A stretch of DNA of 64,000 bases from Phycisphaerales bacterium (GTDB lineage: Bacteria > Planctomycetota > Phycisphaerae > Phycisphaerales > UBA5793), in assembly GCA_020852515.1 (NCBI GenBank), contig JADZAS010000011.1, positions 186,001-250,000 of the forward strand, read 5' to 3'. Numbering within the stretch: position 1 is the stretch's first letter; each line of letters starts with the position of its first letter. Positions 1 through 64,000 of this stretch are shown piece after piece. The translations under genes and the position numbers were made by a program. The notes beneath the pieces were generated by a model, which was not told where the DNA came from, searched no databases, and saw nothing but the letters and a program-made list of their open reading frames with translations.

Positions 1-31
1 CTGTCAAGAACAAAGCCGCCAGATTCTCGAT

Positions 32-1165
<1,134 letters not shown>

Positions 1166-1209
1166 CGACAATGATAAGAGCCTCGCGCGAACCGTCGCCC
1201 GACTTCATT

Positions 1210-1911
1210 TCAGGCGCGGCGGCGACGGCGGCCCACGATCGCGAGTGCTCCAAGACTCATCAGCGCAGCGCCGCCCGGCGCGGGGATGATCCGGAAATCG
1301 TCGTAGTAGCTCGTCGCGCCGGCGGAGAAGAGATTGACGTTTGCAATGGCCAGCGGGAACGACGGATCGAGCCGCACCGTGCCCGTCGAGAGGAACTGCC
1401 CGTCGTACCACGTCGTCTGCACGTCGTTGTCGAGATCAAAGTCGATGCGAATCCGGGCCCAGCGGTCGTAGGCAATGGGAATCGGCGTCTCGGGTCGGAA
1501 GTCGTCGAGCACCGTGCCGGTGGAATAGTCGAACTGCATCTCGATGGTCCACCGGAAGGGGCCGGGGAATTCGAACTCGTTGTGCACGATGAAGTAGGTG
1601 TCTTCGACGTGGTCCTCGCGGGCCATGTACATCCACGCGGAGAGCGTCCACTGACCGGAGGTGTAGTTGGGGATGAACGGGTGCACCGCATCGGTGCCCG
1701 GCCCGACGAGGATGGACCGGTTGCCGCTGCGGGCCCGGGCGCTGGTGGCGCGGCCGGCGACGGTCATCTCGTCAAAGAAGCCCGACCAGCCGCCGACGTG
1801 GTAGAGCAGCTGGCCGTCGCCGTACGACTCGAAGTCTTCGGCCCACTGAGCCGAGGCAGAGCCGGTCGCCATGGCCAGTGCCGCGACGCCTGCAAGTGCT
1901 GCTGCGTTCAT
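1210..1911 (-). CDS. PEP-CTERM-like secreted protein (paralogue 1)
   Basis: Secreted protein of about 233 aa, function unknown. The N-terminus (MNAAALAGVAALAMATGSASA) is a signal peptide with an ASA cleavage site. The C-terminus has the sorting pattern PAPGG, a short hydrophobic helix and then GRRRRRA, as in PEP-CTERM-type anchors handled by an exosortase. The core begins QWAEDFESYGDGQLL, which resembles the start of jelly-roll/LamG-like carbohydrate-binding folds, though this is only an inference. The ATG at 1911 follows GGGGAG and is chosen over an upstream extension that would run into the terminator of the next gene. It is a clear paralogue of the neighbour at 2075-2776. Confidence 0.85.
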   Translation of the reverse strand: MNAAALAGVAALAMATGSASAQWAEDFESYGDGQLLYHVGGWSGFFDEMTVAGRATSARARSGNRSILVGPGTDAVHPFIPNYTSGQWTLSAWMYMAREDHVEDTYFIVHNEFEFPGPFRWTIEMQFDYSTGTVLDDFRPETPIPIAYDRWARIRIDFDLDNDVQTTWYDGQFLSTGTVRLDPSFPLAIANVNLFSAGATSYYDDFRIIPAPGGAALMSLGALAIVGRRRRRA

Positions 1912-1998
1912 CTTCTGCTCCCCTCTCGCCTGGCGTTGAATGCAGTCGCCCGAGAAACGTACGGAGATTACCCGCTTCGCTCCACGCCGCCCGGGCAC

Positions 1999-2038
1999 AA
2001 AAAGACAGCCGCGCCGGGATCAGAGTCCCGGCGCGGCT
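1999..2038 (-). terminator. Rho-independent terminator after PEP-CTERM paralogue 2
   Basis: A perfect 13-bp inverted repeat (2007-2019 with 2026-2038, 6-nt loop TCAGAG). Read on the minus strand it is followed, three bases after the stem, by a run of five T (1999-2003). It lies 37 bases after the stop of the gene at 2075-2776, so the two paralogues are probably separate transcription units. Confidence 0.85.
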
Positions 2039-2074
2039 TGCGTTCAGGTCACGGAGCCTCGCTCCGGCTCAGGT

Positions 2075-2776
2075 TCACGCGCGGCGACGACGGCGGCCGG
2101 CAAAGCCGAGTCCGCCAAGGCCCAGCAGGGCGATCGTGCCCGGCGCCGGGATGATGTTGAAGTCGTCGTAGTAGGACGTCGCGCCCGTGGAGTAGAGGTC
2201 GATGTTGGCGATTTCGAGCGGATCGCCGTTGCTTCGCGTCATCGTCCCCGTCGAGAGCATCTGGCCGTCGTACCACGTCGTCTGCGTGTCGTTGTCGAGA
2301 TCGAAATCGATTCGGATCTCGGCCCAGCGGTCGTAGGCGATGGCAATGGGCGTCTCGGTGCGGAAGTCATCGAGAACCGTCTGCGTCGTGACGTCGAACT
2401 GCATTTCGATGGTCCAGACGTACGGCCCGCCGTGGTTGTACTGATTGTTGACGATGAAGAAGGTGTCGGCGGTGTGGTCGTTGCGATACATGAACATCCA
2501 CGCGCTGAGTGACCACTGGCCGGAGGTGAATTCGCCGGCGAAGGGGTGGATGGCGTCGGCGCTGGGGCCGGCGAGGATCGACCGGTTGCCGCTGCGCGCC
2601 TGCGCACTGGTGGCCGTGCCGGCGGCGCCCATCGTATTGTCCCAACCCGTCCAGCCGCCGACGTTGAAGAGCAGTTCACCGTCGCCGTAAGACTCGAAGT
2701 CATCCGACCACTGCGCCATGGCGCTGGCCGGAGCGATCGCCAGAGCGGCGATCCCTGCAAGAATGGCTTTGTTCAT
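2075..2776 (-). CDS. PEP-CTERM-like secreted protein (paralogue 2)
   Basis: A 233-aa exported protein, function unknown. It has a signal peptide (MNKAILAGIAALAIAPASAMA) and ends with PAPGTIALLGLGGLGFAGRR plus further arginines, the PEP-CTERM-like anchor with a basic stop-transfer. The mature part matches paralogue 1 almost throughout: DDFESYGDGELL near the start, ARSGNRSILAGP in the middle and RIDFDLDNDTQTTWYDGQ late. This fits a recent tandem duplication. The start is preceded by AAGGAG. The exosortase system expected to process such tails is not in the window. Confidence 0.87.
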   Translation of the reverse strand: MNKAILAGIAALAIAPASAMAQWSDDFESYGDGELLFNVGGWTGWDNTMGAAGTATSAQARSGNRSILAGPSADAIHPFAGEFTSGQWSLSAWMFMYRNDHTADTFFIVNNQYNHGGPYVWTIEMQFDVTTQTVLDDFRTETPIAIAYDRWAEIRIDFDLDNDTQTTWYDGQMLSTGTMTRSNGDPLEIANIDLYSTGATSYYDDFNIIPAPGTIALLGLGGLGFAGRRRRRA

Positions 2777-3145
2777 TTCCCCGATCTCCTTCTGCTTGAT
2801 TCCACGGTCCCGTCACATCAATGCATGGCTACAGGAGCGCAACGGGCGCTCCAGCACTCTACCCTTAGAAGACCTTCTTCTGCGGGCATCGATCTGCAAT
2901 TCGTGAGCCGGATCCCTCATCGCGCGGCGCGTGCGAATGCACTTTCCCGCGCTGGAGGCCCATTCGGCCCCCACCCACACCATGGAACAGTCTAAAGGAT
3001 TCCGCACGCTTCGCAAGGGGGAAGGGCGGATTTGTCACTTTTTTTCACAATTGGTTCGTCCGATAATGGCACAACACGACCGCCAGCCCCTTGCAGCCTG
3101 CACCGTCGCCCTTGGCACTCGTTGCGGGCGCTTCGTATTACCCGA
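2777..3145. other. Intergenic region, 369 bp, no gene seen
   Basis: No convincing coding frame. It should hold the promoter of the PEP-CTERM paralogue that starts at 2776 and the 3' end of the ispH transcript. A small hairpin (GGAGCGC-AACG-GGCGCTCC, near 2832-2851) and a T-rich stretch near 3036-3050 are visible. Neither forms a clear terminator or riboswitch. Confidence 0.6.
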
Positions 3146-4216
3146 TCAATTCCCGACTCTGGCCGGCGCGGAAATGGTGATGCGCACCGGCTCGACGGCC
3201 CCGCCTCGCTCGTTCAGCCAATCCACGATGCCGCTGCTGTGATCGAGCGTGATGGTGCGCCCGCTCGGATCGACGCCGCGCTCGCGCATCAGTTCCTTGA
3301 GGCTCTGGGGCAGGCCGAATTCGATGCGCTCGTCGTAGACGTCGTACTGCTGCACGATGGCGTCGTACCGGGCGATGAGTTCGGCGAGAATCTCACGCAC
3401 GAGATCTTCGGGCGCCGAGGCGCCGGAAGTGATGAGCACGGCTTCGACATTCTCAAACCACTCGGGGCGCAATTCCGACATGTCATCGAGCAGATGCGCC
3501 GGTGTTCCCGCCGCTTCGGCGATCTCGGTCAGGCGCACCGAGTTGGAACTGTTGCGACTGCCCACGACCAGCACGAGGTCGCACTCGGGAGCGATGCAGC
3601 GCACCGCCGTTTGACGATTGGTCGTCGCGTAGCAGATGTCGTCGCTGGGCGGAGACTTGATGTTGGGAAACGCATCTCGCAGTGCGCGAATGATCACTTC
3701 CGCATCATCCAGGCTCAGCGTCGTCTGCGTCAGGTAGACGAGCCGGTTCGGGTTGTGGATGCGAAGGTTCGGCACATCCTCGGGAGACTCGACGACCTGG
3801 ATGGCGTCGGGCGCTTCGCCGACGGTGCCCACGACCTCATCGTGGCCGCTGTGGCCGATGAGCAGGATCTGATAGCCGTCGCGCGCGTAGCGGATCGCCT
3901 CCATGTGCACCTTGGTCACGAGCGGGCAGGTGGCGTCAATGGCCGTCAGCCGCCGCTCCCGCGCGGCCCGCCGCACCTCCGGGCTGATGCCGTGGGCGGA
4001 GAAGACCACGATCGAATCGCTGGGCACCTGGTCAATGCTGTCCACGAACGTCACGCCGCGTTCTTCGAAGCGGCGAACGACGTGCTTGTTGTGCACAATC
4101 TCGTGGTAGACGTAGATCGGCTCATCCGGACACAGCGCCAGGATCTGGTCCACCACGTCCACGGCCATGTACACGCCCGCACAAAAACCCCGCGGATTGG
4201 CAAGAATTACCTTCAT
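3146..4216 (-). CDS. ispH: 4-hydroxy-3-methylbut-2-enyl diphosphate reductase IspH (LytB)
   Basis: Last enzyme of the MEP isoprenoid pathway. It reduces HMBPP to IPP and DMAPP with an Fe-S cluster in the cytoplasm. The three cluster cysteines are visible in NPRGFCAGV (N-terminus), ATCPLVTKVH and DICYATTNRQ. The conserved VVGSRNSSNS and ITSGASAPEDLV segments are also present. The length of about 356 aa is somewhat longer than the usual 310-320. The ATG at 4216 is preferred, with an in-frame TTG nine bases upstream. It lies back to back with hpnC, which consumes the farnesyl diphosphate that this pathway feeds, so a metabolic link is likely. Confidence 0.95.
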   Translation of the reverse strand: MKVILANPRGFCAGVYMAVDVVDQILALCPDEPIYVYHEIVHNKHVVRRFEERGVTFVDSIDQVPSDSIVVFSAHGISPEVRRAARERRLTAIDATCPLVTKVHMEAIRYARDGYQILLIGHSGHDEVVGTVGEAPDAIQVVESPEDVPNLRIHNPNRLVYLTQTTLSLDDAEVIIRALRDAFPNIKSPPSDDICYATTNRQTAVRCIAPECDLVLVVGSRNSSNSVRLTEIAEAAGTPAHLLDDMSELRPEWFENVEAVLITSGASAPEDLVREILAELIARYDAIVQQYDVYDERIEFGLPQSLKELMRERGVDPSGRTITLDHSSGIVDWLNERGGAVEPVRITISAPARVGN

Positions 4217-4300
4217 CGTGCTCAATCATACGGCGGTGGCGCGCAGCGAGCGAAAATCGCCCGGTGCGGCCGCACCTCAAGGCTCGCTAGACTTCTCCCC

Positions 4301-5236
4301 ATGACCGCCGCGACGCTCACTCCTGAACCCGCAGCGCAGGCCGAGGCCTCATTCCGCGCCTGCATGGAGCTCGCGCTGAGCCACTACGAGAACTTTTCGG
4401 TCATCAGTCGACTCCTGCCGCGCGAACACGAGCGCGACTTCGCGGCGGTCTACGCCTTCTGCCGCACCGCCGACGATGCGGCCGATGAACGGGCCAGCAA
4501 GGCCGATTCGCTGGCGGAACTGGCCGAGATGCACAGGCAGGTCGACCGCTGCGCCGCCGGCGGGGTCGTCGAGGGTCCATACTTCCCCGCGCTCGCGGTC
4601 GTCATGTCCAGCCACGGCGTCCCGGCCGAGCTGTTCCATCGCCTGCTCGACGCGTTCGAGCGCGACCAGCGCCAAACCCGCTATGAGACTTGGGAGGACC
4701 TGCTCACGTATTGCACGGGCAGCGCCGATCCCGTCGGGCGGATCGTGCTGCTCATTACCGGCCATGGGGATCGACCCCAGATCGACGAGATGTTCCGCCT
4801 GAGCGACTGCACATGCACCGCCCTGCAACTGACCAATTTCTGGCAGGATGTGGTTCGCGACCTGCTCGAACGCCATCGAATCTACATCCCGGCGGAGATG
4901 ATGCGCGAGCACGGCGTAAGCGAGGCCGCCCTGCAGCGGATGATCGAGCGGCGGCAGGCGGATGAGTCGTTCCGAAGTCTGGAGCGGACCCTGGCGGCCC
5001 GGACGCAGCCGCTGTTCGACGAGGGTAAGGGGCTCTGGCCCCATTTGCGGCCGCCGGTCCGGCCTGCCATTCAGTTGTTTACGGCAGGCGGTGAATCGAT
5101 CCTGCGCGCGATCCGGCGGCAGCGCTATGATGTCATCATGCGCCGGCCCACCCTCAGCCGGTTGGGCAAGGCGGCGCTCGCGGCGAGGGCGTGGATCGGG
5201 CTTCGGCTTGGTTTGGACGTGTTCAGAAATGGGTGA
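4301..5236 (+). CDS. hpnC: Squalene biosynthesis protein HpnC (hydroxysqualene synthase)
   Basis: Trans-isoprenyl diphosphate synthase fold of 311 aa. HpnC converts presqualene diphosphate, made by HpnD, into hydroxysqualene. The first aspartate-rich motif is RTADDAADE (about residues 56-63) and the second is FWQDVVRDLLERHRIYIP. Both are intact, so the enzyme is expected to be active. The ATG at 4301 starts the family-typical N-terminus; an open frame extending 1.2 kb upstream is only the antisense of ispH. The stop overlaps the first ATG of hpnD by one base (TGATG), which indicates translational coupling in an hpnCDE operon. Confidence 0.93.
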   Translation: MTAATLTPEPAAQAEASFRACMELALSHYENFSVISRLLPREHERDFAAVYAFCRTADDAADERASKADSLAELAEMHRQVDRCAAGGVVEGPYFPALAVVMSSHGVPAELFHRLLDAFERDQRQTRYETWEDLLTYCTGSADPVGRIVLLITGHGDRPQIDEMFRLSDCTCTALQLTNFWQDVVRDLLERHRIYIPAEMMREHGVSEAALQRMIERRQADESFRSLERTLAARTQPLFDEGKGLWPHLRPPVRPAIQLFTAGGESILRAIRRQRYDVIMRRPTLSRLGKAALAARAWIGLRLGLDVFRNG

Positions 5237-6219
5237 TGATGAGCCGATCCGCAGCCACCACCGTCACCGCCAACTCGCTCGCTGAGCCGCAGGATCCCGC
5301 CGCCCAGCAGACTGCGTCCCCGGCTCTGCGCGACGCCTACGAGCAGTGCCGCCGCATCACCCGCGCCAACGCCCGAAACTTCTATTTCGGCCTGCGACTG
5401 ACGCCCGAGCCCAAACGGTCGTCGCTCTACGCCATCTATGCATGGATGCGGCGGGCTGATGACCTCGTCGATGACAGCCTGGGCGATGAGGCCGCCCTGG
5501 CGGACTTCCGAGAACGGACCAGCCGCGTGTTCCGAGGCGCCTGGCGGCCGCATCGCGATGCCGAGCACGCCCTCGAAATCGGCGCCGATCATGCCATGTG
5601 GCACGCCTTCGCCGACACGGTCTCGCGATTCCGACTCCGCGAGACGGAGTTCCGCGAGATGATCGAGGGTCAACTCTCCGATCTGCACGGCGCCAAATAC
5701 CGGACACTGGACGACCTGGTGACCTACTGCCGCCACGTGGCCTCGACGGTCGGCCTTGTCTGCATCTCCGTCTGGGGCTTTGACGGCAGCGCGCGGGCCC
5801 GGCGGCTGGCCGAGTGGCGGGGCATTGCGTTTCAACTGACCAACATTCTGCGCGACTACGCCGAGGATTACGACGTCGGCCGCGTCTACCTGCCCGCCGA
5901 CGACTTTGCCCGCTTCAACCTCTCGCCTGAGGAGTTGCGGAACTGGTCCAACCCTGAGGCGTGTCTCGAGTTCATGCGCTTCCAGATCAAGCGGGCCGGG
6001 GAGTATTACGATCGCTCGGCCCCGCTGGCGGAAGTGGTGCATGAAGACGGGCAGGCGGCTCTGGCGGCGATGACGCGCATCTACCGCCGCCTGCTCGAGC
6101 TCATCGCCGTCACCCCCAGGCGGGCCGCCTCCGGGTCGGGCCGCATCCGCGTGGCTACGTCACGCAAGATCATGATCGGCCTCACAGCCGCGTGGACCAG
6201 GCGGCGGAGCGGCTCGTGA
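5236..6219 (+). CDS. hpnD: Presqualene diphosphate synthase HpnD
   Basis: Condenses two farnesyl diphosphates to presqualene diphosphate, the first step of the three-enzyme bacterial squalene route. The squalene/phytoene synthase fold shows both metal-binding motifs: MRRADDLVDDS near residue 75 and NILRDYAEDYDVGRVYLP in the C-terminal half. The start is one of two adjacent ATGs, and the one at 5236 overlaps the hpnC stop. A rather long proline/alanine-rich N-terminal extension precedes the fold. The 3' end overlaps the hpnE start (GTGA at 6216-6219). Confidence 0.93.
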   Translation: MMSRSAATTVTANSLAEPQDPAAQQTASPALRDAYEQCRRITRANARNFYFGLRLTPEPKRSSLYAIYAWMRRADDLVDDSLGDEAALADFRERTSRVFRGAWRPHRDAEHALEIGADHAMWHAFADTVSRFRLRETEFREMIEGQLSDLHGAKYRTLDDLVTYCRHVASTVGLVCISVWGFDGSARARRLAEWRGIAFQLTNILRDYAEDYDVGRVYLPADDFARFNLSPEELRNWSNPEACLEFMRFQIKRAGEYYDRSAPLAEVVHEDGQAALAAMTRIYRRLLELIAVTPRRAASGSGRIRVATSRKIMIGLTAAWTRRRSGS

Positions 6220-7577
6220 GCCACTCCGGCCGCGTCGCGGTCATCGGAGGCGGGGTAGCCGGGCTGGCCGCGGCGGTGCGACTCCACGAGGCCGGCTGCC
6301 ACGTCACGCTCATCGAAGCCAGGAACCGACTCGGCGGCCGGGCCACCAGTTTCACCGATCCCGCCACCGGCCAGCGCATCGACAACTGCCAGCACGTCGT
6401 GCTGGGCTGCTGCACGAATCTGCTCGACTTCTATGCGCGGCTGGGAGTGAATGACTGCATCCGCTGGCACGACCGGATGTACTTCGCCTCCGCTTCGGGC
6501 AGCGTTGACGTTCTCAAGCCTTCGGTGCTTCCGGCGCCACTGCACCTGGCGCTTTCGATGGCTGCCTTCCGCGCCTACAGCGCGAAGGAGAAGATCGCGC
6601 TCGCCTCGGCGATGCGCGCCGTTGCCGCGGCGGATCGCAGCGCGTTCGAGGGCATCACGTTCGGTGAGTGGCTCCGCCAGCGCGGGCAGAGCGAGCGCCT
6701 CATCGCCCGCTTCTGGGATGTCGTCGTCGTCAGCGCGTGCAACCTGCCGTGCGATCGGGTGTCAGCCGAGCCGGCGCTGCAGGTGTTTCAGCAGGGCTTT
6801 CTGGCGCATCGAGATGCATGGCGGCTGGGTCTGCCGGACTGCCCGCTCGTGAGCCTCTACGACCCGGCGCACCATTTCATCGATGACCTGCGCCTTTCAA
6901 GGCGCGTGCAGCGGATTGAGGGCGCCTCGCGCGTGGAGTTCGTGTGGCTCGATGACGGCTCGCGCGTCGAGGCGGATGCATACGTCCTGGCGCTGCCGTT
7001 TGAGCAGATTGCAGGCGTGGTGAGCAGCGACCTGGCCTCGGCGGATCCGCGGCTCGCGCAGCCCCGCGGCCTGGCGCACAGCCCGATTCTCGGCGTGCAC
7101 CTGCACTTCGAGCAGCCGGTCACCGATCTGCCTCACGTCGTGCTGCTCGATGCGCTGGTGCAGTGGGTGTTCTTCAAGGACTCAGGCCGCACGGCGCATG
7201 CGGTGATCAGCGCCGCCGACGCGTGGATGGCATTGAGCGTCGAGGAGATCGTGCGCCGGGTTCGCGAAGAGATGTCTGGGCATTTTCCCGCAGCCGGTCC
7301 GCAGAGCGCCAATGCGCTGCTGCGACAGCACGTGGTGAAGGAGAAGCGGGCGACGTTCTCCGCGACGCCGGGCTCGCAGGCGCAGCGGCCGGCGACGACG
7401 GGGCCCGCAGCGAACCTGCTGCTGGCGGGCGACTACTGCGCGACCGGCTGGCCGGCGACGATGGAGGGCGCCGCGCGCAGCGGCTACGCCGCGGCCGGCG
7501 CCATCCTCGGCCTGGACCTGTCCGTGCCGGACCTGCAGCCGTCGCTGCTGTATGGAATCGCGGCGTCACTGTGGTGA
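6216..7577 (+). CDS. hpnE: Hydroxysqualene dehydroxylase HpnE (FAD-dependent)
   Basis: Reduces hydroxysqualene to squalene and completes squalene formation for hopanoids or other triterpenes. It is about 453 aa and begins with a Rossmann FAD-binding motif, VAVIGGGVAGLAAAVRL, followed by the amine-oxidase/phytoene-desaturase signature EARNRLGGRATSF. The C-terminal FAD motif LLLAGDYCATGWPATMEGA is clear. The GTG at 6216 overlaps the hpnD stop (GTGA) and places the FAD motif at the N-terminus; another GTG at 6192 is possible. No squalene-hopene cyclase follows, so cyclisation must be encoded elsewhere. Confidence 0.92.
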   Translation: MSHSGRVAVIGGGVAGLAAAVRLHEAGCHVTLIEARNRLGGRATSFTDPATGQRIDNCQHVVLGCCTNLLDFYARLGVNDCIRWHDRMYFASASGSVDVLKPSVLPAPLHLALSMAAFRAYSAKEKIALASAMRAVAAADRSAFEGITFGEWLRQRGQSERLIARFWDVVVVSACNLPCDRVSAEPALQVFQQGFLAHRDAWRLGLPDCPLVSLYDPAHHFIDDLRLSRRVQRIEGASRVEFVWLDDGSRVEADAYVLALPFEQIAGVVSSDLASADPRLAQPRGLAHSPILGVHLHFEQPVTDLPHVVLLDALVQWVFFKDSGRTAHAVISAADAWMALSVEEIVRRVREEMSGHFPAAGPQSANALLRQHVVKEKRATFSATPGSQAQRPATTGPAANLLLAGDYCATGWPATMEGAARSGYAAAGAILGLDLSVPDLQPSLLYGIAASLW

Positions 7578-7584
7578 CGGAATG

Positions 7585-7612
7585 AAAAGCCCATGCAAGG
7601 CTTTGCATGGGC
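7585..7612 (-). terminator. Rho-independent terminator of the cytochrome b pair
   Basis: A perfect 10-bp stem (7589-7598 with 7603-7612) with a 4-nt loop, followed on the minus strand by TTTT. It lies 27 bases past the stop of the minus-strand gene at 7639 and 8 bases past the hpnE stop. It may stop both converging transcripts, but the T-run favours the minus-strand operon. Confidence 0.8.
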
Positions 7613-7638
7613 ATTGAGAAGCAGAGACTCCGCGCGCT

Positions 7639-8784
7639 TCAGAGATTGAAGTTGATCTCGGGCATGGCGATGATGTACTTGAGGTTCATCGTCCACCGGC
7701 CGACCATCTTGACCGGCACGAGCATCATGACCACGAAAAGCACCGCCATGAGGTAGTAGCGCGCAAAGCCCATCTGGTGCCGTAATCGGCCGAAGAAGCC
7801 GATTTTCGTCATGAGGTACGGCAGGGCGAAGAACCAGAACGCCGACAGCACCATGCCCGGCCATTCGCGCACGAGCATGCTCTCGGGCAATTTGCTGTCC
7901 ATGATGACGACGTACCAGATATCGCTGATATTGATGTTGGTCAGCGGATCGACGCGGTGCGGGTCCCACACCTGGAACGGGCCGAAGAAGTTCCAGTTCG
8001 GGCCGCGGAGGAACGTGCCAAAGACGATCAGCACGCACCAGAGGATGAGGTAGCCGAACATCCACGTCAGGATCGCGAACTTGCGCTCTTTGAACGTGTA
8101 GTAGCCGTTGCCCTTGGGGTTGGTGTCGATGTAGGGCATCGCGGCCAGGCCGAGAATGATCAGCCCCGGCAGCACCACGCCGGCCATCCACGGGTCGAAG
8201 TAGACGAGCAACTCCTGCAGGCCGAGGAAGTACCACGGCGCCTTGGACGGGTTCGGCGGACCGGCGGGATTGGCCGGCGACTCCAGCGGCGCCTTGAGCA
8301 GCACCGACCAGAGGACCAGCACCACCGTGCACAGCACCATCGCCAGCAGTTCGGTGTAGACCAGGTCGGGCCAGCAGAGCACCTTGTCTTCGCGGTCCTC
8401 TTCGATGAGCGGCTTGCCGATTTCCATGTTCTGGTCGTTGATCGCCGCCTGCCGCAGCCCGAGCCAGAGGAAGAAAAGCGTGAGGAAGATCATCATCGAG
8501 ATCGGCACGTTGTCGGGCTTCTGGAGGATCGACGCGTAACTCTCATCGAGCTGGATGAACCCGAAGTAGACGATTGTGAAGACGATCATCATCGGCCAGA
8601 AAATGATCGGCTTGGTCCACTTGCGGTAGCCGAAGAACGCCCCGAGCATGAGCAGCAGGAACAGCGGGAGGCTGAACTGCGGCACGCTCCAGCGGTTGAC
8701 AAAGTCCTTGAACTTGTCCAGTGCAGTCACCTGCTCAGCGCCGGCGGCGAGGAGGTACGTCGAGTTGGCAAGCAGCGTGTGCAT
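7639..8784 (-). CDS. Cytochrome b C-terminal (subunit IV-like) protein of a bc/b6f-type complex
   Basis: Membrane subunit of 381 aa forming part of the quinol oxidation site of a cytochrome bc-type complex. The subunit IV domain begins near residue 135 (WPDLVYTELLAMVL) and carries the Qo-site motif KAPWYFLGLQELLVYFDPW. About three extra transmembrane helices precede it (residues about 35-110), which ordinary subunit IV (about 160 aa) lacks. Two more helices lie near the C-terminus (VLSAFWFFALPYL and YYLMAVLFVVMMLV). It follows the b6-like gene on the same strand, so the two form a split cytochrome b. No Rieske or cytochrome c gene is adjacent. Confidence 0.85.
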   Translation of the reverse strand: MHTLLANSTYLLAAGAEQVTALDKFKDFVNRWSVPQFSLPLFLLLMLGAFFGYRKWTKPIIFWPMMIVFTIVYFGFIQLDESYASILQKPDNVPISMMIFLTLFFLWLGLRQAAINDQNMEIGKPLIEEDREDKVLCWPDLVYTELLAMVLCTVVLVLWSVLLKAPLESPANPAGPPNPSKAPWYFLGLQELLVYFDPWMAGVVLPGLIILGLAAMPYIDTNPKGNGYYTFKERKFAILTWMFGYLILWCVLIVFGTFLRGPNWNFFGPFQVWDPHRVDPLTNINISDIWYVVIMDSKLPESMLVREWPGMVLSAFWFFALPYLMTKIGFFGRLRHQMGFARYYLMAVLFVVMMLVPVKMVGRWTMNLKYIIAMPEINFNL

Positions 8785-8847
8785 GAACGATCGATTCCGT
8801 TAGTCGCGAAGTCTCTGATCCGCCGTCATCCCCAGCCGCCTCTCCCC

Positions 8848-9630
8848 TCACATCGGCCCGCTGATGCCGCCGTCCTTGCGGATGCGCCAGAAGTGCACGG
8901 CGATCAGCGTCGCGGCCGCAAGCGGGATCGCGATGCAGTGGAGCACGTAGAAGCGCAGCAGCGCCGCCTCGCCGACCGAATCGCCCGCGAGGAGCAGGAA
9001 CTTCGCATCGGAATACGGCGTGACGATTGGAATGCCGCCAGGCAACTGGAGCAATTCGCGCCCGGGCCCGTTCATGCCCGCAAAGGGCGTCGCCTCGGCC
9101 ATCTTGCTGCCCACGGTGATGGCCCAGATCGCCAGCTGGTCCCACGGCAGCAGGTAGCCGGTGAACGAGAGCAGCATCGTGAGCACGAGCAGAATGACGC
9201 CGACGACCCAGTTGAATTCGCGCGGCGGCTTGTACGAGCCGGTCAGGAACACGCGCATCATGTGCAGCCAGACGGCGATGATCATGGCGTGGGCGCCCCA
9301 GCGGTGGATTTCGCGCATCACGCCCAGCGTCAGGGCAGCTCTCATCTGGATGATGTCGCTGTAGGCGTATTCGACCACCGGGCGGTAATAGAACATCAGC
9401 AGCACGCCGCTGATGGTCTCGGCGATAAACAGAAAGAAAGTGAGGCCACCCATGCACCACGTAAAAGAGAGGCGGATGCCGCTCTTGCGCACGGCGACGG
9501 GGTGCAGGTGAAGGAAAACGTTCGACATGATCGCCATGACCCGCGTCCGGCGGTCGCGCGGGACGCCGTGGCGGAAGATCGAACTCCACACCTGGCTCTC
9601 GCGAATCGAGTTGATCACGCCCTGAAGCAT
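8848..9630 (-). CDS. Cytochrome b6-type N-terminal cytochrome b
   Basis: Four-helix dihaem cytochrome b of 260 aa. The first histidine pair is HRW...WLH, 14 residues apart. The second pair is LHCIA...VHF, 15 residues apart, as in cytochrome b6 rather than bc1. FTWCMGGLTFF aligns with the b6 segment whose cysteine carries the covalent haem ci, and the ending RKDGGISGPM matches the b6 ending. The ATG at 9630 follows AGAGGA and gives the short N-terminus. It is transcribed with the subunit IV-like gene downstream. The haem ci assignment is inference from alignment by eye. Confidence 0.88.
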   Translation of the reverse strand: MLQGVINSIRESQVWSSIFRHGVPRDRRTRVMAIMSNVFLHLHPVAVRKSGIRLSFTWCMGGLTFFLFIAETISGVLLMFYYRPVVEYAYSDIIQMRAALTLGVMREIHRWGAHAMIIAVWLHMMRVFLTGSYKPPREFNWVVGVILLVLTMLLSFTGYLLPWDQLAIWAITVGSKMAEATPFAGMNGPGRELLQLPGGIPIVTPYSDAKFLLLAGDSVGEAALLRFYVLHCIAIPLAAATLIAVHFWRIRKDGGISGPM

Positions 9631-9771
9631 CAAACATTCCTCTCGCGGCTGGTCGTTTTCGAATCGGCTCCAGCCACTCATACAGATTGAGCAACCCGTG
9701 TTAAGGGTCGAGCAAGGCTCGCAGTGGACGCCGGACCTTTGAGCCGCCGGCGCTGCCTGCTCGCCCGGCCA

Positions 9772-10677
9772 TCATCCACTGCGCACTTCAAGGACAGCCG
9801 CCTCGCGCTTGGCCAGAGGCTTGCCTTTCTTATCCACCTTGAGGCGCATCCATTCCGACAGTGTCTCCCGGGCCCTGGGCAGCGCCTCCTCCGGCTCTGC
9901 CAGCCCCGGCAGCCACAGTTTATCCCATTCGAAGCACAGCCAGCCGGTGAAGCCGATGCCGCGCAGCATTTCGACGAAGCGCTCGACCTCCACCGTGCCT
10001 TCGCCCAGCGCGCAGTAGCCGGTGCCTTCGCCGACCACGGTGTCCTTGAGCTTGGCGTAGCGAATGCGGCTGTTGAGCGTGGTCACGCTCAGCCCCGGCC
10101 GCTCGCCGACAGTCGCGGCATAGGCCACGTTCCAGCACACGCCCACAAGCGGGTGCTCGGTGTAGTTCGTGAGGTTCCACAGTTCGCGCGAGCGGGCGAA
10201 CGAGCCGGCGTTCTCGATGACGATCTCGACGCCGCTCTCTTCCGCATATTCGGCCAGTTCGACGTAGCGCTCGGCGAGGCGACGAATCGCCGCGGGCGGC
10301 TGCTCGCCGGGATAGATCATGTAGCCGAAGGTGCGAATGCGCTGGCAATTCAGGGCCTGCGCCATGTCAACAAATGACTTGGCGCTCGCCAGCGCCTGCC
10401 GCGCCTCGGTCTTGCCGCGGTAGTGCAGTGCGGCGCTCGTCGCCAGGCAGGAGATCTGAATCGAGGATTTGTCGAAGAGGTGCCGAACCTTCTCCGGATC
10501 GCTCAGTGCCGGATCGCAGGCCAGGTGGCTCGAGCCCGAGCCGAACGTCCGCAGTTCGACGCCCTGGTAGCCGTACTCGCCGGCGGCTTCGATCACGCGC
10601 TCCAGGCCCCATTGCGGGCAGGCGACAGTGCTGAATGCCAGTGGGTTGATCGGGTGCTGATTCGACGCTTCGCTCAT
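9772..10677 (-). CDS. Sugar phosphate isomerase/epimerase-family TIM-barrel protein
   Basis: Xylose-isomerase-like TIM barrel (AP endonuclease 2 superfamily) of 301 aa. Typical elements are FSTVACPQWGLERVIEAAGE, YQGVELRTFG, EIVIENAGSFAR (metal-ligand Glu), RYAKLKDTV (conserved KD) and GWLCFEWDKLW (last metal-ligand Glu). There is no signal peptide, so it is cytoplasmic. The substrate cannot be told; planctomycetes carry many paralogues, and another lies at 43511. AGGAG precedes the start. The shikimate kinase gene lies 83 bases upstream on the same strand. Confidence 0.8.
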   Translation of the reverse strand: MSEASNQHPINPLAFSTVACPQWGLERVIEAAGEYGYQGVELRTFGSGSSHLACDPALSDPEKVRHLFDKSSIQISCLATSAALHYRGKTEARQALASAKSFVDMAQALNCQRIRTFGYMIYPGEQPPAAIRRLAERYVELAEYAEESGVEIVIENAGSFARSRELWNLTNYTEHPLVGVCWNVAYAATVGERPGLSVTTLNSRIRYAKLKDTVVGEGTGYCALGEGTVEVERFVEMLRGIGFTGWLCFEWDKLWLPGLAEPEEALPRARETLSEWMRLKVDKKGKPLAKREAAVLEVRSG

Positions 10678-10760
10678 GACGCTCCTGCCCGGGCCCTGGG
10701 GCGCGGAGGCAATCGTAGAGACAGCGCTTCGACGGTCAAACGCGGAAAACCGGCCAGAAG

Positions 10761-11282
10761 TCAGAAGTGGTTTCGAATGAGGTAGTCGGCAGCGTCGCGC
10801 TCGCCCAGGCGGGACACGTCGAGCACCACATCGGCGACCATGCGGTAGATCGGGTCTCTCTGTGCCAAGACGATCTCGATCTCTTCTGACGGCGGCCGGC
10901 CCGTGAGTGACGGCCTATCTCCCGCTTGGGCGGTGAGCCGGCGTCGCAGCTCGACCGCGTCGCAAGCGAGGTAGATGACCTTCAGCCGACCCGCCGCGCG
11001 AGCCGCGTCAATCGCCTCCTGCACGGCCGGCACGAGCGGCGCCCCGCCCCCGGCCGCGATGACCTGATCATCGGCCTTGAGCAGTTCGGCGATGACGCGC
11101 CCCTCCGCGTCGCGCCACGCCGGCTCGCCGTGGACCTGCCAGACCTCCGAGATCGTCCCTTCGGCGAACTGGGCGAGCACGACCTGATCCATGTCGATGA
11201 ATTTTCGCCACAACGCGTCGGCGATGATGCGCGCCAGAGTGGACTTTCCGCTGGAACGAGCGCCGATCAGCATGATGTTCAT
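10761..11282 (-). CDS. aroK: Shikimate kinase
   Basis: Phosphorylates shikimate at the 3-hydroxyl in aromatic amino acid synthesis. It is 173 aa, typical for the family. The Walker A motif is IGARSSGKSTLAR at residues about 6-18. FIDMDQ provides the Mg/shikimate-binding aspartates, VIAAGGGAPL the substrate-binding glycine loop and DRPSLTGRPP the lid arginine. The start follows GAGG and lies nine bases after the stop of the squalene-synthase-like gene, so the two are probably cotranscribed. No other aro gene is nearby. Confidence 0.9.
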   Translation of the reverse strand: MNIMLIGARSSGKSTLARIIADALWRKFIDMDQVVLAQFAEGTISEVWQVHGEPAWRDAEGRVIAELLKADDQVIAAGGGAPLVPAVQEAIDAARAAGRLKVIYLACDAVELRRRLTAQAGDRPSLTGRPPSEEIEIVLAQRDPIYRMVADVVLDVSRLGERDAADYLIRNHF

Positions 11283-11291
11283 GGGGCATCC

Positions 11292-12365
11292 TCAGCGGTG
11301 CGGCACGGGATCGGATTGATTCATCGGCAACTCCACCGCGAGAGGATCGGCCGAAGCCTGCGCAGACGCCGCCAGCCTCGGGTCGATCCGCCGGGCAATG
11401 GCGTGGCGCCACGCGCGGAAGCGATACGCCCGCAGGCGGTCCGGCAGGGCCAGCGGCGGCTCGTGCCTCCCCAGTGGTTCACCGCACAGCGCCGCGCCCC
11501 ATACCCCGACGACCGCCGCGACGGCACGCCCGGCCCCGCCCGGCAGGAGCTCCAGAAGCCCTGCGGCGTGAACCAAATCGGCCAGGCACTCGCGGCGAAG
11601 CTGCGCCAGCAGCAGTGTGCAGCGGCGGTCAAGTTCTGAATCGGGCTCGGTCTCCGCGCCGCCAATCCACCGGACCAGGTCCGAATCGCGCAGCGAAAAG
11701 CGCGACAATGTCTCCAGCGAAACCAGGCAGCGATCCTCCGCAATCAGTGAGCGGCGGAGCGTAAGCAATTCCCGGGCCTGCATGATCGCTCCCGTGGCGC
11801 CTGCGGCCATCGAGCAAAGCTCACCAGCGACTGGATTGGGGAGCACGATGCTTGCCATGATCTCCGCCAGCGGCCCGGCGACGGCGCCGACCAGGTTTTC
11901 GCGGGTGCGGCGCGTGGCGACACGCCGCACCTCGACGCCAGCGCTGCACCCGTCAACGAACGCATCAAAGGCAGCGCGCGGCAGCTGGCGGGCCTGCCGC
12001 ACCGCGACAAAAGCCTCGAGTTCGGGCCGGCCGATCGACGCGGCCTCAGCCTCTTCGAAAAGGAACGAGACGATATTGTGGGCCACGGCCGTGCGCTGCG
12101 CCAGCGACCCCGAGCCGCACCCGCACCCCAGGGCGGCCGGCGGCTTGGGTCCGTTGTCTTCAGCGGCCGGATCGCGCTCCACCTCGCGGCCGGCCACCAC
12201 GTCCGACAGCAGTCGCAGTACGGCGGCTGCGGCGAGCAGCTGGTCGCGCGGGTCACGAGGGAGGAATCGCACGGCAAGCCAGATGTCGGGCGCGCTGCGC
12301 CGACAGGCGCGATGCAGGATCGCCGAGTGGCGGTGGTCCACGGGCGCGGCGACGTTACGCGTCAT
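11292..12365 (-). CDS. Degenerate squalene/phytoene synthase-like protein
   Basis: A 357-aa protein aligning by eye to the same fold as HpnC and HpnD. IWLAVRFLPRDPRDQLLAAA matches the N-terminal helix. FDAFVDGCSAGVEVRRVATR followed by NLVGAVAGPLAEIMASIVLP matches the central region. ELLTLRRSLIAEDRCLVSLE matches the region of the second aspartate-rich motif. Both metal motifs are altered: DDxxD reads LLSDVVAG, and QDxxxD reads LRRSLIAED. A GCGCGSG insertion follows the first motif. Catalysis by the known mechanism therefore looks unlikely. It might be a non-catalytic partner or a divergent enzyme. It is cotranscribed with aroK. Confidence 0.6.
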   Translation of the reverse strand: MTRNVAAPVDHRHSAILHRACRRSAPDIWLAVRFLPRDPRDQLLAAAAVLRLLSDVVAGREVERDPAAEDNGPKPPAALGCGCGSGSLAQRTAVAHNIVSFLFEEAEAASIGRPELEAFVAVRQARQLPRAAFDAFVDGCSAGVEVRRVATRRTRENLVGAVAGPLAEIMASIVLPNPVAGELCSMAAGATGAIMQARELLTLRRSLIAEDRCLVSLETLSRFSLRDSDLVRWIGGAETEPDSELDRRCTLLLAQLRRECLADLVHAAGLLELLPGGAGRAVAAVVGVWGAALCGEPLGRHEPPLALPDRLRAYRFRAWRHAIARRIDPRLAASAQASADPLAVELPMNQSDPVPHR

Positions 12366-12508
12366 GCCCGCGCACCGTGCCGTTGATCGGCCGCGTCAAA
12401 TCGACCGATAACCAGTTCGAAGAAGTTGCCGCAGCAGATTCGGCCGTCATTGAGCGCGCCGTGCCGGCGGTTATCCACCAGAAATTCAACAAAAACGCAA
12501 GTTTTCGA

Positions 12509-12539
12509 TTGCATTCTGAGGCTGCCGATGCCATAGTAT
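12509..12539 (+). promoter_or_regulatory. Possible sigma70-type promoter for a small RNA
   Basis: TTGCAT (12509-12514) and CATAGT (12532-12537) are separated by 17 bases, and the structured segment begins at 12541. A stop-like hairpin follows about 90 bases downstream, while both flanking genes are on the other strand. The -10 hexamer matches only four of six positions, so this is a weak call that depends on the structured RNA being real. Confidence 0.35.
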
Positions 12540-12540
12540 A

Positions 12541-12639
12541 GGGTCAGCAATCGCGCAGGTGCGCCTGCGCCAAAGACTTACGACCCTGCCATCCACCCGC
12601 CGCCGATTCGGAGTTTCTCCGGTCGGCGGTTTTACTTTT
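12541..12639 (+). ncRNA. Candidate structured small RNA with terminator
   Basis: About 100 nt on the + strand between two minus-strand genes. Outer stem GGGTC (12541-12545) pairs with GACCC (12582-12586). It encloses a perfect 7-bp inner stem, GCGCAGG/CCTGCGC (12553-12559 with 12564-12570), with asymmetric internal loops. A second hairpin (12601-12613 with 12617-12628, one bulge) is followed by GGTTTTACTTTT, as in an intrinsic terminator. A promoter-like sequence lies just upstream. No known RNA family is recognised; it is not an evident 6S, SRP or tmRNA. It could also be a structured leader without a gene. Confidence 0.4.
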
Positions 12640-12689
12640 GGGGCGGCTCCCCGACTGAGCCGCAACTCTTGCGCTGCACGGCGCTTAGT

Positions 12690-14126
12690 TTACTGAAGTT
12701 CTATCGCCACGTAGGCTCGCGCCGAGTCATATCCCGCCAGCCGTCCAGACCCGCTCACGACCGCCTTGCGCACGGCGAAGCGGATGATCGTACCGGGCTT
12801 GGAGGATTCGATGAACTCGAAGAGCCATTTGGCCCAACTTCGGCCGTTGTAGCCGACACGCGCCGCCTGGAGCGGCTGGCCGTTGACGGCGACGATGAGA
12901 TCGCCCGCCGCGATTCCGCTCAGTTGCGCGGGCCGGCCGGGCACGAGTTGCGACACTTCGACACCGGTCTGCTCGCCGAGATTGCGCAGCGCGGATTCGG
13001 TCACGTCGAGCAGGCTCACGCCGAGTCGCCCGCCCTGATTCGGATCGATGATCTCGCGATGCACCTCCGCGTCGGTCTCCTCCATCTCGGCCAGCGTCAC
13101 TTCGAAGGTGCGCCGCCGCGCATTTCGATAGACCTCGACAACGATCCGCTTGCCCGGCTCCATCATCGCGACCTGGCTGCGCAGATCTTCGACGTTGAGC
13201 ACGGGCCGATCGTCGATCGAGGACAGAACGTCCTCCGCCAGCAAGCCGGCGCTCCCGGCGGGAAACCTCGGGTCAACTTCCGTGAGCAGCACGCCGACCT
13301 GATCGCGCGGCAGGCCGTAGCTGACGGACAGCGCCGGAGTGAGATCCTGAAGATTGACACCAAGCCAAGCGCGCACGACGCGCCCCTTATCGATCAACTC
13401 GCGCGCGATGTAACTGGCCAGCGAGGTGGGGATGGCAAAGCCGAGTCCATCGGAGCCGCCGGTCTGCGTGACAATCGCCGCGTTCACGCCGACGACTTCG
13501 CCGCGCAGGTTGAGCAGAGGCCCGCCTGAGTTGCCGCGGTTGATGGCGGCGTCGGTCTGGATGAAATCTTCGTACCCGCGTCGCCCGATGGAACTGCCGA
13601 CGATATTGAGCCGGCGGTTGGTCGCGCTGATCACGCCCACCGTCACCGTCTGATCGAGGCCCAGCGGGAAGCCGACGGCGACGACCCACTCGCCGACTTC
13701 GAGCTGGTTCGTACTCGCGAACGGGAGCGCGGCGACGCCATCGCTCTCGATCTTCACCACGGCCAGATCGGTCAACGGATCAGCGCCCACGAGCGTGGCC
13801 GGTTTGATGCGGCCGTCGCTGAATTCGGCGAGCAAGGTGAGCGAGGCTTCGACGACGTGGTTGTTGGTGAGCAGGTGGCCCTGCTTGTCGATGAGGAAGC
13901 CCGATCCGGTGACCTTGGCGCCGCCGCGCGTGTAGCCGGTGATGCGCGCCACGCTGGGGCTGGCCTCTTCGGCGACGGCTTTGAAGGCGTCGCTGATCTC
14001 CATGGCCCGGGCCACGGCCGGGTGCTCAATCTGGGCCGCCGTGGGCCCGGCAAGCGCCAGTGTCATCGTTGCGCAGAGCACTGCCGCGAAGCCGCGCCCT
14101 GTTCCAATCCTGTCAACTTCGTTCAT
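12690..14126 (-). CDS. HtrA/DegP-like serine protease with two PDZ domains
   Basis: Periplasmic quality-control protease of 478 aa. A signal peptide (residues about 1-31, ending GPTAAQ) precedes a trypsin-like domain with the triad His90 (LLTNNHVVE), Asp120 (LTDLAVVKIE) and Ser200 (RGNSGGPLLN). Two PDZ domains follow, around residues 270-360 and 380-460. Motifs include GLLAEDVLSSIDDRPV and GIAAGDLIVAVNGQPL. The ATG at 14126 follows GAGGA and gives a clean signal sequence. The gene lies 84 bases downstream of ispE on the same strand. The catalytic residues are intact. Confidence 0.92.
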   Translation of the reverse strand: MNEVDRIGTGRGFAAVLCATMTLALAGPTAAQIEHPAVARAMEISDAFKAVAEEASPSVARITGYTRGGAKVTGSGFLIDKQGHLLTNNHVVEASLTLLAEFSDGRIKPATLVGADPLTDLAVVKIESDGVAALPFASTNQLEVGEWVVAVGFPLGLDQTVTVGVISATNRRLNIVGSSIGRRGYEDFIQTDAAINRGNSGGPLLNLRGEVVGVNAAIVTQTGGSDGLGFAIPTSLASYIARELIDKGRVVRAWLGVNLQDLTPALSVSYGLPRDQVGVLLTEVDPRFPAGSAGLLAEDVLSSIDDRPVLNVEDLRSQVAMMEPGKRIVVEVYRNARRRTFEVTLAEMEETDAEVHREIIDPNQGGRLGVSLLDVTESALRNLGEQTGVEVSQLVPGRPAQLSGIAAGDLIVAVNGQPLQAARVGYNGRSWAKWLFEFIESSKPGTIIRFAVRKAVVSGSGRLAGYDSARAYVAIELQ

Positions 14127-14209
14127 CACCAATCCTCGATTATCGATCAGACTCCCCGGGCGACCCTTCAACAAGACGCATGCAGCCGCCCGCTCATCCC
14201 ATCACACGA

Positions 14210-15133
14210 TTACAGTCGGCCCGGTTCGCCCGCAGCCTCGAGCCCGACGGCGATGACGGGCGCATCGAGGCGCTGCGTCGCCGTGTGGGCGAGCATCCCC
14301 GCCTCAAGCGCCGACTCGCAAACCACAAACAGGCTCGAGCCGCTGCCGGTTACATGAACCGGCCGCTCGGATAGATCGGCCAGATCGGCCGCGAGCCGGG
14401 CGAGATCGGGCTGCAATTCAAACGCGGCGCGGGCCAGATCATTGAACGGCGCATCACTGCGGACGCGCCCGGCGGCCGCCATGGCCCGTACGCGCTGCGC
14501 TGCCTGCTCGAAAGGGCCGTCGCCGGGCGCGTAACCGTCAAACAGCCGGTACACCTCACCCGTCGCACAGGCCAGATCGGGCATACAAAGCGCCAGGTGC
14601 AGGTCGTCCGGCTGCCCGGCCGGGCTGATCCGCTCGCCGAAGCCCTGCACGATAGCTGAAGGGTGACGAAGAAAGAACGGCACGTCGCTGCCGATGCGGC
14701 CGGCCAGTTCGTGCAGGTGATCGAGCGTCAGATTGAGTTCGAACAGCGCGTTGCACGCGAGCAGCATCGATGCGGCGTCGCTCGAACCTCCGCCCAGGCC
14801 GGCGCCGAGCGGAATGCGCTTCTCGATCTTCATCTGCACCGGCAGGTCGCGCCCGGTGGCCTCCTGGAGAAGCAGGTGCGCGCGGACGGCAAGGTCCTTG
14901 CGGATTGGCCAGTCGATTTCGGGTCTGTGCACGGCGTCTTCGGCCCACATGATCGCGTAGCGAGAGAGCGAGCCGCCGGGCAGGCGCGTCAGGGTCAGAT
15001 CGTCACAAAGCGAGATGCGCACCATCCACGAGCAGATCGGATGCCGCGCATCGCCCGACGCCGAATCGGCGCGGCCGACGGCGAGTGCGAGATTCACCTT
15101 CGCCGGGGCGCGAAATGTCACCGAATCGGCCAT
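14210..15133 (-). CDS. ispE: 4-diphosphocytidyl-2-C-methyl-D-erythritol kinase IspE
   Basis: GHMP kinase of the MEP pathway that phosphorylates CDP-ME at the 2-hydroxyl. It is 307 aa, slightly longer than usual. The N-terminal motif APAKVNLALAVG carries the catalytic lysine. The ATP-binding glycine loop IPLGAGLGGGSSDAASML lies at residues about 107-123. The C-terminal VHVTGSGSSLFVV is the third GHMP motif. The region between residues 20 and 60 differs from the common LHVxxRRxDGYH segment: here it reads GDARHPICSWMVRI. It supplies the same pathway as ispH in this window. Confidence 0.9.
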   Translation of the reverse strand: MADSVTFRAPAKVNLALAVGRADSASGDARHPICSWMVRISLCDDLTLTRLPGGSLSRYAIMWAEDAVHRPEIDWPIRKDLAVRAHLLLQEATGRDLPVQMKIEKRIPLGAGLGGGSSDAASMLLACNALFELNLTLDHLHELAGRIGSDVPFFLRHPSAIVQGFGERISPAGQPDDLHLALCMPDLACATGEVYRLFDGYAPGDGPFEQAAQRVRAMAAAGRVRSDAPFNDLARAAFELQPDLARLAADLADLSERPVHVTGSGSSLFVVCESALEAGMLAHTATQRLDAPVIAVGLEAAGEPGRL

Positions 15134-15212
15134 GGGAGATGGAGGATAGTCGGCGCGCGGGGCAACTGCCGCTAAAGGATCGCGCGCGGCGCCCTTCAGC
15201 CCCGTGATCGCG

Positions 15213-16454
15213 TCAATCCTGGTGCGAGCGCTTGGGCTCCTGGACCGTGACGACCATGACCATCACGACGCACACCAGCCCGAGCACATAGCCCAGCCAC
15301 GGCTTGGTCGAACCGGCGCCGCCGGCCCGGGGCGGCGGCTCGTTGGTCTTGAGGGCCGCCAGATCGCGCTCGGTCCACACCGTCGGAGCGGTGCGCGGAA
15401 TAGGGGCTCGCATCTGGCGCACCACGATATGGCTGGGTCGCCAGGTCTGCGGCATGACGAATTCGAACTTGAGCGGGATGCCCGATGAAGCGCCGCCGAC
15501 GCTGCTGGCCGCGAGATCGCCGCCGTCGTAGAGGAATCGCCCCTCTTCGGCGCTGTCCGGCTGGTACTTCTGAATGAACGCGCTCGGGTAGATGGGCTCG
15601 TAGGTCTCCTCCGGTGAATCGGTGCGGCAGACGAGGTACACCTGCGCTTTGGTGAGGCGAAGCTTGTCGCCTTTGTCCGCGGCGGCGTTGTCGATCAACA
15701 CGTCAACGATGGTCAACTTGAACCGGTTGCCCGGCGCCTGCATGGCGCGATTGATGCCCTTGGCCTCCTCGTCGAGGAAGTTGCTCGGCAGCGCCTCGTC
15801 GTTAATCTCGTACACGCCTTGCACCTTGACCTGGTCGGGTCCGAGGCCCTGGCGACTCTCGCCGCTGTTGATGCTCTCGGAATAGAGGCTGGCGGCGCGG
15901 GCCAGATCGGGATACCAGCGGGCGAGGTTGTTGGGGGCGTACATCGAGCCTTTGCTGGCCCAGGTGTAGAACTTCGCCGTCCAATCATCCACCGGCAACC
16001 AGAGGTGGCCGGACGTACCCGAGGGCCGGTTGACTTCGCCGTGCTCATCGACTTTCCAGCCTCGGTAGCCGAGCATCTCGGAAGGCATCTGGAGCATCTG
16101 GATGCCCAGCAGGAGCATTCCGATGGTGAGCACGCCGGACGCGGCTCCCAGCACGCCGCCGCCGATGAAGTTGGTCGTCGTCGAGAAGTGCACCTGGGCC
16201 GGGCAGGCTTTGCCGACGATCAGGCGCAGGATGAACAGGCTCAATGAGAACACGACCACGAGCGTGAGCCCCCATGCGTAGTCGGGCATCTTGCTGCCGA
16301 GGAACAGCATGACGATCGGCTCCCAGGCGGCAAACGCGATGGCGCCGGCGACGACGACGCACGCGAAGTGCAGCAGCGCCGAGAAGAAGCCGTACGCCGC
16401 GAGAATCCACGCGGTCACGCCGACCAGCAGGACGACGAGGATGTTCATGATCAT
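15213..16454 (-). CDS. CvpA-family membrane protein with large soluble domain
   Basis: A 413-aa membrane protein. The N-terminal 130 residues hold about four helices resembling the CvpA/colicin V production family: ILVVLLVGVTAWILAAYGFF, AIAFAAWEPIVMLFLG, LTLVVVFSLSLFILRLIVG, and a glycine-rich VLGAASGVLTIGMLLLG. A soluble region of about 230 residues follows. A single C-terminal helix (WLGYVLGLVCVVMVMVV) then ends in a short basic tail. The function of the soluble part is unknown. GAGGAG lies upstream of the start. It follows the PilB-like gene in the same direction, 86 bases away. Confidence 0.7.
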   Translation of the reverse strand: MIMNILVVLLVGVTAWILAAYGFFSALLHFACVVVAGAIAFAAWEPIVMLFLGSKMPDYAWGLTLVVVFSLSLFILRLIVGKACPAQVHFSTTTNFIGGGVLGAASGVLTIGMLLLGIQMLQMPSEMLGYRGWKVDEHGEVNRPSGTSGHLWLPVDDWTAKFYTWASKGSMYAPNNLARWYPDLARAASLYSESINSGESRQGLGPDQVKVQGVYEINDEALPSNFLDEEAKGINRAMQAPGNRFKLTIVDVLIDNAAADKGDKLRLTKAQVYLVCRTDSPEETYEPIYPSAFIQKYQPDSAEEGRFLYDGGDLAASSVGGASSGIPLKFEFVMPQTWRPSHIVVRQMRAPIPRTAPTVWTERDLAALKTNEPPPRAGGAGSTKPWLGYVLGLVCVVMVMVVTVQEPKRSHQD

Positions 16455-16540
16455 GGATGTCTACTCCTCAAGTCCGGGGCCGGCGCGATCGGGCCGGCCG
16501 CATTGAGTTCTCTGCCGCGCGCCACAACGGGCGCCGCCGA

Positions 16541-18211
16541 TCACGCAACCTCTGCCTGGGGCGCCGGCGGCGCCTGCCCGGTTCGCGTGATACGAATCAC
16601 CTCTTCGATGCTGGTCACGCCGTCGATGGCCTTGCGCAGCGCGGCTTCCTGAATGCTGATGGTCTTGATGCGCCGCATGTGCGTCTTGAGGCCGTTGAGA
16701 TCGCCGGCGGCGACGAGTTTGCGGGCGTCGCTATCAAACACCATAACCTCGAACGCGCCGGACTGGCCGCGGTAGCCCAGCCCACCGCAGGCCGGACAGG
16801 TCTCTTCGCGGTTGCGCTCGATGACCTTGCCCGAGTGCTTGAAGAGCTGCTTGACCTGTTCGGGCGGCAGGCCGAGTTTGCGCAACTGGTTCGGATCGGG
16901 CTGATAGGGCACCTTGCAGTTGTCGCACAGGCGGCGAAGCAGGCGGCAGGAGATGACGGCCTTCATCGGCTCGGCGGCGAGTTTCAGATCGCCCACGGCC
17001 TTGGCCCACTTCGCCAGCGCTTCGAGCCCCGAGTCGGCCCGCACGCCGATGTACTGCAGCGGACCGCGCATCCCCGGCGCCGCCGCCTCCTGCGCGGTGC
17101 GGTTGTCCGGAATGTCTTCGATCATCACGATTGTGGGATCGCGCCGCAGCATGGAGCGGAGTTCCGTCGCGAAGTCCACGCCCTTTTCGGGCTTGAATTC
17201 GGAGTGGCCAACGCCGTCGATGAGCACCAGCCGCTCGATCTCGAGCGTGCGGATGTTGGCGGTGAATGCATCGTGCCGGCGGAGCATGGAATAGAGCATG
17301 GTGGTGCGGCCGTTGCCCGCCGGGGCCGAGACGAGCACGATGCCGTGCAGATCCGCCGTCGCCTTGTCCAGCGCTTCAACCTGGCGCGGCAGCAGGCCCA
17401 GGTCTTTAGGCTTGATGTCCACTCGCTTCTTGAGGTCGATGTCCATCGTCAGCGTCTGCCCCGCCGTCGAGCCGGCCGAGCGTACTCGGATCTCGTGCGT
17501 TTCGGTGCCGAAGCGTGCGGTGAAGTCGCCCATCTGCCGGCGGCGCTTGTCGGCCACATCCAGAGCCGCCGAACGCTTGATGTAGTCGATCAGGGCATTC
17601 GCCACGCCGGGGTCGAGCGGTTCGCGACGGAAGCGCACGCCGTCCACGATCTGGCTGACCTGGTACTGGCCGCTGCGGTTGGGAACGAGTTCGACGGAAG
17701 ACGCCCGCTGCACCAGAGCCGGAGTGAGCATGTCCTCCATCGTCATGTGAACGAGGAAGAGCGGATCGTCCTTGGCGGGCAGGCCGCGGGCCACGCCGCT
17801 GGCGTCGATGACCGAGATCGCCGCGGCCTTCTGCTGACGAGCCGCAGATCGCGCGGCCATGCGCTGGCGGAAACCCTCGGCGGAGACGCGGAACGCCTGG
17901 TCTTCGGGCACGTTGCGGTTGTGATAAATCCAGTAGGCGATGCTCGAACCCCACATGACCAGCAGGCCGGCGGTGAAGCCGACGGCCGGCCACCAGACCA
18001 CGGGCATGGGCAGGATCATGATGGCAAAACCCAGCGTGCCGCAGATCAGGTGCGCAATGTTCCAGCCTTCGCGGTTGAAGTGCCAGTAGAGCGTGTCCTT
18101 GTCCCAGATGGTGGAAGTCACCCAGCCCCAGAGGCAGAGGAAGACGAGTGCAATCAGCGGCACCCAGGGGCCGACGAGGATGTACCACTCAACGGCGAGC
18201 GAAAGCGGCAT
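16541..18211 (-). CDS. Membrane-anchored PilB/GspE-like secretion ATPase homologue
   Basis: A 556-aa protein. Residues about 1-105 hold three transmembrane helices, which canonical PilB/GspE ATPases lack. A GspE-type core follows. The nucleotide loop reads SAPAGNGRTTML, with arginine where Walker A normally has lysine, and the Walker B region reads TIVMIEDIPD. The zinc-binding tetracysteine region (CDNCKVPY then CPACGGLGYRG) typical of PilB is intact. ATPase activity may be reduced or lost. It may have a membrane-tethered role in a type IV pilus or type II secretion machine. AAAGGA precedes the start. The pilT gene lies just upstream on the same strand. Confidence 0.8.
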   Translation of the reverse strand: MPLSLAVEWYILVGPWVPLIALVFLCLWGWVTSTIWDKDTLYWHFNREGWNIAHLICGTLGFAIMILPMPVVWWPAVGFTAGLLVMWGSSIAYWIYHNRNVPEDQAFRVSAEGFRQRMAARSAARQQKAAAISVIDASGVARGLPAKDDPLFLVHMTMEDMLTPALVQRASSVELVPNRSGQYQVSQIVDGVRFRREPLDPGVANALIDYIKRSAALDVADKRRRQMGDFTARFGTETHEIRVRSAGSTAGQTLTMDIDLKKRVDIKPKDLGLLPRQVEALDKATADLHGIVLVSAPAGNGRTTMLYSMLRRHDAFTANIRTLEIERLVLIDGVGHSEFKPEKGVDFATELRSMLRRDPTIVMIEDIPDNRTAQEAAAPGMRGPLQYIGVRADSGLEALAKWAKAVGDLKLAAEPMKAVISCRLLRRLCDNCKVPYQPDPNQLRKLGLPPEQVKQLFKHSGKVIERNREETCPACGGLGYRGQSGAFEVMVFDSDARKLVAAGDLNGLKTHMRRIKTISIQEAALRKAIDGVTSIEEVIRITRTGQAPPAPQAEVA

Positions 18212-18342
18212 GGTGGTCCTTTCGAGCGATCATCCGCGCCCCGGCGCGGCGTTGAATCCGGCGTCCATGCAAGATAGACCGGCGCTGCGACAAGGCAAGT
18301 CGCCGGCCGCTCTCGCCGCCTGCGCTTCGCCTCGCCTCGCCA

Positions 18343-19482
18343 TCAGGTAATGCCCTTGAGGCGCATGGAGAGTTCCTCCGGATTCGGAGTCGCCTCGAGC
18401 GCCACCTTGTAGTGAATGTACTCCTGCTCGACCAGTTGCACCAGCGAGCCGGTGAAGTCGATCATTCCCGCATCCTTATTGGCGCGGATGACGTCGAGCA
18501 GTTCGCCCTCGCGGCCCTCGAGAATGTACTTGCGGGCCGGCGCATTGTTGACCAGAATCTCGATCGCCGGGATGCGGCCGATGTTCTCGTGAAGCGTCGG
18601 CAGCAGTTTCTGATACACGATCGCGCGGAGGTTGTAGGCGAGCAGTTTGCGGATCTGCTCGCGCTCCTCAGGGTTGAACAGGTCGTAGATGCGGCCGAAC
18701 GACTGCCACGCCGAGGACGCGTGGATCGTGCCGAACACGAGGTGGCCGGTTTCGGCGGCGCGGATGGCCGCTTCAAACGTCTCCTTGTCGCGCATTTCGC
18801 CGATGAGCACCACGTCGGGGTTCTCGCGCACCAGCGCGCGGAGCGCATCATTGAAGTCCAGGCAGTCGATGCCGACTTCGCGCTGGTTCACGAAGGCCTT
18901 GGCGTCCTTGAAGATGTATTCGATCGGGTCCTCGATCGTGACGATGTGCACGGGCTTGCGCTCATTGATGTACTGCAGCATCGCCGCGATAGTGGTTGAC
19001 TTGCCCGAGCCGGTCACGCCCGAAAGGAGCACGAGGCCCTGGGCGTTCATGGCGATCTCGGACATCACAGGCGGAAGGTAGAGATCCTCGAACCTCTTGA
19101 TCTTGCTGGTGACGAGTCGGGCGGCGATGGCCGGCTTGCCGCGCGCCATGAAGAGATTCACGCGAAAGCGGTTGTTTTCGTCGTAATCGTGCGCGAAGTC
19201 GATCGAGCCGCGCGTCTTGAAACTCTGGTACTGGTTGTCGTCGAGCACGTCCTTGGCGATCTGGAACATCTGCTGTTCGGTCACGGGATCGATCTTGAGC
19301 GGCTTGAGAGCCCCGCGCAGGCGAATCTTGGGCGAAGCGCCGGACTTGACGATGAGGTCGCTGGCCTCAAAGCGGATGGTCGCGTCGAGGAACTTGTCGA
19401 TAAGGGCCTGCCCTTCACCCGAGACGGTGCCGATGTCGTGGTGAACGGCGTTGATCGACATGCCCGCTGTGTGAACGCTCAC
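18343..19482 (-). CDS. pilT: Type IV pilus twitching ATPase PilT
   Basis: Retraction ATPase of type IV pili, 379 aa. Walker A is GVTGSGKSTTIAAML, the aspartate box is IVTIEDPIEYIF, Walker B is VVLIGEMRDKETFEAAIRAA, and the histidine box is TGHLVFGTIHASSA. All are intact, in contrast to the PilB-like neighbour. A strong AAGGAG six bases upstream supports the GTG start at 19482 rather than the ATG at 19461. The C-terminus has an extra tail of about 30 residues beyond the usual PilT core. The nearby PilB-like gene suggests a shared pilus or secretion apparatus. Confidence 0.92.
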   Translation of the reverse strand: MSVHTAGMSINAVHHDIGTVSGEGQALIDKFLDATIRFEASDLIVKSGASPKIRLRGALKPLKIDPVTEQQMFQIAKDVLDDNQYQSFKTRGSIDFAHDYDENNRFRVNLFMARGKPAIAARLVTSKIKRFEDLYLPPVMSEIAMNAQGLVLLSGVTGSGKSTTIAAMLQYINERKPVHIVTIEDPIEYIFKDAKAFVNQREVGIDCLDFNDALRALVRENPDVVLIGEMRDKETFEAAIRAAETGHLVFGTIHASSAWQSFGRIYDLFNPEEREQIRKLLAYNLRAIVYQKLLPTLHENIGRIPAIEILVNNAPARKYILEGREGELLDVIRANKDAGMIDFTGSLVQLVEQEYIHYKVALEATPNPEELSMRLKGIT

Positions 19483-19824
19483 GATAAACTCCTTGAATCG
19501 TCAGGGCCGGTCCCGGCGACGCCTCCCGAACCGCTGCGTGTGTCGTGGTGGCGACCGGTCCAGCCCCAGCCGCCTGACCGGTCCGATGCCGCCGGTCCGG
19601 CCTGCATTTCGGGCCGATCAGGGCAGCAACAGGGATTATAACCGCGCCAGCCCGCCGCTGCATTCCCGCCCCGCGGCGCTTTTCGGGCTCGACTGTCCGC
19701 CGGGCTGCCCGCGCGGCGACTTCAGGGCCGTTTCCCTGATCCGTCGCCCCCTGATATGTTGAATACTTGAGATATCTGAATGTTCGCATAAGATTGCCCG
19801 TCGATCGCACCCAGAGGATCACCC
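19483..19824. other. Intergenic region, 342 bp, between divergent genes
   Basis: Separates the minus-strand pilT unit from the plus-strand arsR unit. The left 250 bases are GC-rich, with no gene seen. The right end (about 19750-19800) is notably AT-rich and holds the probable arsR promoter. Confidence 0.6.
19767..19794 (+). promoter_or_regulatory. Probable promoter and operator of the arsR-yeeE operon
   Basis: TTGAGA (19767-19772) and TAAGAT (19789-19794) are spaced by 16 bases, in an AT-rich patch that stands out locally. The ATG of the ArsR gene lies 30 bases downstream. The spacer contains the palindrome AGATATCT. TGAAT occurs twice, on either side of the -35 box (19760-19764 and 19777-19781). 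Such symmetry inside the promoter suits autoregulation by the ArsR protein, but the operator is inferred. Confidence 0.55.
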
Positions 19825-20136
19825 ATGCCGCGAAGCACTTCGCCCAGAGCCATTGCAGACGAGACCCTCGATCGAGCCGCGGCGGTGCTGCGCGTGCTGG
19901 CCCATCCGGTGCGCCTGCGCATCGTGGACCGGCTGCTTGAGGAGTCCATCCACGTCGGGCAGCTCGCCGACGACCTCGACCTGCCCCAGGCCGTCGTCAG
20001 CCAGCACCTGGCGCAGATGAGGGCGCACGAGATCGTCCAGCAGCGGCGCGACAGTCGCCGCGTCTTCTACGAAGTCATCAACCCGCACGCCGAGCACCTG
20101 CTTGCGTGCATTCGCGAGCACGGCGACGGCCGGTAG
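19825..20136 (+). CDS. ArsR-family winged-helix repressor
   Basis: Small DNA-binding regulator of 103 aa. The winged helix-turn-helix is clear: AAAVLRVLAHPVRLRIVDRL, then LADDLDLPQAVVSQHLAQMR as recognition helix, then a wing with RRDSRRVFYEVI. Only one cysteine (LLACIREH near the C-terminus) is present. This argues against two-cysteine persulfide sensors of the SqrR/BigR type and against classical metal-thiolate ArsR sites. The start follows GAGGA. It is first gene of an operon with the two YeeE/YedE halves, so it probably controls sulfur-compound uptake. The inducer is unknown. Confidence 0.88.
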   Translation: MPRSTSPRAIADETLDRAAAVLRVLAHPVRLRIVDRLLEESIHVGQLADDLDLPQAVVSQHLAQMRAHEIVQQRRDSRRVFYEVINPHAEHLLACIREHGDGR

Positions 20137-20176
20137 GTGAGCCGACGGCCACGCCGGCGTTTGAAAGGAGTCGGTC

Positions 20177-20731
20177 ATGGTTCATCTCTTGAGACAGTCT
20201 CGCTGGTCGCCCTACGTCGTCGGCGCCGGCATCGGAGTCCTGTCGTGGGTGACCTTCGGCCTCATGCACAAGGCGCTGGGCACGAGTACGAGCCTCGTCT
20301 CGATGGCCGGGGCGATCGAGTCACTGGCCGCGCCCGAGCACGTTCGCTCCAACGCCTACTACGTCAAGACCATGCTCGGCGAGGGCAAGTACTTCCTCGA
20401 CTGGCAGATGATGCTCGTGATCGGGCTTGTGCTCGGCGCGATGCTCTCGGCCTGGCTCGGCCGGTCGTTCAAGGTTGAGCACGTGCCGGATATCTGGGCC
20501 GCCCGCTTCGGCCCGAGCAAGGCGCTGCGCTACGCCGCGGCGTTTGTGGGAGGCGTGCTGCTGCTCTTTGGCGCGCGGCTCGCAGACGGCTGCACTTCGG
20601 GCCACGCCATCAGCGGTTCGCTCCAATTGGCCGTGAGCAGCTGGGTGTTCTTCGCGTGCTTCTTCGCCGCGGGCATCGCCACGGCGCTGCTCGTCTATGG
20701 AAAGGCAGGTCGCAGCCGTGCTCAAAGCTGA
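20177..20731 (+). CDS. YeeE/YedE-family sulfur transporter, first half
   Basis: Membrane protein of 184 aa with about four helices, homologous to half of the thiosulfate transporter YeeE (TsuA). The family's cysteine motif is visible in ARLADGCTSGHAISGS, the site that contacts the sulfur substrate. The start follows AAGGAG. The gene lies 40 bases after arsR and overlaps the second-half gene by 35 bases. The pair together would build the full transporter. Confidence 0.88.
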   Translation: MVHLLRQSRWSPYVVGAGIGVLSWVTFGLMHKALGTSTSLVSMAGAIESLAAPEHVRSNAYYVKTMLGEGKYFLDWQMMLVIGLVLGAMLSAWLGRSFKVEHVPDIWAARFGPSKALRYAAAFVGGVLLLFGARLADGCTSGHAISGSLQLAVSSWVFFACFFAAGIATALLVYGKAGRSRAQS

Positions 20732-21308
20732 CCCGAACATTCTGAACCTTGTCTATGGCCTGCTGACGGGCCTGGTCTTCGGTTTCCTTCTGCAGCGCGC
20801 CACGGTCACGCGATTCAGCACCATCGTCGGCCAGTTTCTCTGGGTCGATCACACGGTGCTGCGCACCATGTTCACCGCGGTGGTCGTTGGCGCAGTCGGC
20901 GTCTACGCGATGCATCAGATGTGGGACGTGCCGCTGCACATCAAGAGCGCCACGCTGCTGGCCAACGCAGCCGGCGGGGTGATCTTCGGCGTCGGCATGG
21001 CCATCCTCGGCTACTGCCCCGGCACGGGGCTGGGCGCCATCGGCGAAGGGTCGCGCCACGCCATCTTCGGCTTCCTGGGCATGATCGTCGGCGCCGGACT
21101 CTACGCCGAGGCGTATCCGTGGATCAGTGCGCATGTGCTGCCGGTGGGCGATCTGGGCAAAGTCACGCTTCCCGATGAGACGGGTCTGTCGCCGTGGCTG
21201 TTCATCGCGCCGCTGATCGGGATCGCGCTGATCGTGTTCGCCATCCTCCCGGCCCGGCGGAGCGGACCGGACCGTGGAAAGGCGGGACGCACGCCGGCCC
21301 CGGCGTGA
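20697..21308 (+). CDS. YeeE/YedE-family sulfur transporter, second half
   Basis: A 203-aa membrane protein with about five helices. It carries the second conserved cysteine motif, ILGYCPGTGLGAIGEGS, and the typical GFLLQRATVTRFSTIVGQ near the N-terminus. The ATG at 20697 lies inside the preceding gene; a GTG at 20718 is an alternative that would shorten the overlap. Two-gene YeeE/YedE transporters are common outside enterobacteria. The C-terminal tail is basic and proline-rich. Confidence 0.87.
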   Translation: MERQVAAVLKADPNILNLVYGLLTGLVFGFLLQRATVTRFSTIVGQFLWVDHTVLRTMFTAVVVGAVGVYAMHQMWDVPLHIKSATLLANAAGGVIFGVGMAILGYCPGTGLGAIGEGSRHAIFGFLGMIVGAGLYAEAYPWISAHVLPVGDLGKVTLPDETGLSPWLFIAPLIGIALIVFAILPARRSGPDRGKAGRTPAPA

Positions 21309-21360
21309 CAGCCGTTCTCTCCCGGGGTCCCGGGATGTTGAGAACTGATGTTTGTCGCAG

Positions 21361-21392
21361 AGCCCGGGCGTTGACGCCGCCGGGGCTTTGCT
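21361..21392 (+). terminator. Probable terminator of the arsR-yeeE operon
   Basis: A 10-bp stem with one mismatch (21361-21370 with 21378-21387, 7-nt loop), followed by TTGCTT. It lies about 50 bases after the operon's last stop. The T-rich tail is weak. Confidence 0.5.
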
Positions 21393-21545
21393 TCGCGCGG
21401 GCCGTGGCGGGAACTCGACTCCGATTCTCGCTGCACCCCGCCTCTGCCCATCGCCGGCGAGCGGGTTGGTGGGCGTAGTGCTGATGATCTCGGGCTGGCT
21501 GCACGCCTATGAATCAGACGGCCCCAGGCCGGACGGAGGCACACC

Positions 21546-22262
21546 ATGGCCATCGCACCGAGCGAATTCGAGGTTCGTCAGGCTGAAGATCGAGGAACGA
21601 CTGAGATCGGCTGGCTCCACAGCCGGCACTCGTTCTCTTTTGGCCGCTACTACGACCCCACCCGCGTCTCCTACCACGGGCTGCGCGTGCTCAACGACGA
21701 CATCGTCGCCGCCGGGCAGGGCTTCGGCGAGCACGGCCACGACAACATGGAAATCATCACCTGGGTGCTCGAAGGCGAACTCGCGCACGCCGACAGCACC
21801 GGCACGCGCGGCACGCTCATGCCCGGCGAGGCCCAGGTCATGACCGCCGGGCGCGGCATCCGCCACAGTGAAATGAACGGCTCGAGCGCTGCGCCAGCCC
21901 ACTTCATCCAGATCTGGATCGAGCCGGATCAGCGCAACCTCGAACCCGCGTATGCGCAGAAGTCCTTCCCGCCTGACCGGCGCCACAACCAGTGGCAACT
22001 GATCGCCAGCCCGGATGAGCGCAACGGCTCGCTGCGCATCCACCAGGATGCCGCGGTCCACGTGGCCGATCTCGATGAGGGCAAGCGGCTCAAGATCGAT
22101 CTCGTCGAAGGCCGGCATGGCTATCTGCACGTGGCCACGGGGTGCATCCGCTTCAGCGCAGCCGAACTCAAAGCCGGCGATGCGGTCACCTTCGACGGTC
22201 CGGCCCAACTCGACATCGAAGCCCTGACCAACAGCCAGGTGCTGCTGTTCGATCTGCCGTGA
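21546..22262 (+). CDS. Pirin-family protein (YhaK/quercetinase-like bicupin)
   Basis: A 238-aa bicupin. The N-terminal cupin has the pirin metal ligands in GEHGHDNMEIITWVLEGELA (two His) and then GRGIRHSEMN (His and Glu). The motif HSFSFGRYYDP near residue 28 is typical of the family. Some members show quercetin 2,3-dioxygenase activity; the natural substrate in most bacteria is unknown. The GGAGG before the start is well placed. It lies about 150 bases beyond the probable terminator of the sulfur transporter operon, so it is likely independent. Confidence 0.88.
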   Translation: MAIAPSEFEVRQAEDRGTTEIGWLHSRHSFSFGRYYDPTRVSYHGLRVLNDDIVAAGQGFGEHGHDNMEIITWVLEGELAHADSTGTRGTLMPGEAQVMTAGRGIRHSEMNGSSAAPAHFIQIWIEPDQRNLEPAYAQKSFPPDRRHNQWQLIASPDERNGSLRIHQDAAVHVADLDEGKRLKIDLVEGRHGYLHVATGCIRFSAAELKAGDAVTFDGPAQLDIEALTNSQVLLFDLP

Positions 22263-22320
22263 TCGCGGCAGATTTGCGGCGCCTCTTGAGCCGCGCACTG
22301 CGGCGCCTTCTCCCGGGGGC

Positions 22321-22358
22321 AAAAAACGAACACGCCCCGCGAGTTCTCGCGGGGCGTG
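22321..22358 (-). terminator. Rho-independent terminator of the prepilin-type gene
   Basis: A 13-bp perfect inverted repeat (22331-22343 with 22346-22358). It is followed on the minus strand by GTTCG and then six T (22321-22326). It lies 27 bases after the stop at 22385. Confidence 0.87.
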
Positions 22359-22384
22359 CTGGTGTTCAGAGATGACGGCGACAA

Positions 22385-23350
22385 TCAGTCGATGAAGTCG
22401 CGGCCGCGGATGCCGTGCTTCGTGGCGCCGTGGTAGTACTGCAGCGGGTCATCGGGCTGGAGCGCCTCGTCCGTCCAGCCCATGCGGTTGCGCAGGCGCA
22501 CGTAGAGGCGCGGGTCCAGGTTCTCGATGCTGGAGGCGGTGCGCTTGTCGGCGCTGCCGTCGAAGAAGAGGACCGTCGCCCCGAGGCCGCGCTCGTTGTA
22601 CCCGTGGGTTGGCTGCTCGTGGAACGCGTTCACTTCCCAGACGTAGACCTTCTGGCTGGAAAACGCCGCTTCTTCCATGCGAAGGTAGCGGCGGCCCGGC
22701 GTGACAGGCGTGGAGGGACCTCTATCACCACATCCATCGGAATTGTAGTGTTGATGCTGCGAGAGTATCTCGGGCAGCCGATCCTCGGTGAACATCATGG
22801 GATCCCAGAACGCCGCGTCGGTCATGAGATAGGAGCTGCGGGTGATCCGGTTGGCAAATGCGTCGCGCATTTCCTTGGCGCGGGCCGGGTAAATACGGTC
22901 ATCGGGGCAGAAGAAGACATCGTCCCAGACGGCCTTGGAGGTCTCCTGGCCGGCGATGTACTTGGCCATGGCGCAGAACCAGTAGCGGTTGAGTACGCCG
23001 TAGTGCATGTTGCCGCTTCCCATTTCCTGCGGCCAGCCGAAGAGACGCGACCAGCTGGCTTCGAAGGCGGGGCGCGTGCCGGAGATGGCGCCGATGTTCC
23101 ACTCGTAAACCGTTTCACAGACGGAGCCGTTGGCGACGATGCCATTCCACTCCTGCGAATACGTCTCAAGGCCGATGGCGATGTCACGCAGATTGCCGAT
23201 GCAGCGCGTCGTGCGGGCCGCGCCTCGGGCCTTCCCAAGAGCGGGGAGCAGCAAACCGATCAGCAGCGCGATGATCGAAATGACAACGAGCAGTTCGATG
23301 AGGGTGAAACCGCGAGTGCTGTGTGAGTAGTGCAGTTTGCTGTTGCGCAT
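22385..23350 (-). CDS. Prepilin-type N-terminal domain protein (planctomycete pseudopilin-like)
   Basis: A 321-aa protein with a class III leader: a short basic N-terminus, then [20 protein letters not shown], in which prepilin peptidase cuts after the glycine. This matches the large planctomycete family of prepilin-like proteins, whose role is mostly unknown but which are probably exported through type II/type IV pilus machinery. The remainder is soluble. The ATG at 23350 follows AAAGGGA and puts the leader at the N-terminus; an extended frame upstream is not needed. Machinery for it may be the PilB-like and PilT proteins nearby. Confidence 0.85.
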
Positions 23351-24079
23351 GGATGCGTCCCTTTCATGAGAAGTCTTGAGTGTGAGACCGTAAGTCGCTA
23401 CTTCAACCATGAGTCGGTGGTGGCGCAATGCCACCGCCGGGCGTCAACTTGTTCTGCATCACGAAATCAGGGAGCGTCGTGAATTCAGACCGTCAGCCCG
23501 GCGTGCGACCGGACCGACTGGCGCTTCCCGAATCTACCCGTCAACCTCGAAGCCCAACGTCTGTGCCTGCGTTGGCGCCTCCCCTTCGTCATGAACATGA
23601 CTCCGGGCGAACATGGAACCATACGCCCGGATCAGGTGACGGTTCCACAATTTCGATCTGAGCCGGGTCATGCGGCCGGGCGGCTTCCGGCAATGGTCGG
23701 ACGCACCGAGAGACGCGGGCCGACCGGGCGCCACACCTCGCCGCTCCGGGCGATGTGTGCGAAGGGTTTGGGATCGCTCGTCATGCAGGATGGTTTGCAC
23801 GTCGAAGGCGTGATCGTCAGGCGGTCCGGGGGTCGCGCTCGCTTGCGCTCCCTGGACTCCCGGCTACTCACGATGAGGCCTTCGGCCTCGAAGACGGAAC
23901 GTTGCGAACGCGTGACGCGTGCGCAAGTCAATCGCAGCGCGAATTGCCGGGCCTGCGCCCTTCGGGGTTTCCTCAGGCTCTTCGACAAAGCCTTGTCCCG
24001 ACCTACTCGCGCTATCCACAAGCCCCGTCGCTTGGGGCGGCGGGGCTTGCTGGAATCAGATCATGCTGCTGAGAGCAAA
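23351..24079. other. Intergenic region, 729 bp, no supported gene
   Basis: Open frames exist on both strands, but none has a recognisable domain or a ribosome binding site worth trusting. The largest on the plus strand runs into the antisense of the tRNA. A strong hairpin at 24019-24049 (12-bp stem with one G-T pair, loop CTTGGGG) lies just downstream of tRNA-Gln and may help end its transcript, although no T-run follows. Confidence 0.55.
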
Positions 24080-24150
24080 CTGGGGATGAAAGATTCGAAC
24101 TTTCACTAACTGATCCAGAGTCAGTCGTGCTACCGTTACACCAATCCCCA
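24080..24150 (-). tRNA. tRNA-Gln (anticodon CUG)
   Basis: Read on the minus strand, 71 nt fold into a cloverleaf. Acceptor TGGGGAT pairs with ATCCCCA, followed by discriminator G. The anticodon stem ACTGA/TCAGT encloses the loop CTCTGGA, giving anticodon CTG. The T arm has GAAAG and CTTTC around TTCGAAT. The 3' CCA is not encoded. Confidence 0.95.
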
Positions 24151-24370
24151 AACGGCGGGTCTTCACCGACCTCCTGAAATGTAGCACGCAATCGGGCTTC
24201 GGCAAGTTCGGTTTTTTCCGGGTGAAGCGACCGGGAGCGGCCCCCAGGGCACGGGGTCGGCGGACGTCGACCCCACCCATCGTGTCGACGTCCGCCTTCG
24301 GCTGCGAACCGCGAGGCTCAGCAGCCGGATTGCCCCCGCTGGTGTCCTGTCAAGGCCGGATCGGGGCGTT

Positions 24371-25390
24371 TCAGCCGGCCTCAGCCCGAGGGTGTGCGTC
24401 GTCATACGCATCCCGCAGCCGCTGCGTCGTGAGGTGCGTGTAGATCTGCGTGGTCGAAAGCGACTGGTGGCCGAGCAGTTCCTGCACACTGCGCAGGTCG
24501 GCCCCGTTGCCCAGCAGGTGGGTCGCGAAGCTGTGCCGCAGCGTGTGCGGGCTGATGCTCGGATCGAGCCCCGCCTCGCGCAGGTACTTGTCGAGCTTGC
24601 GGCGGACCGAGCGCGAACTCAGCCGCCCGCCGTGCTTGTTGATGAACAGCGGCGGCCGTTTGCCCGAGGCGTCGGCCTGCTTGTGGCGCGGGTCCTGGTG
24701 CAGCATGGTCAGGTAGTGGCGGATCGCCGCCAGCGCGTGCGAGCCCAGCGGCACGAGTCGCTCCTTCTTGCCCTTGCCGCGGATGTGCAGCGCTTCGCCA
24801 TATTCATCGAGGTCCGTCGAATCCAGATCGACCAGTTCGCTCACGCGCACGCCGGTCGAATAGAGCGTCTCGAGGATGGCCCGGTCGCGGGCGCCGAGCA
24901 GTTCGCGATCGTCGGGCGCGCTGAGCAAGCGTTCGATTTCTTCTACGGTGATGGCCTTGGGCAGGCGCTTGGCCTGCTTGGGGGTGCGGATCATGACCAT
25001 CGGGTTGCCCTTGACCAGCCCGGTGCGGTCGGCCCACTTGTAGAACGAGCGGAGCGTGGCGATCTTGCGCGCCATGGTCGAGGCCGAATAGTTCTGCTCA
25101 CTCAGGTGCGCCAGGAACGCGCGGATGACGTTGATGTCGGCCTGCACGATGGTGCCGGTGACGGTCGCGGGGGCGGCGGCGCCGTTGCTCGCGCCGTTGC
25201 TGCCGTGGGCGCGGGCGTGCTGGAGAGCCCGCGACTCCTGCTCGGCGTTGACGGCAATGTCGAACTCGTCGGCGAGGTAGTCGCCGTACTGGCGCAGGTC
25301 GGCGCCGTAGCACTTGGCGGTGTAGGCGCTGAAGTGGCGCTCGTTGAGCAGGTAGTTCAGGAACGACTCGATGATCTGGAAACTGGCCAT
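24371..25390 (-). CDS. Tyrosine recombinase XerC/XerD type
   Basis: Site-specific recombinase of 339 aa, probably resolving chromosome dimers at dif. The catalytic set is complete: Arg182 (STGVRVSELV), Lys206 (IRGKGKKERLVPLG), His282 and Arg285 (SPHTLRHSFATHLLG), His308 (LLGHQSLSTTQIYTHL) and Tyr317. The N-terminal SAM-like domain is interrupted by a low-complexity Ser/Asn/Gly/Ala segment at about residues 62-80, which makes the protein longer than the usual 300 aa. XerC and XerD cannot be told apart here. No integron, att site or phage gene is adjacent, so a housekeeping role is likelier than a mobile one. Confidence 0.9.
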   Translation of the reverse strand: MASFQIIESFLNYLLNERHFSAYTAKCYGADLRQYGDYLADEFDIAVNAEQESRALQHARAHGSNGASNGAAAPATVTGTIVQADINVIRAFLAHLSEQNYSASTMARKIATLRSFYKWADRTGLVKGNPMVMIRTPKQAKRLPKAITVEEIERLLSAPDDRELLGARDRAILETLYSTGVRVSELVDLDSTDLDEYGEALHIRGKGKKERLVPLGSHALAAIRHYLTMLHQDPRHKQADASGKRPPLFINKHGGRLSSRSVRRKLDKYLREAGLDPSISPHTLRHSFATHLLGNGADLRSVQELLGHQSLSTTQIYTHLTTQRLRDAYDDAHPRAEAG

Positions 25391-25574
25391 GGGTGTGGTT
25401 CCCGTATTCAGGTAATGGCGCCGCCGCGAGAAGGCCAGCGGCGCGGCTCGAAGCGCGCACCGTTGGCGGACGATTGACGGTCTGTGATGGAGGGGGTTTC
25501 GGCGTCCATGCCGGTCCTCGCTGTCCCTTGCGGCCTCCGCCGAGGCCGCGTCGGGTCAGCAGACCCGGCAGCGC

Positions 25575-26324
25575 CTAGGGGGCAGGCCGTTGATTGGCCG
25601 TCGCCAGCCGCCGGTTGTTTCTCGTCCGCTCTTCCATGAGCAGATCGCGAAGCAGGCGGTCGACGACATACTGCGTATACAGATCCATAACGACCAGATA
25701 ACGCTCCCAGTTGAGCGCCGAATTGCTTTCCGTGCGTCCGCGGGCGAATTGTTCGAGGCTGAGGCGCACGCCGTTGTCCGCCGCGTTGAGCACCGCCGCC
25801 GCACTCGCTTCAGGCCAGGCGTCCGGCTCGAAGCCGTGCAGCGCGCTGTCGGAGGGCGCCGTGCCGATCTGCTCGATCAGATCGTCAGCCGGGGCCGCCG
25901 GCTGGGCGTGGTACAACTGAAGCGTGAGGCCGAGCACCGGCGGCCGGTACGGGTCATACGCCGTCACCGAGCCGACGATGATCGCATCGGCGCCAATGAC
26001 GCGCGCCAGCGCGCGAGCCGCGGCGGGCGAGTCGATGCTGCCGATGTCCATCGCGCGCATGCCGTCGAGCACGCGCTGCACGGGCAGAGCGTCGATGCCG
26101 CGCACGTTCTGCACTTCGCGGGCGATGAGGTCGGCCACGGCGAGCGTGTCAACGGTGCTCACACCCGACTCGTTGGCCGGCGGCGCAACCGCCCAGGTGA
26201 CCGGCTCGCGATACGGGCTCATGAGCGGCGCGTTGATCGCCGTGCGCTGCCGCATGCAGCCGCAAAGCAGCAGCAACAGCAGGCACAGGCAAGCCGGCTG
26301 AGCGGCGCGCCACCTGTTCGTCAT
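25575..26324 (-). CDS. Predicted lipoprotein, FlgO/CsgG-like fold
   Basis: About 249 aa, starting with a hydrophobic signal CLCLLLLLLCGCMRQ. The last Cys is a plausible lipidation site, although the -2 residue is also Cys, so this is slightly irregular. The following part (VADLIAREVQNVRGIDALPV then ALARVIGADAIIVGSVTAYD) resembles the nucleotide-free fold of FlgO, CsgG N-terminal and related outer-membrane-associated lipoproteins. The role is unknown. The ATG at 26324 gives the best signal. It is next to the TolB-like propeller gene in the same direction, so the two may work together at the cell envelope. Confidence 0.65.
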   Translation of the reverse strand: MTNRWRAAQPACLCLLLLLLCGCMRQRTAINAPLMSPYREPVTWAVAPPANESGVSTVDTLAVADLIAREVQNVRGIDALPVQRVLDGMRAMDIGSIDSPAAARALARVIGADAIIVGSVTAYDPYRPPVLGLTLQLYHAQPAAPADDLIEQIGTAPSDSALHGFEPDAWPEASAAAVLNAADNGVRLSLEQFARGRTESNSALNWERYLVVMDLYTQYVVDRLLRDLLMEERTRNNRRLATANQRPAP

Positions 26325-26446
26325 GATCTGCACACTTGTCATGGCGTCCTGCCATCCACGACGGACTCCGCCCGTCGGCACGTGATTCAGCATTCGACCC
26401 GGGGTCTATTTTCGGACCAATCGACCCGCGGACTTTCGACGGAGCC

Positions 26447-27733
26447 TCATGGGCCGGTATCGACGCCCACTACGCCCGAATTCGCATTGACCGAGGACGG
26501 CCCGCGGGCGGTCTGGATGGCCCGATCGGGGCCGATCGCCCAGATGTTGTTGACTCCCGACCGGTTCGAGACGAACAGGATGCGGCCATCGGGGCTCCAG
26601 GTGGGCTCGATGTTGGCGTACTCGCCGTTGGTCAGATTCACGCGACTGGAGCCGTCGAGATTGACGACCCAGATGTCCGCCCAGGCGCCGGTGTGCGCTG
26701 CATTCCCGCCCGGCTGGCCCGGCTCGGTGATCGTCGTGAAGGTGAGCATCTTGCCGTCGGGGCTCCAGGACGGGTTGATCGCCGCCGCGTTGGCCGCGCT
26801 GACGATCTCAGTGGGCCGCGTGCCCTCGCCGTCGACGAACTCGATCGTCCAGATGCCAAAAAGACGGCTGCCTCGCTCGCGCGGACTCTGGAACGCGATC
26901 AGATTCGACGCGGGATCGGGATTCCATTCCGGGCACAGGCCGTAGCCGATGAAGCGGCGCGAGTTGAAGTTGCCCGCCTCGGTCACCCACATCTCCCACC
27001 GGCCCGACTGATCGCCCAGGCGCGAGTAGACGAGGTACTTGCCGTCCGGCGACCAGGAGGGATGAATCTCGTGCGCGGCGTCGCTGGTCACGCGGACCGC
27101 CTGCCCGCCGTTGGCCGCGTCGATGAGGTAAATGTCATAGTTTCCCGAGCGGTTCGAGCAAAAGGCGATCTGAGAATTGTCCGGACTGAAGCGCGGCATG
27201 CGATCGCTCGCGGGATCATCGGTGAGCCGGCGCATGGTCAGACCGGAGACGCTCTTGACGAAGATGTCGGGCGAGCGGCTGTGCTGCGTGCTTGAGTAGG
27301 CGACGTACTCGCCTGTCTTATCCACGTCGGGTTCCGCGTCGCGGCCTTCGGTGGCGAAGGTCACCTGCGCAATGTTCTCGACCGCGGCGGTCTGCGTCGA
27401 GCGGCCCCCGTAGCCGTCGATCTCGCCGTAGAGCCCCAGCCAGGGATCGAAGTCCGTCAGACCTGAATCGGTCCGGAACGGAACGGGCGGATTCGTGGGC
27501 GAGTCGCTCGTCGGCGCCAGCGCCTCGTCGAGGCTGAGATAGCCGCTCTCCCCCGCGCCGCCATCCATCGAGCCGGTTGCGGATGGTCCCGCAGTGTCGG
27601 CCAGTTGTGCCGCAGGCTCCGGGCCGGTGGGCTGGGTCTGGGCGTGCTCCGCCGGAGTCGAGGCGCAGCCAGAAACCGCCAGTGCGAAGGCGGCAACAAG
27701 GCAGTTTTGCGAGAGCAGATAGCGCTTCATCAT
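26447..27733 (-). CDS. TolB-like PD40 beta-propeller lipoprotein
   Basis: About 428 aa, with a lipoprotein signal (FALAVSGC at about residue 22) followed by about six PD40/WD40-like blades. Repeated units include RMPRFSPDNSQIAFCSNRSG, IHPSWSPDGKYLVYSR, INPSWSPDGKMLTFTT and IEPTWSPDGRILFVSNRSG. TolB-type propellers act in the periplasm, but the lipid anchor and the lack of a typical TolB N-terminal domain make a true TolB assignment doubtful. The ATG at 27733 (second of two tandem ATGs) follows GGGA. A putative partner lipoprotein lies downstream. Confidence 0.8.
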   Translation of the reverse strand: MMKRYLLSQNCLVAAFALAVSGCASTPAEHAQTQPTGPEPAAQLADTAGPSATGSMDGGAGESGYLSLDEALAPTSDSPTNPPVPFRTDSGLTDFDPWLGLYGEIDGYGGRSTQTAAVENIAQVTFATEGRDAEPDVDKTGEYVAYSSTQHSRSPDIFVKSVSGLTMRRLTDDPASDRMPRFSPDNSQIAFCSNRSGNYDIYLIDAANGGQAVRVTSDAAHEIHPSWSPDGKYLVYSRLGDQSGRWEMWVTEAGNFNSRRFIGYGLCPEWNPDPASNLIAFQSPRERGSRLFGIWTIEFVDGEGTRPTEIVSAANAAAINPSWSPDGKMLTFTTITEPGQPGGNAAHTGAWADIWVVNLDGSSRVNLTNGEYANIEPTWSPDGRILFVSNRSGVNNIWAIGPDRAIQTARGPSSVNANSGVVGVDTGP

Positions 27734-28313
27734 GTCAGATCCCGTTTCCATTGTGGACGACCGCCGGCGCTTCGCGCGCCCGCCATCCGTCTGGCCTTTA
27801 TCGGACGACTTTCTGAATGGGCTTCATCGATTGCCACAGGGCGGCTGATGGGTTATCGACCAGAACGCCGCGGCAGGTGAGGCAGGAATCGTGATCGACT
27901 GGCGGTTTCGTGCGACGGCCGGAGCGGTTCGCCGCAAAAACGCAGGAAGGCCGGCACTCCCCTTCTGGATGCCGGCCCTCTCCTGCCCCGATGCGAGATC
28001 GGGAATGGTCGGATGCAAATCCTCGCCCAAGCGCCTCCGGCTCCGTAGAACCGGAGCCCACGATCTGCGGTCGTGAATCTGCCGCCGCGAGTTGTCTTCA
28101 TTCTTCGCAAGCCGCTGATCGCGAGCCTGAATCTGCCGCTGACTCGAGCCCGAGCCACCCACCGCAGACGGTCGCGAGAGGATCCTTGCCTCTCGGCTTG
28201 AAGGGGCGACGTGGCCCCGAACGCGATTAGTCTACCCCACTCCGGCCCGTTCGCCAGCGAAAGTCCCCGAAAGCGGCAAAACTTGCCGATTTCGAACAGA
28301 ACTTTCCGCCCGT
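27734..28313. other. Intergenic region, 580 bp, no supported gene
   Basis: Separates the TolB-like gene from the response regulator, both on the minus strand. Only weak frames are present. Several GC-rich hairpins occur on the minus strand: near 28168-28190, near 28031-28052, and a terminator-like one at 27949-27977. The region could be an untranslated leader, a small RNA or spacer. Nothing recognisable is seen. Confidence 0.5.
27936..27977 (-). terminator. Possible terminator within the 580-bp gap
   Basis: An 8-bp perfect stem (GGCCGGCA, 27949-27956, with TGCCGGCC, 27970-27977). On the minus strand, five T follow eight bases after the stem (27936-27940). The T-run is distant, so termination may be weak. 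Confidence 0.35.
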
Positions 28314-28937
28314 TCAGGGGCTGGTCTGGGCCCCGCTGACGAACAGTTCGGCGTTTTCGAGAATGCTGCTCGCCACGTCGGCGAGGGTGCGGCGGTTGTC
28401 GCGCGCCTGCTTCTGCAGCCGCTTCATGGCCGTCTCTTCGTTGATCTGCAGGCGCTCGACGAGGATCCACTTGGCTCGCTCGATGATCTTGCGGTCTTCG
28501 AGGCGCTTGCTGAGTTGAGCGATCTCGTCTTTGGCGGTGCGGCTCTCGAGGAACCGCGCCCACGCGATGGTCATCGCCGCTTCGAGATCATCGCGCGTCA
28601 CCGGCTTGAGCAGGTAGCCGAACACGCCCACGTCGGCCCCGGTGCGGAGGTACTGCGAGTCGGAGAAGGCGCTGACGATGACGACGGGTATGCCCATCTC
28701 GCCGTAGATGACTTTCGCCGCTTCCAGGCCGTTCATCTTGGGCATCTGGATGTCGAGCAGGACGAGATCGGGCCGGTCGTTGCGACAAGCCTGCACGGCT
28801 TCTTCGCCGTTCTTGCAGCTTGCGGTTACGGTGTAGTTCAGATCGCTCAGGCTCCGCGTCAACCCCTCGACGACGAGGTGCTCGTCGTCGGCGATGAGGA
28901 TGCGGCGAAGGCGAGGCGCGCCGTTAGATGATCCCAT
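28314..28937 (-). CDS. ANTAR-domain response regulator
   Basis: A 207-aa two-domain regulator. The receiver domain has the acidic pair in ILIADDEH (residues 17-18), the phosphoacceptor Asp62 in LVLLDIQMP and the conserved Lys111 in GYLLKPVT. The C-terminal ANTAR domain (about residues 145-200, ERAKWILVERLQINEETAMK) binds tandem RNA hairpins in other members and prevents transcription termination. The ATG at 28937 follows CGGAG. No histidine kinase is next to it, so its partner is elsewhere. Structured RNA targets nearby are not proven. Confidence 0.9.
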   Translation of the reverse strand: MGSSNGAPRLRRILIADDEHLVVEGLTRSLSDLNYTVTASCKNGEEAVQACRNDRPDLVLLDIQMPKMNGLEAAKVIYGEMGIPVVIVSAFSDSQYLRTGADVGVFGYLLKPVTRDDLEAAMTIAWARFLESRTAKDEIAQLSKRLEDRKIIERAKWILVERLQINEETAMKRLQKQARDNRRTLADVASSILENAELFVSGAQTSP

Positions 28938-29199
28938 TCGATGCCACTCCGAAATCAAAAGCCCGTTACCAGCGCGCCTGACGACTGCAGTCGCCCGGAG
29001 GCGCCTGCGGCCGGTGGCGGCTGCCACACTCCCGATTCGAAATCACACGCGCCTTCGTGGTCAGTCGCCGCCGAGGAATCGACCGGCGCTGACGGCTCTC
29101 AATGCGACAGCAGTGTACCATGCCGCCGCACCGGATGCAACGCGCAAACGCAATCCCAACAAAGGATTTCTGCAGATCGCGGAAGCTGCGCAAAGCGGA

Positions 29200-30378
29200 T
29201 CAGTCGAGCCAGTCTTCTGCTTTGAGGCGGTCGGGTACGTACACCTCGGTCACGTAGGAGATGTCCTTGGTGATGAGCGACTCGACTTCCATCTTGAAGC
29301 CGTTGCGCAGCAGAGCCTGAATCTCCTTTTGCCACGGCTTCTTTTCGGCGAACCATGGGTATTCGGCGATCTGCTTGGCTCGCGTCCGGTCGCGGTCCGT
29401 CAGGGCGATCTGGACGTCGTCGCTCAACTTATAGCGGTCGTAGTCCATCGCCCGGATGCCCAGGAATTTCGCATCGGGCACAGCCATGCGACCGGATTCG
29501 TACGCGAGCGAAATTGAGCCCTGCTTGATGACGCTGTAGATGTAATGCCCCCACGGATCGCAATCGAGCAGGCAGTAGATCGGCAGGCCGAGTTCGCTGC
29601 TCAGGCGCTGGAGCAGGCGCCGCACACCGCGCGGCGGCTGGCCGTTGCCGTGCGTGAGGATGCAGTTGTGCTTCTTCCAGAACTTGTCCTCGTTGAAGCG
29701 CTGCCACACGGTGTTCTTTTCGACGTGGAGGACAAACTCAGCTTCACACTTCTTGAACTGGATCACGCGCGGCTCGGTGATGCTCGGGATGCCGTAGCCG
29801 CCCGACCCCATCCGCCGGCAGTCGATCTCGTCACCGTTGTCGATGAGCGTGATGTTGCCGACCATGTCGCCGCGCTTGTCGGCGTAGACGTGCAACTCTT
29901 CGCGCAACGATTCGAGCGTGACTTCAAGATCTTCGAGGATCGAATCGGATTCGCTCTGGTCTTCGAAGGTCTTCTCCTTGGTGCCTTCGATGGTGTGCAG
30001 GCCGGCGTAGAACATGCCGCGGAGGCTGGAGGTCTTTTCGCGCTGGATGAGATCCTTGCAGCCCTTGGCCAGCAGCATGGTCTGCATGAACTTCTTGGCC
30101 TGGCCGAGGTTGAAGAGGTTGCGCCGCTGGCTGGCGCTGCCCATTTCGAGGATGCGCTTTGACTTGTTGTAGCTCGTGTTGCTCAGGCTGCGCGTGGGGA
30201 TGTCCACAAATGGATCGCGCCCGGCCAGCGAGGTCTTGACGACCGCGCCGGCGACCTCGTTGATGCGATTGAGCGTCGCGGCTGATTTGGCGGCGTCGGT
30301 GCGCGAGGAACCGGCGGATCGCTTGGGCGTGCGCGGGGCCTTTGCAGCCGCAGTTCGTTTCGTAGTCTTCTTGGCCAT
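29200..30378 (-). CDS. top6A: Topoisomerase VI subunit A (Spo11/TOP6A homologue)
   Basis: DNA-cleaving subunit of type IIB topoisomerase VI, 392 aa. A lysine/alanine-rich basic tail (residues 1-35) precedes the 5Y-CAP domain. The catalytic tyrosine is probably Tyr124, in SSLRGMFYAGLHT. The TOPRIM domain shows the glutamate in EFVLHVEKNTVW and the DxD in YCLLDCDPWGHYIYS. GGAGGTG six bases upstream fixes the ATG at 30378. Topoisomerase VI is chiefly archaeal and plant, and is rare in bacteria. Its partner subunit B lies 2.3 kb upstream on the same strand, so the enzyme is probably complete. Confidence 0.92.
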   Translation of the reverse strand: MAKKTTKRTAAAKAPRTPKRSAGSSRTDAAKSAATLNRINEVAGAVVKTSLAGRDPFVDIPTRSLSNTSYNKSKRILEMGSASQRRNLFNLGQAKKFMQTMLLAKGCKDLIQREKTSSLRGMFYAGLHTIEGTKEKTFEDQSESDSILEDLEVTLESLREELHVYADKRGDMVGNITLIDNGDEIDCRRMGSGGYGIPSITEPRVIQFKKCEAEFVLHVEKNTVWQRFNEDKFWKKHNCILTHGNGQPPRGVRRLLQRLSSELGLPIYCLLDCDPWGHYIYSVIKQGSISLAYESGRMAVPDAKFLGIRAMDYDRYKLSDDVQIALTDRDRTRAKQIAEYPWFAEKKPWQKEIQALLRNGFKMEVESLITKDISYVTEVYVPDRLKAEDWLD

Positions 30379-30400
30379 GTGAACACCTCCGTGTGTCTTC

Positions 30401-30536
30401 TCAACATTCATCCTTGTCGCCATGGAGCAAGGTCCGCAACTGCCCCGCCAATTCCGGCACCCTCTCCGTGAGCACGAACCACACGATTCAGGAAGTTGCA
30501 CGAGTCGAGCGCATCTTCGAGATACTTTTCAGGATC
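30401..30536 (-). pseudogene. Remnant of a HEPN-domain toxin gene
   Basis: Directly after the MNT gene, one frame reads DPEKYLEDALDSCNFLNRVV, which looks like the N-terminal helix of a HEPN (DUF86) protein. A second frame then reads LTERVPELAGQLRTLLHGDK and ends at 30401, like a HEPN C-terminal helix. The centre, with the RxxxxH RNase motif, is absent. This fits an internal deletion with frameshift of a HEPN toxin once paired with the MNT antitoxin. An intact pair is present at 39101-39752. The reading is by eye on short segments, so it is tentative. Confidence 0.5.
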
Positions 30537-30843
30537 ATGCGGCAAAGAGCAGCGTCCGACTCTCCTCCATCCGGCGCTTCATCGCTGCGTTTCGGACGGT
30601 CTGCGGCTCGACGAAGTCGATCGGTCGCTCAAACAGTCGCCCAAGGGCTTCGAGCAATCCGAAATAGCTCTCATAGTGGGTTCGCGGAACTGACGGATGG
30701 AACTCGACAAGAAAGTCGATATCGCTGCGCTGCGCATCGAATTCGGATCCAGTCGCCGAGCCAAAAACTTCGAGCCGGCGCACGCCAAAGCGGCGGGACA
30801 ATTCCGCCAACTCGCCGCGATGCTGTAGCAACTGCTCTTTCAT
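30535..30843 (-). CDS. MNT-type nucleotidyltransferase (antitoxin-like), partner lost
   Basis: A minimal nucleotidyltransferase of 102 aa, related to MntA/MloA antitoxins. The motif VFGSATGSEFDAQRSDIDFL has the GS and DxD residues for Mg-ATP, so it may be active. In intact systems this protein adds AMP to the HEPN toxin. Here the downstream HEPN gene seems decayed to a remnant. The ATG at 30843 is preferred; no strong ribosome binding site is seen. The gene sits between the symporter and topoisomerase VI A, which suggests a past insertion. Confidence 0.82.
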   Translation of the reverse strand: MKEQLLQHRGELAELSRRFGVRRLEVFGSATGSEFDAQRSDIDFLVEFHPSVPRTHYESYFGLLEALGRLFERPIDFVEPQTVRNAAMKRRMEESRTLLFAA

Positions 30844-30948
30844 GCCTGCTCCCGATGATAGCCGGCGCCCCGTCTTCGCGTGATCGCCGCGCCCGCTGGT
30901 TGAATCGCCCTTCCAGGGCCCCATCGCGCGCGGCCCACACGCGCTGCA

Positions 30949-31074
30949 TCAGTCGCCCGTCGCGTCCTTGCCTTTCGGCAGGATGCGCTTCAGGTCCACG
31001 AGAAACCACACGAACACCGCCGCGGCGCCCGGGCCGAGGATGATGACCGAAAGCCACGTCGCCCACTGCATCAT
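30949..31074 (-). CDS. Small symporter-associated membrane protein, 41 aa
   Basis: A 41-residue protein with one transmembrane helix (TWLSVIILGPGAAAVFVWFL), ending in a basic/polar tail (KRILPKGKDATGD). Its ATG overlaps the symporter stop codon by four bases (ATGA), a typical translational coupling. Very small single-helix partners of SSS-family transporters are known in other bacteria. The function here is inferred from position and topology only. It is easily missed because of its size. Confidence 0.7.
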   Translation of the reverse strand: MMQWATWLSVIILGPGAAAVFVWFLVDLKRILPKGKDATGD

Positions 31075-32519
31075 GGCTCCTTCCTCCCCAGCACGTGGCC
31101 CACGCCAAAACCCGCCGCCGAGACCGGCAGAGCGAAGAGCACGGCGTACTCGCGCCAGGCGTCGAAGCCGGCCACGGTCCAGAACACGGATTCGTACTCT
31201 TCGTCGTACTGCCCGTAGATCGCCACGACCGTGTGGTACGCCGCGTAGACGACCAGCCCGCTGCACGTGCTCAGCCACCCGGCCAGGCGCGGCGGCCGGC
31301 CGAAGATCGCGCCAAGAGCCGGCACGAGCACCACCGACGCGAGCGCGCCGCTCATGAACACCCACGCGTCGGTGATGCGCTCAAAGAGCAGCGACATCCA
31401 CGAGGCCAGCAGCAGCACGGCGAAGATGCCGATGCGCGTGAGCAGGATGAGCTGCCTGTCCGTAAGCGGCTTGCGGCGCAGCGGGCGATAGATGTCGTAC
31501 ACGAGATTTCCGCTGGCCAGCAGCGAGTAGGTATCGGTGCTCGACATCGCCGCGGCGAGCACGCCGCCGAGAAACAGGCCGCGCAGGCCGATGGGCAGCG
31601 TCTGCATGCACACGGCCATCAGCGCCTTCTTGCCTTCAAGATCCTCGGCCAGCATTCCCTTCTCCACCGCCACGCGGGCGATCATGCCCACGACGGTGAC
31701 GCCCCAGTCGTAGGCCGCCCAGAGCGCGATTCCGATGAGCATCGCGTAGATGATCGACCTGCTGTCTTTGGCTGCGAAGATGCGCTGGTAGAACGCCGGC
31801 TCGACGAAGATCGTCAGCGCCCCCACCGACCACGCGAGGATGATGCCCCAGCGCAGGCCGCCGGTAGCCGTCATGTGCTCGGCGGGCAGCACATCAAAGG
31901 ATTCAAACCCGCCGACCCACTTGAGCGCGATGGGGATCGCAATCGCCAGGGCCACGCACATGAGAACGAACTGGATCGTGTCGGAGATAGCGTCGGCCCA
32001 CAGGCCGCCCATCGCGGTGTAGGCGGCGCAGATGCCCATGGAGACCAGCAGCGCCTCGGCCTTGTTCCAGCCGAGCATGGTGAACATGATCGTCATGCCG
32101 GCCAGGGCGGTGATCGGCAGGCTGTAGATGAAGCACGCGGCGGCGCCGGCGATGCGCGTCGCCTTGCCGTAGCGCTGCTCGAGCAGGTCCGGCAGGGTGA
32201 TGCAGTCAAACTTCTTGAGGCGCGGCGCCAGCAGCAAAGCGCCGATGATGATGCACAGGTAATACGGTCGGCTGAGCCAGAACCACGACACGAGGCCGTA
32301 GTAGTACCCCTGCTCGCTCACGGCAAAAGTGACGTCGAGTTCGTAGTACGTGCTCACCAGCGTGCACACGAGCAGCGGCGTGGTGAGCATGCCGTCGGCG
32401 AGGAAATACTGCTTGAAGCCGGAGATGCGGGTGAGGAGAAACCCGCCGATGGCCATCATGCCCAGCATGTAGACCACGAGGATGGACCAGTCGATGGCGT
32501 GCAGGTGCTGGTCGATCAA
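31071..32519 (-). CDS. Sodium:solute symporter (SSS/SLC5 family)
   Basis: A transporter of 482 aa with about 13 predicted helices, importing an unknown organic solute with sodium. Family features include MLGMMAIGGFLLTRISGFKQ with the adjacent YFLADG near residue 40, TLPDLLEQRYG, TAMGGLWADAISDTIQF and the Na-site-rich LAAAMSSTDTYSLLASGNLV. The start appears to be TTG at 32519, as no ATG fits the N-terminal helix; no good ribosome binding site is seen. A 41-aa membrane partner overlaps its stop. The gene lies between the two topoisomerase VI genes on the same strand. Confidence 0.88.
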   Translation of the reverse strand: MIDQHLHAIDWSILVVYMLGMMAIGGFLLTRISGFKQYFLADGMLTTPLLVCTLVSTYYELDVTFAVSEQGYYYGLVSWFWLSRPYYLCIIIGALLLAPRLKKFDCITLPDLLEQRYGKATRIAGAAACFIYSLPITALAGMTIMFTMLGWNKAEALLVSMGICAAYTAMGGLWADAISDTIQFVLMCVALAIAIPIALKWVGGFESFDVLPAEHMTATGGLRWGIILAWSVGALTIFVEPAFYQRIFAAKDSRSIIYAMLIGIALWAAYDWGVTVVGMIARVAVEKGMLAEDLEGKKALMAVCMQTLPIGLRGLFLGGVLAAAMSSTDTYSLLASGNLVYDIYRPLRRKPLTDRQLILLTRIGIFAVLLLASWMSLLFERITDAWVFMSGALASVVLVPALGAIFGRPPRLAGWLSTCSGLVVYAAYHTVVAIYGQYDEEYESVFWTVAGFDAWREYAVLFALPVSAAGFGVGHVLGRKEP

Positions 32520-32719
32520 GGTGCGGATTGTATCGGCAGCCGCAGTGCGAAAGCGACGCGGGCCGCGTCATGACCAACCAAAAGCACGAGCGCGGACAAA
32601 TGCACCACGTTCGGCGCAGCGTCATGGCGCACCAGCGGCTGGATCGCCCTTTCAGGGCTTTGCTGCGCACCGCCCGATCTGTTCCCGAGGCGGCGCCCCG
32701 GGCTGTCGTCCCAGCCGGC

Positions 32720-34648
32720 TTACTTCTTCTTCGTCTTACGTTTCGATCGACGTTTCTTGCCGTTTGACTCCGCGTCCTGGCCCGGCTGTTCCTCGCCGAA
32801 GAGGTCGCCATCGGCGCTGCCCTCCTCTTCCGCGGCCAGGTTGATCGGCGCCCGGCGGTCTTCGCAGATGATCACGCCGTCGTCTTCGGCCAGACGCCCG
32901 CCGTCATCGACCACGTTGCCCGAATCGTCGAGCACGTAATCCGCCTCGGCCGTGCGGCGCTGGGCCTGCTTCATCAGGGCGTCGTAGAGCGCCTGGCCAT
33001 CGGCGCCGGTGATCGATTCGCAGGCGCGGCTGATCTCGCCGATGTAGCGCAGAAACGCGCCGCGGCGCTCGCCTTCGCGGCGCATCTTGCGCCGGCGATT
33101 GAGATACGTCTGCAGCTTGCGGCCGCACTCCTGCAAAGCGAGGCGCATCTCCTTGCGGATCTCGTCGTAGTCGGCGATCGCCTCTTTGCTCTCGCTCGTG
33201 AAGGGCACCCACACCGAAGCCATGTGGATCATCACGACCAGCGGGCCGACCGGCAGCGAGTTGCGCGGCTGGGTCATGCCGTAGTTGCGCCAGTTCGTCT
33301 CCACCGCCGCCTTGAACGACGAGCAGGACGACTGCTGGTAGAGCAGCGGCACGCGATTGGCAAAGCGAATGACGCGCGCCTGGTCTTCGGCGGGCAGGTC
33401 GCCGCCGTAGGCCAGGGCCGCTTCGATGACAAACGGCCGGCCGCGATAGACCGCCGCTGGCCGCGTGCTCGCTGAGTAGAACTCCGCCTTCACTTCCTTG
33501 AGCAGGCCCGCGAGCAGCGTGCGCGTGCCGATGGGCTGCACACAGTTGGTCGGCGGGGCCATGATCTTCACATCCTGGATCGCCTTGTAGAGGCGCTCGG
33601 CGTCGCTGTGCCCGACCTGCTTGATCCACGTGCGATCGGTCAGGCCGGCCTTGGCGCAGATCTCCTTGGCCACGCTCGGCCCGACGCGGCAGAACTCGTT
33701 CTTGAAGAACGCGCCCAGTTGCGTCGTCTCAGTGCGCTCGAGCATCTGGATCAGCGTGCCCAGTTCGATGCCCTTGGGGTGCGGCTTGATCTCTTCCGTC
33801 TCGGGCGGCAGTTCATCGACCGTCCGCGCATACTCGACGCGCTCGTTGGTCGGCAGCACGTAGGTGATCCGCGCGTGCGGATTGGCGATCGCCGTCTGCT
33901 CGAGGTATTCGTCGATGCTCTGGCGGCCCTTGAGGTACTTGCCTTCGAGTTCGATGGTCACCTGCGTGCCGTGACCTTCCGCGAAGAGCTGATCATCTTC
34001 GGGGTGTTCGGTTTCGCTGACGACGTCGGCCTTGTTCTTGCTCGTATCCATCTTGAGCACGACTTCGTGGGCCGGCTTGTTCTTCTTCGTCTTGGAGATG
34101 ATGAGCACGGGTTTGCCCGTGGTCATGAGGCCGTACATGCCGGCGGCGGAGATGCCGATGCCCTGCTGACCGCGGCTCATTTTGAGGCGGTGGAACTTCG
34201 AGCCGTAGAGCAGTTTGCCGAAGATGTTGTCGATCTGCTTGCGGATGATGCCCGGCCCGTTGTCGCGGATGGTCACCTTGAAGCGGTTCTCATCGACCTG
34301 GAGCAGTTCGACGTGGATGTCGGGCAGGATGCCGGCCTCTTCGCATGCGTCGAGCGAATTGTCCACGGCCTCTTTGACGGTGGTGAGCAGGGCCTTGCGC
34401 GGGTTGTCGAAACCGAGCAGGTGGCGGTTCTTGGCGAAGAACTCGGAGACGGAGATCTCGCGCTGGCTCGCGGCCATGGATTCGGCCGTGGCGCGGGTGC
34501 GGGTTTTCTCCTTGCGGCCGGATCTGGCCGGCGCGGCGTCGGCGCTGCTCGCATCAGAGTCGCCGGCCAGTCGCAGTCGCGGCGGCTTCTTGTTCTTTTT
34601 TGATGGCATGTCGGGATCGATCGGGGCGGGAGCGAACAGGGAAGTCAT
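32720..34648 (-). CDS. top6B: Topoisomerase VI subunit B (GHKL ATPase)
   Basis: ATP-operated clamp subunit of topoisomerase VI, 642 aa. The Bergerat ATP fold shows the N box [15 protein letters not shown] (around residue 95), then RDNGPGI, then [16 protein letters not shown]. The H2TH and transducer domains follow, with NRVPLLYQQ typical of the transducer. Both termini are charged and repetitive; the C-terminal 60 residues are acidic and end in [12 protein letters not shown], beyond the normal length of about 530. GGAGGG lies eight bases before the ATG. It pairs with subunit A at 29200-30378. Confidence 0.92.
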
Positions 34649-34876
34649 GAACCAAGCCCTCCGTGGCTCGAACTGGCGTGCCGTTTCTCTTCGGCATTGA
34701 ATGGGCGTTGCCGTCAGCGGTCCAGTGGTCCGGGTGGCGAGGCCCCCTGCTTCGGTGTTTTTCGCCGAGGTTGTTTCGCAGGGTCTTGCGGCCGGGCCCT
34801 CCGATCGGGTACTCTACCAGCACCGGCCGCATCGCGCATCGATGCGACGAAGCCACCAGCATGAAGGAGACTCACG

Positions 34877-35845
34877 ATGACCCGCCGCCTGAACCTCACC
34901 GCACTCGCCGCCGCGCTTCTCGCCGGCGCTGCCCATGCCCAGACCGTCATTGACCCCTCGCGCGTTCAACTCGTCGAACCGGTCGGCGTTCAGGAGATCT
35001 ACGTCGGCGGGCAGTCGCCGGCCTACGGCATCACCGTCTACGACAACTCCGTCAACTTCAACCTTCGCACCTACGCGCCGGGCCAGGCCAACGTCGAGAT
35101 GGCCGACGACCTGCACATGGACCGCGGCGGCAACATCGTCTCGCTCCACTTCGCCTACTACCACGGCTTCGTCGGTGGGGGCACAATCACCGCAACGGTA
35201 ACCGTCTACGACAACGACCCGGCCAACTCAGTCTACCCCGGCAACGGAGCGAACCTGCTGGCCACGTACGTCATCCCCAATCTGCCCAAGCGCGCGATCT
35301 CTCTCATCGGCGTGCGCTTCGATCCGCCCGAGCCGCTGCCGGTGCCGCAGGATGTGTGGATGGGCGTGTCGTTCGACAGTTCGAACACCTACGCGGTGCT
35401 GTGCCACCCGCCGGTGGTCGGCACGAGCGAAGACATCTTCTCGCAGAACCCGCCGGGCGGGCTGTACTACTTCAGCGGCAATCCGCCGGCGAACTTCTGG
35501 TGGGCGGTGCAGATGGATGGCCCGGGCGTGCTGGTGCAGAACCCGCCATCGCCCGGCCGCGCGGGAGTGAACAACACGCTGAGCGTCTACGGCGCCCAGC
35601 CGGGGCACGAGGTCTTCTTCGCGTACGCCCTGCGCGAGGGTCAGACGCCGGTGCCCGGCTGCCCGGAGGTGGTCATCTTCCTGCAGCAGCCGACGATCAT
35701 CGGCAGCGCGATCGCGGATGGCAACGGCGAAGCGTCGCTGAGCGTGTTCGTCCCCGGCGCAGCGCGCGGCGTCACGGTGATCCTCCAGGCCCTCGACCGC
35801 GCCGCCTGCAGCGAGAGCAACGCGATCTTCCATCGGTTTGAGTAG
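34877..35845 (+). CDS. Secreted protein of unknown function
   Basis: A 322-aa protein with a classical signal peptide (MTRRLNLTALAAALLAGAAH, then AQ). The mature part is rich in Asn, Gly and aromatic residues with beta-rich patterns (ANVEMADDLHMDRGGNIVSL, TVTVYDNDPANSVYPGNG), reminiscent of planctomycete exported beta-sandwich proteins. No family is recognised with certainty and no PEP-CTERM tail is present. AAGGAG is well placed before the ATG. A second gene begins 9 bases after its stop. Confidence 0.8.
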   Translation: MTRRLNLTALAAALLAGAAHAQTVIDPSRVQLVEPVGVQEIYVGGQSPAYGITVYDNSVNFNLRTYAPGQANVEMADDLHMDRGGNIVSLHFAYYHGFVGGGTITATVTVYDNDPANSVYPGNGANLLATYVIPNLPKRAISLIGVRFDPPEPLPVPQDVWMGVSFDSSNTYAVLCHPPVVGTSEDIFSQNPPGGLYYFSGNPPANFWWAVQMDGPGVLVQNPPSPGRAGVNNTLSVYGAQPGHEVFFAYALREGQTPVPGCPEVVIFLQQPTIIGSAIADGNGEASLSVFVPGAARGVTVILQALDRAACSESNAIFHRFE

Positions 35846-35854
35846 GCTGCGGGT

Positions 35855-36499
35855 ATGTCGCTCGATAACGACAGTGGCGCGCTGTCAGGTCACGCTGGTA
35901 CCACATCCAACGCTGCTGAGCGCCGCAACGAGCGATCGCTTGTCGGATCCGTCGGCCTGGGAATGGTGGTGGTTGCCACGGTCGGAAGCCCGGCGTGCTT
36001 CCTGCTGCCCTGCCCGCTGCTCCTGCTCGTCCCGGTCCGCCCTCGCTGGTGCGGCGCTGTCGGATTGCTCATAGGGACGTTGTGTCTGGCGGCCTGGACC
36101 AGCTTCTTCTGGACGGCATTCGCCCCAGCACTCGCAGGGATGCGCCAGTACAACCTGACCGCTGGTGAGTATGTGATACTTCTGATGCGCTCCCAAGGCG
36201 CTGTAGAGTTGATCGAGCTGCGTCGAAAGTCCGATGGCACACCTCCCGCGTCGCTCGCCAAGGCCGGCGTAACTGGCGAAAATCTCGTCGACGCATGGAA
36301 CCGCCCTCTCCGATACGTCATCAACCCGGCTAAGGCACGAGGCTATGAACTCGTCACGATTGGCAAGGACGGGATACCGGGGACCCAGGATGACATTGAT
36401 TTGATCAGCATTCCGCGGAACGGTTTCGAGCTGGCGCCGATGCGTCGCAGTCGAGCTACCGGCTCGGAGAGCGTCCCCCCGGCGGAGTCGGGAGGGTGA
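35855..36499 (+). CDS. Membrane protein with GspG-like C-terminal domain
   Basis: A 214-aa protein. Two or three hydrophobic segments (residues about 30-95) precede a soluble domain. The segment VDAWNRPLRYVINPAKARGY followed by ELVTIGKDGIPGTQDDIDLI matches the calcium-binding end of the type II secretion major pseudopilin GspG (DPWGxPYxY... LxSxGxDGxxGTxDDI). The normal prepilin leader is missing, so it is not a standard pseudopilin. Its start (ATG 35855) lies 9 bases after the preceding gene, suggesting cotranscription. Confidence 0.65.
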   Translation: MSLDNDSGALSGHAGTTSNAAERRNERSLVGSVGLGMVVVATVGSPACFLLPCPLLLLVPVRPRWCGAVGLLIGTLCLAAWTSFFWTAFAPALAGMRQYNLTAGEYVILLMRSQGAVELIELRRKSDGTPPASLAKAGVTGENLVDAWNRPLRYVINPAKARGYELVTIGKDGIPGTQDDIDLISIPRNGFELAPMRRSRATGSESVPPAESGG

Positions 36500-36551
36500 G
36501 CGACCCATTCGCCGTCCGCTCCGCAATCCTGCTCTGCCCCTACCATTGGCG

Positions 36552-38153
36552 ATGATTCGGCGGGACCGGTTTCTGGATTACGTGGATCGCTTCCGCTCGG
36601 CGCGGGTGCTGGTCATCGGGCCGGCCGTGGCGGAGCGCGATGTGCACTGCGCCGTGAGCCGGCTCGCGCCTGACTACCCCATGCCCGTCTACCGCGTCGA
36701 GCACGCGAGCGTCCACCCCGGCGGGGCGGCGCTGACGGCCGCGACCATCGCCAACCTCGGCGCCCAGGCGAGCCTGCTGGCGCCCGTCGGTACCGCCGCG
36801 CCGGGCAGCGCCATGCGGCAGTGCCTGACCGAATCCGGCGTGACGCTGCTCGACGCCGGCGGCAACGACCCCGACTTCCGCACGCCCGAACTCTTCCGAT
36901 ACCTCGCCCAGGGCCGCCAGCTGCTCCAGGTCCGGCGCGGCTGGAAACCCGGTTCACTGCCCCAGCTGCGCCAGGTGCTCAAGCGACTGACGGGCGGCGA
37001 AGACGTGCGGCCCGCGTTCGATTGCGTCTGCATCGTCGCCGGCGAGCCGGAGACGATCACGCGCGATGACGTGCAATTCATCGCGCAGTGGTGCCGATCG
37101 CAGGGCGTGCCGCTGGTGTACGACGCCGCCGGCTCGGCCGGGCACCCCGCGCCAGGCGAGGCGGAGCATCTCATCGTCAACGAGCGCGAGTCGCGGCAGA
37201 TCGCCGGGGCGTGCGGGCTTGACGAGAGTGGCGATCACATCGAGCGGCTGCGGCGCCTGTGCGATGCCGTCGCGCCCAACGTGCTGCTCACATTGGGCCG
37301 GCAGGGAGCGGTCATTGCCTGCCGCGGCGAAGACGTGCCTGCCAAGACGGAGGTGCATCCGCTGACGGTGCCCGCCCACGCCATGGCCGACCGGCGCGGC
37401 ATCGGGTACGTCGTGTCCGGCGTGTATGCCGCGCTCACCGCCATCGGCGCCAGCGCGAGGGAGGCGGGAATGCTCGCGTGCAGCGGGGCGAGCCTCGCCG
37501 CGAGCCAGCCCGGGCCCAAGCGGCTCGATCTCGAATCGCTGCTGCGGCTGGGCTATCGCGAAATCGAAACGCACGTGGCCGACGGCATTGAAGTCTTCTC
37601 GCGCATTCGCGATGAGCATCTGCCCACGATCGACCGGGCGGCGCGGCTGCTCATGGAGGCGTACAACGAGGGCAAGCAGGCGCTGATCTTCGGCAACGGA
37701 GGCAGCGCCGCCGAGGCAAACCACCTCGTGGGCGAACTCACCGGCCGCTTCCGCGAGAGCCGCCCCGGCCTGCCGAGCATCTCGCTCAGCGCCAACGATT
37801 CGCTCACCACCTGCCTCGCCAACGACTACGGCTACGAGGATGTCTTCGCCCGGCAGATCGAGACCTTCTGTCGCGAAGGTGACGTGGTCATCGGCCTGTC
37901 CACCAGCGGGCGCTCGCCCAACGTCGTGCGCGCCATGGAGCGGGCGCGGCAGCGCGGGGCGCGCGTGATCGCCTTCACGGGGCGCGACGGCGGGGCCATG
38001 GCGGACCTGGCGGACGTGGCCATCATCGTGCCTTCTGAAAGCACTGCACGCATTCAGGAAGCGCACCTCTTCATCATCCACGTGCTGTGCGACATGCTCG
38101 ACAGCCGCCTCGACTCGCAGGGCCGGCTGCATCCCTCGGCTTCGGAGATGTGA
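36552..38153 (+). CDS. PfkB-like pseudo-kinase fused to GmhA-type SIS domain
   Basis: About 533 aa in two parts. Residues 1-320 resemble the kinase domain of HldE (PGGAALTAATIANLGA matches the family's substrate segment), but the catalytic GAGD is replaced by RRGIGYVVSG, so the kinase is probably inactive. Residues about 340-533 are a sedoheptulose-7-phosphate isomerase (GmhA) SIS domain, with FGNGGSAAEANHLVGEL, LANDYGYEDVFARQIE, GLSTSGRSPNVVRAM and RIQEAHLFIIHVLCD. It likely makes D-glycero-D-manno-heptose 7-phosphate. The next gene, an intact PfkB kinase, fits the following step. A TTG lies six bases upstream of the ATG. Confidence 0.8.
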   Translation: MIRRDRFLDYVDRFRSARVLVIGPAVAERDVHCAVSRLAPDYPMPVYRVEHASVHPGGAALTAATIANLGAQASLLAPVGTAAPGSAMRQCLTESGVTLLDAGGNDPDFRTPELFRYLAQGRQLLQVRRGWKPGSLPQLRQVLKRLTGGEDVRPAFDCVCIVAGEPETITRDDVQFIAQWCRSQGVPLVYDAAGSAGHPAPGEAEHLIVNERESRQIAGACGLDESGDHIERLRRLCDAVAPNVLLTLGRQGAVIACRGEDVPAKTEVHPLTVPAHAMADRRGIGYVVSGVYAALTAIGASAREAGMLACSGASLAASQPGPKRLDLESLLRLGYREIETHVADGIEVFSRIRDEHLPTIDRAARLLMEAYNEGKQALIFGNGGSAAEANHLVGELTGRFRESRPGLPSISLSANDSLTTCLANDYGYEDVFARQIETFCREGDVVIGLSTSGRSPNVVRAMERARQRGARVIAFTGRDGGAMADLADVAIIVPSESTARIQEAHLFIIHVLCDMLDSRLDSQGRLHPSASEM

Positions 38154-38155
38154 TC

Positions 38156-39079
38156 GTGAGTGAGCCGCGCGACATCCTGCTCATTGGTGACGCGATGGTG
38201 GATGCATATCTGCGCACCGAGCCGGTGGGCATCTCCGACGAAGCGCCCGTGGCGGTCCTCGACTGGGTCGGCGTGGAGCGGACACTGGGCGGCATGATGA
38301 ACGTCGCCGCGTCCTGCGCTGCGTGGGGCGGCACGCGGATCATCGGCCTGATCGGCGACGACGAGCCGGGCCGTTTTCTGCGCGACGAGGCGGAGCGGCT
38401 CGGGATGCAGGCGCGATGGATCGAAGAGGGCCGCTGCACGATCGAGAAGACGCGCGTGCTTGCCGGGGGCCAGCCCGCGATGCTCGCACGGCTGGATGTG
38501 GAAGACATCACACCCGTCGATGACCGCGCCGCGGCCGAGGCTCTGGACGCCGCGCGCGAGCAGATGGCCCGGTGCGGCGCGGTGGTGATCTCCGACTATC
38601 GCAAGGGGTTGATCACTGCCGAACTCGCGCGCGAACTGCTCGACGCGGCCGCTGCGGCCGGGCTGCCCGTAATCGTGGATGCCAAGCCCGAGTCGATGGC
38701 GTGGTTCAGGGGCGCGACACTGCTCACGCCCAACGAGCACGAGGCGAGGCAGTTTGCCCGGGAAAACGACCTCGATTGTCAGACGATTGACGAACTGGGC
38801 CGCTCGCTGGCCACGGCGCTGGATGCCGCCGTGCTCATCACGCGCGGGGCGGAGGGTATGACGCTGTTCGACCGCGAAGGTGCGAGGCTGGGGCATTTCG
38901 ATGCGGAAGTCCAGCGGCCGATTTCCACGAGCGGAGCGGGAGACGTGGTGGTCGCGGCGATGGCGGCCGGCCTGGCACGCGGTGCGGGGCTTGTTGACGC
39001 GGCACGCGCCGCGTCGTGCGCGGCCGCCCGGGCCGTGGTCCGCGAAGGCACCTGCCGCATCGAACCGGGCGATCTATAA
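38156..39079 (+). CDS. PfkB-family kinase, HldE/RfaE1-like heptose-7-phosphate kinase
   Basis: A 307-aa kinase. The N-terminal DILLIGDAMVDAYLRTEPVG and GGMMNVAASCAAWGG, and the C-terminal STSGAGDVVVAAMAAGLARG with its GAGD catalytic motif, are intact. The likeness to the HldE kinase domain and the preceding GmhA domain suggest phosphorylation of heptose 7-phosphate to the 1,7-bisphosphate. The nucleotidyltransferase half of HldE is absent. The start is GTG, either 38156 or 38150; GGAG spacing favours 38156. It follows the upstream stop by two bases, so it is in an operon. Confidence 0.8.
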   Translation: MSEPRDILLIGDAMVDAYLRTEPVGISDEAPVAVLDWVGVERTLGGMMNVAASCAAWGGTRIIGLIGDDEPGRFLRDEAERLGMQARWIEEGRCTIEKTRVLAGGQPAMLARLDVEDITPVDDRAAAEALDAAREQMARCGAVVISDYRKGLITAELARELLDAAAAAGLPVIVDAKPESMAWFRGATLLTPNEHEARQFARENDLDCQTIDELGRSLATALDAAVLITRGAEGMTLFDREGARLGHFDAEVQRPISTSGAGDVVVAAMAAGLARGAGLVDAARAASCAAARAVVREGTCRIEPGDL

Positions 39080-39100
39080 CTCAGCAGCGGAGTACGAGCG

Positions 39101-39415
39101 ATGCCGTTTGAACGAGCCGACCTGCCGATGCGTGAGATTGTCGCCTTCTGTCGCAGGTGGCGGATTGCTGAGATGGCCTTGTTCGGCTCGGCGTTGCAAG
39201 ACACCTTCGCACAAGAGAGCGATCTCGACTTTCTGGTCGCCTTCGAGCCGGATGCCGACTGGGGCCTGCTCGAACACGTGCAGATGCGCGATGAACTCGC
39301 TGCCCTTGTGAATCGGAGAGTCGATCTCGTCACGCGACGTTCGGTTGAGGCGAGCCCGAACTGGATCCGGCGCGAGGCAATCCTCCGATCCGCGGAGCGG
39401 GTGTATGCAGCATGA
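39101..39415 (+). CDS. MNT nucleotidyltransferase antitoxin (MntA-type)
   Basis: A 104-aa minimal nucleotidyltransferase. ALFGSALQDTFAQESDLDFL carries the GS and DxD catalytic residues. It is the antitoxin of an MNT-HEPN pair; in studied systems it AMPylates the HEPN toxin using ATP. The stop overlaps the HEPN start (39405) by 11 bases, so translation is coupled. It follows the heptose kinase gene by 21 bases, probably by chance insertion rather than shared function. Confidence 0.88.
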   Translation: MPFERADLPMREIVAFCRRWRIAEMALFGSALQDTFAQESDLDFLVAFEPDADWGLLEHVQMRDELAALVNRRVDLVTRRSVEASPNWIRREAILRSAERVYAA

Positions 39416-39752
39416 TGACCAGGCCGTCTTGGTGGACATGAGATGCGCCGCTGAACTCGCCATCGAGTTTCTCTCTTCGGCCGATTTCGTCGAGTTCCAG
39501 GGCGATTTCAAGACTCAGTCTGCCGTGCTGCACCAGTTGCTCGTCCTCGGCGAGGCGTGCAAGCGGTTGAGCATCGCATTTCAGCAGCGGCACGCGGAGA
39601 TTCCCTGGAACCAGATCGCCGGCATGCGCGACATCCTGATCCATCAGTATCACAACGTCGATCTCCATGAAGTCTGGAAGACCGTCAAGACCGACCTTCC
39701 GCCGCTTGTGGAGTTTCTGCAGCAGCACGCCCCTCGCAACCCGCGCAATTGA
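39405..39752 (+). CDS. HEPN-domain toxin (HepT-type, DUF86)
   Basis: A 115-aa all-helical protein. The RNase motif is GMRDILIHQYHNVDLHEVWK, containing RxxxxH (RDILIH), the active site in HepT-like toxins that cleave RNA. The C-terminal VWKTVKTDLPPLVEFLQQH is typical of the family. The ATG at 39405 overlaps the upstream MNT gene; an earlier in-frame start would add residues with no family match. With the MNT gene it forms a complete type VII-like toxin-antitoxin pair. Confidence 0.88.
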   Translation: MQHDDQAVLVDMRCAAELAIEFLSSADFVEFQGDFKTQSAVLHQLLVLGEACKRLSIAFQQRHAEIPWNQIAGMRDILIHQYHNVDLHEVWKTVKTDLPPLVEFLQQHAPRNPRN

Positions 39753-39854
39753 GCACTTCACCCTACTTGTTCGCCTTCGTCCCCAGACGCGGATCTCTGT
39801 ACACTTTCAGCAAACGGGAATCGTCAACCGCTTTTCCTTTCACAGGGGTGAACC

Positions 39855-41273
39855 ATGACCGCCACGCGCGTTGAAAAAGATTCGATGGGTGAAATGACCG
39901 TCCCGGCCGAGGCGCTCTACGGCGCCACGACGCAGCGAGCGGTCGAGAACTTCCCGATCTCGCATCGCCCCGTGCCCGCCGAGGTCATCCACGCCTTCGG
40001 CCTGCTCAAGAAAGCGTGCGCCGAGGCAAACCTCTCGCTCAAGAAGCTCGATGAGCCGCGCGCCAAGGCGATCATCAAGGCCGCCGAAGCCATCGCGCAA
40101 GGCAAGCACGACCGCGAGTTTCCCATCGACATCTTCCAGACCGGTTCGGGCACGAGCACAAACATGAACGTCAACGAGGTGATCGCCAACCTCACGTGCA
40201 TCGCCGCCAAGAAGCCCATCGGCTCGCGCGATCACAAGAACGCGGTGCACCCCAACGACCACGTGAACATGGGGCAGTCGAGCAACGACACTTTTCCGAC
40301 GGCCATGCAGGTGGCTGCGGCGGTCTCGATCGATCGCGATCTCATCCCCGCACTCACGCGGCTGGCCAAGGAACTCAAGAAGAAGGCCAAGGCGTGGGAC
40401 AAGATCGTCAAGGTCGGCCGCACCCATCTCATGGACGCTACGCCGATCCGGCTCGGCCAGGAGTTCTCGGGTTACGCGGCCGCGGCTGAGTACTCCGTCA
40501 CGCGCGCCAAGCGTGCCATGCAGCGCCTGGCTGAAAATCTCCCCCTCGGCGGCACGGCCGTGGGCACGGGCATCAACACGCATCCGAAATTCGGCTCAAT
40601 GGTCGCCGACCTGCTCAGCAAAGCAACGGGCGTGAACTTCGCCGAAGCCGAGAATCACTTCGAAGCCCAGTCCACGCGCGACTGCGTCGTCGAAGCGTCG
40701 GGCGAACTCAAGACCATCGCCGTCTCCCTGAGCAAGATCGCCAACGACATCCGCTGGCTCGGCTCGGGACCGCGCTGCGGCCTTTTTGAACTCGCCCTGC
40801 CCGCCACCCAGCCCGGCTCGTCGATCATGCCCGGCAAGGTCAACCCCGTCATGTGCGAGTCCGTCATGCAGGTCGCCTGCCAGGTCATCGGCAACGACGC
40901 CGCGATCACCATCGGCGGCCTGGGCGGCGTGGGATCTCTGTTTGAACTCAACGTCGCCATGCCCATGATGGCCGACAACATGCAGTCGAGCATTCACCTG
41001 CTCGCCAACGTCTCCAACGCCTTCACCGACAAGCTCGTCATCGGCCTGGAGGTCAATGAGAAGATCGCAACAGGCTTCGTCGAGAAGTCGCTCATGCTGT
41101 GCACCAAACTCGCGCCGGTCATCGGCTACGACAACGCCGCCAAGGCCGCCAAGGCCGCGTTCAACGAGGGCGTGACGATCCGCGAGTACTGCCGGCAGCA
41201 CAATCTCGTTGACGAGAAGACGCTCGACAAGCTGCTCGACGCCCGGTCGATGACCGAGCCGGACAAGGCCTGA
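39855..41273 (+). CDS. fumC: Fumarate hydratase, class II (FumC)
   Basis: Tricarboxylic acid cycle enzyme interconverting fumarate and malate, cytoplasmic homotetramer. It is 472 aa, as usual. Signatures are QTGSGTSTNMNVNEVIAN near residue 96, MGQSSNDTFPTAMQVA, and the aspartase/fumarase motif GSSIMPGKVNPVMCE around residue 320. The catalytic serine loop is in that motif. The fold and length match class II (iron-free), not the iron-sulfur class I enzyme. It stands alone on the plus strand. Confidence 0.95.
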   Translation: MTATRVEKDSMGEMTVPAEALYGATTQRAVENFPISHRPVPAEVIHAFGLLKKACAEANLSLKKLDEPRAKAIIKAAEAIAQGKHDREFPIDIFQTGSGTSTNMNVNEVIANLTCIAAKKPIGSRDHKNAVHPNDHVNMGQSSNDTFPTAMQVAAAVSIDRDLIPALTRLAKELKKKAKAWDKIVKVGRTHLMDATPIRLGQEFSGYAAAAEYSVTRAKRAMQRLAENLPLGGTAVGTGINTHPKFGSMVADLLSKATGVNFAEAENHFEAQSTRDCVVEASGELKTIAVSLSKIANDIRWLGSGPRCGLFELALPATQPGSSIMPGKVNPVMCESVMQVACQVIGNDAAITIGGLGGVGSLFELNVAMPMMADNMQSSIHLLANVSNAFTDKLVIGLEVNEKIATGFVEKSLMLCTKLAPVIGYDNAAKAAKAAFNEGVTIREYCRQHNLVDEKTLDKLLDARSMTEPDKA

Positions 41274-41426
41274 GGTATCCGCCCGCCAAGCCGGCGCTTC
41301 AGGCGCGTCATGCTCGCTGGTTTCGCTCTTTTCTCGGCCCGAGCCGATATCCGGACGCAAGTCGGGCTGGAGATGATCCGATAGCCACATGGGCTTCCGA
41401 TCCGCCTCCACATCGAGGACAGGGCC

Positions 41427-41825
41427 ATGGCGACATTCGATGCAACCGGCCAGGACCGCCGCACGAGTCCGCGCATCAGCGCTGCGCACGCGGCGAAGGT
41501 GTTCGACCCCCGGGCTCAGCGCTACCACCCGGCGCAGACGTGCAACGTCTCCGCGTCGGGCGCACTGCTCAAGGTGCAGCGCTCGATGCCGGTGATGAGC
41601 GGCGACCGCCTCGACGTGGCGATCGACGCCGACGATGCGACGCGGCGCGTGCTGGCGCTGGGCGACTTCGTGCCCTCGCGCGTCGTGCGCGTCATGGCGA
41701 TCGACCGCTTCAGCCAGGCGGTGGCGGTGCAGTTCCATGCGGCGAGCGACTTGCCCGCCGAAGACCCCGCCGACCCGATCATTCACACCTGGGTCAAGCC
41801 GCAGCCCGAGCGCATCGCGGCCTGA
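41427..41825 (+). CDS. PilZ-domain protein
   Basis: A 132-aa single-domain protein. The c-di-GMP-binding motifs are present: RRTSPRI (RxxxR) at about residues 11-17, then NVSASGALL (D/NxSxxG). Binding is therefore expected, although the first position of the second motif is Asn. The function is probably as a c-di-GMP effector; a link to the pilus or secretion genes in this window is possible but unproven. Confidence 0.82.
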   Translation: MATFDATGQDRRTSPRISAAHAAKVFDPRAQRYHPAQTCNVSASGALLKVQRSMPVMSGDRLDVAIDADDATRRVLALGDFVPSRVVRVMAIDRFSQAVAVQFHAASDLPAEDPADPIIHTWVKPQPERIAA

Positions 41826-41829
41826 CGCT

Positions 41830-42462
41830 TCAGAACGCTCCCCACGATACGTCGCTCTGTAGCAGGGCGCGCTCGAGTCGCTGCATGCACTGCTCGCGCG
41901 AAATGGCGATACAGCCAAACTGCTTGAGGTGCGTGTTGACGAACTGCGTGTCGAGCAGCGTGTACTTGCGCCGGCGGAGGTGTTCGACGAGCGCGACGAG
42001 GCAGACCTTGCTTGAATCGGTGCCGCCGATCTCGGGCCGGCTGAACATGGATTCGCCGAAGAACGCGCCGTGGATCGACACGCCATACAAGCCGCCGACG
42101 AGTTGCCCTTCGCGCCACGCCTCAATGCTGTGCGCCCAGCCGCGCCGATGCAGACCGGCGTAGGCGGCGACGATCTCTTCGCTGATCCAGGTCTCGGGCT
42201 GCCCGGGGCGCGGCAGGGCGCATTGCCGCATGACCTCTTCGAACGACGTATCCGCGCGCAGCTCGAACACGCTCCGCCGAACTGTTTTGCGAAGCGAGTC
42301 GGACACGCGAAACCCATCGAGCGGGATGTGGCCGCGCGGATCGGGGCTGTACCAGTGGATCTCGCCCGTTTCCGGCTCGGCCATGGGGAAGTACCCCATC
42401 GCGTAGGCGGTCAGCAGGGTGCGGGGATTGAGCGCTTCGTCATGTTCGGCCGACCCGTTCAC
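41830..42462 (-). CDS. aat: Leucyl/phenylalanyl-tRNA-protein transferase Aat
   Basis: Adds Leu or Phe to the N-terminus of proteins bearing basic N-terminal residues, feeding the ClpAPS pathway. The core of about 200 aa starts NPRTLLTAYAMGYFPM and has the family segments IHWYSPDPRGHIPLDGF, SRPEIGGTDSSKVCLVALVE and LLDTQFVNTHLKQFGC. The start is uncertain: the GTG at 42462 gives a normal-length protein of 210 aa, while in-frame extension to an ATG at 42531 would reach the divergent aldo/keto reductase start. ClpS or ClpA is not in the window. Confidence 0.9.
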   Translation of the reverse strand: MNGSAEHDEALNPRTLLTAYAMGYFPMAEPETGEIHWYSPDPRGHIPLDGFRVSDSLRKTVRRSVFELRADTSFEEVMRQCALPRPGQPETWISEEIVAAYAGLHRRGWAHSIEAWREGQLVGGLYGVSIHGAFFGESMFSRPEIGGTDSSKVCLVALVEHLRRRKYTLLDTQFVNTHLKQFGCIAISREQCMQRLERALLQSDVSWGAF

Positions 42463-42529
42463 TGCCGAGACGATAGAATCGACATTGACCGATCGCCGAC
42501 CGCACGGGTCGCACTGACGGGAGAGCGCC

Positions 42530-43489
42530 ATGAAGTATCGCCGGCTGGGCCAATGGGGTGTGCAGGTTTCGACGATCAGTTTCGGCTCGTGGCTGACCGT
42601 CCGCAAGCAGGGAGCCGAACTCGCCGCCCGCCTGCACCGCACCGCCTACGAGAACGGCGTCAACTTCTTCGACACCGCCAACGTCTACGGCAACGGCGAG
42701 GCCGAAGCCGTCGTCGGCGCATCCCTCGCTCCATTCCGCCGCGACACCTACGTCCTCGCCACCAAGGTCTTCTTTCCCTACGGCGACAACCCCTTCCCCG
42801 GCGTCAACGATCGCGGCCTGTCGCGCAAGCACATCTTCGAACAGTGCCACCGGTCGCTGCGCGAATTGCGCACCGACTACATCGATCTCTACCAGTGCCA
42901 CCGCTACGACCCGAACGCGCCGCTCCACGAGACCTGCCGCGCCATGAACGACCTCATCACCCAGGGCAAGGTGCACTACTGGGGCGTGAGCGAGTGGACG
43001 AGCGACCAGATCCGCGAAGCGGTCTCGATCTGCGACGAGCACAACTGGCATCGGCCCGCATCGAACCAGCCGGTGTACAACATGCTCGAGCGCGGCGTGG
43101 AGAAGAACATTCTCGGAACGTGCGCCGATCTGGGGCTCGGCGTGGTCGTCTTCAGCCCGCTGGCTCAGGGCATTCTGACGGGCAAGTACAAGCCCGGCCA
43201 GCCGCCCGCCGGCGGCACGCGCGCTGCCGACGAGAAGCAGGGCCAGTGGATGCGGCCGCGCATGACCGAAGAGAATCTCCGCAAGGCCGCGGATCTCGCG
43301 AAGGTCGCCGAAGGCATGGGCTGCACCGCGTCGCAACTGGCGCTGGCGTGGTGCCTGCGCCGGCCGGAATTGAGCAGTTGCATCGTGGGCGCGAGCAGGC
43401 CCGAGCAACTGCTCGAGAACATCGGCGCTGCCGAGATCGAACTGCACGAAGCGGTCATGGACCGGATCAACATGGTGCTCGGGGCTTAG
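42530..43489 (+). CDS. Aldo/keto reductase (Kv-beta/YghZ-like)
   Basis: NADPH-dependent oxidoreductase of 319 aa with the TIM-barrel aldo/keto reductase fold. The catalytic tetrad is present: Asp in NFFDTANVYGNGE, Tyr in the same segment, Lys in LATKVFFPYG and His in LYQCHRYDPN. The C-terminal SSCIVGASRPEQLLENI is the NADP-binding loop. The substrate is unknown. GGAG lies seven bases before the ATG. The gene is divergent from aat and followed by a Tat-exported TIM-barrel protein 21 bases downstream. Confidence 0.9.
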   Translation: MKYRRLGQWGVQVSTISFGSWLTVRKQGAELAARLHRTAYENGVNFFDTANVYGNGEAEAVVGASLAPFRRDTYVLATKVFFPYGDNPFPGVNDRGLSRKHIFEQCHRSLRELRTDYIDLYQCHRYDPNAPLHETCRAMNDLITQGKVHYWGVSEWTSDQIREAVSICDEHNWHRPASNQPVYNMLERGVEKNILGTCADLGLGVVVFSPLAQGILTGKYKPGQPPAGGTRAADEKQGQWMRPRMTEENLRKAADLAKVAEGMGCTASQLALAWCLRRPELSSCIVGASRPEQLLENIGAAEIELHEAVMDRINMVLGA

Positions 43490-43510
43490 CGCCCTCTGCT
43501 ACGATTTCGC

Positions 43511-44479
43511 ATGAACCAGCACATCTCGATCTCGCGGCGTGAGGCTCTCGCAATGGGTGGCGCTGTCGTCACTGCCGGCGCGACGAGCCCGCTGCTCGCC
43601 GCGACGTCGGCATCCTCGTCGTCGATGCTGCAGCCATCAACCGCCACTTCGCGCCTCTACAAGGCCGACGAGCCGCTGCAACTGCGCTTCGCCGTCAAGT
43701 GGGGCATGGTCAACATCGACGCGCCGATCCTGGAGAAGTTCCGCATCCTCAAGTCGATCGGATTCGACGGCGTCGAACTCGACAGCCCCGGCGGGCCGGA
43801 CATCAAGGAGGTTCGGGCCGCGAGCGAAGCGACCGGCCTGCCCGTGCATGGCGTCGTCGATTCGATCCACTGGAACGTGCGCCTGTCCGATCCCGATCCC
43901 GCCGTGCGCGAGAAAGGTCGGGAGGGTCTCGAGACGGCGATCCGCTACAGCAAGCAGTGCGGCGGCTCGTCGGTGCTGCTCGTTCCCGGCGTTGCCGGCA
44001 ACCAGGAAAACGAAAACCAGCAGCAGTGCTGGGACCGCTCAATCGAGCATATCCACAAGGCGCTTCCCCTTGCCGCCGAACTGGGCATTCACATCCTCGT
44101 CGAAAACGTCTGGAATCGATTCTGCTACGACCACGATGGCGGCAACGACCAGAGCGCCGAGCAACTCGCCGCCTACCTCGACGCCATCAACAGCCCATGG
44201 GTCGGCTCGTACTTTGACATCGGCAACCACCGCAAGTACGGCCGGCCCGAGCAGTGGATCCGCACGCTGGGCAGGCGCATCACCAAGTGCGATGTGAAAG
44301 ACTGGGGCGTCGCCGGCGGCTGGGCCGAGATCGGACAAGGCGACGTCGATTGGCCGGCGGTGCGGACGGCTCTGCGGGAGATCGGCTTCACCGGCTGGTG
44401 CACGGCCGAAGTCGGCGGCGGCAACGAACAGCGCCTCGCGACGATCAAAGCCCAGATGGATGCGGCGCTCCGCGCCTGA
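43511..44479 (+). CDS. Tat-exported sugar phosphate isomerase/epimerase-family protein
   Basis: A 322-aa TIM-barrel protein. It starts with a Tat signal (ISISRREALAMGGAVVTAGA, twin arginines at residues 9-10). The mature fold is of the xylose-isomerase-like superfamily, with metal-ligand motifs HILVENVWNRF, GSYFDIGNHRKYG, TKCDVKDWG and GWCTAEVGGG. Such exported isomerases are abundant in planctomycetes; the substrate is unknown. It starts 21 bases after the aldo/keto reductase, so the two may act on related sugars. Confidence 0.85.
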   Translation: MNQHISISRREALAMGGAVVTAGATSPLLAATSASSSSMLQPSTATSRLYKADEPLQLRFAVKWGMVNIDAPILEKFRILKSIGFDGVELDSPGGPDIKEVRAASEATGLPVHGVVDSIHWNVRLSDPDPAVREKGREGLETAIRYSKQCGGSSVLLVPGVAGNQENENQQQCWDRSIEHIHKALPLAAELGIHILVENVWNRFCYDHDGGNDQSAEQLAAYLDAINSPWVGSYFDIGNHRKYGRPEQWIRTLGRRITKCDVKDWGVAGGWAEIGQGDVDWPAVRTALREIGFTGWCTAEVGGGNEQRLATIKAQMDAALRA

Positions 44480-44501
44480 TTAAACACAAAACACACCGGG
44501 A

Positions 44502-45338
44502 TCAGTTCACCAGCGTCACGGCCTGTCGCGGCAACCAGGTTTCGCGGCCGTCCACCAGCCGCGCCAGCAGCCAGTCGCGCCGGTCTTCGATCACGCTGAA
44601 CTCGACGCCTTCGGCCAGCGGGTCTGTGAAACTCGGCTGGTAACCGATCTCCGACGGCCCCAGTCGTCCCGTGACGTCGCGCATGACCACGCCTTGCGGC
44701 TCGCGGTCGATGCCGAGATGCTCGACCGTGAGCGAGATGACCAAGGCCGCGGCGACCACGCCGGCGGCCCACGCGGGCCAGCGCGGCCAGGCGCGCCTGC
44801 TCCTGCTCAGCCTCGCCAGCGCCCAGAGCCACATCACGCCGGAGAAAATGACCAGCAGGAGCAACCTCGCGCGCGTAGACCACTGATCATGCCAGAAGAG
44901 CAGGTCTTCGCGCACGCGGCTGGCGGCCCTGGGCTCGATGTGCGTTCTGACGCGCCGGCGCGCCTGCTGGAGGTTTGACACGAGGTGGCGATCGCCGGCG
45001 ATGTATTGCTCGGCCCGGCGGTAGGCGAGAATCGCCGAACCCACTTCGCCCGACAACAGGTGCGCGTTTCCGATGTTGTAGAGCAGCCGGCCGTTGTGTA
45101 TGCCATGCTCGTCGATGATGCGCTGCCAGGTCGATGCCGCGCGCTCGAATGACGCCGTCGCATCGGGCGAGTCCTTGGCGCGCTCGTCGAGCCCCTTGTC
45201 GAACGCGGCCTGCGCCTCGGCAAAGAGCGCTGCGGCGTCGGCGGGCGCCTGGCCAGCCTGCTCTTGCTGCCGCGCCGCGGCGGGCAGCGTGAGCAGCAGC
45301 ATTGCGAGCACCGTCATCAGGGTTCGATGGAAGGTCAT
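44502..45338 (-). CDS. batE: BatE-like TPR/SH3 protein
   Basis: Last gene of the Bat operon, about 278 aa. A signal peptide (MTVLAMLLLTLPAAARQQ) is followed by TPR-like helices (ASTWQRIIDEHG, LLYNIGNAHLLSGEVGSAIL) and two transmembrane helices (LLLVIFSGVMWLWALA and WAAGVVAAALVISLTV). An SH3-like C-terminus follows (GVVMRDVTGRLGP ... DWLLARLVDGRETWLPRQAV). The ATG at 45338 overlaps the batD stop (ATGA) and follows GAGGAGG. The precise function of BatE is not established; the operon is linked to stress tolerance in other bacteria. Confidence 0.85.
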   Translation of the reverse strand: MTFHRTLMTVLAMLLLTLPAAARQQEQAGQAPADAAALFAEAQAAFDKGLDERAKDSPDATASFERAASTWQRIIDEHGIHNGRLLYNIGNAHLLSGEVGSAILAYRRAEQYIAGDRHLVSNLQQARRRVRTHIEPRAASRVREDLLFWHDQWSTRARLLLLVIFSGVMWLWALARLSRSRRAWPRWPAWAAGVVAAALVISLTVEHLGIDREPQGVVMRDVTGRLGPSEIGYQPSFTDPLAEGVEFSVIEDRRDWLLARLVDGRETWLPRQAVTLVN

Positions 45339-47164
45339 GCCGCCACCTCCTCTCGCCGGGCGGTGGCGCGATCGATCTGGACGAGCAGCGACAGGGCTTC
45401 GGCTCGCCACTCGTCGCCATGATCGTGCGCTGCGCCGCTGTAGCGGGCTTCGTCGCACTGGTGCAGCAGTTCATCGAGGCGCCGGGCCAGCGAGGCGTCA
45501 ATCGGCTCGAGCAGGGTGACGCAGTCCGAGGTCGTCAGACCCGCGGCGGGCCGGTCGAATCGATCCGCCATGTACTGCCGCAGCGCGGCGCCCACCTGGT
45601 CGGCGACCGACTCGCCCGGGCGCGGCGCTTCAAGAGAGCGTCTGGCGGCGCCAAGCGCGCGGCGACGGCGACGGATCGATTCGTCGCCCCGGCCCCGCTT
45701 GCGCCACATGAGCATCATCAGCGCGCTGAAGTACAGCGCCGGCGGAGCGCCCAGCGCCGCGATCCACACCGGTGATTCGAGGGCCTCCGCGAGAACGAAG
45801 CGCTGATCAATGAGCGACTCGGCGGCGCCGTAGTTGTACTCGATCCCGCCGGCCGCATCACGCAGGTCGCTGCCCATCGGCCCGTCCTCCTCGGCGCCGA
45901 CCGCGTCACCGGCGGTCACAATCCGCGTCGGCCGCACCTGCAGGGGTATCGCGTTGGAGGAAGCAACGGCGTACTGCCCGGTTTCGATGTCGAAGTACGG
46001 CAATTCGATCGCCGGGATCTCGGTCACGGAATCGCGCAGCGGCCGGATGACTTCTTCGTAGATCAGTTGTCCGTTGCGCCGCTCGGGCTCGGAGTGCGAG
46101 GGCGTGATGCGGAACTGATCTCGAAAGCCGGGCTGCTGGGCCAGATCGATGCGAGGATCGCGCAGCACGGCGCCGTCCGCGCCGATCCGGATCGTCAGCG
46201 TGATCGGATCGCCGACGTTCACATCCGCAGCCGAAGCTGCCGCAGAGATGCGGTAGCGCCCAATGAGCCCGGAGAAGTTCGCCGGGCGACCTTCGGCGGG
46301 CAGCGGTTTGACGTTGAGTCGGATCGCGTTGGAGGGAACGGACACGCGCTCAACCTGGTCATCTTCAAAGAACGACCTTGACGGCCGCACGATGACTTCG
46401 CAACTGAGCGTGGCCGGACCGAGTTCGAATTCGCCTTCCGCAACCGGAACGATCAGCCGGCGCACGGTAAACGTGTCGTACTGGTTGCCGTCGAGCGTCG
46501 CCTGTCCCCGCTCGCCGCGCGCCCGGCTGCCGAGGAAGTCGATCGTCGCCTGGCGCCCGGCGAACTGGGCCGCGTCGGGCGAGTCGTAGGTTTCGAAGCG
46601 GCCGTCAAGCCCGGGCATGCGGATCGACACGTTCTGAATCGTCGCGCTCAGATAGAGCGTGGCGCGCAGTTCGATCGCTTCGCCGACGTATGGCGAGGTG
46701 TTGTCCACTTCGAGCCGCAGGCGCACGTCCGAGCGGCTCTGGGGTTCGCGCACGCTCACGGTGAGCGGGCTGGTGTGGTACTCCTGGCCGTCCACGGTGA
46801 CGCTCAGCGCGGGGATGGTCTGGAGGCCGCTGCGCTGAAAGACGACCTGGTAGGTGAAGATGTAGCCTTCGAAGTGATTCTCCTGCCGGCGGCCGTTGAT
46901 GATGACCGTGGATGAGTGCGAGATGTTCTGCCCGCCGCGCGGCTGCACGTCGATGCCGTCAAGGCGCGGCCAGACCGGCTCGGCCGGCGACGGCGAGCCG
47001 TTCACGCTCACCTGCAGCGTCACGGGCTGGCCGACGTAGACGCTGCGCTCGGCGATGGCCGCGCTGACCTCAACCTGCGCCAGACCAGCGCGCGGCGCCA
47101 GCGCCACAAGCAGCAGACCCACCAGAACTGCCCAGATGAAACTCACTCGAAATCTTCGACTCAT
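45335..47164 (-). CDS. batD: BatD protein
   Basis: Membrane-anchored periplasmic protein of 609 aa, the BatD family (DUF7939 type). A signal peptide (IWAVLVGLLLVALAPRAGLA) leads into EVSAAIAERSVYVGQPVTLQ, the standard BatD beginning, followed by several beta-sandwich repeats. A single transmembrane helix (PVWIAALGAPPALYFSALMM) lies near residue 500 with a basic region after it. The ATG at 47164 is supported by the signal sequence; a longer open frame upstream is antisense of nothing known and gives poor protein. It lies 7 bases after batC. Confidence 0.88.
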   Translation of the reverse strand: MSRRFRVSFIWAVLVGLLLVALAPRAGLAQVEVSAAIAERSVYVGQPVTLQVSVNGSPSPAEPVWPRLDGIDVQPRGGQNISHSSTVIINGRRQENHFEGYIFTYQVVFQRSGLQTIPALSVTVDGQEYHTSPLTVSVREPQSRSDVRLRLEVDNTSPYVGEAIELRATLYLSATIQNVSIRMPGLDGRFETYDSPDAAQFAGRQATIDFLGSRARGERGQATLDGNQYDTFTVRRLIVPVAEGEFELGPATLSCEVIVRPSRSFFEDDQVERVSVPSNAIRLNVKPLPAEGRPANFSGLIGRYRISAAASAADVNVGDPITLTIRIGADGAVLRDPRIDLAQQPGFRDQFRITPSHSEPERRNGQLIYEEVIRPLRDSVTEIPAIELPYFDIETGQYAVASSNAIPLQVRPTRIVTAGDAVGAEEDGPMGSDLRDAAGGIEYNYGAAESLIDQRFVLAEALESPVWIAALGAPPALYFSALMMLMWRKRGRGDESIRRRRRALGAARRSLEAPRPGESVADQVGAALRQYMADRFDRPAAGLTTSDCVTLLEPIDASLARRLDELLHQCDEARYSGAAHDHGDEWRAEALSLLVQIDRATARREEVAA

Positions 47165-47171
47165 GCTGTGG

Positions 47172-48644
47172 TCACCAATCCTTTTCCACCGGCTGCGATC
47201 GACGGATCCGCGCCCGCTCGGCCCGCTGACGGATCTCGCGTCTCTCCCGTTCGCGATCAAGCAGCCACTGCACGGCCTGCTCGCCGGGGTCCACCTGCTG
47301 TTCGGGCTGGCCGGCCTGTGGCTGCGCACCCGGCGCCTGCTGCTGCTCGCTCTGGGGCTGTTGGGCCTGCTGCCCCTCGGGCGGTTGTTGGCCGCCCTCC
47401 TGCTCACTCGGCTGTTGGTTCTGCTGCTGGGCCGGTGACGGCTGCCCCTCATCAGGCCGCAACTGCTCCGCCGCGTCGCGCAGGTGCTCGGCCGCCTGCT
47501 GCTGGTGCTGCTGCGCCTGCTCCAGTTCGTCCTCGCTGAGCGACTGCGAAGCCTGCTCCTGCTCCTGCCGCGCGGCGTCGAGCGACTGCTGCGCTTTTTC
47601 GAGCGACTCGCGCACGTCCGACTGGTCCACCGGCGCCATCTCGGGCGGCACCTGGTTCTGCGACTGCTCGCGGGCGTCATTGGACCGGTCCGGCTCTGAC
47701 TGCCCGCCCTGCTCCGGCTGGCCGGCCTGCTGATCCTGCTGAGTTGATTGCTGCTGCGCCTGCTGCTGCCCGAGCATCTCATCTACCTGCTGCTGCAACT
47801 GCTTCGTCAGCTCATTGAGTTGCGACTGCATCTGCTCAAGTTGTTCGCGCGTCGGCGTCTGAGACTCCTGCTGCTGCGCGTCCTGCTGGGTCTGCGGCGT
47901 CTGCGACTCGCCCTGCTCCTGCTGCGACCGCTGCTGCTGCTGTTGCGACTGGGTCTGCTGCTGCTGACCCTGCTGCTGACCCTGCTGCTGGTCTTGCTGC
48001 TGCTGGTCTTGCTGTTGCTGCTGCTGTCGGGTCTGGTCGGCAGCCTGCTGCTGCTGGCGGGCGAGTTGCTCCGCCTGCTGGGCCGCATCCTGGCGCTGCT
48101 GCTGCATCTGCTTCATCTGCTCGAGCGCCTGCTCAATCTGACGTTGTGCCATGCGGGCAAACTCAAGGTTGCGAGCCGCATCCACATCATCGGGGCTGCG
48201 GCGCACCACGTCGCGGAACGTCGCCTCCGCCCGCTGCAGCGTGGACAGCGCCGCCTTGGGATCCTGCTGCACCTGCTGCTGCGCCTGCTCAAGCAGGAGC
48301 CGGCCGATGTTGTAGTGCGCGGCATCCGCCAGCGCGGGCGGACACTGCCGCGTCGCCTCGACCTGGCGGAACAGATCCATCGCTTCATCGATTTGACCGA
48401 GACTGGAAAGCGCGACGGCTTTATTGAAGGTTGCTTCGATGGGGGCGTCTTCACGGCGCATCGCTTCGTCGTAGAGCGTCGCCGCCTGCTTCAGATCGCC
48501 GGCGCGATACTGCTCGTTGCCCTGCTGCACGAGCTGCCGCGCATCGGCCTGCCCCAGCGCCGCTCCACCGGCCAGCAGCGCCAGGCCGGCCGCGCAAGCC
48601 GCGACGAACCGCCGCCATTCAGAGTGTCGTGCGTTTGCGGCCAC
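47172..48644 (-). CDS. batC: BatC-like TPR protein with long glutamine-rich region
   Basis: A 490-aa protein. A signal-like segment (FVAACAAGLALLAGGAALGQ) precedes TPR repeats (LVQQGNEQYRAGDLKQAATL, TFNKAVALSSLGQIDEAMDL, around residues 38-130). Residues about 165-470 are very rich in Gln with Glu, Asp, Ser and Pro, predicted to be disordered or coiled coil. A basic Arg-rich end follows. The GTG at 48644 has GAAGGG seven bases upstream and overlaps the end of batB. The Gln tract is CAG/CAA-rich and may be prone to length change. Confidence 0.85.
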   Translation of the reverse strand: MAANARHSEWRRFVAACAAGLALLAGGAALGQADARQLVQQGNEQYRAGDLKQAATLYDEAMRREDAPIEATFNKAVALSSLGQIDEAMDLFRQVEATRQCPPALADAAHYNIGRLLLEQAQQQVQQDPKAALSTLQRAEATFRDVVRRSPDDVDAARNLEFARMAQRQIEQALEQMKQMQQQRQDAAQQAEQLARQQQQAADQTRQQQQQQDQQQQDQQQGQQQGQQQQTQSQQQQQRSQQEQGESQTPQTQQDAQQQESQTPTREQLEQMQSQLNELTKQLQQQVDEMLGQQQAQQQSTQQDQQAGQPEQGGQSEPDRSNDAREQSQNQVPPEMAPVDQSDVRESLEKAQQSLDAARQEQEQASQSLSEDELEQAQQHQQQAAEHLRDAAEQLRPDEGQPSPAQQQNQQPSEQEGGQQPPEGQQAQQPQSEQQQAPGAQPQAGQPEQQVDPGEQAVQWLLDRERERREIRQRAERARIRRSQPVEKDW

Positions 48645-49632
48645 TGATCAGCCCTTCCATGAAAACAAGACTTAGCGCCAGACCGAGAAAGATCTGGAAC
48701 TTCTCTTCGTATCGGACCGTTTCGGTCGTCGCCATCTCCCTCTGCTGCGCCTGCCTGATCAATTGTTCATACACCTTGTCCAGTTCGATGGTTCCGGTCG
48801 AGACGTTGAGATACTGCCCGCCCTGGCTCGCCAGCGCCATCTCCCGCAGCGTCTTCGCATCCAGGCGCGACAGGACCGGCTTACCTTCATGCGTCACGAA
48901 TGATGGCCGGCCGTATTCATCGGTGATGGGGATGCGCGTCCCGACGTTCTCATCGCCGATGCCGATGGCGATGATGCGGATGCCCGCCTCGCCCGCGGCC
49001 CGTGCGGCCTCGACGGGAAAGCTGTCCATGTCTTCGCCATCGGTGATCAGAATAATGTCCTTGTGGCTGGCCTCGTCGGTGTCGAAGACTTCGCGCGTAG
49101 CCAGGCGGATGGCGTCGCCGATGAGCGTGCCGCCGCGGTTGACGCTGTCGGGCCCGAGGTTCTCCAGCGCCATGCGCGCAAAGCCGTAGTCGTGCGTGAG
49201 GGGGCACTTGACAACGGCCGAGCCCGCAAAGGCCACGATGGCCACGCGATCGCCGCGCACGCCGGCCAGAGCGTCGCGCACCCACATCTTCGTGCGCTCG
49301 AGACGACTGGGCGCCAGGTCTTCGGCGAGCATACTGCGCGAGACGTCGATGACAAAGCACACATCGCGCCCCAGGCGCCGGACCTCCTGCGGCGTGGCGT
49401 TCCACTGCGGCCGCGCGAGGCCCAGCGCGATCGCCCCCAGCGCGCCCAGCAGCAGGATCGACTTGAACACCGGCCGCACGCGGCTGGCCGAGGCGGCCAG
49501 CTCGGGCAGCAGTTTCGCATCCGCCAGCCGGCGCAGCAGCACCGAGCGCCGGTAAAGCGAGTAACCCATCACCACCGCCACCGCCGGCAGCACCCACAGC
49601 GCCACGAGGAATCGATCGTCTCCCAGATGCAT
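48619..49632 (-). CDS. batB: BatB VWA-domain protein
   Basis: A 337-aa membrane protein with a von Willebrand factor A domain between N-terminal helices (ALWVLPAVAVVMGYSLYRR and FKSILLLGALGAIALGLAR) and a C-terminal helix (FQIFLGLALSLVFMEGLI). The metal-ion-dependent adhesion site is complete: CFVIDVSRSML (DxSxS), RGGTLIGDAI (Thr) and ILITDGEDMD (Asp). The ATG at 49632 overlaps the batA stop by one base. It is followed by batC. BatA/BatB proteins work with MoxR ATPases in protein complexes at the membrane. Confidence 0.9.
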   Translation of the reverse strand: MHLGDDRFLVALWVLPAVAVVMGYSLYRRSVLLRRLADAKLLPELAASASRVRPVFKSILLLGALGAIALGLARPQWNATPQEVRRLGRDVCFVIDVSRSMLAEDLAPSRLERTKMWVRDALAGVRGDRVAIVAFAGSAVVKCPLTHDYGFARMALENLGPDSVNRGGTLIGDAIRLATREVFDTDEASHKDIILITDGEDMDSFPVEAARAAGEAGIRIIAIGIGDENVGTRIPITDEYGRPSFVTHEGKPVLSRLDAKTLREMALASQGGQYLNVSTGTIELDKVYEQLIRQAQQREMATTETVRYEEKFQIFLGLALSLVFMEGLISGRKRTTL

Positions 49633-50699
49633 CACGGCACCCTCCGCAGCAGCGTGGAAGCCAGGAGCAGTTCGGCGAGCAGCAGCGCCCCGGCCGCGAG
49701 CGTCCACGGCACGAATTGCTCCTCGTACGACGTATATTCCTTCGAGTGAATCTCCGTCTTCTCGAGGCGGTCGATCTCGCGGTAGATGTCATCGAGCGTC
49801 TGCTCGTCTCCCGCGCTGCGGTACGCGCCGCCGGTCATTTCGGCGATGCGGTTGAGCAGTTGCTCGTTGAAGGCGCCGCCGCCGGCAAACACCTGCCGCT
49901 CGCCATCGGGCGTCTGGATGGTCATCATGCCCGAGCCGCCGCCGATTCCCACGGCGTAGATCTTGATGCCCCACTCGGCGCACAGCCGCGCCGCCTGTGG
50001 GGCTGCGATCTCCGTCACGTTTTCATCGCCGTCGGTGAGCAGCACGATGACCTTGCTCTTGATCTTGAAGTCGGGATCGGTTTCATCCTTCTCGCGCTCG
50101 GCGAGTTCGCTCTCGGCATCCTTGAGGCGGGCCGCGGCGAGCGCGAGGCCTTCGCCAATAGCCGTGCCGGCGTCTACCGACTGCGGATGCGCGAGTTGAA
50201 TCGAGTTGATGAGATCGCCCAGGGTTTCATGGATGCGCACAAGCGGGGAGACCGTCTCGGCGAAGCGGCCGAACGTGACCAGTCCGATCAGGTCATCCGG
50301 GCGGCCCTCCAGACCGCGGTCATTGCCTTCGATGAACTCGCGGCAGAGTCGTTTGACGACGTCGATGCGCGTCGTGCCGCGGCGCGGGTCGAGTTGCTGG
50401 TTCATGCTCCACGAGCGATCGACCACGAACATGAGCGCGACGCCCTCGGCCGTAGTGCGCACTTCGCCGATGCCCTTCTGGGGCCGGGCCAGCGCCACGA
50501 TCAGACACAGCAGCCCGATGGTGCGCATGATCGGCAGCGTCGGCAGCAGGCGCGTGCGCCACGACGGCCGCACGCCGGCCACCAGGGCGCGCGACGAGAA
50601 TCGCAGCGACGGCCGGCGGCCGCGCCAGCAGCTCAGCCACGCCAGCAGCGGCGCCAGCGGCAGCAGGAGCAGCAGCCAGGGTGTCGCGAAGTGCGGCAT
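49632..50699 (-). CDS. batA: BatA VWA-domain protein
   Basis: A 355-aa membrane protein with a VWA domain. N-terminal helices (ATPWLLLLLPLAPLLAWL and MRTIGLLCLIVALARPQKG) and a C-terminal helix (LAAGALLLAELLLASTL) flank it. The MIDAS motif is MFVVDRSWSMN (DxSxS), DAGTAIGEGL and VIVLLTDGDEN. The ATG at 50699 overlaps the upstream stop (TGATG); a GTG lies three bases before it. It is in the Bat operon, immediately before batB. Confidence 0.9.
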   Translation of the reverse strand: MPHFATPWLLLLLPLAPLLAWLSCWRGRRPSLRFSSRALVAGVRPSWRTRLLPTLPIMRTIGLLCLIVALARPQKGIGEVRTTAEGVALMFVVDRSWSMNQQLDPRRGTTRIDVVKRLCREFIEGNDRGLEGRPDDLIGLVTFGRFAETVSPLVRIHETLGDLINSIQLAHPQSVDAGTAIGEGLALAAARLKDAESELAEREKDETDPDFKIKSKVIVLLTDGDENVTEIAAPQAARLCAEWGIKIYAVGIGGGSGMMTIQTPDGERQVFAGGGAFNEQLLNRIAEMTGGAYRSAGDEQTLDDIYREIDRLEKTEIHSKEYTSYEEQFVPWTLAAGALLLAELLLASTLLRRVP

Positions 50700-51762
50700 C
50701 ACGCCACCGCCTCCTCAGTCGAGAGCCTGCGGGCCGAGCCATCCGGCGCCAGTTCGATGATCGCATCTTCGCTCCGGGTGCGGTTGATGAAGGCGCGCAC
50801 AGTTTCAAGCGTCGCATTCATCTGCGTTGGATCGGGCACGTGTTCGGCAAACTTGACCATGTCGCAGTGATTGAGAAACTCCTCCAGCAGCGCCAGGTCG
50901 CTGCGATCGATGGACGTGAACCGGGCCGCGCGCGCCGCTTCGAGGAACTCCTCGGTCGTCTGCTCCGGCGCCCGCACGCCGAAACGATCTTCGATGTAGC
51001 GGCGCAGGATCCCTGAGATGCGCTGGTAGAAGAGCTTGTACTGCCCGCGCTCGGTCAGGCCGTCTGCGATGAGCCGGCCCAACTCGGCCAGGGCGATCTC
51101 GTGCGCCTTGCGCCGCACCGGTTCGGGCACAGAGGGCCGCCGCGCTCGGGCGATCAGAAATGCCGCCAGCGCGGCCGCAAGAAGCGCGCCGCCGCCGATG
51201 CCCGCCCACGCCCACCACGGCCAAGGCACAGGGGCCGGCTCCACCACGCCGCGCAATGCTGCAGGCTGGGGCGACTGCTCACCCGGCGGCCACTCCGACA
51301 CCACCTCAAGGGGCACGGAAATCGAGTGCAGCACCACGCGGTCATCAGACGTGCTCGCTTCGCCCTTGAGATCGCAGACGATTTCGAAAGGCGCGATCTC
51401 CGCCCGCCCGGGCAGGTACGGCTCGATGGTGAACTCGAATCGTTCCTTGCGCTGCGCCGCGCTCGTGCTGAGCGTGACGTGCCGGCTGTCGGCGATGCGC
51501 CAGTCCTGCGGCAGCGAGTCGTCGATGCTCACGGCCTTCAGGCTCGCCTCCGCCGGGGCCGTCACGTCAATCGTCAACTCCACCGAGCCGGAGGTCCGCA
51601 CCTGGCGCGGCTCGAGGGTGATCTTCGCCTGCACCGGCCCTTCCTGTACGCGATGAGAGACCGGTTCGCCGGCACTGTCGGCCGGCGGTGCGTCGCCTCG
51701 CTGGGAGCACCCCGCGCCAGCAAGGCAGCAGGCAAGTATCACACTGTACATTCGCGCCGATC

Positions 51763-51766
<4 letters not shown>
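50699..51766 (-). CDS. Membrane-anchored lipoprotein of the Bat operon (DUF4381-like)
   Basis: A 355-aa protein between the DUF58 gene and batA. It begins with a lipoprotein signal (VILACCLAGAGCSQ, Cys20 or so). A beta-rich domain of about 160 residues is followed by one transmembrane helix (PWPWWAWAGIGGGALLAAAL). A C-terminal helical domain (QYKLFYQRISGILRRYIEDR, TTEEFLEAARAARF) resembles DUF4381, the usual occupant of this slot. The ATG at 51766 overlaps the DUF58 stop (ATGA). Function is unknown. Confidence 0.78.
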
Positions 51767-52698
<932 letters not shown>

Positions 52699-52730
52699 TG
52701 CTCCTCACCGAATCACCAGATCGTTCGCTC

Positions 52731-52884
52731 AACATTCAACACGAAGACACGACGACACAAAGAAGAATCGCAGGGATCCATTTGTTTCTGACTCAGGTCT
52801 GTCATGCACAACCGATCAACCACTCCTCGACTCTGATGCGTTGGATTCTTTGCGCCTTCGTGTCGTTGTGCCTTCGTGTTCAAT
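52731..52884. repeat. Long inverted repeat between moxR and DUF58 genes
   Basis: An imperfect inverted repeat. The left arm (52731-52769) contains AACACGAAGACACGACGACA. The right arm (52844-52884) contains TGTCGTTGTGCCTTCGTGTT, its near complement, with GATTC at the inner ends. A 74-base spacer lies between. Arms are about 40 bases with mismatches and one 3-base gap. Similar ACACGAAG-type palindromes occur between genes in many bacteria, but the family is not identified. It would form a large hairpin in the transcript. Confidence 0.75.
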
Positions 52885-52892
52885 CGTTGGAC

Positions 52893-53882
52893 TCACGGCA
52901 CCGGCACGTGGTCGAAGATCTTCTTGACGATCGCATCGTTGTCCATCCCCTCGGCCTCGGCTTCGTAGCTGGCGATGACGCGGTGGCGCAGCACGTCCAG
53001 GCCGACGCTCTTGATGTCCTGAGGCGTCACGTAGCCGCGATGCTGCAGGAACGCGCGCGCCTTGCCCGCCAGCGTCAGAGCCAGCGTCGCGCGCGGCGAA
53101 GCGCCGAAGTCGATGAGCCGCGCGATGTCCAGGCCGTATTCCTTCGGCTGGCGCGTCGCGTGGACGATGTCCACGATGTAATCCTTGATCTTGTCGTCGA
53201 TGAAGATCTGATCGACGACCCGCCGCGCTTCGCGAATCTCATCGAGCGTGATGACCGCCTCGATCGGCGCCCTTGCCTGGGTTGACGCCATGCGGTCGAG
53301 CACCTGCCGCTCTTCGGCCTTGCTCGGATAGGTCACCTTCAGCTTGAGCATGAAGCGATCCACCTGCGCTTCAGGCAGCGGATAGGTGCCTTCCTGTTCG
53401 ATGGGGTTCTGCGTCGCGAGCACGAGGAACGGATCATCCAGCGGGTAGGTCGTGTCGCCGATGGTTACCTGCCGCTCCTGCATGGCTTCGAGCAAAGCGC
53501 TCTGCACCTTGGCCGGGGCGCGGTTGATTTCGTCGGCGAGTACGATGTTGGCGAAGATCGGCCCCTTGCGCGGCGTGAAGACGCCTTCGCGCGGGTTGTA
53601 GATCAGCGTGCCCACGAGGTCGGCCGGCAGCAGGTCAGGCGTAAACTGCAACCGCTGGAACTTCGCATGAATGGCCTGCGCGAGTGTCGAGACGGTGAGA
53701 GTCTTGGCCAGGCCCGGCACGCCTTCGAGCAGCACGTGCCCGTTGGTGAGCAGGCCGATGAGCAGGCCGTCGATCATGTAGCGCTGCCCGACGATCTGCT
53801 GCTCGACGGCCGAGACGATGCGGCTGACGAAGGCGCTCTTGTCCTCCACCGTGCGTGCGATTCCCTGAACGTCAACTGCCAT
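52893..53882 (-). CDS. MoxR-family AAA+ ATPase
   Basis: A 329-aa chaperone-like AAA+ ATPase, first gene of the Bat operon. Walker A is LLEGVPGLAKTLTV, Walker B is ANIVLADEINRAPAKVQSAL, and the ATQNPIEQEGTYPLPEAQVD segment is the sensor 1/MoxR signature. AGGAG lies upstream of the ATG. It likely remodels or activates the BatA/BatB VWA proteins, the general role proposed for this family. No separate promoter is obvious in the 180 bases upstream. Confidence 0.93.
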   Translation of the reverse strand: MAVDVQGIARTVEDKSAFVSRIVSAVEQQIVGQRYMIDGLLIGLLTNGHVLLEGVPGLAKTLTVSTLAQAIHAKFQRLQFTPDLLPADLVGTLIYNPREGVFTPRKGPIFANIVLADEINRAPAKVQSALLEAMQERQVTIGDTTYPLDDPFLVLATQNPIEQEGTYPLPEAQVDRFMLKLKVTYPSKAEERQVLDRMASTQARAPIEAVITLDEIREARRVVDQIFIDDKIKDYIVDIVHATRQPKEYGLDIARLIDFGASPRATLALTLAGKARAFLQHRGYVTPQDIKSVGLDVLRHRVIASYEAEAEGMDNDAIVKKIFDHVPVP

Positions 53883-54065
53883 CAGTGGCTCCTGTCCGCT
53901 GAGTTTCGAATGGCGATCCTATCGGCGGCCGCGGCCGCACGCGCGGCTGTGCGACCTGCCTGCGCGCAACGCTGCCGGCCCGCACAGGTATACAGATGCA
54001 CGCGCTCCGCGTTTCCGGCATCTGTTGATCATCTCCTGCGATCGCCGCAGGATCGGATTGCCGTT

Positions 54066-54647
54066 CTACTCGCCCGCCGCGTCGGCCCGCTTCAGATGTT
54101 CGGGCGTGTTCACCTGCGCGACCTGCGGCCAGTCGCTTGGCAGCGCGACATCGGAGTGATCGACGCTCTCGATCAGAGAGCGAACCGCCAGACGCCCCTC
54201 GTCAAGGCATGACGCCACCGCCGGCAGCAATCCGGCGTGGTAGACGCCGGGAAACGGGTATCGGCGCGATCCGGGTTCTGTGAAGGTCGCCACCTTTGAT
54301 TCGCTACGCCTGGCGGCCGCGAGCAGTTCGATCCACGCGGGGTGAATTGCCGTGAGATCGCACGAGAAGATGATGATCCAGTCCGAAATGTGGTGCGCGT
54401 CAAACAATGCCGCTTCGATTCCGGCGAGCGGCCCGAGACCGGGGCGCCGATCCGCAATCGTGCGCAAGCCGAGGTCGGCGTACTTGTCAGCCGCCTCGGC
54501 GACGACAGTGACTTCCCGCGCGACGGGCTGGATCTGGTTCGCCAGCCGCACGATCAGCGGCTTGCCTCCGAGCAGAGCCCGCGCCTTGTCGCTGCCAAAG
54601 CGCGAAGATCGCCCCCCGGCGAGGATGTAGACCGGCATCGGCAACAT
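54066..54647 (-). CDS. mobA: Molybdenum cofactor guanylyltransferase MobA
   Basis: Attaches GMP to molybdopterin to form the bis-MGD cofactor used by DMSO-reductase-family enzymes. It is 193 aa with the nucleotide-binding start YILAGGRSSRFGSDKARALL, then TIADRRPGLGPLAGIEAAL and IIFSCDLTAIHPAW (metal-binding Asp). Either ATG at 54647 or 54638 may be the start. It is convergent to nothing and lies 2.7 kb from the molybdopterin oxidoreductase that would need its product. Confidence 0.9.
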   Translation of the reverse strand: MLPMPVYILAGGRSSRFGSDKARALLGGKPLIVRLANQIQPVAREVTVVAEAADKYADLGLRTIADRRPGLGPLAGIEAALFDAHHISDWIIIFSCDLTAIHPAWIELLAAARRSESKVATFTEPGSRRYPFPGVYHAGLLPAVASCLDEGRLAVRSLIESVDHSDVALPSDWPQVAQVNTPEHLKRADAAGE

Positions 54648-54716
54648 GCGCCATCAGTTTAGCGGCGATGCATGCGTCGCCGCGATACTCAGGGAGCCCA
54701 TTGGATGCCGTGGTCT

Positions 54717-54832
54717 AAGCGAGGCTCTGCGAGCGCAGGCCACGCGCAGGCACCATTGTTCACCGAATGACCTTGAACATCTGTCGCACGCTCACGTGGC
54801 CTTCCGGCCGCAGAGCCGGCCTCCAGACCACG
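54717..54832. repeat. Palindromic intergenic repeat, copy 4
   Basis: About 116 bases sharing GCCGTGGTCTAAGCGAGGCT at the left and GCAGAGCCGGCCTCCAGACC at the right with the three copies at 63528-63953. The two ends are imperfect inverted repeats of each other (about 35 bases), enclosing a less conserved centre. It lies between mobA and the AhpD-like gene. No coding frame or transposase is present. It is probably the same repetitive element. Confidence 0.8.
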
Positions 54833-54841
54833 CCACCCACA

Positions 54842-55195
54842 TCACACCCCGCGCGCAAACTGCTGCTGCGCCCACGACCACGCCGCCACCGTGCGCGGCA
54901 AGCCGCACGTATTCATCGCCAGCAGCGTGGCCTGCTCGATCTCCTTCTCGCTCGCCCCGGCCTGCATGGCCCGGCGGACGTGGCTGCGCAGCGCCGAGTC
55001 GAGCCCGGCTCCGATGCAGATGCCGATCTTGATCAGCGCCCGTGTCTTCTCATCCAGCGGTCCCGCTTTGTCCACCGTCCGGGCCACGCGCTCGTGCGAC
55101 TCACCCAGGGCCGGATACTTCGTGATGAAATCCTTGTAGGTCTGCGGCACGGCAGATGACTGCTTCGACTTCGTGGATGATTTCTTCTTGGCCAT
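54842..55195 (-). CDS. AhpD/carboxymuconolactone decarboxylase-like protein
   Basis: A 117-aa helical protein. LIKIGICIGAGLDSALRSHV and RRAMQAGASEKEIEQATLLA match the CMD family. The CxxC redox pair of AhpD is not seen here; a lone Cys lies in IGICIGAG. A peroxidase-like redox role is therefore doubtful. A lysine/serine-rich N-terminal tail precedes the fold. The ATG at 55195 is preferred; no good ribosome binding site is seen. Its neighbour on the other side of the gap is the FeS-NrfD fusion. Confidence 0.75.
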   Translation of the reverse strand: MAKKKSSTKSKQSSAVPQTYKDFITKYPALGESHERVARTVDKAGPLDEKTRALIKIGICIGAGLDSALRSHVRRAMQAGASEKEIEQATLLAMNTCGLPRTVAAWSWAQQQFARGV

Positions 55196-55344
55196 GAGGT
55201 GCCCCGCTCTGAGTAGGGTCCGCCGTGCGGACTGGTGAACGTCCGGCGCGCGTCACATTCGGATCGCGTCGTCCCATTCTATCGGCAGTTGGACGCAGCG
55301 CGGCCGACCCTACCTTTTGCACCCCGCGCCGATACACTGGACCC

Positions 55345-56847
55345 ATGCAGTATGGCTTTGTCATCAATCACGAGGACTGCATCGGCTGCCACGCCTGCAC
55401 CGTCGCGTGCAAGGCGGAGAACGAGGTGCCGGTCGGCTCGTTTCGCACCTCGGTCAAGTACACCGAGCAGGGGCTGTTTCCCGACATCCGCCGCATGTTC
55501 CTCGTCCAGCGATGCAACCACTGCACCGACGCCCCCTGCGTGACCATCTGCCCCGTCAATGCTCTGGACAAGCGCAAGGATGGCATCGTCGATCTCGACC
55601 GCGACGCCTGCATCGGCTGCAGGGCGTGCATGCAGGCGTGCCCGTATGACGCGATCTATCTGAACGAAGACCTCGGGGCCGTCGAGAAGTGTCACTACTG
55701 CGCCCACCGAGTCGAGAAGAACCTCGAGCCGGCGTGCGTCAACGTCTGCCCGGTCGGCGCGATCGTGTCCGGCGACATGGATGATCCTGGATCGCGCATC
55801 TCGCTGATGATCCTGAATCGCGAGACGAAAGTCCGTCGGCCTGAACAGGGCACGGGGCCCAACGTCCGCTATATCGGGGCGTCGGATGTGGCGCTCAAGC
55901 CCGGCAGCGCCGAGCGGCCCGAGACCTACATCTGGAGCGATCGCCCGCCGCACAAGCTCGACCCCTGGCCCGGGTCGGTGCCGACCACGCCCAACGCGCG
56001 AACAGTGCTCGACGCGGGGCACAAGGTCGAGTGGGGCTGGCCGGTGGCGCTCTACCTCGTCACCAAGGGCATCGCGGCCGGCGCCGGCATCCTGGCGCCT
56101 TTCAGCCAGTTCCTCGGACTGGAGTTCGGCAGCTGGGCACAGCGCTACATGCCCGAAGTCGTGGCGCTTCTCTTCACCGCGATCACCTGTTTCCTGCTGG
56201 TCGAAGACCTCGCCAAGCCGTGGGCGTTCTACCGCATGGTGACGCGGCCGAACTGGACGAGCTGGCTCGTCAAGGGCGGCGTCATCCTCGGCCTGTACAT
56301 GGTCACCACGCCGCTGGCGATCGTGCTGCGGCTCGTGGAGGTCGACGCCGCCGCCGACATCGTCCGCTGGATCAACGTCCCCATCGCCCTGGCCGTCGCG
56401 GGTTACACGGCGTTCCTCTTCGCCCAGTGCAAGGGGCGCGACCTGTGGGAAAGCAAGTGGCTCCTGCCGCACCTGCTTGCGCAGGCGGTCATGCTGGGGA
56501 GCGCGGCATTCATCGCATTCACACAGGACGCGTGGACGTGGCTGGGCAGAATCGAGCCGGTCGCAGCCATCGTGCTGCTTGCCTCGCTCGTGGCGCACAC
56601 GCTCTTTTCGATCAACGAGCGATATGGCTCGCACGCAACAGATAATGCCCGCCAGGCGGCAGGGTTCCTCGGCGTCGTGCGCCTTGGTCCGCTCGGGTGC
56701 TTCAGAGGCGGGCTCATCATCGGTGTGGCGCTGGCGGCGCTCGTGGCGCTGCTGCTGCCCGGCGCTGTCATTATCCCGATTCTGCTCGGTCTCTACCTCT
56801 ACGAATACGCCTTCATCCGCGCCGGCCAGTTGCCGCCGCTGTCATGA
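55345..56847 (+). CDS. 4Fe-4S ferredoxin-NrfD fusion subunit of a molybdopterin oxidoreductase
   Basis: A 500-aa fused electron-transfer subunit. Residues 1-180 hold four cysteine clusters, the first CIGCHACTVAC (C12, C15, C18, C22), then CNHCTDAPC, CIGCRACMQACP and CHYCAHR with CVNVCPVGAI. Residues about 225-500 form an NrfD-like membrane domain with about eight helices (VALLFTAITCFLLVEDLAKP, LVKGGVILGLYMVTTPLAI). It links quinone to the catalytic subunit downstream. Normally two genes encode these parts. The ATG at 55345 is chosen. No Tat signal is present. Confidence 0.9.
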   Translation: MQYGFVINHEDCIGCHACTVACKAENEVPVGSFRTSVKYTEQGLFPDIRRMFLVQRCNHCTDAPCVTICPVNALDKRKDGIVDLDRDACIGCRACMQACPYDAIYLNEDLGAVEKCHYCAHRVEKNLEPACVNVCPVGAIVSGDMDDPGSRISLMILNRETKVRRPEQGTGPNVRYIGASDVALKPGSAERPETYIWSDRPPHKLDPWPGSVPTTPNARTVLDAGHKVEWGWPVALYLVTKGIAAGAGILAPFSQFLGLEFGSWAQRYMPEVVALLFTAITCFLLVEDLAKPWAFYRMVTRPNWTSWLVKGGVILGLYMVTTPLAIVLRLVEVDAAADIVRWINVPIALAVAGYTAFLFAQCKGRDLWESKWLLPHLLAQAVMLGSAAFIAFTQDAWTWLGRIEPVAAIVLLASLVAHTLFSINERYGSHATDNARQAAGFLGVVRLGPLGCFRGGLIIGVALAALVALLLPGAVIIPILLGLYLYEYAFIRAGQLPPLS

Positions 56848-57352
56848 ACTAGCCATGGAAAACAGCAGCATTTCGCAGTCATGATCGCATCGGATAATCC
56901 TTGGTTACTAAACACACGAAGATTCTCGTTTCGGAATTCGTGGGAGTACTTGGCTGGCCGCGGCCAGAGGCGTGTCGTCACGTCGGTCCCCCTGATATCG
57001 GAGTGATTGAGTGGTTTAAATGCACTCTCGACAACGGCGCACATCTCCACATCAACGTGTTGCCAGAGTCGTTGTTGGCCAGCGTGCGCTCGCCGCGACA
57101 TCTGATTTGTACGAACTGGCAACAAGTAAACTGTGGGCGGAGCCGTCTTGCAGCCCGCACAGCAGCCTCTCGCCTCAAGCCTGTACTCGGAATCGAGGTT
57201 TACACCGATGCAAATGTGCGACGCCGGTTCCGCAGAGCGTACCCGCAGTATTGTGGGTGGACGAATGAACGGATGATGTCGGCCGACGAATCACCATACT
57301 GGCCCGTTGAAAAGCCTCGCGCATCCCGCTGAGTTGATCTGGAGTTGACCAC
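56848..57352. other. Intergenic region, 505 bp, less GC-rich than neighbours
   Basis: A stretch between the FeS-NrfD gene and the catalytic subunit gene, visibly richer in A and T than the flanks. A TTG-initiated frame at 56901-57332 could encode 143 residues, and another frame runs on the minus strand, but neither shows a domain or a ribosome binding site. I see no supported gene. It interrupts what would otherwise be a tight two-gene unit. Confidence 0.5.
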
Positions 57353-60136
57353 GTGCGTTCACACGATCCTGAGAACATGACGACCACGCCGCTGGAGTCT
57401 TTCCCGCCCATGGACCAGTGGGACGACTGGGTGGAGTACGACCCCGCCGCGTGGCCGCGCAAGGTCGAAAAGCGCTACATGCTCGTGCCCACCACCTGCT
57501 TCAACTGCGAAGCCGCGTGCGGGCTTGTTGCGTACGTTGAAAAAGAAACACTCGCGATCAAGAAACTCGAAGGCAATCCGCACCACCCCGCCTCGCGCGG
57601 CAAGAACTGCGCCAAAGGCCCCGCCACCATCAACCAGGTGAACGATCCCGGCCGCATCCTGTATCCGCTTAAGCGCATCGGGCCGCGCGGCTCGGGCAAG
57701 TTCGAGCGCACGACGTGGGACGAGGCCCTCGACGCGATCGCCGCGCGCATCCGCGCAGCGCTCATCGACAACCGCCGCGATGAAGTGATGTACCACGTCG
57801 GCCGCCCCGGGCACGACGGCTACATGGACCGCGTCCTCCAGGCGTGGGGCGTCGACGGGCACAACTCCCACACCAACGTGTGCTCATCCGCCGCGCGCGT
57901 CGGCTACGCACTGTGGACCGGGGCCGACCGCCCATCGCCCGATCACGCCAACGCCAAGTTCATCCTCATGCTCTCGGCCCACCTCGAGACGGGCCACTAC
58001 TTCAACCCGCACGCCCAGCGCATCATCGAAGGCAAGAACAACGGCGCGAAGATCTGCGTCATCGACGTGCGCCTCTCCAACACGGCGTCGATGGCCGACC
58101 ACTGGCTCGCGCCCTGGCCGGGCACCGAGGCGTTTCTGCTGCTGGCCATCGCCAACGTCCTGCTCAACGAGAACCTCTTCAACAGGGAGTACGTGCAGCA
58201 GTGGGTGAACTGGCGCGACTACCTGCGCGCCAAGGCGCCGCAGGAGCCTGTCGAGTTCGATCGATTCATCGAGCATCTCAAGGCCCACTACGCCTATGCC
58301 TCGCCCGAAGCGGCCGAGAAGGAATGCGGCATTCCCGCCGAGCAGATCCGCACCATCGCCCGCGAGATCGGCGCCGCCGGCTCCGCCCTGGCTACGCACG
58401 TCTGGCGCAACGCCGCAGCCGGCAACCTCGGCGGCTGGCAGGTGGCGCGCTGCCTGCAGTTCATTGTCGTTCTGATGGGCGCCATCAACACGCCCGGCGG
58501 CACGCACCTCAACAGCAACAACAAGTTCGTGCCGGCGCCGTTCCTCAAACCCCCGCCGCAGAACGTGTGGAGCGAGCTGCTCTACCCGCGGGAGTACCCG
58601 CTCGCGTACCACGAACTCTCCTACCTGCTGCCGCACTTTCTGCAGGAAGGCCGCGGCAAGGTCGATGTCTACTTCACCCGCGTCTACAACCCGGTGTGGA
58701 CGAATCCTGACGGCATGATGTGGGAAAAAGTCCTGCGCGATGAGAGCAAGATCGGCCTGCACGCGGCCCTCACACCGGTGTGGAGCGAAACCGCGCAGTA
58801 CGCCGACTATATCCTGCCCATGGGCAACGGCGCCGAGCGCCACGACCTCATGAGCCAGGAGACTCACGCGGCCAAGTGGATCAGCTTCCGCCAGCCGGTG
58901 CTGCGCGTGGCGCGTGAGCGCGTCGGACAGAACGTCCAACTCACCTGGCAGGCCAACCCCGGCGAAGTCTGGGAAGAAGACGAATTCTGGATCGAACTGT
59001 CGTGGCGCATCGATCCCGACGGGGCGCTGGGCGTGAGGAAATATTTCGAGTCCCCCTATCGCGCCGGCCAGAAGATCACGATTGAAGAGTACTACCAGTG
59101 GATCTTCGAGAATTCGGTGCCCGGCCTGCCCGACGCCGCGAAGAGAGTCGGCATGACGCCGCTGGAGTACATGAAGCGCCACGGCGCGTTCCTGGTCGAG
59201 GCCGACACCTACACGGGTCATCTTGCCAAGCTGAAGGCGGAACAGATGCAGGCCGCCGAGACGCGCGACGACGGGGCCGTCATCAAAGACGGCAAGCCGA
59301 TCGGCGTGCAAAACGGCGACCACGCCGTAACCGGCTTTGCCACTCCCTCGCGCAAACTCGAGATTTACAGCGACACGATGCAGCAGTGGAACTGGCCTGA
59401 GTACGACCTGCCCGCGTACATCGACAGCCACATCCACCGCAAGCACATGGATCGCTCCAAGGGGCAGTACGTTCTCATTCCCACCTTTCGCCTGCCCACG
59501 CTCATTCACACGCGCAGCGCCAACGCCAAGTGGCTCTACGAACTCTCCAACACCAACCCCGTGTGGATCCACCCCGAAGACGCGGAGCTGCTGGGCGTGC
59601 AGACGACCGATCTCATCCGCGTCGCCACGCGCATCGGCCACTTCGTCAACAAGGTCTGGGTCACCGAGGGCATGCGGCCCGGCGTCATCGCCTGCTCGCA
59701 CCACCTCGGCCGCTGGCGCCTCTTTGACGACGTCGGCGGTGATCGCATGGCGGCGTGCAAGGTGGAGCGTGAGGAAGTCGCGCCGGGCCAGTTCCGCTTC
59801 CGCAAGATCGAGAAGATCCACGCCTACGCCAGCAGCGATCCCGACACCAAACGCATCTGGTGGTCCGACGGCGGCGTGCACCAGAACCTCACCTTCCCCG
59901 TGCAGCCCGATCCCATTTCCGGCATGCACTGCTGGCACCAGGCCGTCACCGTCTCGCGCGCGGCGCCCGACGACCAATACGGCGATGTCTTCGTCGATAC
60001 CAATAAGTCGATGGAGGTCTACCGCGAGTGGCTCAGCAGGACGCGTCCAGGGCCCGGTCCGGGAGGCTTGCGCCGGCCGCTCTGGTTTGCCCGCGCCGTC
60101 AAGCCCAGCGCCGACGCGTATCGCATGAAGCAATGA
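57353..60136 (+). CDS. Molybdopterin oxidoreductase catalytic subunit (DMSO reductase family)
   Basis: A 927-aa catalytic subunit binding bis-MGD and a 4Fe-4S cluster. The cluster cysteines are C49, C52, C56 (TTCFNCEAACGL) and C86 (GKNCAKG). The likely Mo ligand is Cys177 in NSHTNVCSSAARVGY. Middle and C-terminal domains are complete (NAAAGNLGGWQVARCLQFIV, the MGD domain RVATRIGHFVNKVWVTEGM). There is no Tat signal, so it faces the cytoplasm. Together with the upstream FeS-NrfD fusion it forms a quinone-linked complex. The substrate is unknown; a SoeABC-like sulfite oxidation is one option. The GTG at 57353 has GGAG eight bases before it; an ATG at 57377 is possible. Confidence 0.88.
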   Translation: MRSHDPENMTTTPLESFPPMDQWDDWVEYDPAAWPRKVEKRYMLVPTTCFNCEAACGLVAYVEKETLAIKKLEGNPHHPASRGKNCAKGPATINQVNDPGRILYPLKRIGPRGSGKFERTTWDEALDAIAARIRAALIDNRRDEVMYHVGRPGHDGYMDRVLQAWGVDGHNSHTNVCSSAARVGYALWTGADRPSPDHANAKFILMLSAHLETGHYFNPHAQRIIEGKNNGAKICVIDVRLSNTASMADHWLAPWPGTEAFLLLAIANVLLNENLFNREYVQQWVNWRDYLRAKAPQEPVEFDRFIEHLKAHYAYASPEAAEKECGIPAEQIRTIAREIGAAGSALATHVWRNAAAGNLGGWQVARCLQFIVVLMGAINTPGGTHLNSNNKFVPAPFLKPPPQNVWSELLYPREYPLAYHELSYLLPHFLQEGRGKVDVYFTRVYNPVWTNPDGMMWEKVLRDESKIGLHAALTPVWSETAQYADYILPMGNGAERHDLMSQETHAAKWISFRQPVLRVARERVGQNVQLTWQANPGEVWEEDEFWIELSWRIDPDGALGVRKYFESPYRAGQKITIEEYYQWIFENSVPGLPDAAKRVGMTPLEYMKRHGAFLVEADTYTGHLAKLKAEQMQAAETRDDGAVIKDGKPIGVQNGDHAVTGFATPSRKLEIYSDTMQQWNWPEYDLPAYIDSHIHRKHMDRSKGQYVLIPTFRLPTLIHTRSANAKWLYELSNTNPVWIHPEDAELLGVQTTDLIRVATRIGHFVNKVWVTEGMRPGVIACSHHLGRWRLFDDVGGDRMAACKVEREEVAPGQFRFRKIEKIHAYASSDPDTKRIWWSDGGVHQNLTFPVQPDPISGMHCWHQAVTVSRAAPDDQYGDVFVDTNKSMEVYREWLSRTRPGPGPGGLRRPLWFARAVKPSADAYRMKQ

Positions 60137-60241
60137 TGCCCAGCAAACGCCGCGGCGCACAGCGACGCCAGGCGCAGCGGCAAGTTGCACGGCGGCCGGT
60201 GCGGCGCACTCGCACCGGGCTGCAGCAGCAGGAACGCGCTG

Positions 60242-60265
60242 CCGCACCCTTGCGGGCGGTTTTTT
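60242..60265 (+). terminator. Probable terminator after the molybdopterin oxidoreductase gene
   Basis: A short hairpin (CCGCA, 60242-60246, with TGCGG, 60251-60255, 4-base loop) followed by GCGG and six T (60260-60265). It lies about 105 bases past the stop. The stem is only five base pairs. Confidence 0.5.
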
Positions 60266-60275
60266 GCGTTGGAGG

Positions 60276-60303
60276 TTGACTCACGGGCGGTGCGCCGTAG
60301 GGT
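60276..60303 (+). promoter_or_regulatory. Possible promoter of the methyltransferase gene
   Basis: TTGACT (60276-60281) and TAGGGT (60298-60303), spaced by 16 bases, just after the terminator-like hairpin. The -35 box is good, the -10 box weak. The gene starts about 100 bases downstream. Confidence 0.3.
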
Positions 60304-60406
60304 GGTCAGTCCTGCTGCGCGCGTGGCATGCACCATCAATCAGGGCGCTGCGCGATCCAGCGGCGGACGTTTTTCCGCCAATCAAGTTCAGACAAGGAGC
60401 ACGACG

Positions 60407-61195
60407 ATGTCACCGACATCCGCATCGGCGCAGCATCTCAGCGATCAGGTGGCCCAGTTCCACCTTCGCTTTCCGATCGATTCCGACGACCTCGATCAGG
60501 ATCAGGAGTGGTGCGAGTATCGCATCGACGGCGAGGAACAGTGGAGCCGCGTCCGCTTCCATGACTACCACGAGATCTACAAGGTGCCCGGTCTCTACGA
60601 GGCGCTCTTTTACCAGTGCCTCAAATGCTGCTCGCCCTATCGCGTCGTGCAACTGCTCAGCGACGTGCTCATGGATGACCCGCACACCATGGAAGACCTG
60701 CGCGTGCTCGATCTCGGCGCGGGCAACGGCATGGTCGGCCAGGAACTGCGCAACGCAGGCGTGCCGCGGCTGATCGGCGTGGACATCATCCCCGAAGCGC
60801 GCGAGGCGACCTATCGCGATCGGCCCGGCGTGTATGACGACTACGTCATCACCGACATGACCGCCCTCGACGACGGCGCCCGCGCCCATCTCCGCGCTGC
60901 CGACGCGAACTGCCTCACCACCGTGGCCGCCCTGGGCTACGGCGACATTCCCACGGAGGCGTTCATCGAGGCGTACAACCTCATCGACACGCCCGGCTGG
61001 CTCGCGTTCAACATCAAGCAGGACTTCCTCGACGACATGGAAGACGACACCGGCTTTGCCGGGTTGATACGCAAACTCATGCGCAAGCGCTTTATCGAAG
61101 TGCATGCCTACCGCCGCTACTGCCACCGCCTGAGCATTCACGGCGACCATCTCTTCTACGTCGCCATGGTGGCAAGGAAACTCAGGTCGATCTGA
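60407..61195 (+). CDS. SAM-dependent methyltransferase (class I)
   Basis: A 262-aa protein. The AdoMet-binding motif I is LRVLDLGAGNGMVGQELRNA (about residue 100), followed by motif II/acidic loop RLIGVDIIPEAREAT and motif III near YVITDMTALDDGARAH. The substrate is unknown, and the region before the Rossmann fold (residues 10-90) is not typical. AAGGAG is well placed before the ATG at 60407; an upstream frame extension has no ribosome binding site. It precedes the copper ATPase on the same strand by 63 bases. Confidence 0.8.
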   Translation: MSPTSASAQHLSDQVAQFHLRFPIDSDDLDQDQEWCEYRIDGEEQWSRVRFHDYHEIYKVPGLYEALFYQCLKCCSPYRVVQLLSDVLMDDPHTMEDLRVLDLGAGNGMVGQELRNAGVPRLIGVDIIPEAREATYRDRPGVYDDYVITDMTALDDGARAHLRAADANCLTTVAALGYGDIPTEAFIEAYNLIDTPGWLAFNIKQDFLDDMEDDTGFAGLIRKLMRKRFIEVHAYRRYCHRLSIHGDHLFYVAMVARKLRSI

Positions 61196-61258
61196 GACGG
61201 TTCCCTGAGTCGTACCGCCGGACCGGCGGCGGTGCGGGGCTCGCCGCTAAACTTGCGC

Positions 61259-63520
61259 ATGGCATCACCATCTGCAACGGCCGAGTCCGACTCCGTCCGC
61301 CTTTCAGTTGAAGGCATGAACTGCGCCGGCTGCGTGGGCAGCGTTGAAAAGGCGCTCAAGACGGTGCCTGGCGTCAGCACGGCGCAGGTGAGCCTCGCGC
61401 ACGCTTCAGCCGACGTCACGGGCTCCGGCCTCGACCCGGATGCGCTCGTCAGCGCCGTCGATCGGGCCGGCTACAAGGCCCGGGCGGTGCAGAAGCGGAC
61501 TTCCATCGCCGAGCAGAAGGGCGAAATCGAACATCGCCAGGCGCACCACGCTCGGGCCTGGCGCAACCGCGCGCTGGCCGGGGTGATCGCGTCGATCCCG
61601 ATGATCCCGATGCACCTGCCCGCGTCGTGGACGGGCCTGGCCCACGAGCACGGGGAGATCACCGCGTACACCTGGCTCGTGGTCGCGCTCTCGAGCTTCG
61701 TACAGGTGTACGTCGGCAGCGCGTTCTACAAGTCCGCGTGGCACGCGGCGATGCGGCGCGCCACCAACATGGACACGCTCATCGCCATCGGCGCCACGGC
61801 CGCATTCGGCTTCTCCGCCGTCGTGCTCGCGATGCACCTGCTGGGCCAGCAGCCGGACCAGCCGCTCTACTTCAGCGAATCGGCCGGCCTGCTCACGCTC
61901 ATTGCGATCGGCCACTGGCTCGAGGCCCGCACTACCGCCGCAGCCGGCTCGGCGATCCGCGATCTGCTGTCGCTGCAACCCGATGAAGTCACTCGTCTGG
62001 CCAGCGAAGAAGACACGGCCGGGCAGATCGCGGCGTCCGCCGACATCCAGCCCGACGATCTCATGCTCATCCGCCCCGGCGAGCGCATCGCGGTGGACGG
62101 CGTGATCGTGAGCGGGCAGTCTTCCATCGACGAGTCCATCGTCACCGGCGAATCGATGCCCGTCCAGCGCGACGCCGGCCAGCGCGTCGTCGCCGGCTCG
62201 CTGAACCAGACCGGCCGCCTCGTCGTGCGCGCCGAGACGAGCGGCCTGGACACCACCGTCTCGCGCATCGCGGAAATGGTGCGCGAAGCCCAGTCGAGCA
62301 AGGCGGAGATCCAGCGCCTCGCCGATTACATCAGTTCCATCTTCGTGCCGGCGGTGCTGGGCGTTGCAGCGCTCACGTTCATCGGCTGGGCGATCTTCGG
62401 CGGCGAGAACAGCTGGACGCTGGCGCTGGTCAACGCGACGACCGTGCTGGTCATCTCCTGCCCGTGCGCCCTGGGCCTGGCCACGCCCACGGCGGTGATG
62501 GTCGGCAGCGGCGCCGCCAGCCGGCGCGGCGTACTCGTCAAGAGCGCTGCGACGCTCGAGCGGTCCGCCGCCGTCGATCTCATACTCTTTGACAAGACCG
62601 GCACGCTCACCGCCGGCCAGCCCGTGGTGGCGCAAGCCGCGGACGAACCGCTGCGGCTGGCCGCATCGCTGGCGGCCGCGTCGACGCACCCGCTCAGCCG
62701 GGCCATTACGGACGAAGCCCGATCGCGCGGCATCACGGCGCCGCGCGCTGAGCACGTCGAAGAAACGAGCGGCAAGGGCCTGACGGGAACGGTCGAAGGT
62801 CGGCCCGTCGAAGTCATCTCCACCGGCGCTGCACGTGCACAGGGGCTGGTGTTTGATGATGATGCGCAGGACCTGACGCGCAGCATCGTCGTCGTCGCCG
62901 GCCAGGTAATCGGCGCGATCGATTTCACCGACGCGATCCGCCCGCAGGCGCGCGAACTCATCGCCGCGCTGCAGTCGGCGGGAGTGGAAGCGATGCTGCT
63001 CACCGGCGACCGCCAGGCCGTGGCGCAGCGCATCGGTGCGCAGGCGGGCTTGAACCCTGAGATGATCCGCGCTGAACTCCGGCCGGAGGACAAGGTCGCC
63101 GCCGTGCGCGAGGCGGCGCAGCGCGGCCGCGTCGTGGCGATGGTCGGCGACGGCATCAACGACGCCGCGGCCTTGGCCGAGGCGAGCGCGCGCGGCGGCG
63201 TGGGCATCGCGATCGGCTCGGGCACGAACATCGCCATCGAAGCGGCCGACGTCGTCATACCCGGCGAACGGCTCGATCACCTGCTCGATCTCATGCACAT
63301 CAGCCGCCTGTCGCTGCGGACGATCAAGCAGAACCTGTTCATGTCGTTCATCTACAACACGCTGGCGATTCCCGCCGCGGCATTCGGCGTGCTGGGCATG
63401 CAGGGACCATTGCTGGCCGCCGCGGCGATGGGGCTGAGCGACGTGAGCGTCATCGGCAACTCGCTGCGATTGAAGTGGCGGTTGAGCTGGGAGCTTGCGC
63501 GTCGTTCGCCCAACAGTTAG
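61259..63520 (+). CDS. copA: Copper-translocating P1B-type ATPase (CopA-like)
   Basis: A 753-aa heavy-metal pump expelling Cu(I). One N-terminal HMA domain carries EGMNCAGCVGSVEK (CxxC at residues 22 and 25). The transmembrane metal site is CPCALGLATPTAVM, the phosphorylation motif is FDKTGTLTAGQP, the actuator has VTGESMPV, the nucleotide domain has the STHPLSRAI His-Pro, and the hinge is GDGINDAAALAE. CPC is typical for Cu(I)/Ag(I) transport. The ATG at 61259 is chosen; no strong ribosome binding site is seen. No CueR-type regulator is adjacent. Confidence 0.94.
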   Translation: MASPSATAESDSVRLSVEGMNCAGCVGSVEKALKTVPGVSTAQVSLAHASADVTGSGLDPDALVSAVDRAGYKARAVQKRTSIAEQKGEIEHRQAHHARAWRNRALAGVIASIPMIPMHLPASWTGLAHEHGEITAYTWLVVALSSFVQVYVGSAFYKSAWHAAMRRATNMDTLIAIGATAAFGFSAVVLAMHLLGQQPDQPLYFSESAGLLTLIAIGHWLEARTTAAAGSAIRDLLSLQPDEVTRLASEEDTAGQIAASADIQPDDLMLIRPGERIAVDGVIVSGQSSIDESIVTGESMPVQRDAGQRVVAGSLNQTGRLVVRAETSGLDTTVSRIAEMVREAQSSKAEIQRLADYISSIFVPAVLGVAALTFIGWAIFGGENSWTLALVNATTVLVISCPCALGLATPTAVMVGSGAASRRGVLVKSAATLERSAAVDLILFDKTGTLTAGQPVVAQAADEPLRLAASLAAASTHPLSRAITDEARSRGITAPRAEHVEETSGKGLTGTVEGRPVEVISTGAARAQGLVFDDDAQDLTRSIVVVAGQVIGAIDFTDAIRPQARELIAALQSAGVEAMLLTGDRQAVAQRIGAQAGLNPEMIRAELRPEDKVAAVREAAQRGRVVAMVGDGINDAAALAEASARGGVGIAIGSGTNIAIEAADVVIPGERLDHLLDLMHISRLSLRTIKQNLFMSFIYNTLAIPAAAFGVLGMQGPLLAAAAMGLSDVSVIGNSLRLKWRLSWELARRSPNS

Positions 63521-63527
63521 CGGGGGT

Positions 63528-63646
63528 GCCGTGGTCAAGCGAGGCTTTGGGAGCGCAGGCCACGCGTGCTGGCGGCGGACGAATCACTCTTCAACTCTGA
63601 CGCACGCCGGCGTGGTCCGCCGGCAGAGCCGACCTCTGGACCACGG
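63528..63646. repeat. Palindromic intergenic repeat, copy 1
   Basis: About 119 bases. The left part has GCCGTGGTCAAGCGAGGCTT and the right part CAGAGCCGACCTCTGGACCA; the ends are imperfect inverted complements. The centre CGGACGAATCACTCTTCAAC is shared with copy 2. It starts 7 bases after the copA stop. No coding content is credible. Confidence 0.85.
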
Positions 63647-63673
63647 AACCCGAGTCGTCCCGGCAGCGCGGGT

Positions 63674-63800
63674 GCCGTGGTCAAGCGAGGCTTTGGGAGC
63701 GCAAGCCACGCGTGCGCGCGGGCGGCGGACGAATCACTCTTCAACTCTGACGCACGCCGGCGTGGCCCGCCGGTCGCAGAGCCGACCTCTGGACCACGGC
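63674..63800. repeat. Palindromic intergenic repeat, copy 2
   Basis: About 127 bases, nearly identical to copy 1 (left arm, CGGACGAATCACTCTTCAAC centre, right arm). It is separated from copy 1 by a 27-base spacer starting with AACCCGAGTCGTCCCGGCAG, which recurs with slight change before copy 3. The unit length is therefore about 146-153 bases. Confidence 0.85.
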
Positions 63801-63826
63801 ACCCGAGTCGTCCCGGCAGCGGGGGT

Positions 63827-63953
63827 GCCGTGGTCAAGCGAGGCTTTGGGAGCGCAGGCCACGCGGGCGCGCGAACCGCAGGCGAGTCACATTGAACGCG
63901 CAACACCCATCAACGTGGCCCGCCCGTCGCAGAGCCGACCTCTGGACCACGGC
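63827..63953. repeat. Palindromic intergenic repeat, copy 3
   Basis: About 127 bases. Both ends match copies 1 and 2, but the centre differs (GCAGGCGAGTCACATTGAAC). This suggests that the arms are conserved and the middle drifts. The window ends 47 bases later, so more copies may follow. A minus-strand frame across all three copies is repetitive and is not accepted as a gene. Confidence 0.85.
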
Positions 63954-64000
63954 ATGCTCAATCCAGCGCGCGGTCCAGTCGGCCGCCACATTGCGCGAGC

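Follow-up and report, generated by a model that had tools for sequence, protein, structure and literature searches.

The window, that is, the whole stretch of 64,000 nucleotides analysed here, contains the gene for a protein with the squalene/phytoene synthase (SQS/PSY) fold that lacks the aspartates of this family. The protein is called pSQS below, and its gene, motifs, and neighbours are collected in Table 1. PF00494 has exactly three members in this genome: HpnC, HpnD, and pSQS. An earlier note on this DNA placed intact HpnC and HpnD about 5 kb from pSQS, and the aspartate motifs of both are present in the alignment. The stop codon of hpnC overlaps the start codon of hpnD at positions 5233-5236, which suggests that the two genes may be translationally coupled. 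With the HpnD model TIGR03465, pSQS scores 24.4 bits, below the cut-off (as does the genuine HpnD of the window), and a match to the HpnC model TIGR03464 is not listed for pSQS at E values up to 10. Squalene-hopene cyclase and HpnE are also encoded in the genome; a route to squalene and hopanoids is thus present even without pSQS.

Table 1. Genes and features around pSQS, in window positions
Feature	Position	Strand	Description
hpnC	4301..5236	+	Intact Asp motifs; NCBIfam TIGR03464 (HpnC) 266 bits, over the cut-off of 250.45
hpnD	5236..6219	+	Intact Asp motifs; best NCBIfam match TIGR03465 (HpnD), 203 bits, under the cut-off of 278.6
aroK (shikimate kinase)	10761..11282	-	PF01202, E 1.1e-30; directly downstream of pSQS, 9-bp gap
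pSQS	11292..12365	-	Asp-less SQS/PSY-fold protein; 357 aa + stop, ATG start
Degenerate second motif	11724..11774	-	RELLTLRRSLIAEDRCL, residues 198-214, replaces N..RD...D..GR.YLP; from the alignment
Cys-containing insertion	12087..12191	-	Residues 59-93, CGCGSGS motif (Cys81, Cys83); from alignment and model
Degenerate first motif	12186..12206	-	SDVVAGR, residues 54-60, replaces DDxxD; from alignment to 44 intact relatives
HtrA/DegP-like protease gene	12690..14174	-	Upstream of pSQS, 324-bp gap; syntenic in 5/5 genomes
ispE-like gene (MEP pathway)	14210..15133	-	Upstream of pSQS; syntenic in 5/5 genomes

The two upstream genes are taken to be HtrA/DegP-like and ispE-like from their sequence and general knowledge. 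The gene order ispE-htrA-pSQS-aroK is found in all five genomes of the genus. The position of pSQS next to aroK, already pointed out in the earlier note, is a same-strand adjacency in each of them, with a gap of about 9 bp in G004 and 12 bp in G001; in G002 and G003, the stop codon of pSQS overlaps the start codon of aroK. The conserved linkage of pSQS in the genus is thus with aroK, htrA, and ispE and not with hpnCDE; within an 18-kb stretch around the pSQS of G002, hpnCDE were not found. Past aroK and one further gene, the window has a split cytochrome b gene pair, and cytochrome b was likewise not found within the 18-kb stretch of G002. Neither dnaA nor a crtC-like gene adjoins pSQS in this genus. 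The aroK regions of 14 genomes from other families contain zero relatives of pSQS, and a scan for promoters and terminators gave nothing useful.

The family assignment comes from profile and structure. The PF00494 SQS_PSY profile matches pSQS with 46.9 bits (E 3.7e-12), over its curated cut-off of 26 bits. An AlphaFold2 model built with 11 relatives as input has a pLDDT of 82.7 and a pTM of 0.81, and a Foldseek search with this model ranks HpnC, CrtM, and squalene synthases at the top. A second structure aligner superposes it on the CrtM-like structure 8is6 with Z 27.8 and an rmsd of 2.4 over 270 aligned residues, while other terpene synthases reach Z values of at most 13.1. The all-alpha SQS/PSY fold spans the whole chain in this comparison. 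Moreover, the predicted model of a remote aspartate-less member from G457 has the same fold (Z 29.8). The PF00494 match and the predicted structure bear out the proposal that a third SQS/PSY-fold protein is encoded here; structure prediction gave this fold and no different one.

In the SQS/PSY family, the aspartates hold Mg-diphosphate groups. Alignment to 44 intact relatives, with columns numbered after L158, confirms that the DDxxD of pSQS is altered and that its second motif is without DxxxD, as had been noticed from the sequence alone. The DDxxD position reads S-D-V-V-A, with the second Asp kept and the first and third lost, and the first motif is SDVVAG, SDIVAG, SDVIAG, or ADIVAG across the five genus members. 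The second motif has lost its two Asp, the N, and the Q but keeps R212 of the R.YLP stretch. Eleven aspartate-less relatives were aligned, comprising the five genus members and six remote ones from family f6. F38, Y57, D64, D151, Y166, Q201, and N204, invariant in the 44 intact enzymes, are absent from all 11 rows, and D208 and D212 from nearly all. P46, R217, P221, and R275 are mostly kept and are likely structural positions. The same motif losses occur in 5/5 genus members and 6/6 remote relatives, none of which has intact aspartates, and the residues that replace the former catalytic ones differ among them. At the level of sequence, the loss of catalysis in pSQS is well supported: with both motifs gone, the protein should neither hold Mg-diphosphate nor couple isoprenyl diphosphates.

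The gene has a full-length open frame in 5/5 genus genomes, with 38-76% identity between the proteins. In comparison with the two nearest genomes, its dN/dS is 0.24 and 0.21, above the 0.02-0.19 of the neighbouring genes; against a third genome it rises to 0.44, and the neighbours rise as well (0.08-0.28). These values, well below 1, indicate that pSQS is under purifying selection in the genus, and together with the five full-length orthologues they rule out a chance open reading frame or a pseudogene. On the other hand, no other gene of the neighbourhood evolves as fast as pSQS (50% identity versus 74-98% for the neighbours), and the constraint on it is therefore weak.

A first single-sequence search had suggested that pSQS is restricted to its genus. 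This was overturned by iterated profiles, which found six remote aspartate-less members in six further genera, all of family f6 in the same order, where 6 of 51 genomes carry such a gene. The remote members share with pSQS a Cys-rich loop after the first motif and a conserved GKPELDGF-type stretch. A conserved operon could not be recognised in f6: a peptidase M16 gene is the only neighbour common to two genomes, and dnaA lies beside one. The latter case is G526, where the aspartate-less gene adjoins dnaA as several intact third genes do.

A third, intact CrtB-like synthase gives the best matches in family f106 of the same class. In several genomes its gene adjoins dnaA and a gene for uracil-DNA glycosylase, and in several a CrtC-like gene (E 1.7e-12 with the NCBIfam CrtC model, below the cut-off). 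G759 and G740, also in f106, have partly decayed copies of the third synthase that are still followed by the CrtC-like gene. In these two genomes (L181 6730-8768 and L182 2870-4840), the decayed synthase and the following CrtC-like gene are both highly diverged, as if the gene pair had decayed together. A CrtC-like gene of 387 aa is also present in the genome of the window (G000 contig C25, L192 1105-2268, minus strand; also L193-L196). In G000-G003 it is flanked by an mraY-like and an ftsW-like gene, and its similarity to the CrtC-like gene that accompanies the intact third synthase is only 25-30%. It was considered as an old partner of pSQS but is not put forward as one, given its mraY/ftsW-like locus and a relative in G005, which lacks pSQS. 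Separately, an HpnC-like gene beside ispH in G052 (L103 5310-6749, minus strand; PF00494 E 6e-17) has lost both aspartate motifs; placed with HpnC by tree and alignment, it is by these criteria a second, independent decay.

Pairwise BLASTP of pSQS gives an E value of 6e-15 against the intact third synthase L153, compared to 0.079 against HpnD and 0.58 against HpnC. In a tree of 58 proteins, a branch with support 99/96 sets the aspartate-less rows, the two decayed copies, and ten intact third genes on one side, and a branch with support 99/99 joins the aspartate-less proteins with the partly decayed copies of G759 and G740. In the AU test, grouping with HpnC (p 0.027) and with HpnD (p 0.003) is rejected, whereas a tree in which the ten intact third genes make up a single clade is not (p 0.25). 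Since this alternative is not rejected and the aspartate-less rows form long branches, the exact branching point is unsure. The long branches may exert a pull, but the placement with the third synthase agrees with the pairwise score, the synteny, and the loop. The synteny bridges are dnaA, common to G526 and intact third genes, and the CrtC-like gene, common to decayed and intact copies. By this sequence evidence, pSQS is a descendant of the third, CrtB-like synthase, with the G759 and G740 copies as bridging intermediates, and pairwise scores, tree, and AU tests rule out HpnC or HpnD as its parent. The resemblance to HpnC and HpnD that the earlier note saw by eye thus stands at the level of fold and fails at the level of sequence; the pseudo-enzyme idea is supported, but the protein is no sibling of HpnC and HpnD.

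The Cys-rich loop lies directly after the lost DDxxD, beside the former metal site. The Cys81 column is invariant in 11/11 aspartate-less relatives, in whose insertions Cys makes up 32 of 422 residues versus 58 of 3419 elsewhere (Fisher p 4e-10, a value that overstates the enrichment because the rows are related). The number and spacing of Cys vary among these relatives. The same loop already contains 3 Cys in the intact third synthase L152 and 2 in L153, so that on this tree the Cys loop predates the loss of the aspartates. Loop Cys are found in none of the HpnC proteins and are lacking in most HpnD. The loop has low confidence in both models (in that of pSQS, partly), and its geometry is unreadable.

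In this group of planctomycetes, pSQS probably became a non-enzymatic helper or binding protein. With reasonable confidence, it can be regarded as a catalytically dead descendant of the CrtB-like third synthase that is kept as a folded non-catalytic partner or as an isoprenoid-binding regulator. On this proposal, a third head-to-head prenyl synthase would have lost its aspartates, Mg-diphosphate groups would no longer be held, and the coupling of isoprenyl diphosphates would have ceased. The surviving helical bundle, with the Cys-rich loop next to where the metal site used to be, could then serve as a surface that binds an isoprenoid or, as dead regulatory paralogues do, a partner enzyme. We infer the partner role, for which HpnC, HpnD, HpnE, and squalene-hopene cyclase are candidate targets. 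A more specific version, in which the Cys-rich loop took over from the abandoned Asp-rich metal/diphosphate site and pSQS acts as a metal- or redox-responsive isoprenoid-binding regulator, is very doubtful.

The pseudo-enzyme idea has come through the comparison of folds and orthologues, and the rival that pSQS is an enzyme with changed chemistry has become less likely, because hardly any of the catalytic residues survive and those in their place differ from one relative to the next. Such an enzyme would bind an isoprenoid or another hydrophobic substrate in its cavity but act without ionising a Mg-diphosphate; the Cys loop might serve it as a metal site. The kept fold and structural positions, the Cys-enriched loop, and its one invariant Cys in 11/11 rows agree with this, but the former catalytic positions reveal no new arrangement of residues and the number and spacing of Cys differ, which leaves it distinctly improbable. 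If pSQS were instead a remnant of the third synthase in decay, drifting with hardly any function or none, this would explain the fast evolution, the sporadic presence in f6, and the partly decayed copies in G759 and G740. This reading is quite unlikely in view of the full-length frames at 38-76% identity, the dN/dS of about 0.2, and the position before aroK, kept in 5/5 genomes.

Alternatively, pSQS could act non-catalytically in the building of a membrane or respiratory complex, as its assembly factor or chaperone, unrelated to isoprenoid supply. The model for this is NDUFAF6/NDU1, for which available accounts describe the same fold, the absence of both DxxxD motifs, and a link to complex I (PMC8007014, PMC12470011), and the split cytochrome b pair in the window would fit. 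However, cytochrome b was not found in the 18-kb stretch of G002, and with descent from the planctomycete third synthase a function shared with NDUFAF6 would be convergence; the assembly factor is accordingly held to be unlikely.

The catalytically dead partner or isoprenoid-binding regulator can be compared with several known systems. Among CrtB/CrtM-type head-to-head prenyl synthases, its nearest intact kin is the third paralogue of family f106. Fold, length, helix order, and the structural P and R positions are like the CrtB/CrtM type, whereas the two Asp motifs have been lost, along with the conserved Q, N, Y, and F; unlike the third synthase of f106, pSQS in this genus is not beside crtC-like or dnaA genes. 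With HpnC and HpnD it shares the SQS/PSY fold, in contrast to the insignificant pairwise scores and the separate place in the tree. Taken at face value, a PF00494 label, or an automatic name such as squalene or phytoene synthase, would suggest one squalene or carotenoid enzyme too many. No bacterial aspartate-less SQS/PSY branch turned up among the papers searched, where the described case is the eukaryotic NDUFAF6, and literature searches on planctomycete squalene genes yielded no description of the pSQS family. One bacterial class contains intact, half-decayed, and fully aspartate-less relatives side by side, some of them with conserved gene neighbours, and the route from enzyme to pseudo-enzyme is therefore traceable step by step and testable.

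AdoMetDC prozyme and the GGPPS small subunit, described in available accounts as catalytically dead regulatory paralogues (PMC5201418, PMC11974751), are likewise non-catalytic relatives beside live enzymes and offer a model for the possible action of pSQS. They belong to protein families other than that of pSQS. The eukaryotic complex I assembly factors NDUFAF6/NDU1, compared by published description, resemble pSQS in having the SQS/PSY fold without both motifs. NDUFAF6 lacks both DxxxD motifs of SQS/PSY enzymes according to published accounts (PMC8007014, PMC12470011), and a nematode relative is reported to have shown no synthase activity. Unlike pSQS, NDUFAF6/NDU1 are mitochondrial, and the same accounts describe no Cys loop. 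The loss in pSQS falls within a bacterial CrtB-like clade, in a tree that holds no NDUFAF6 sequences, and this argues for a separate origin of the two. NDUFAF6 is nevertheless a precedent for an SQS/PSY fold retained in a non-enzymatic role.
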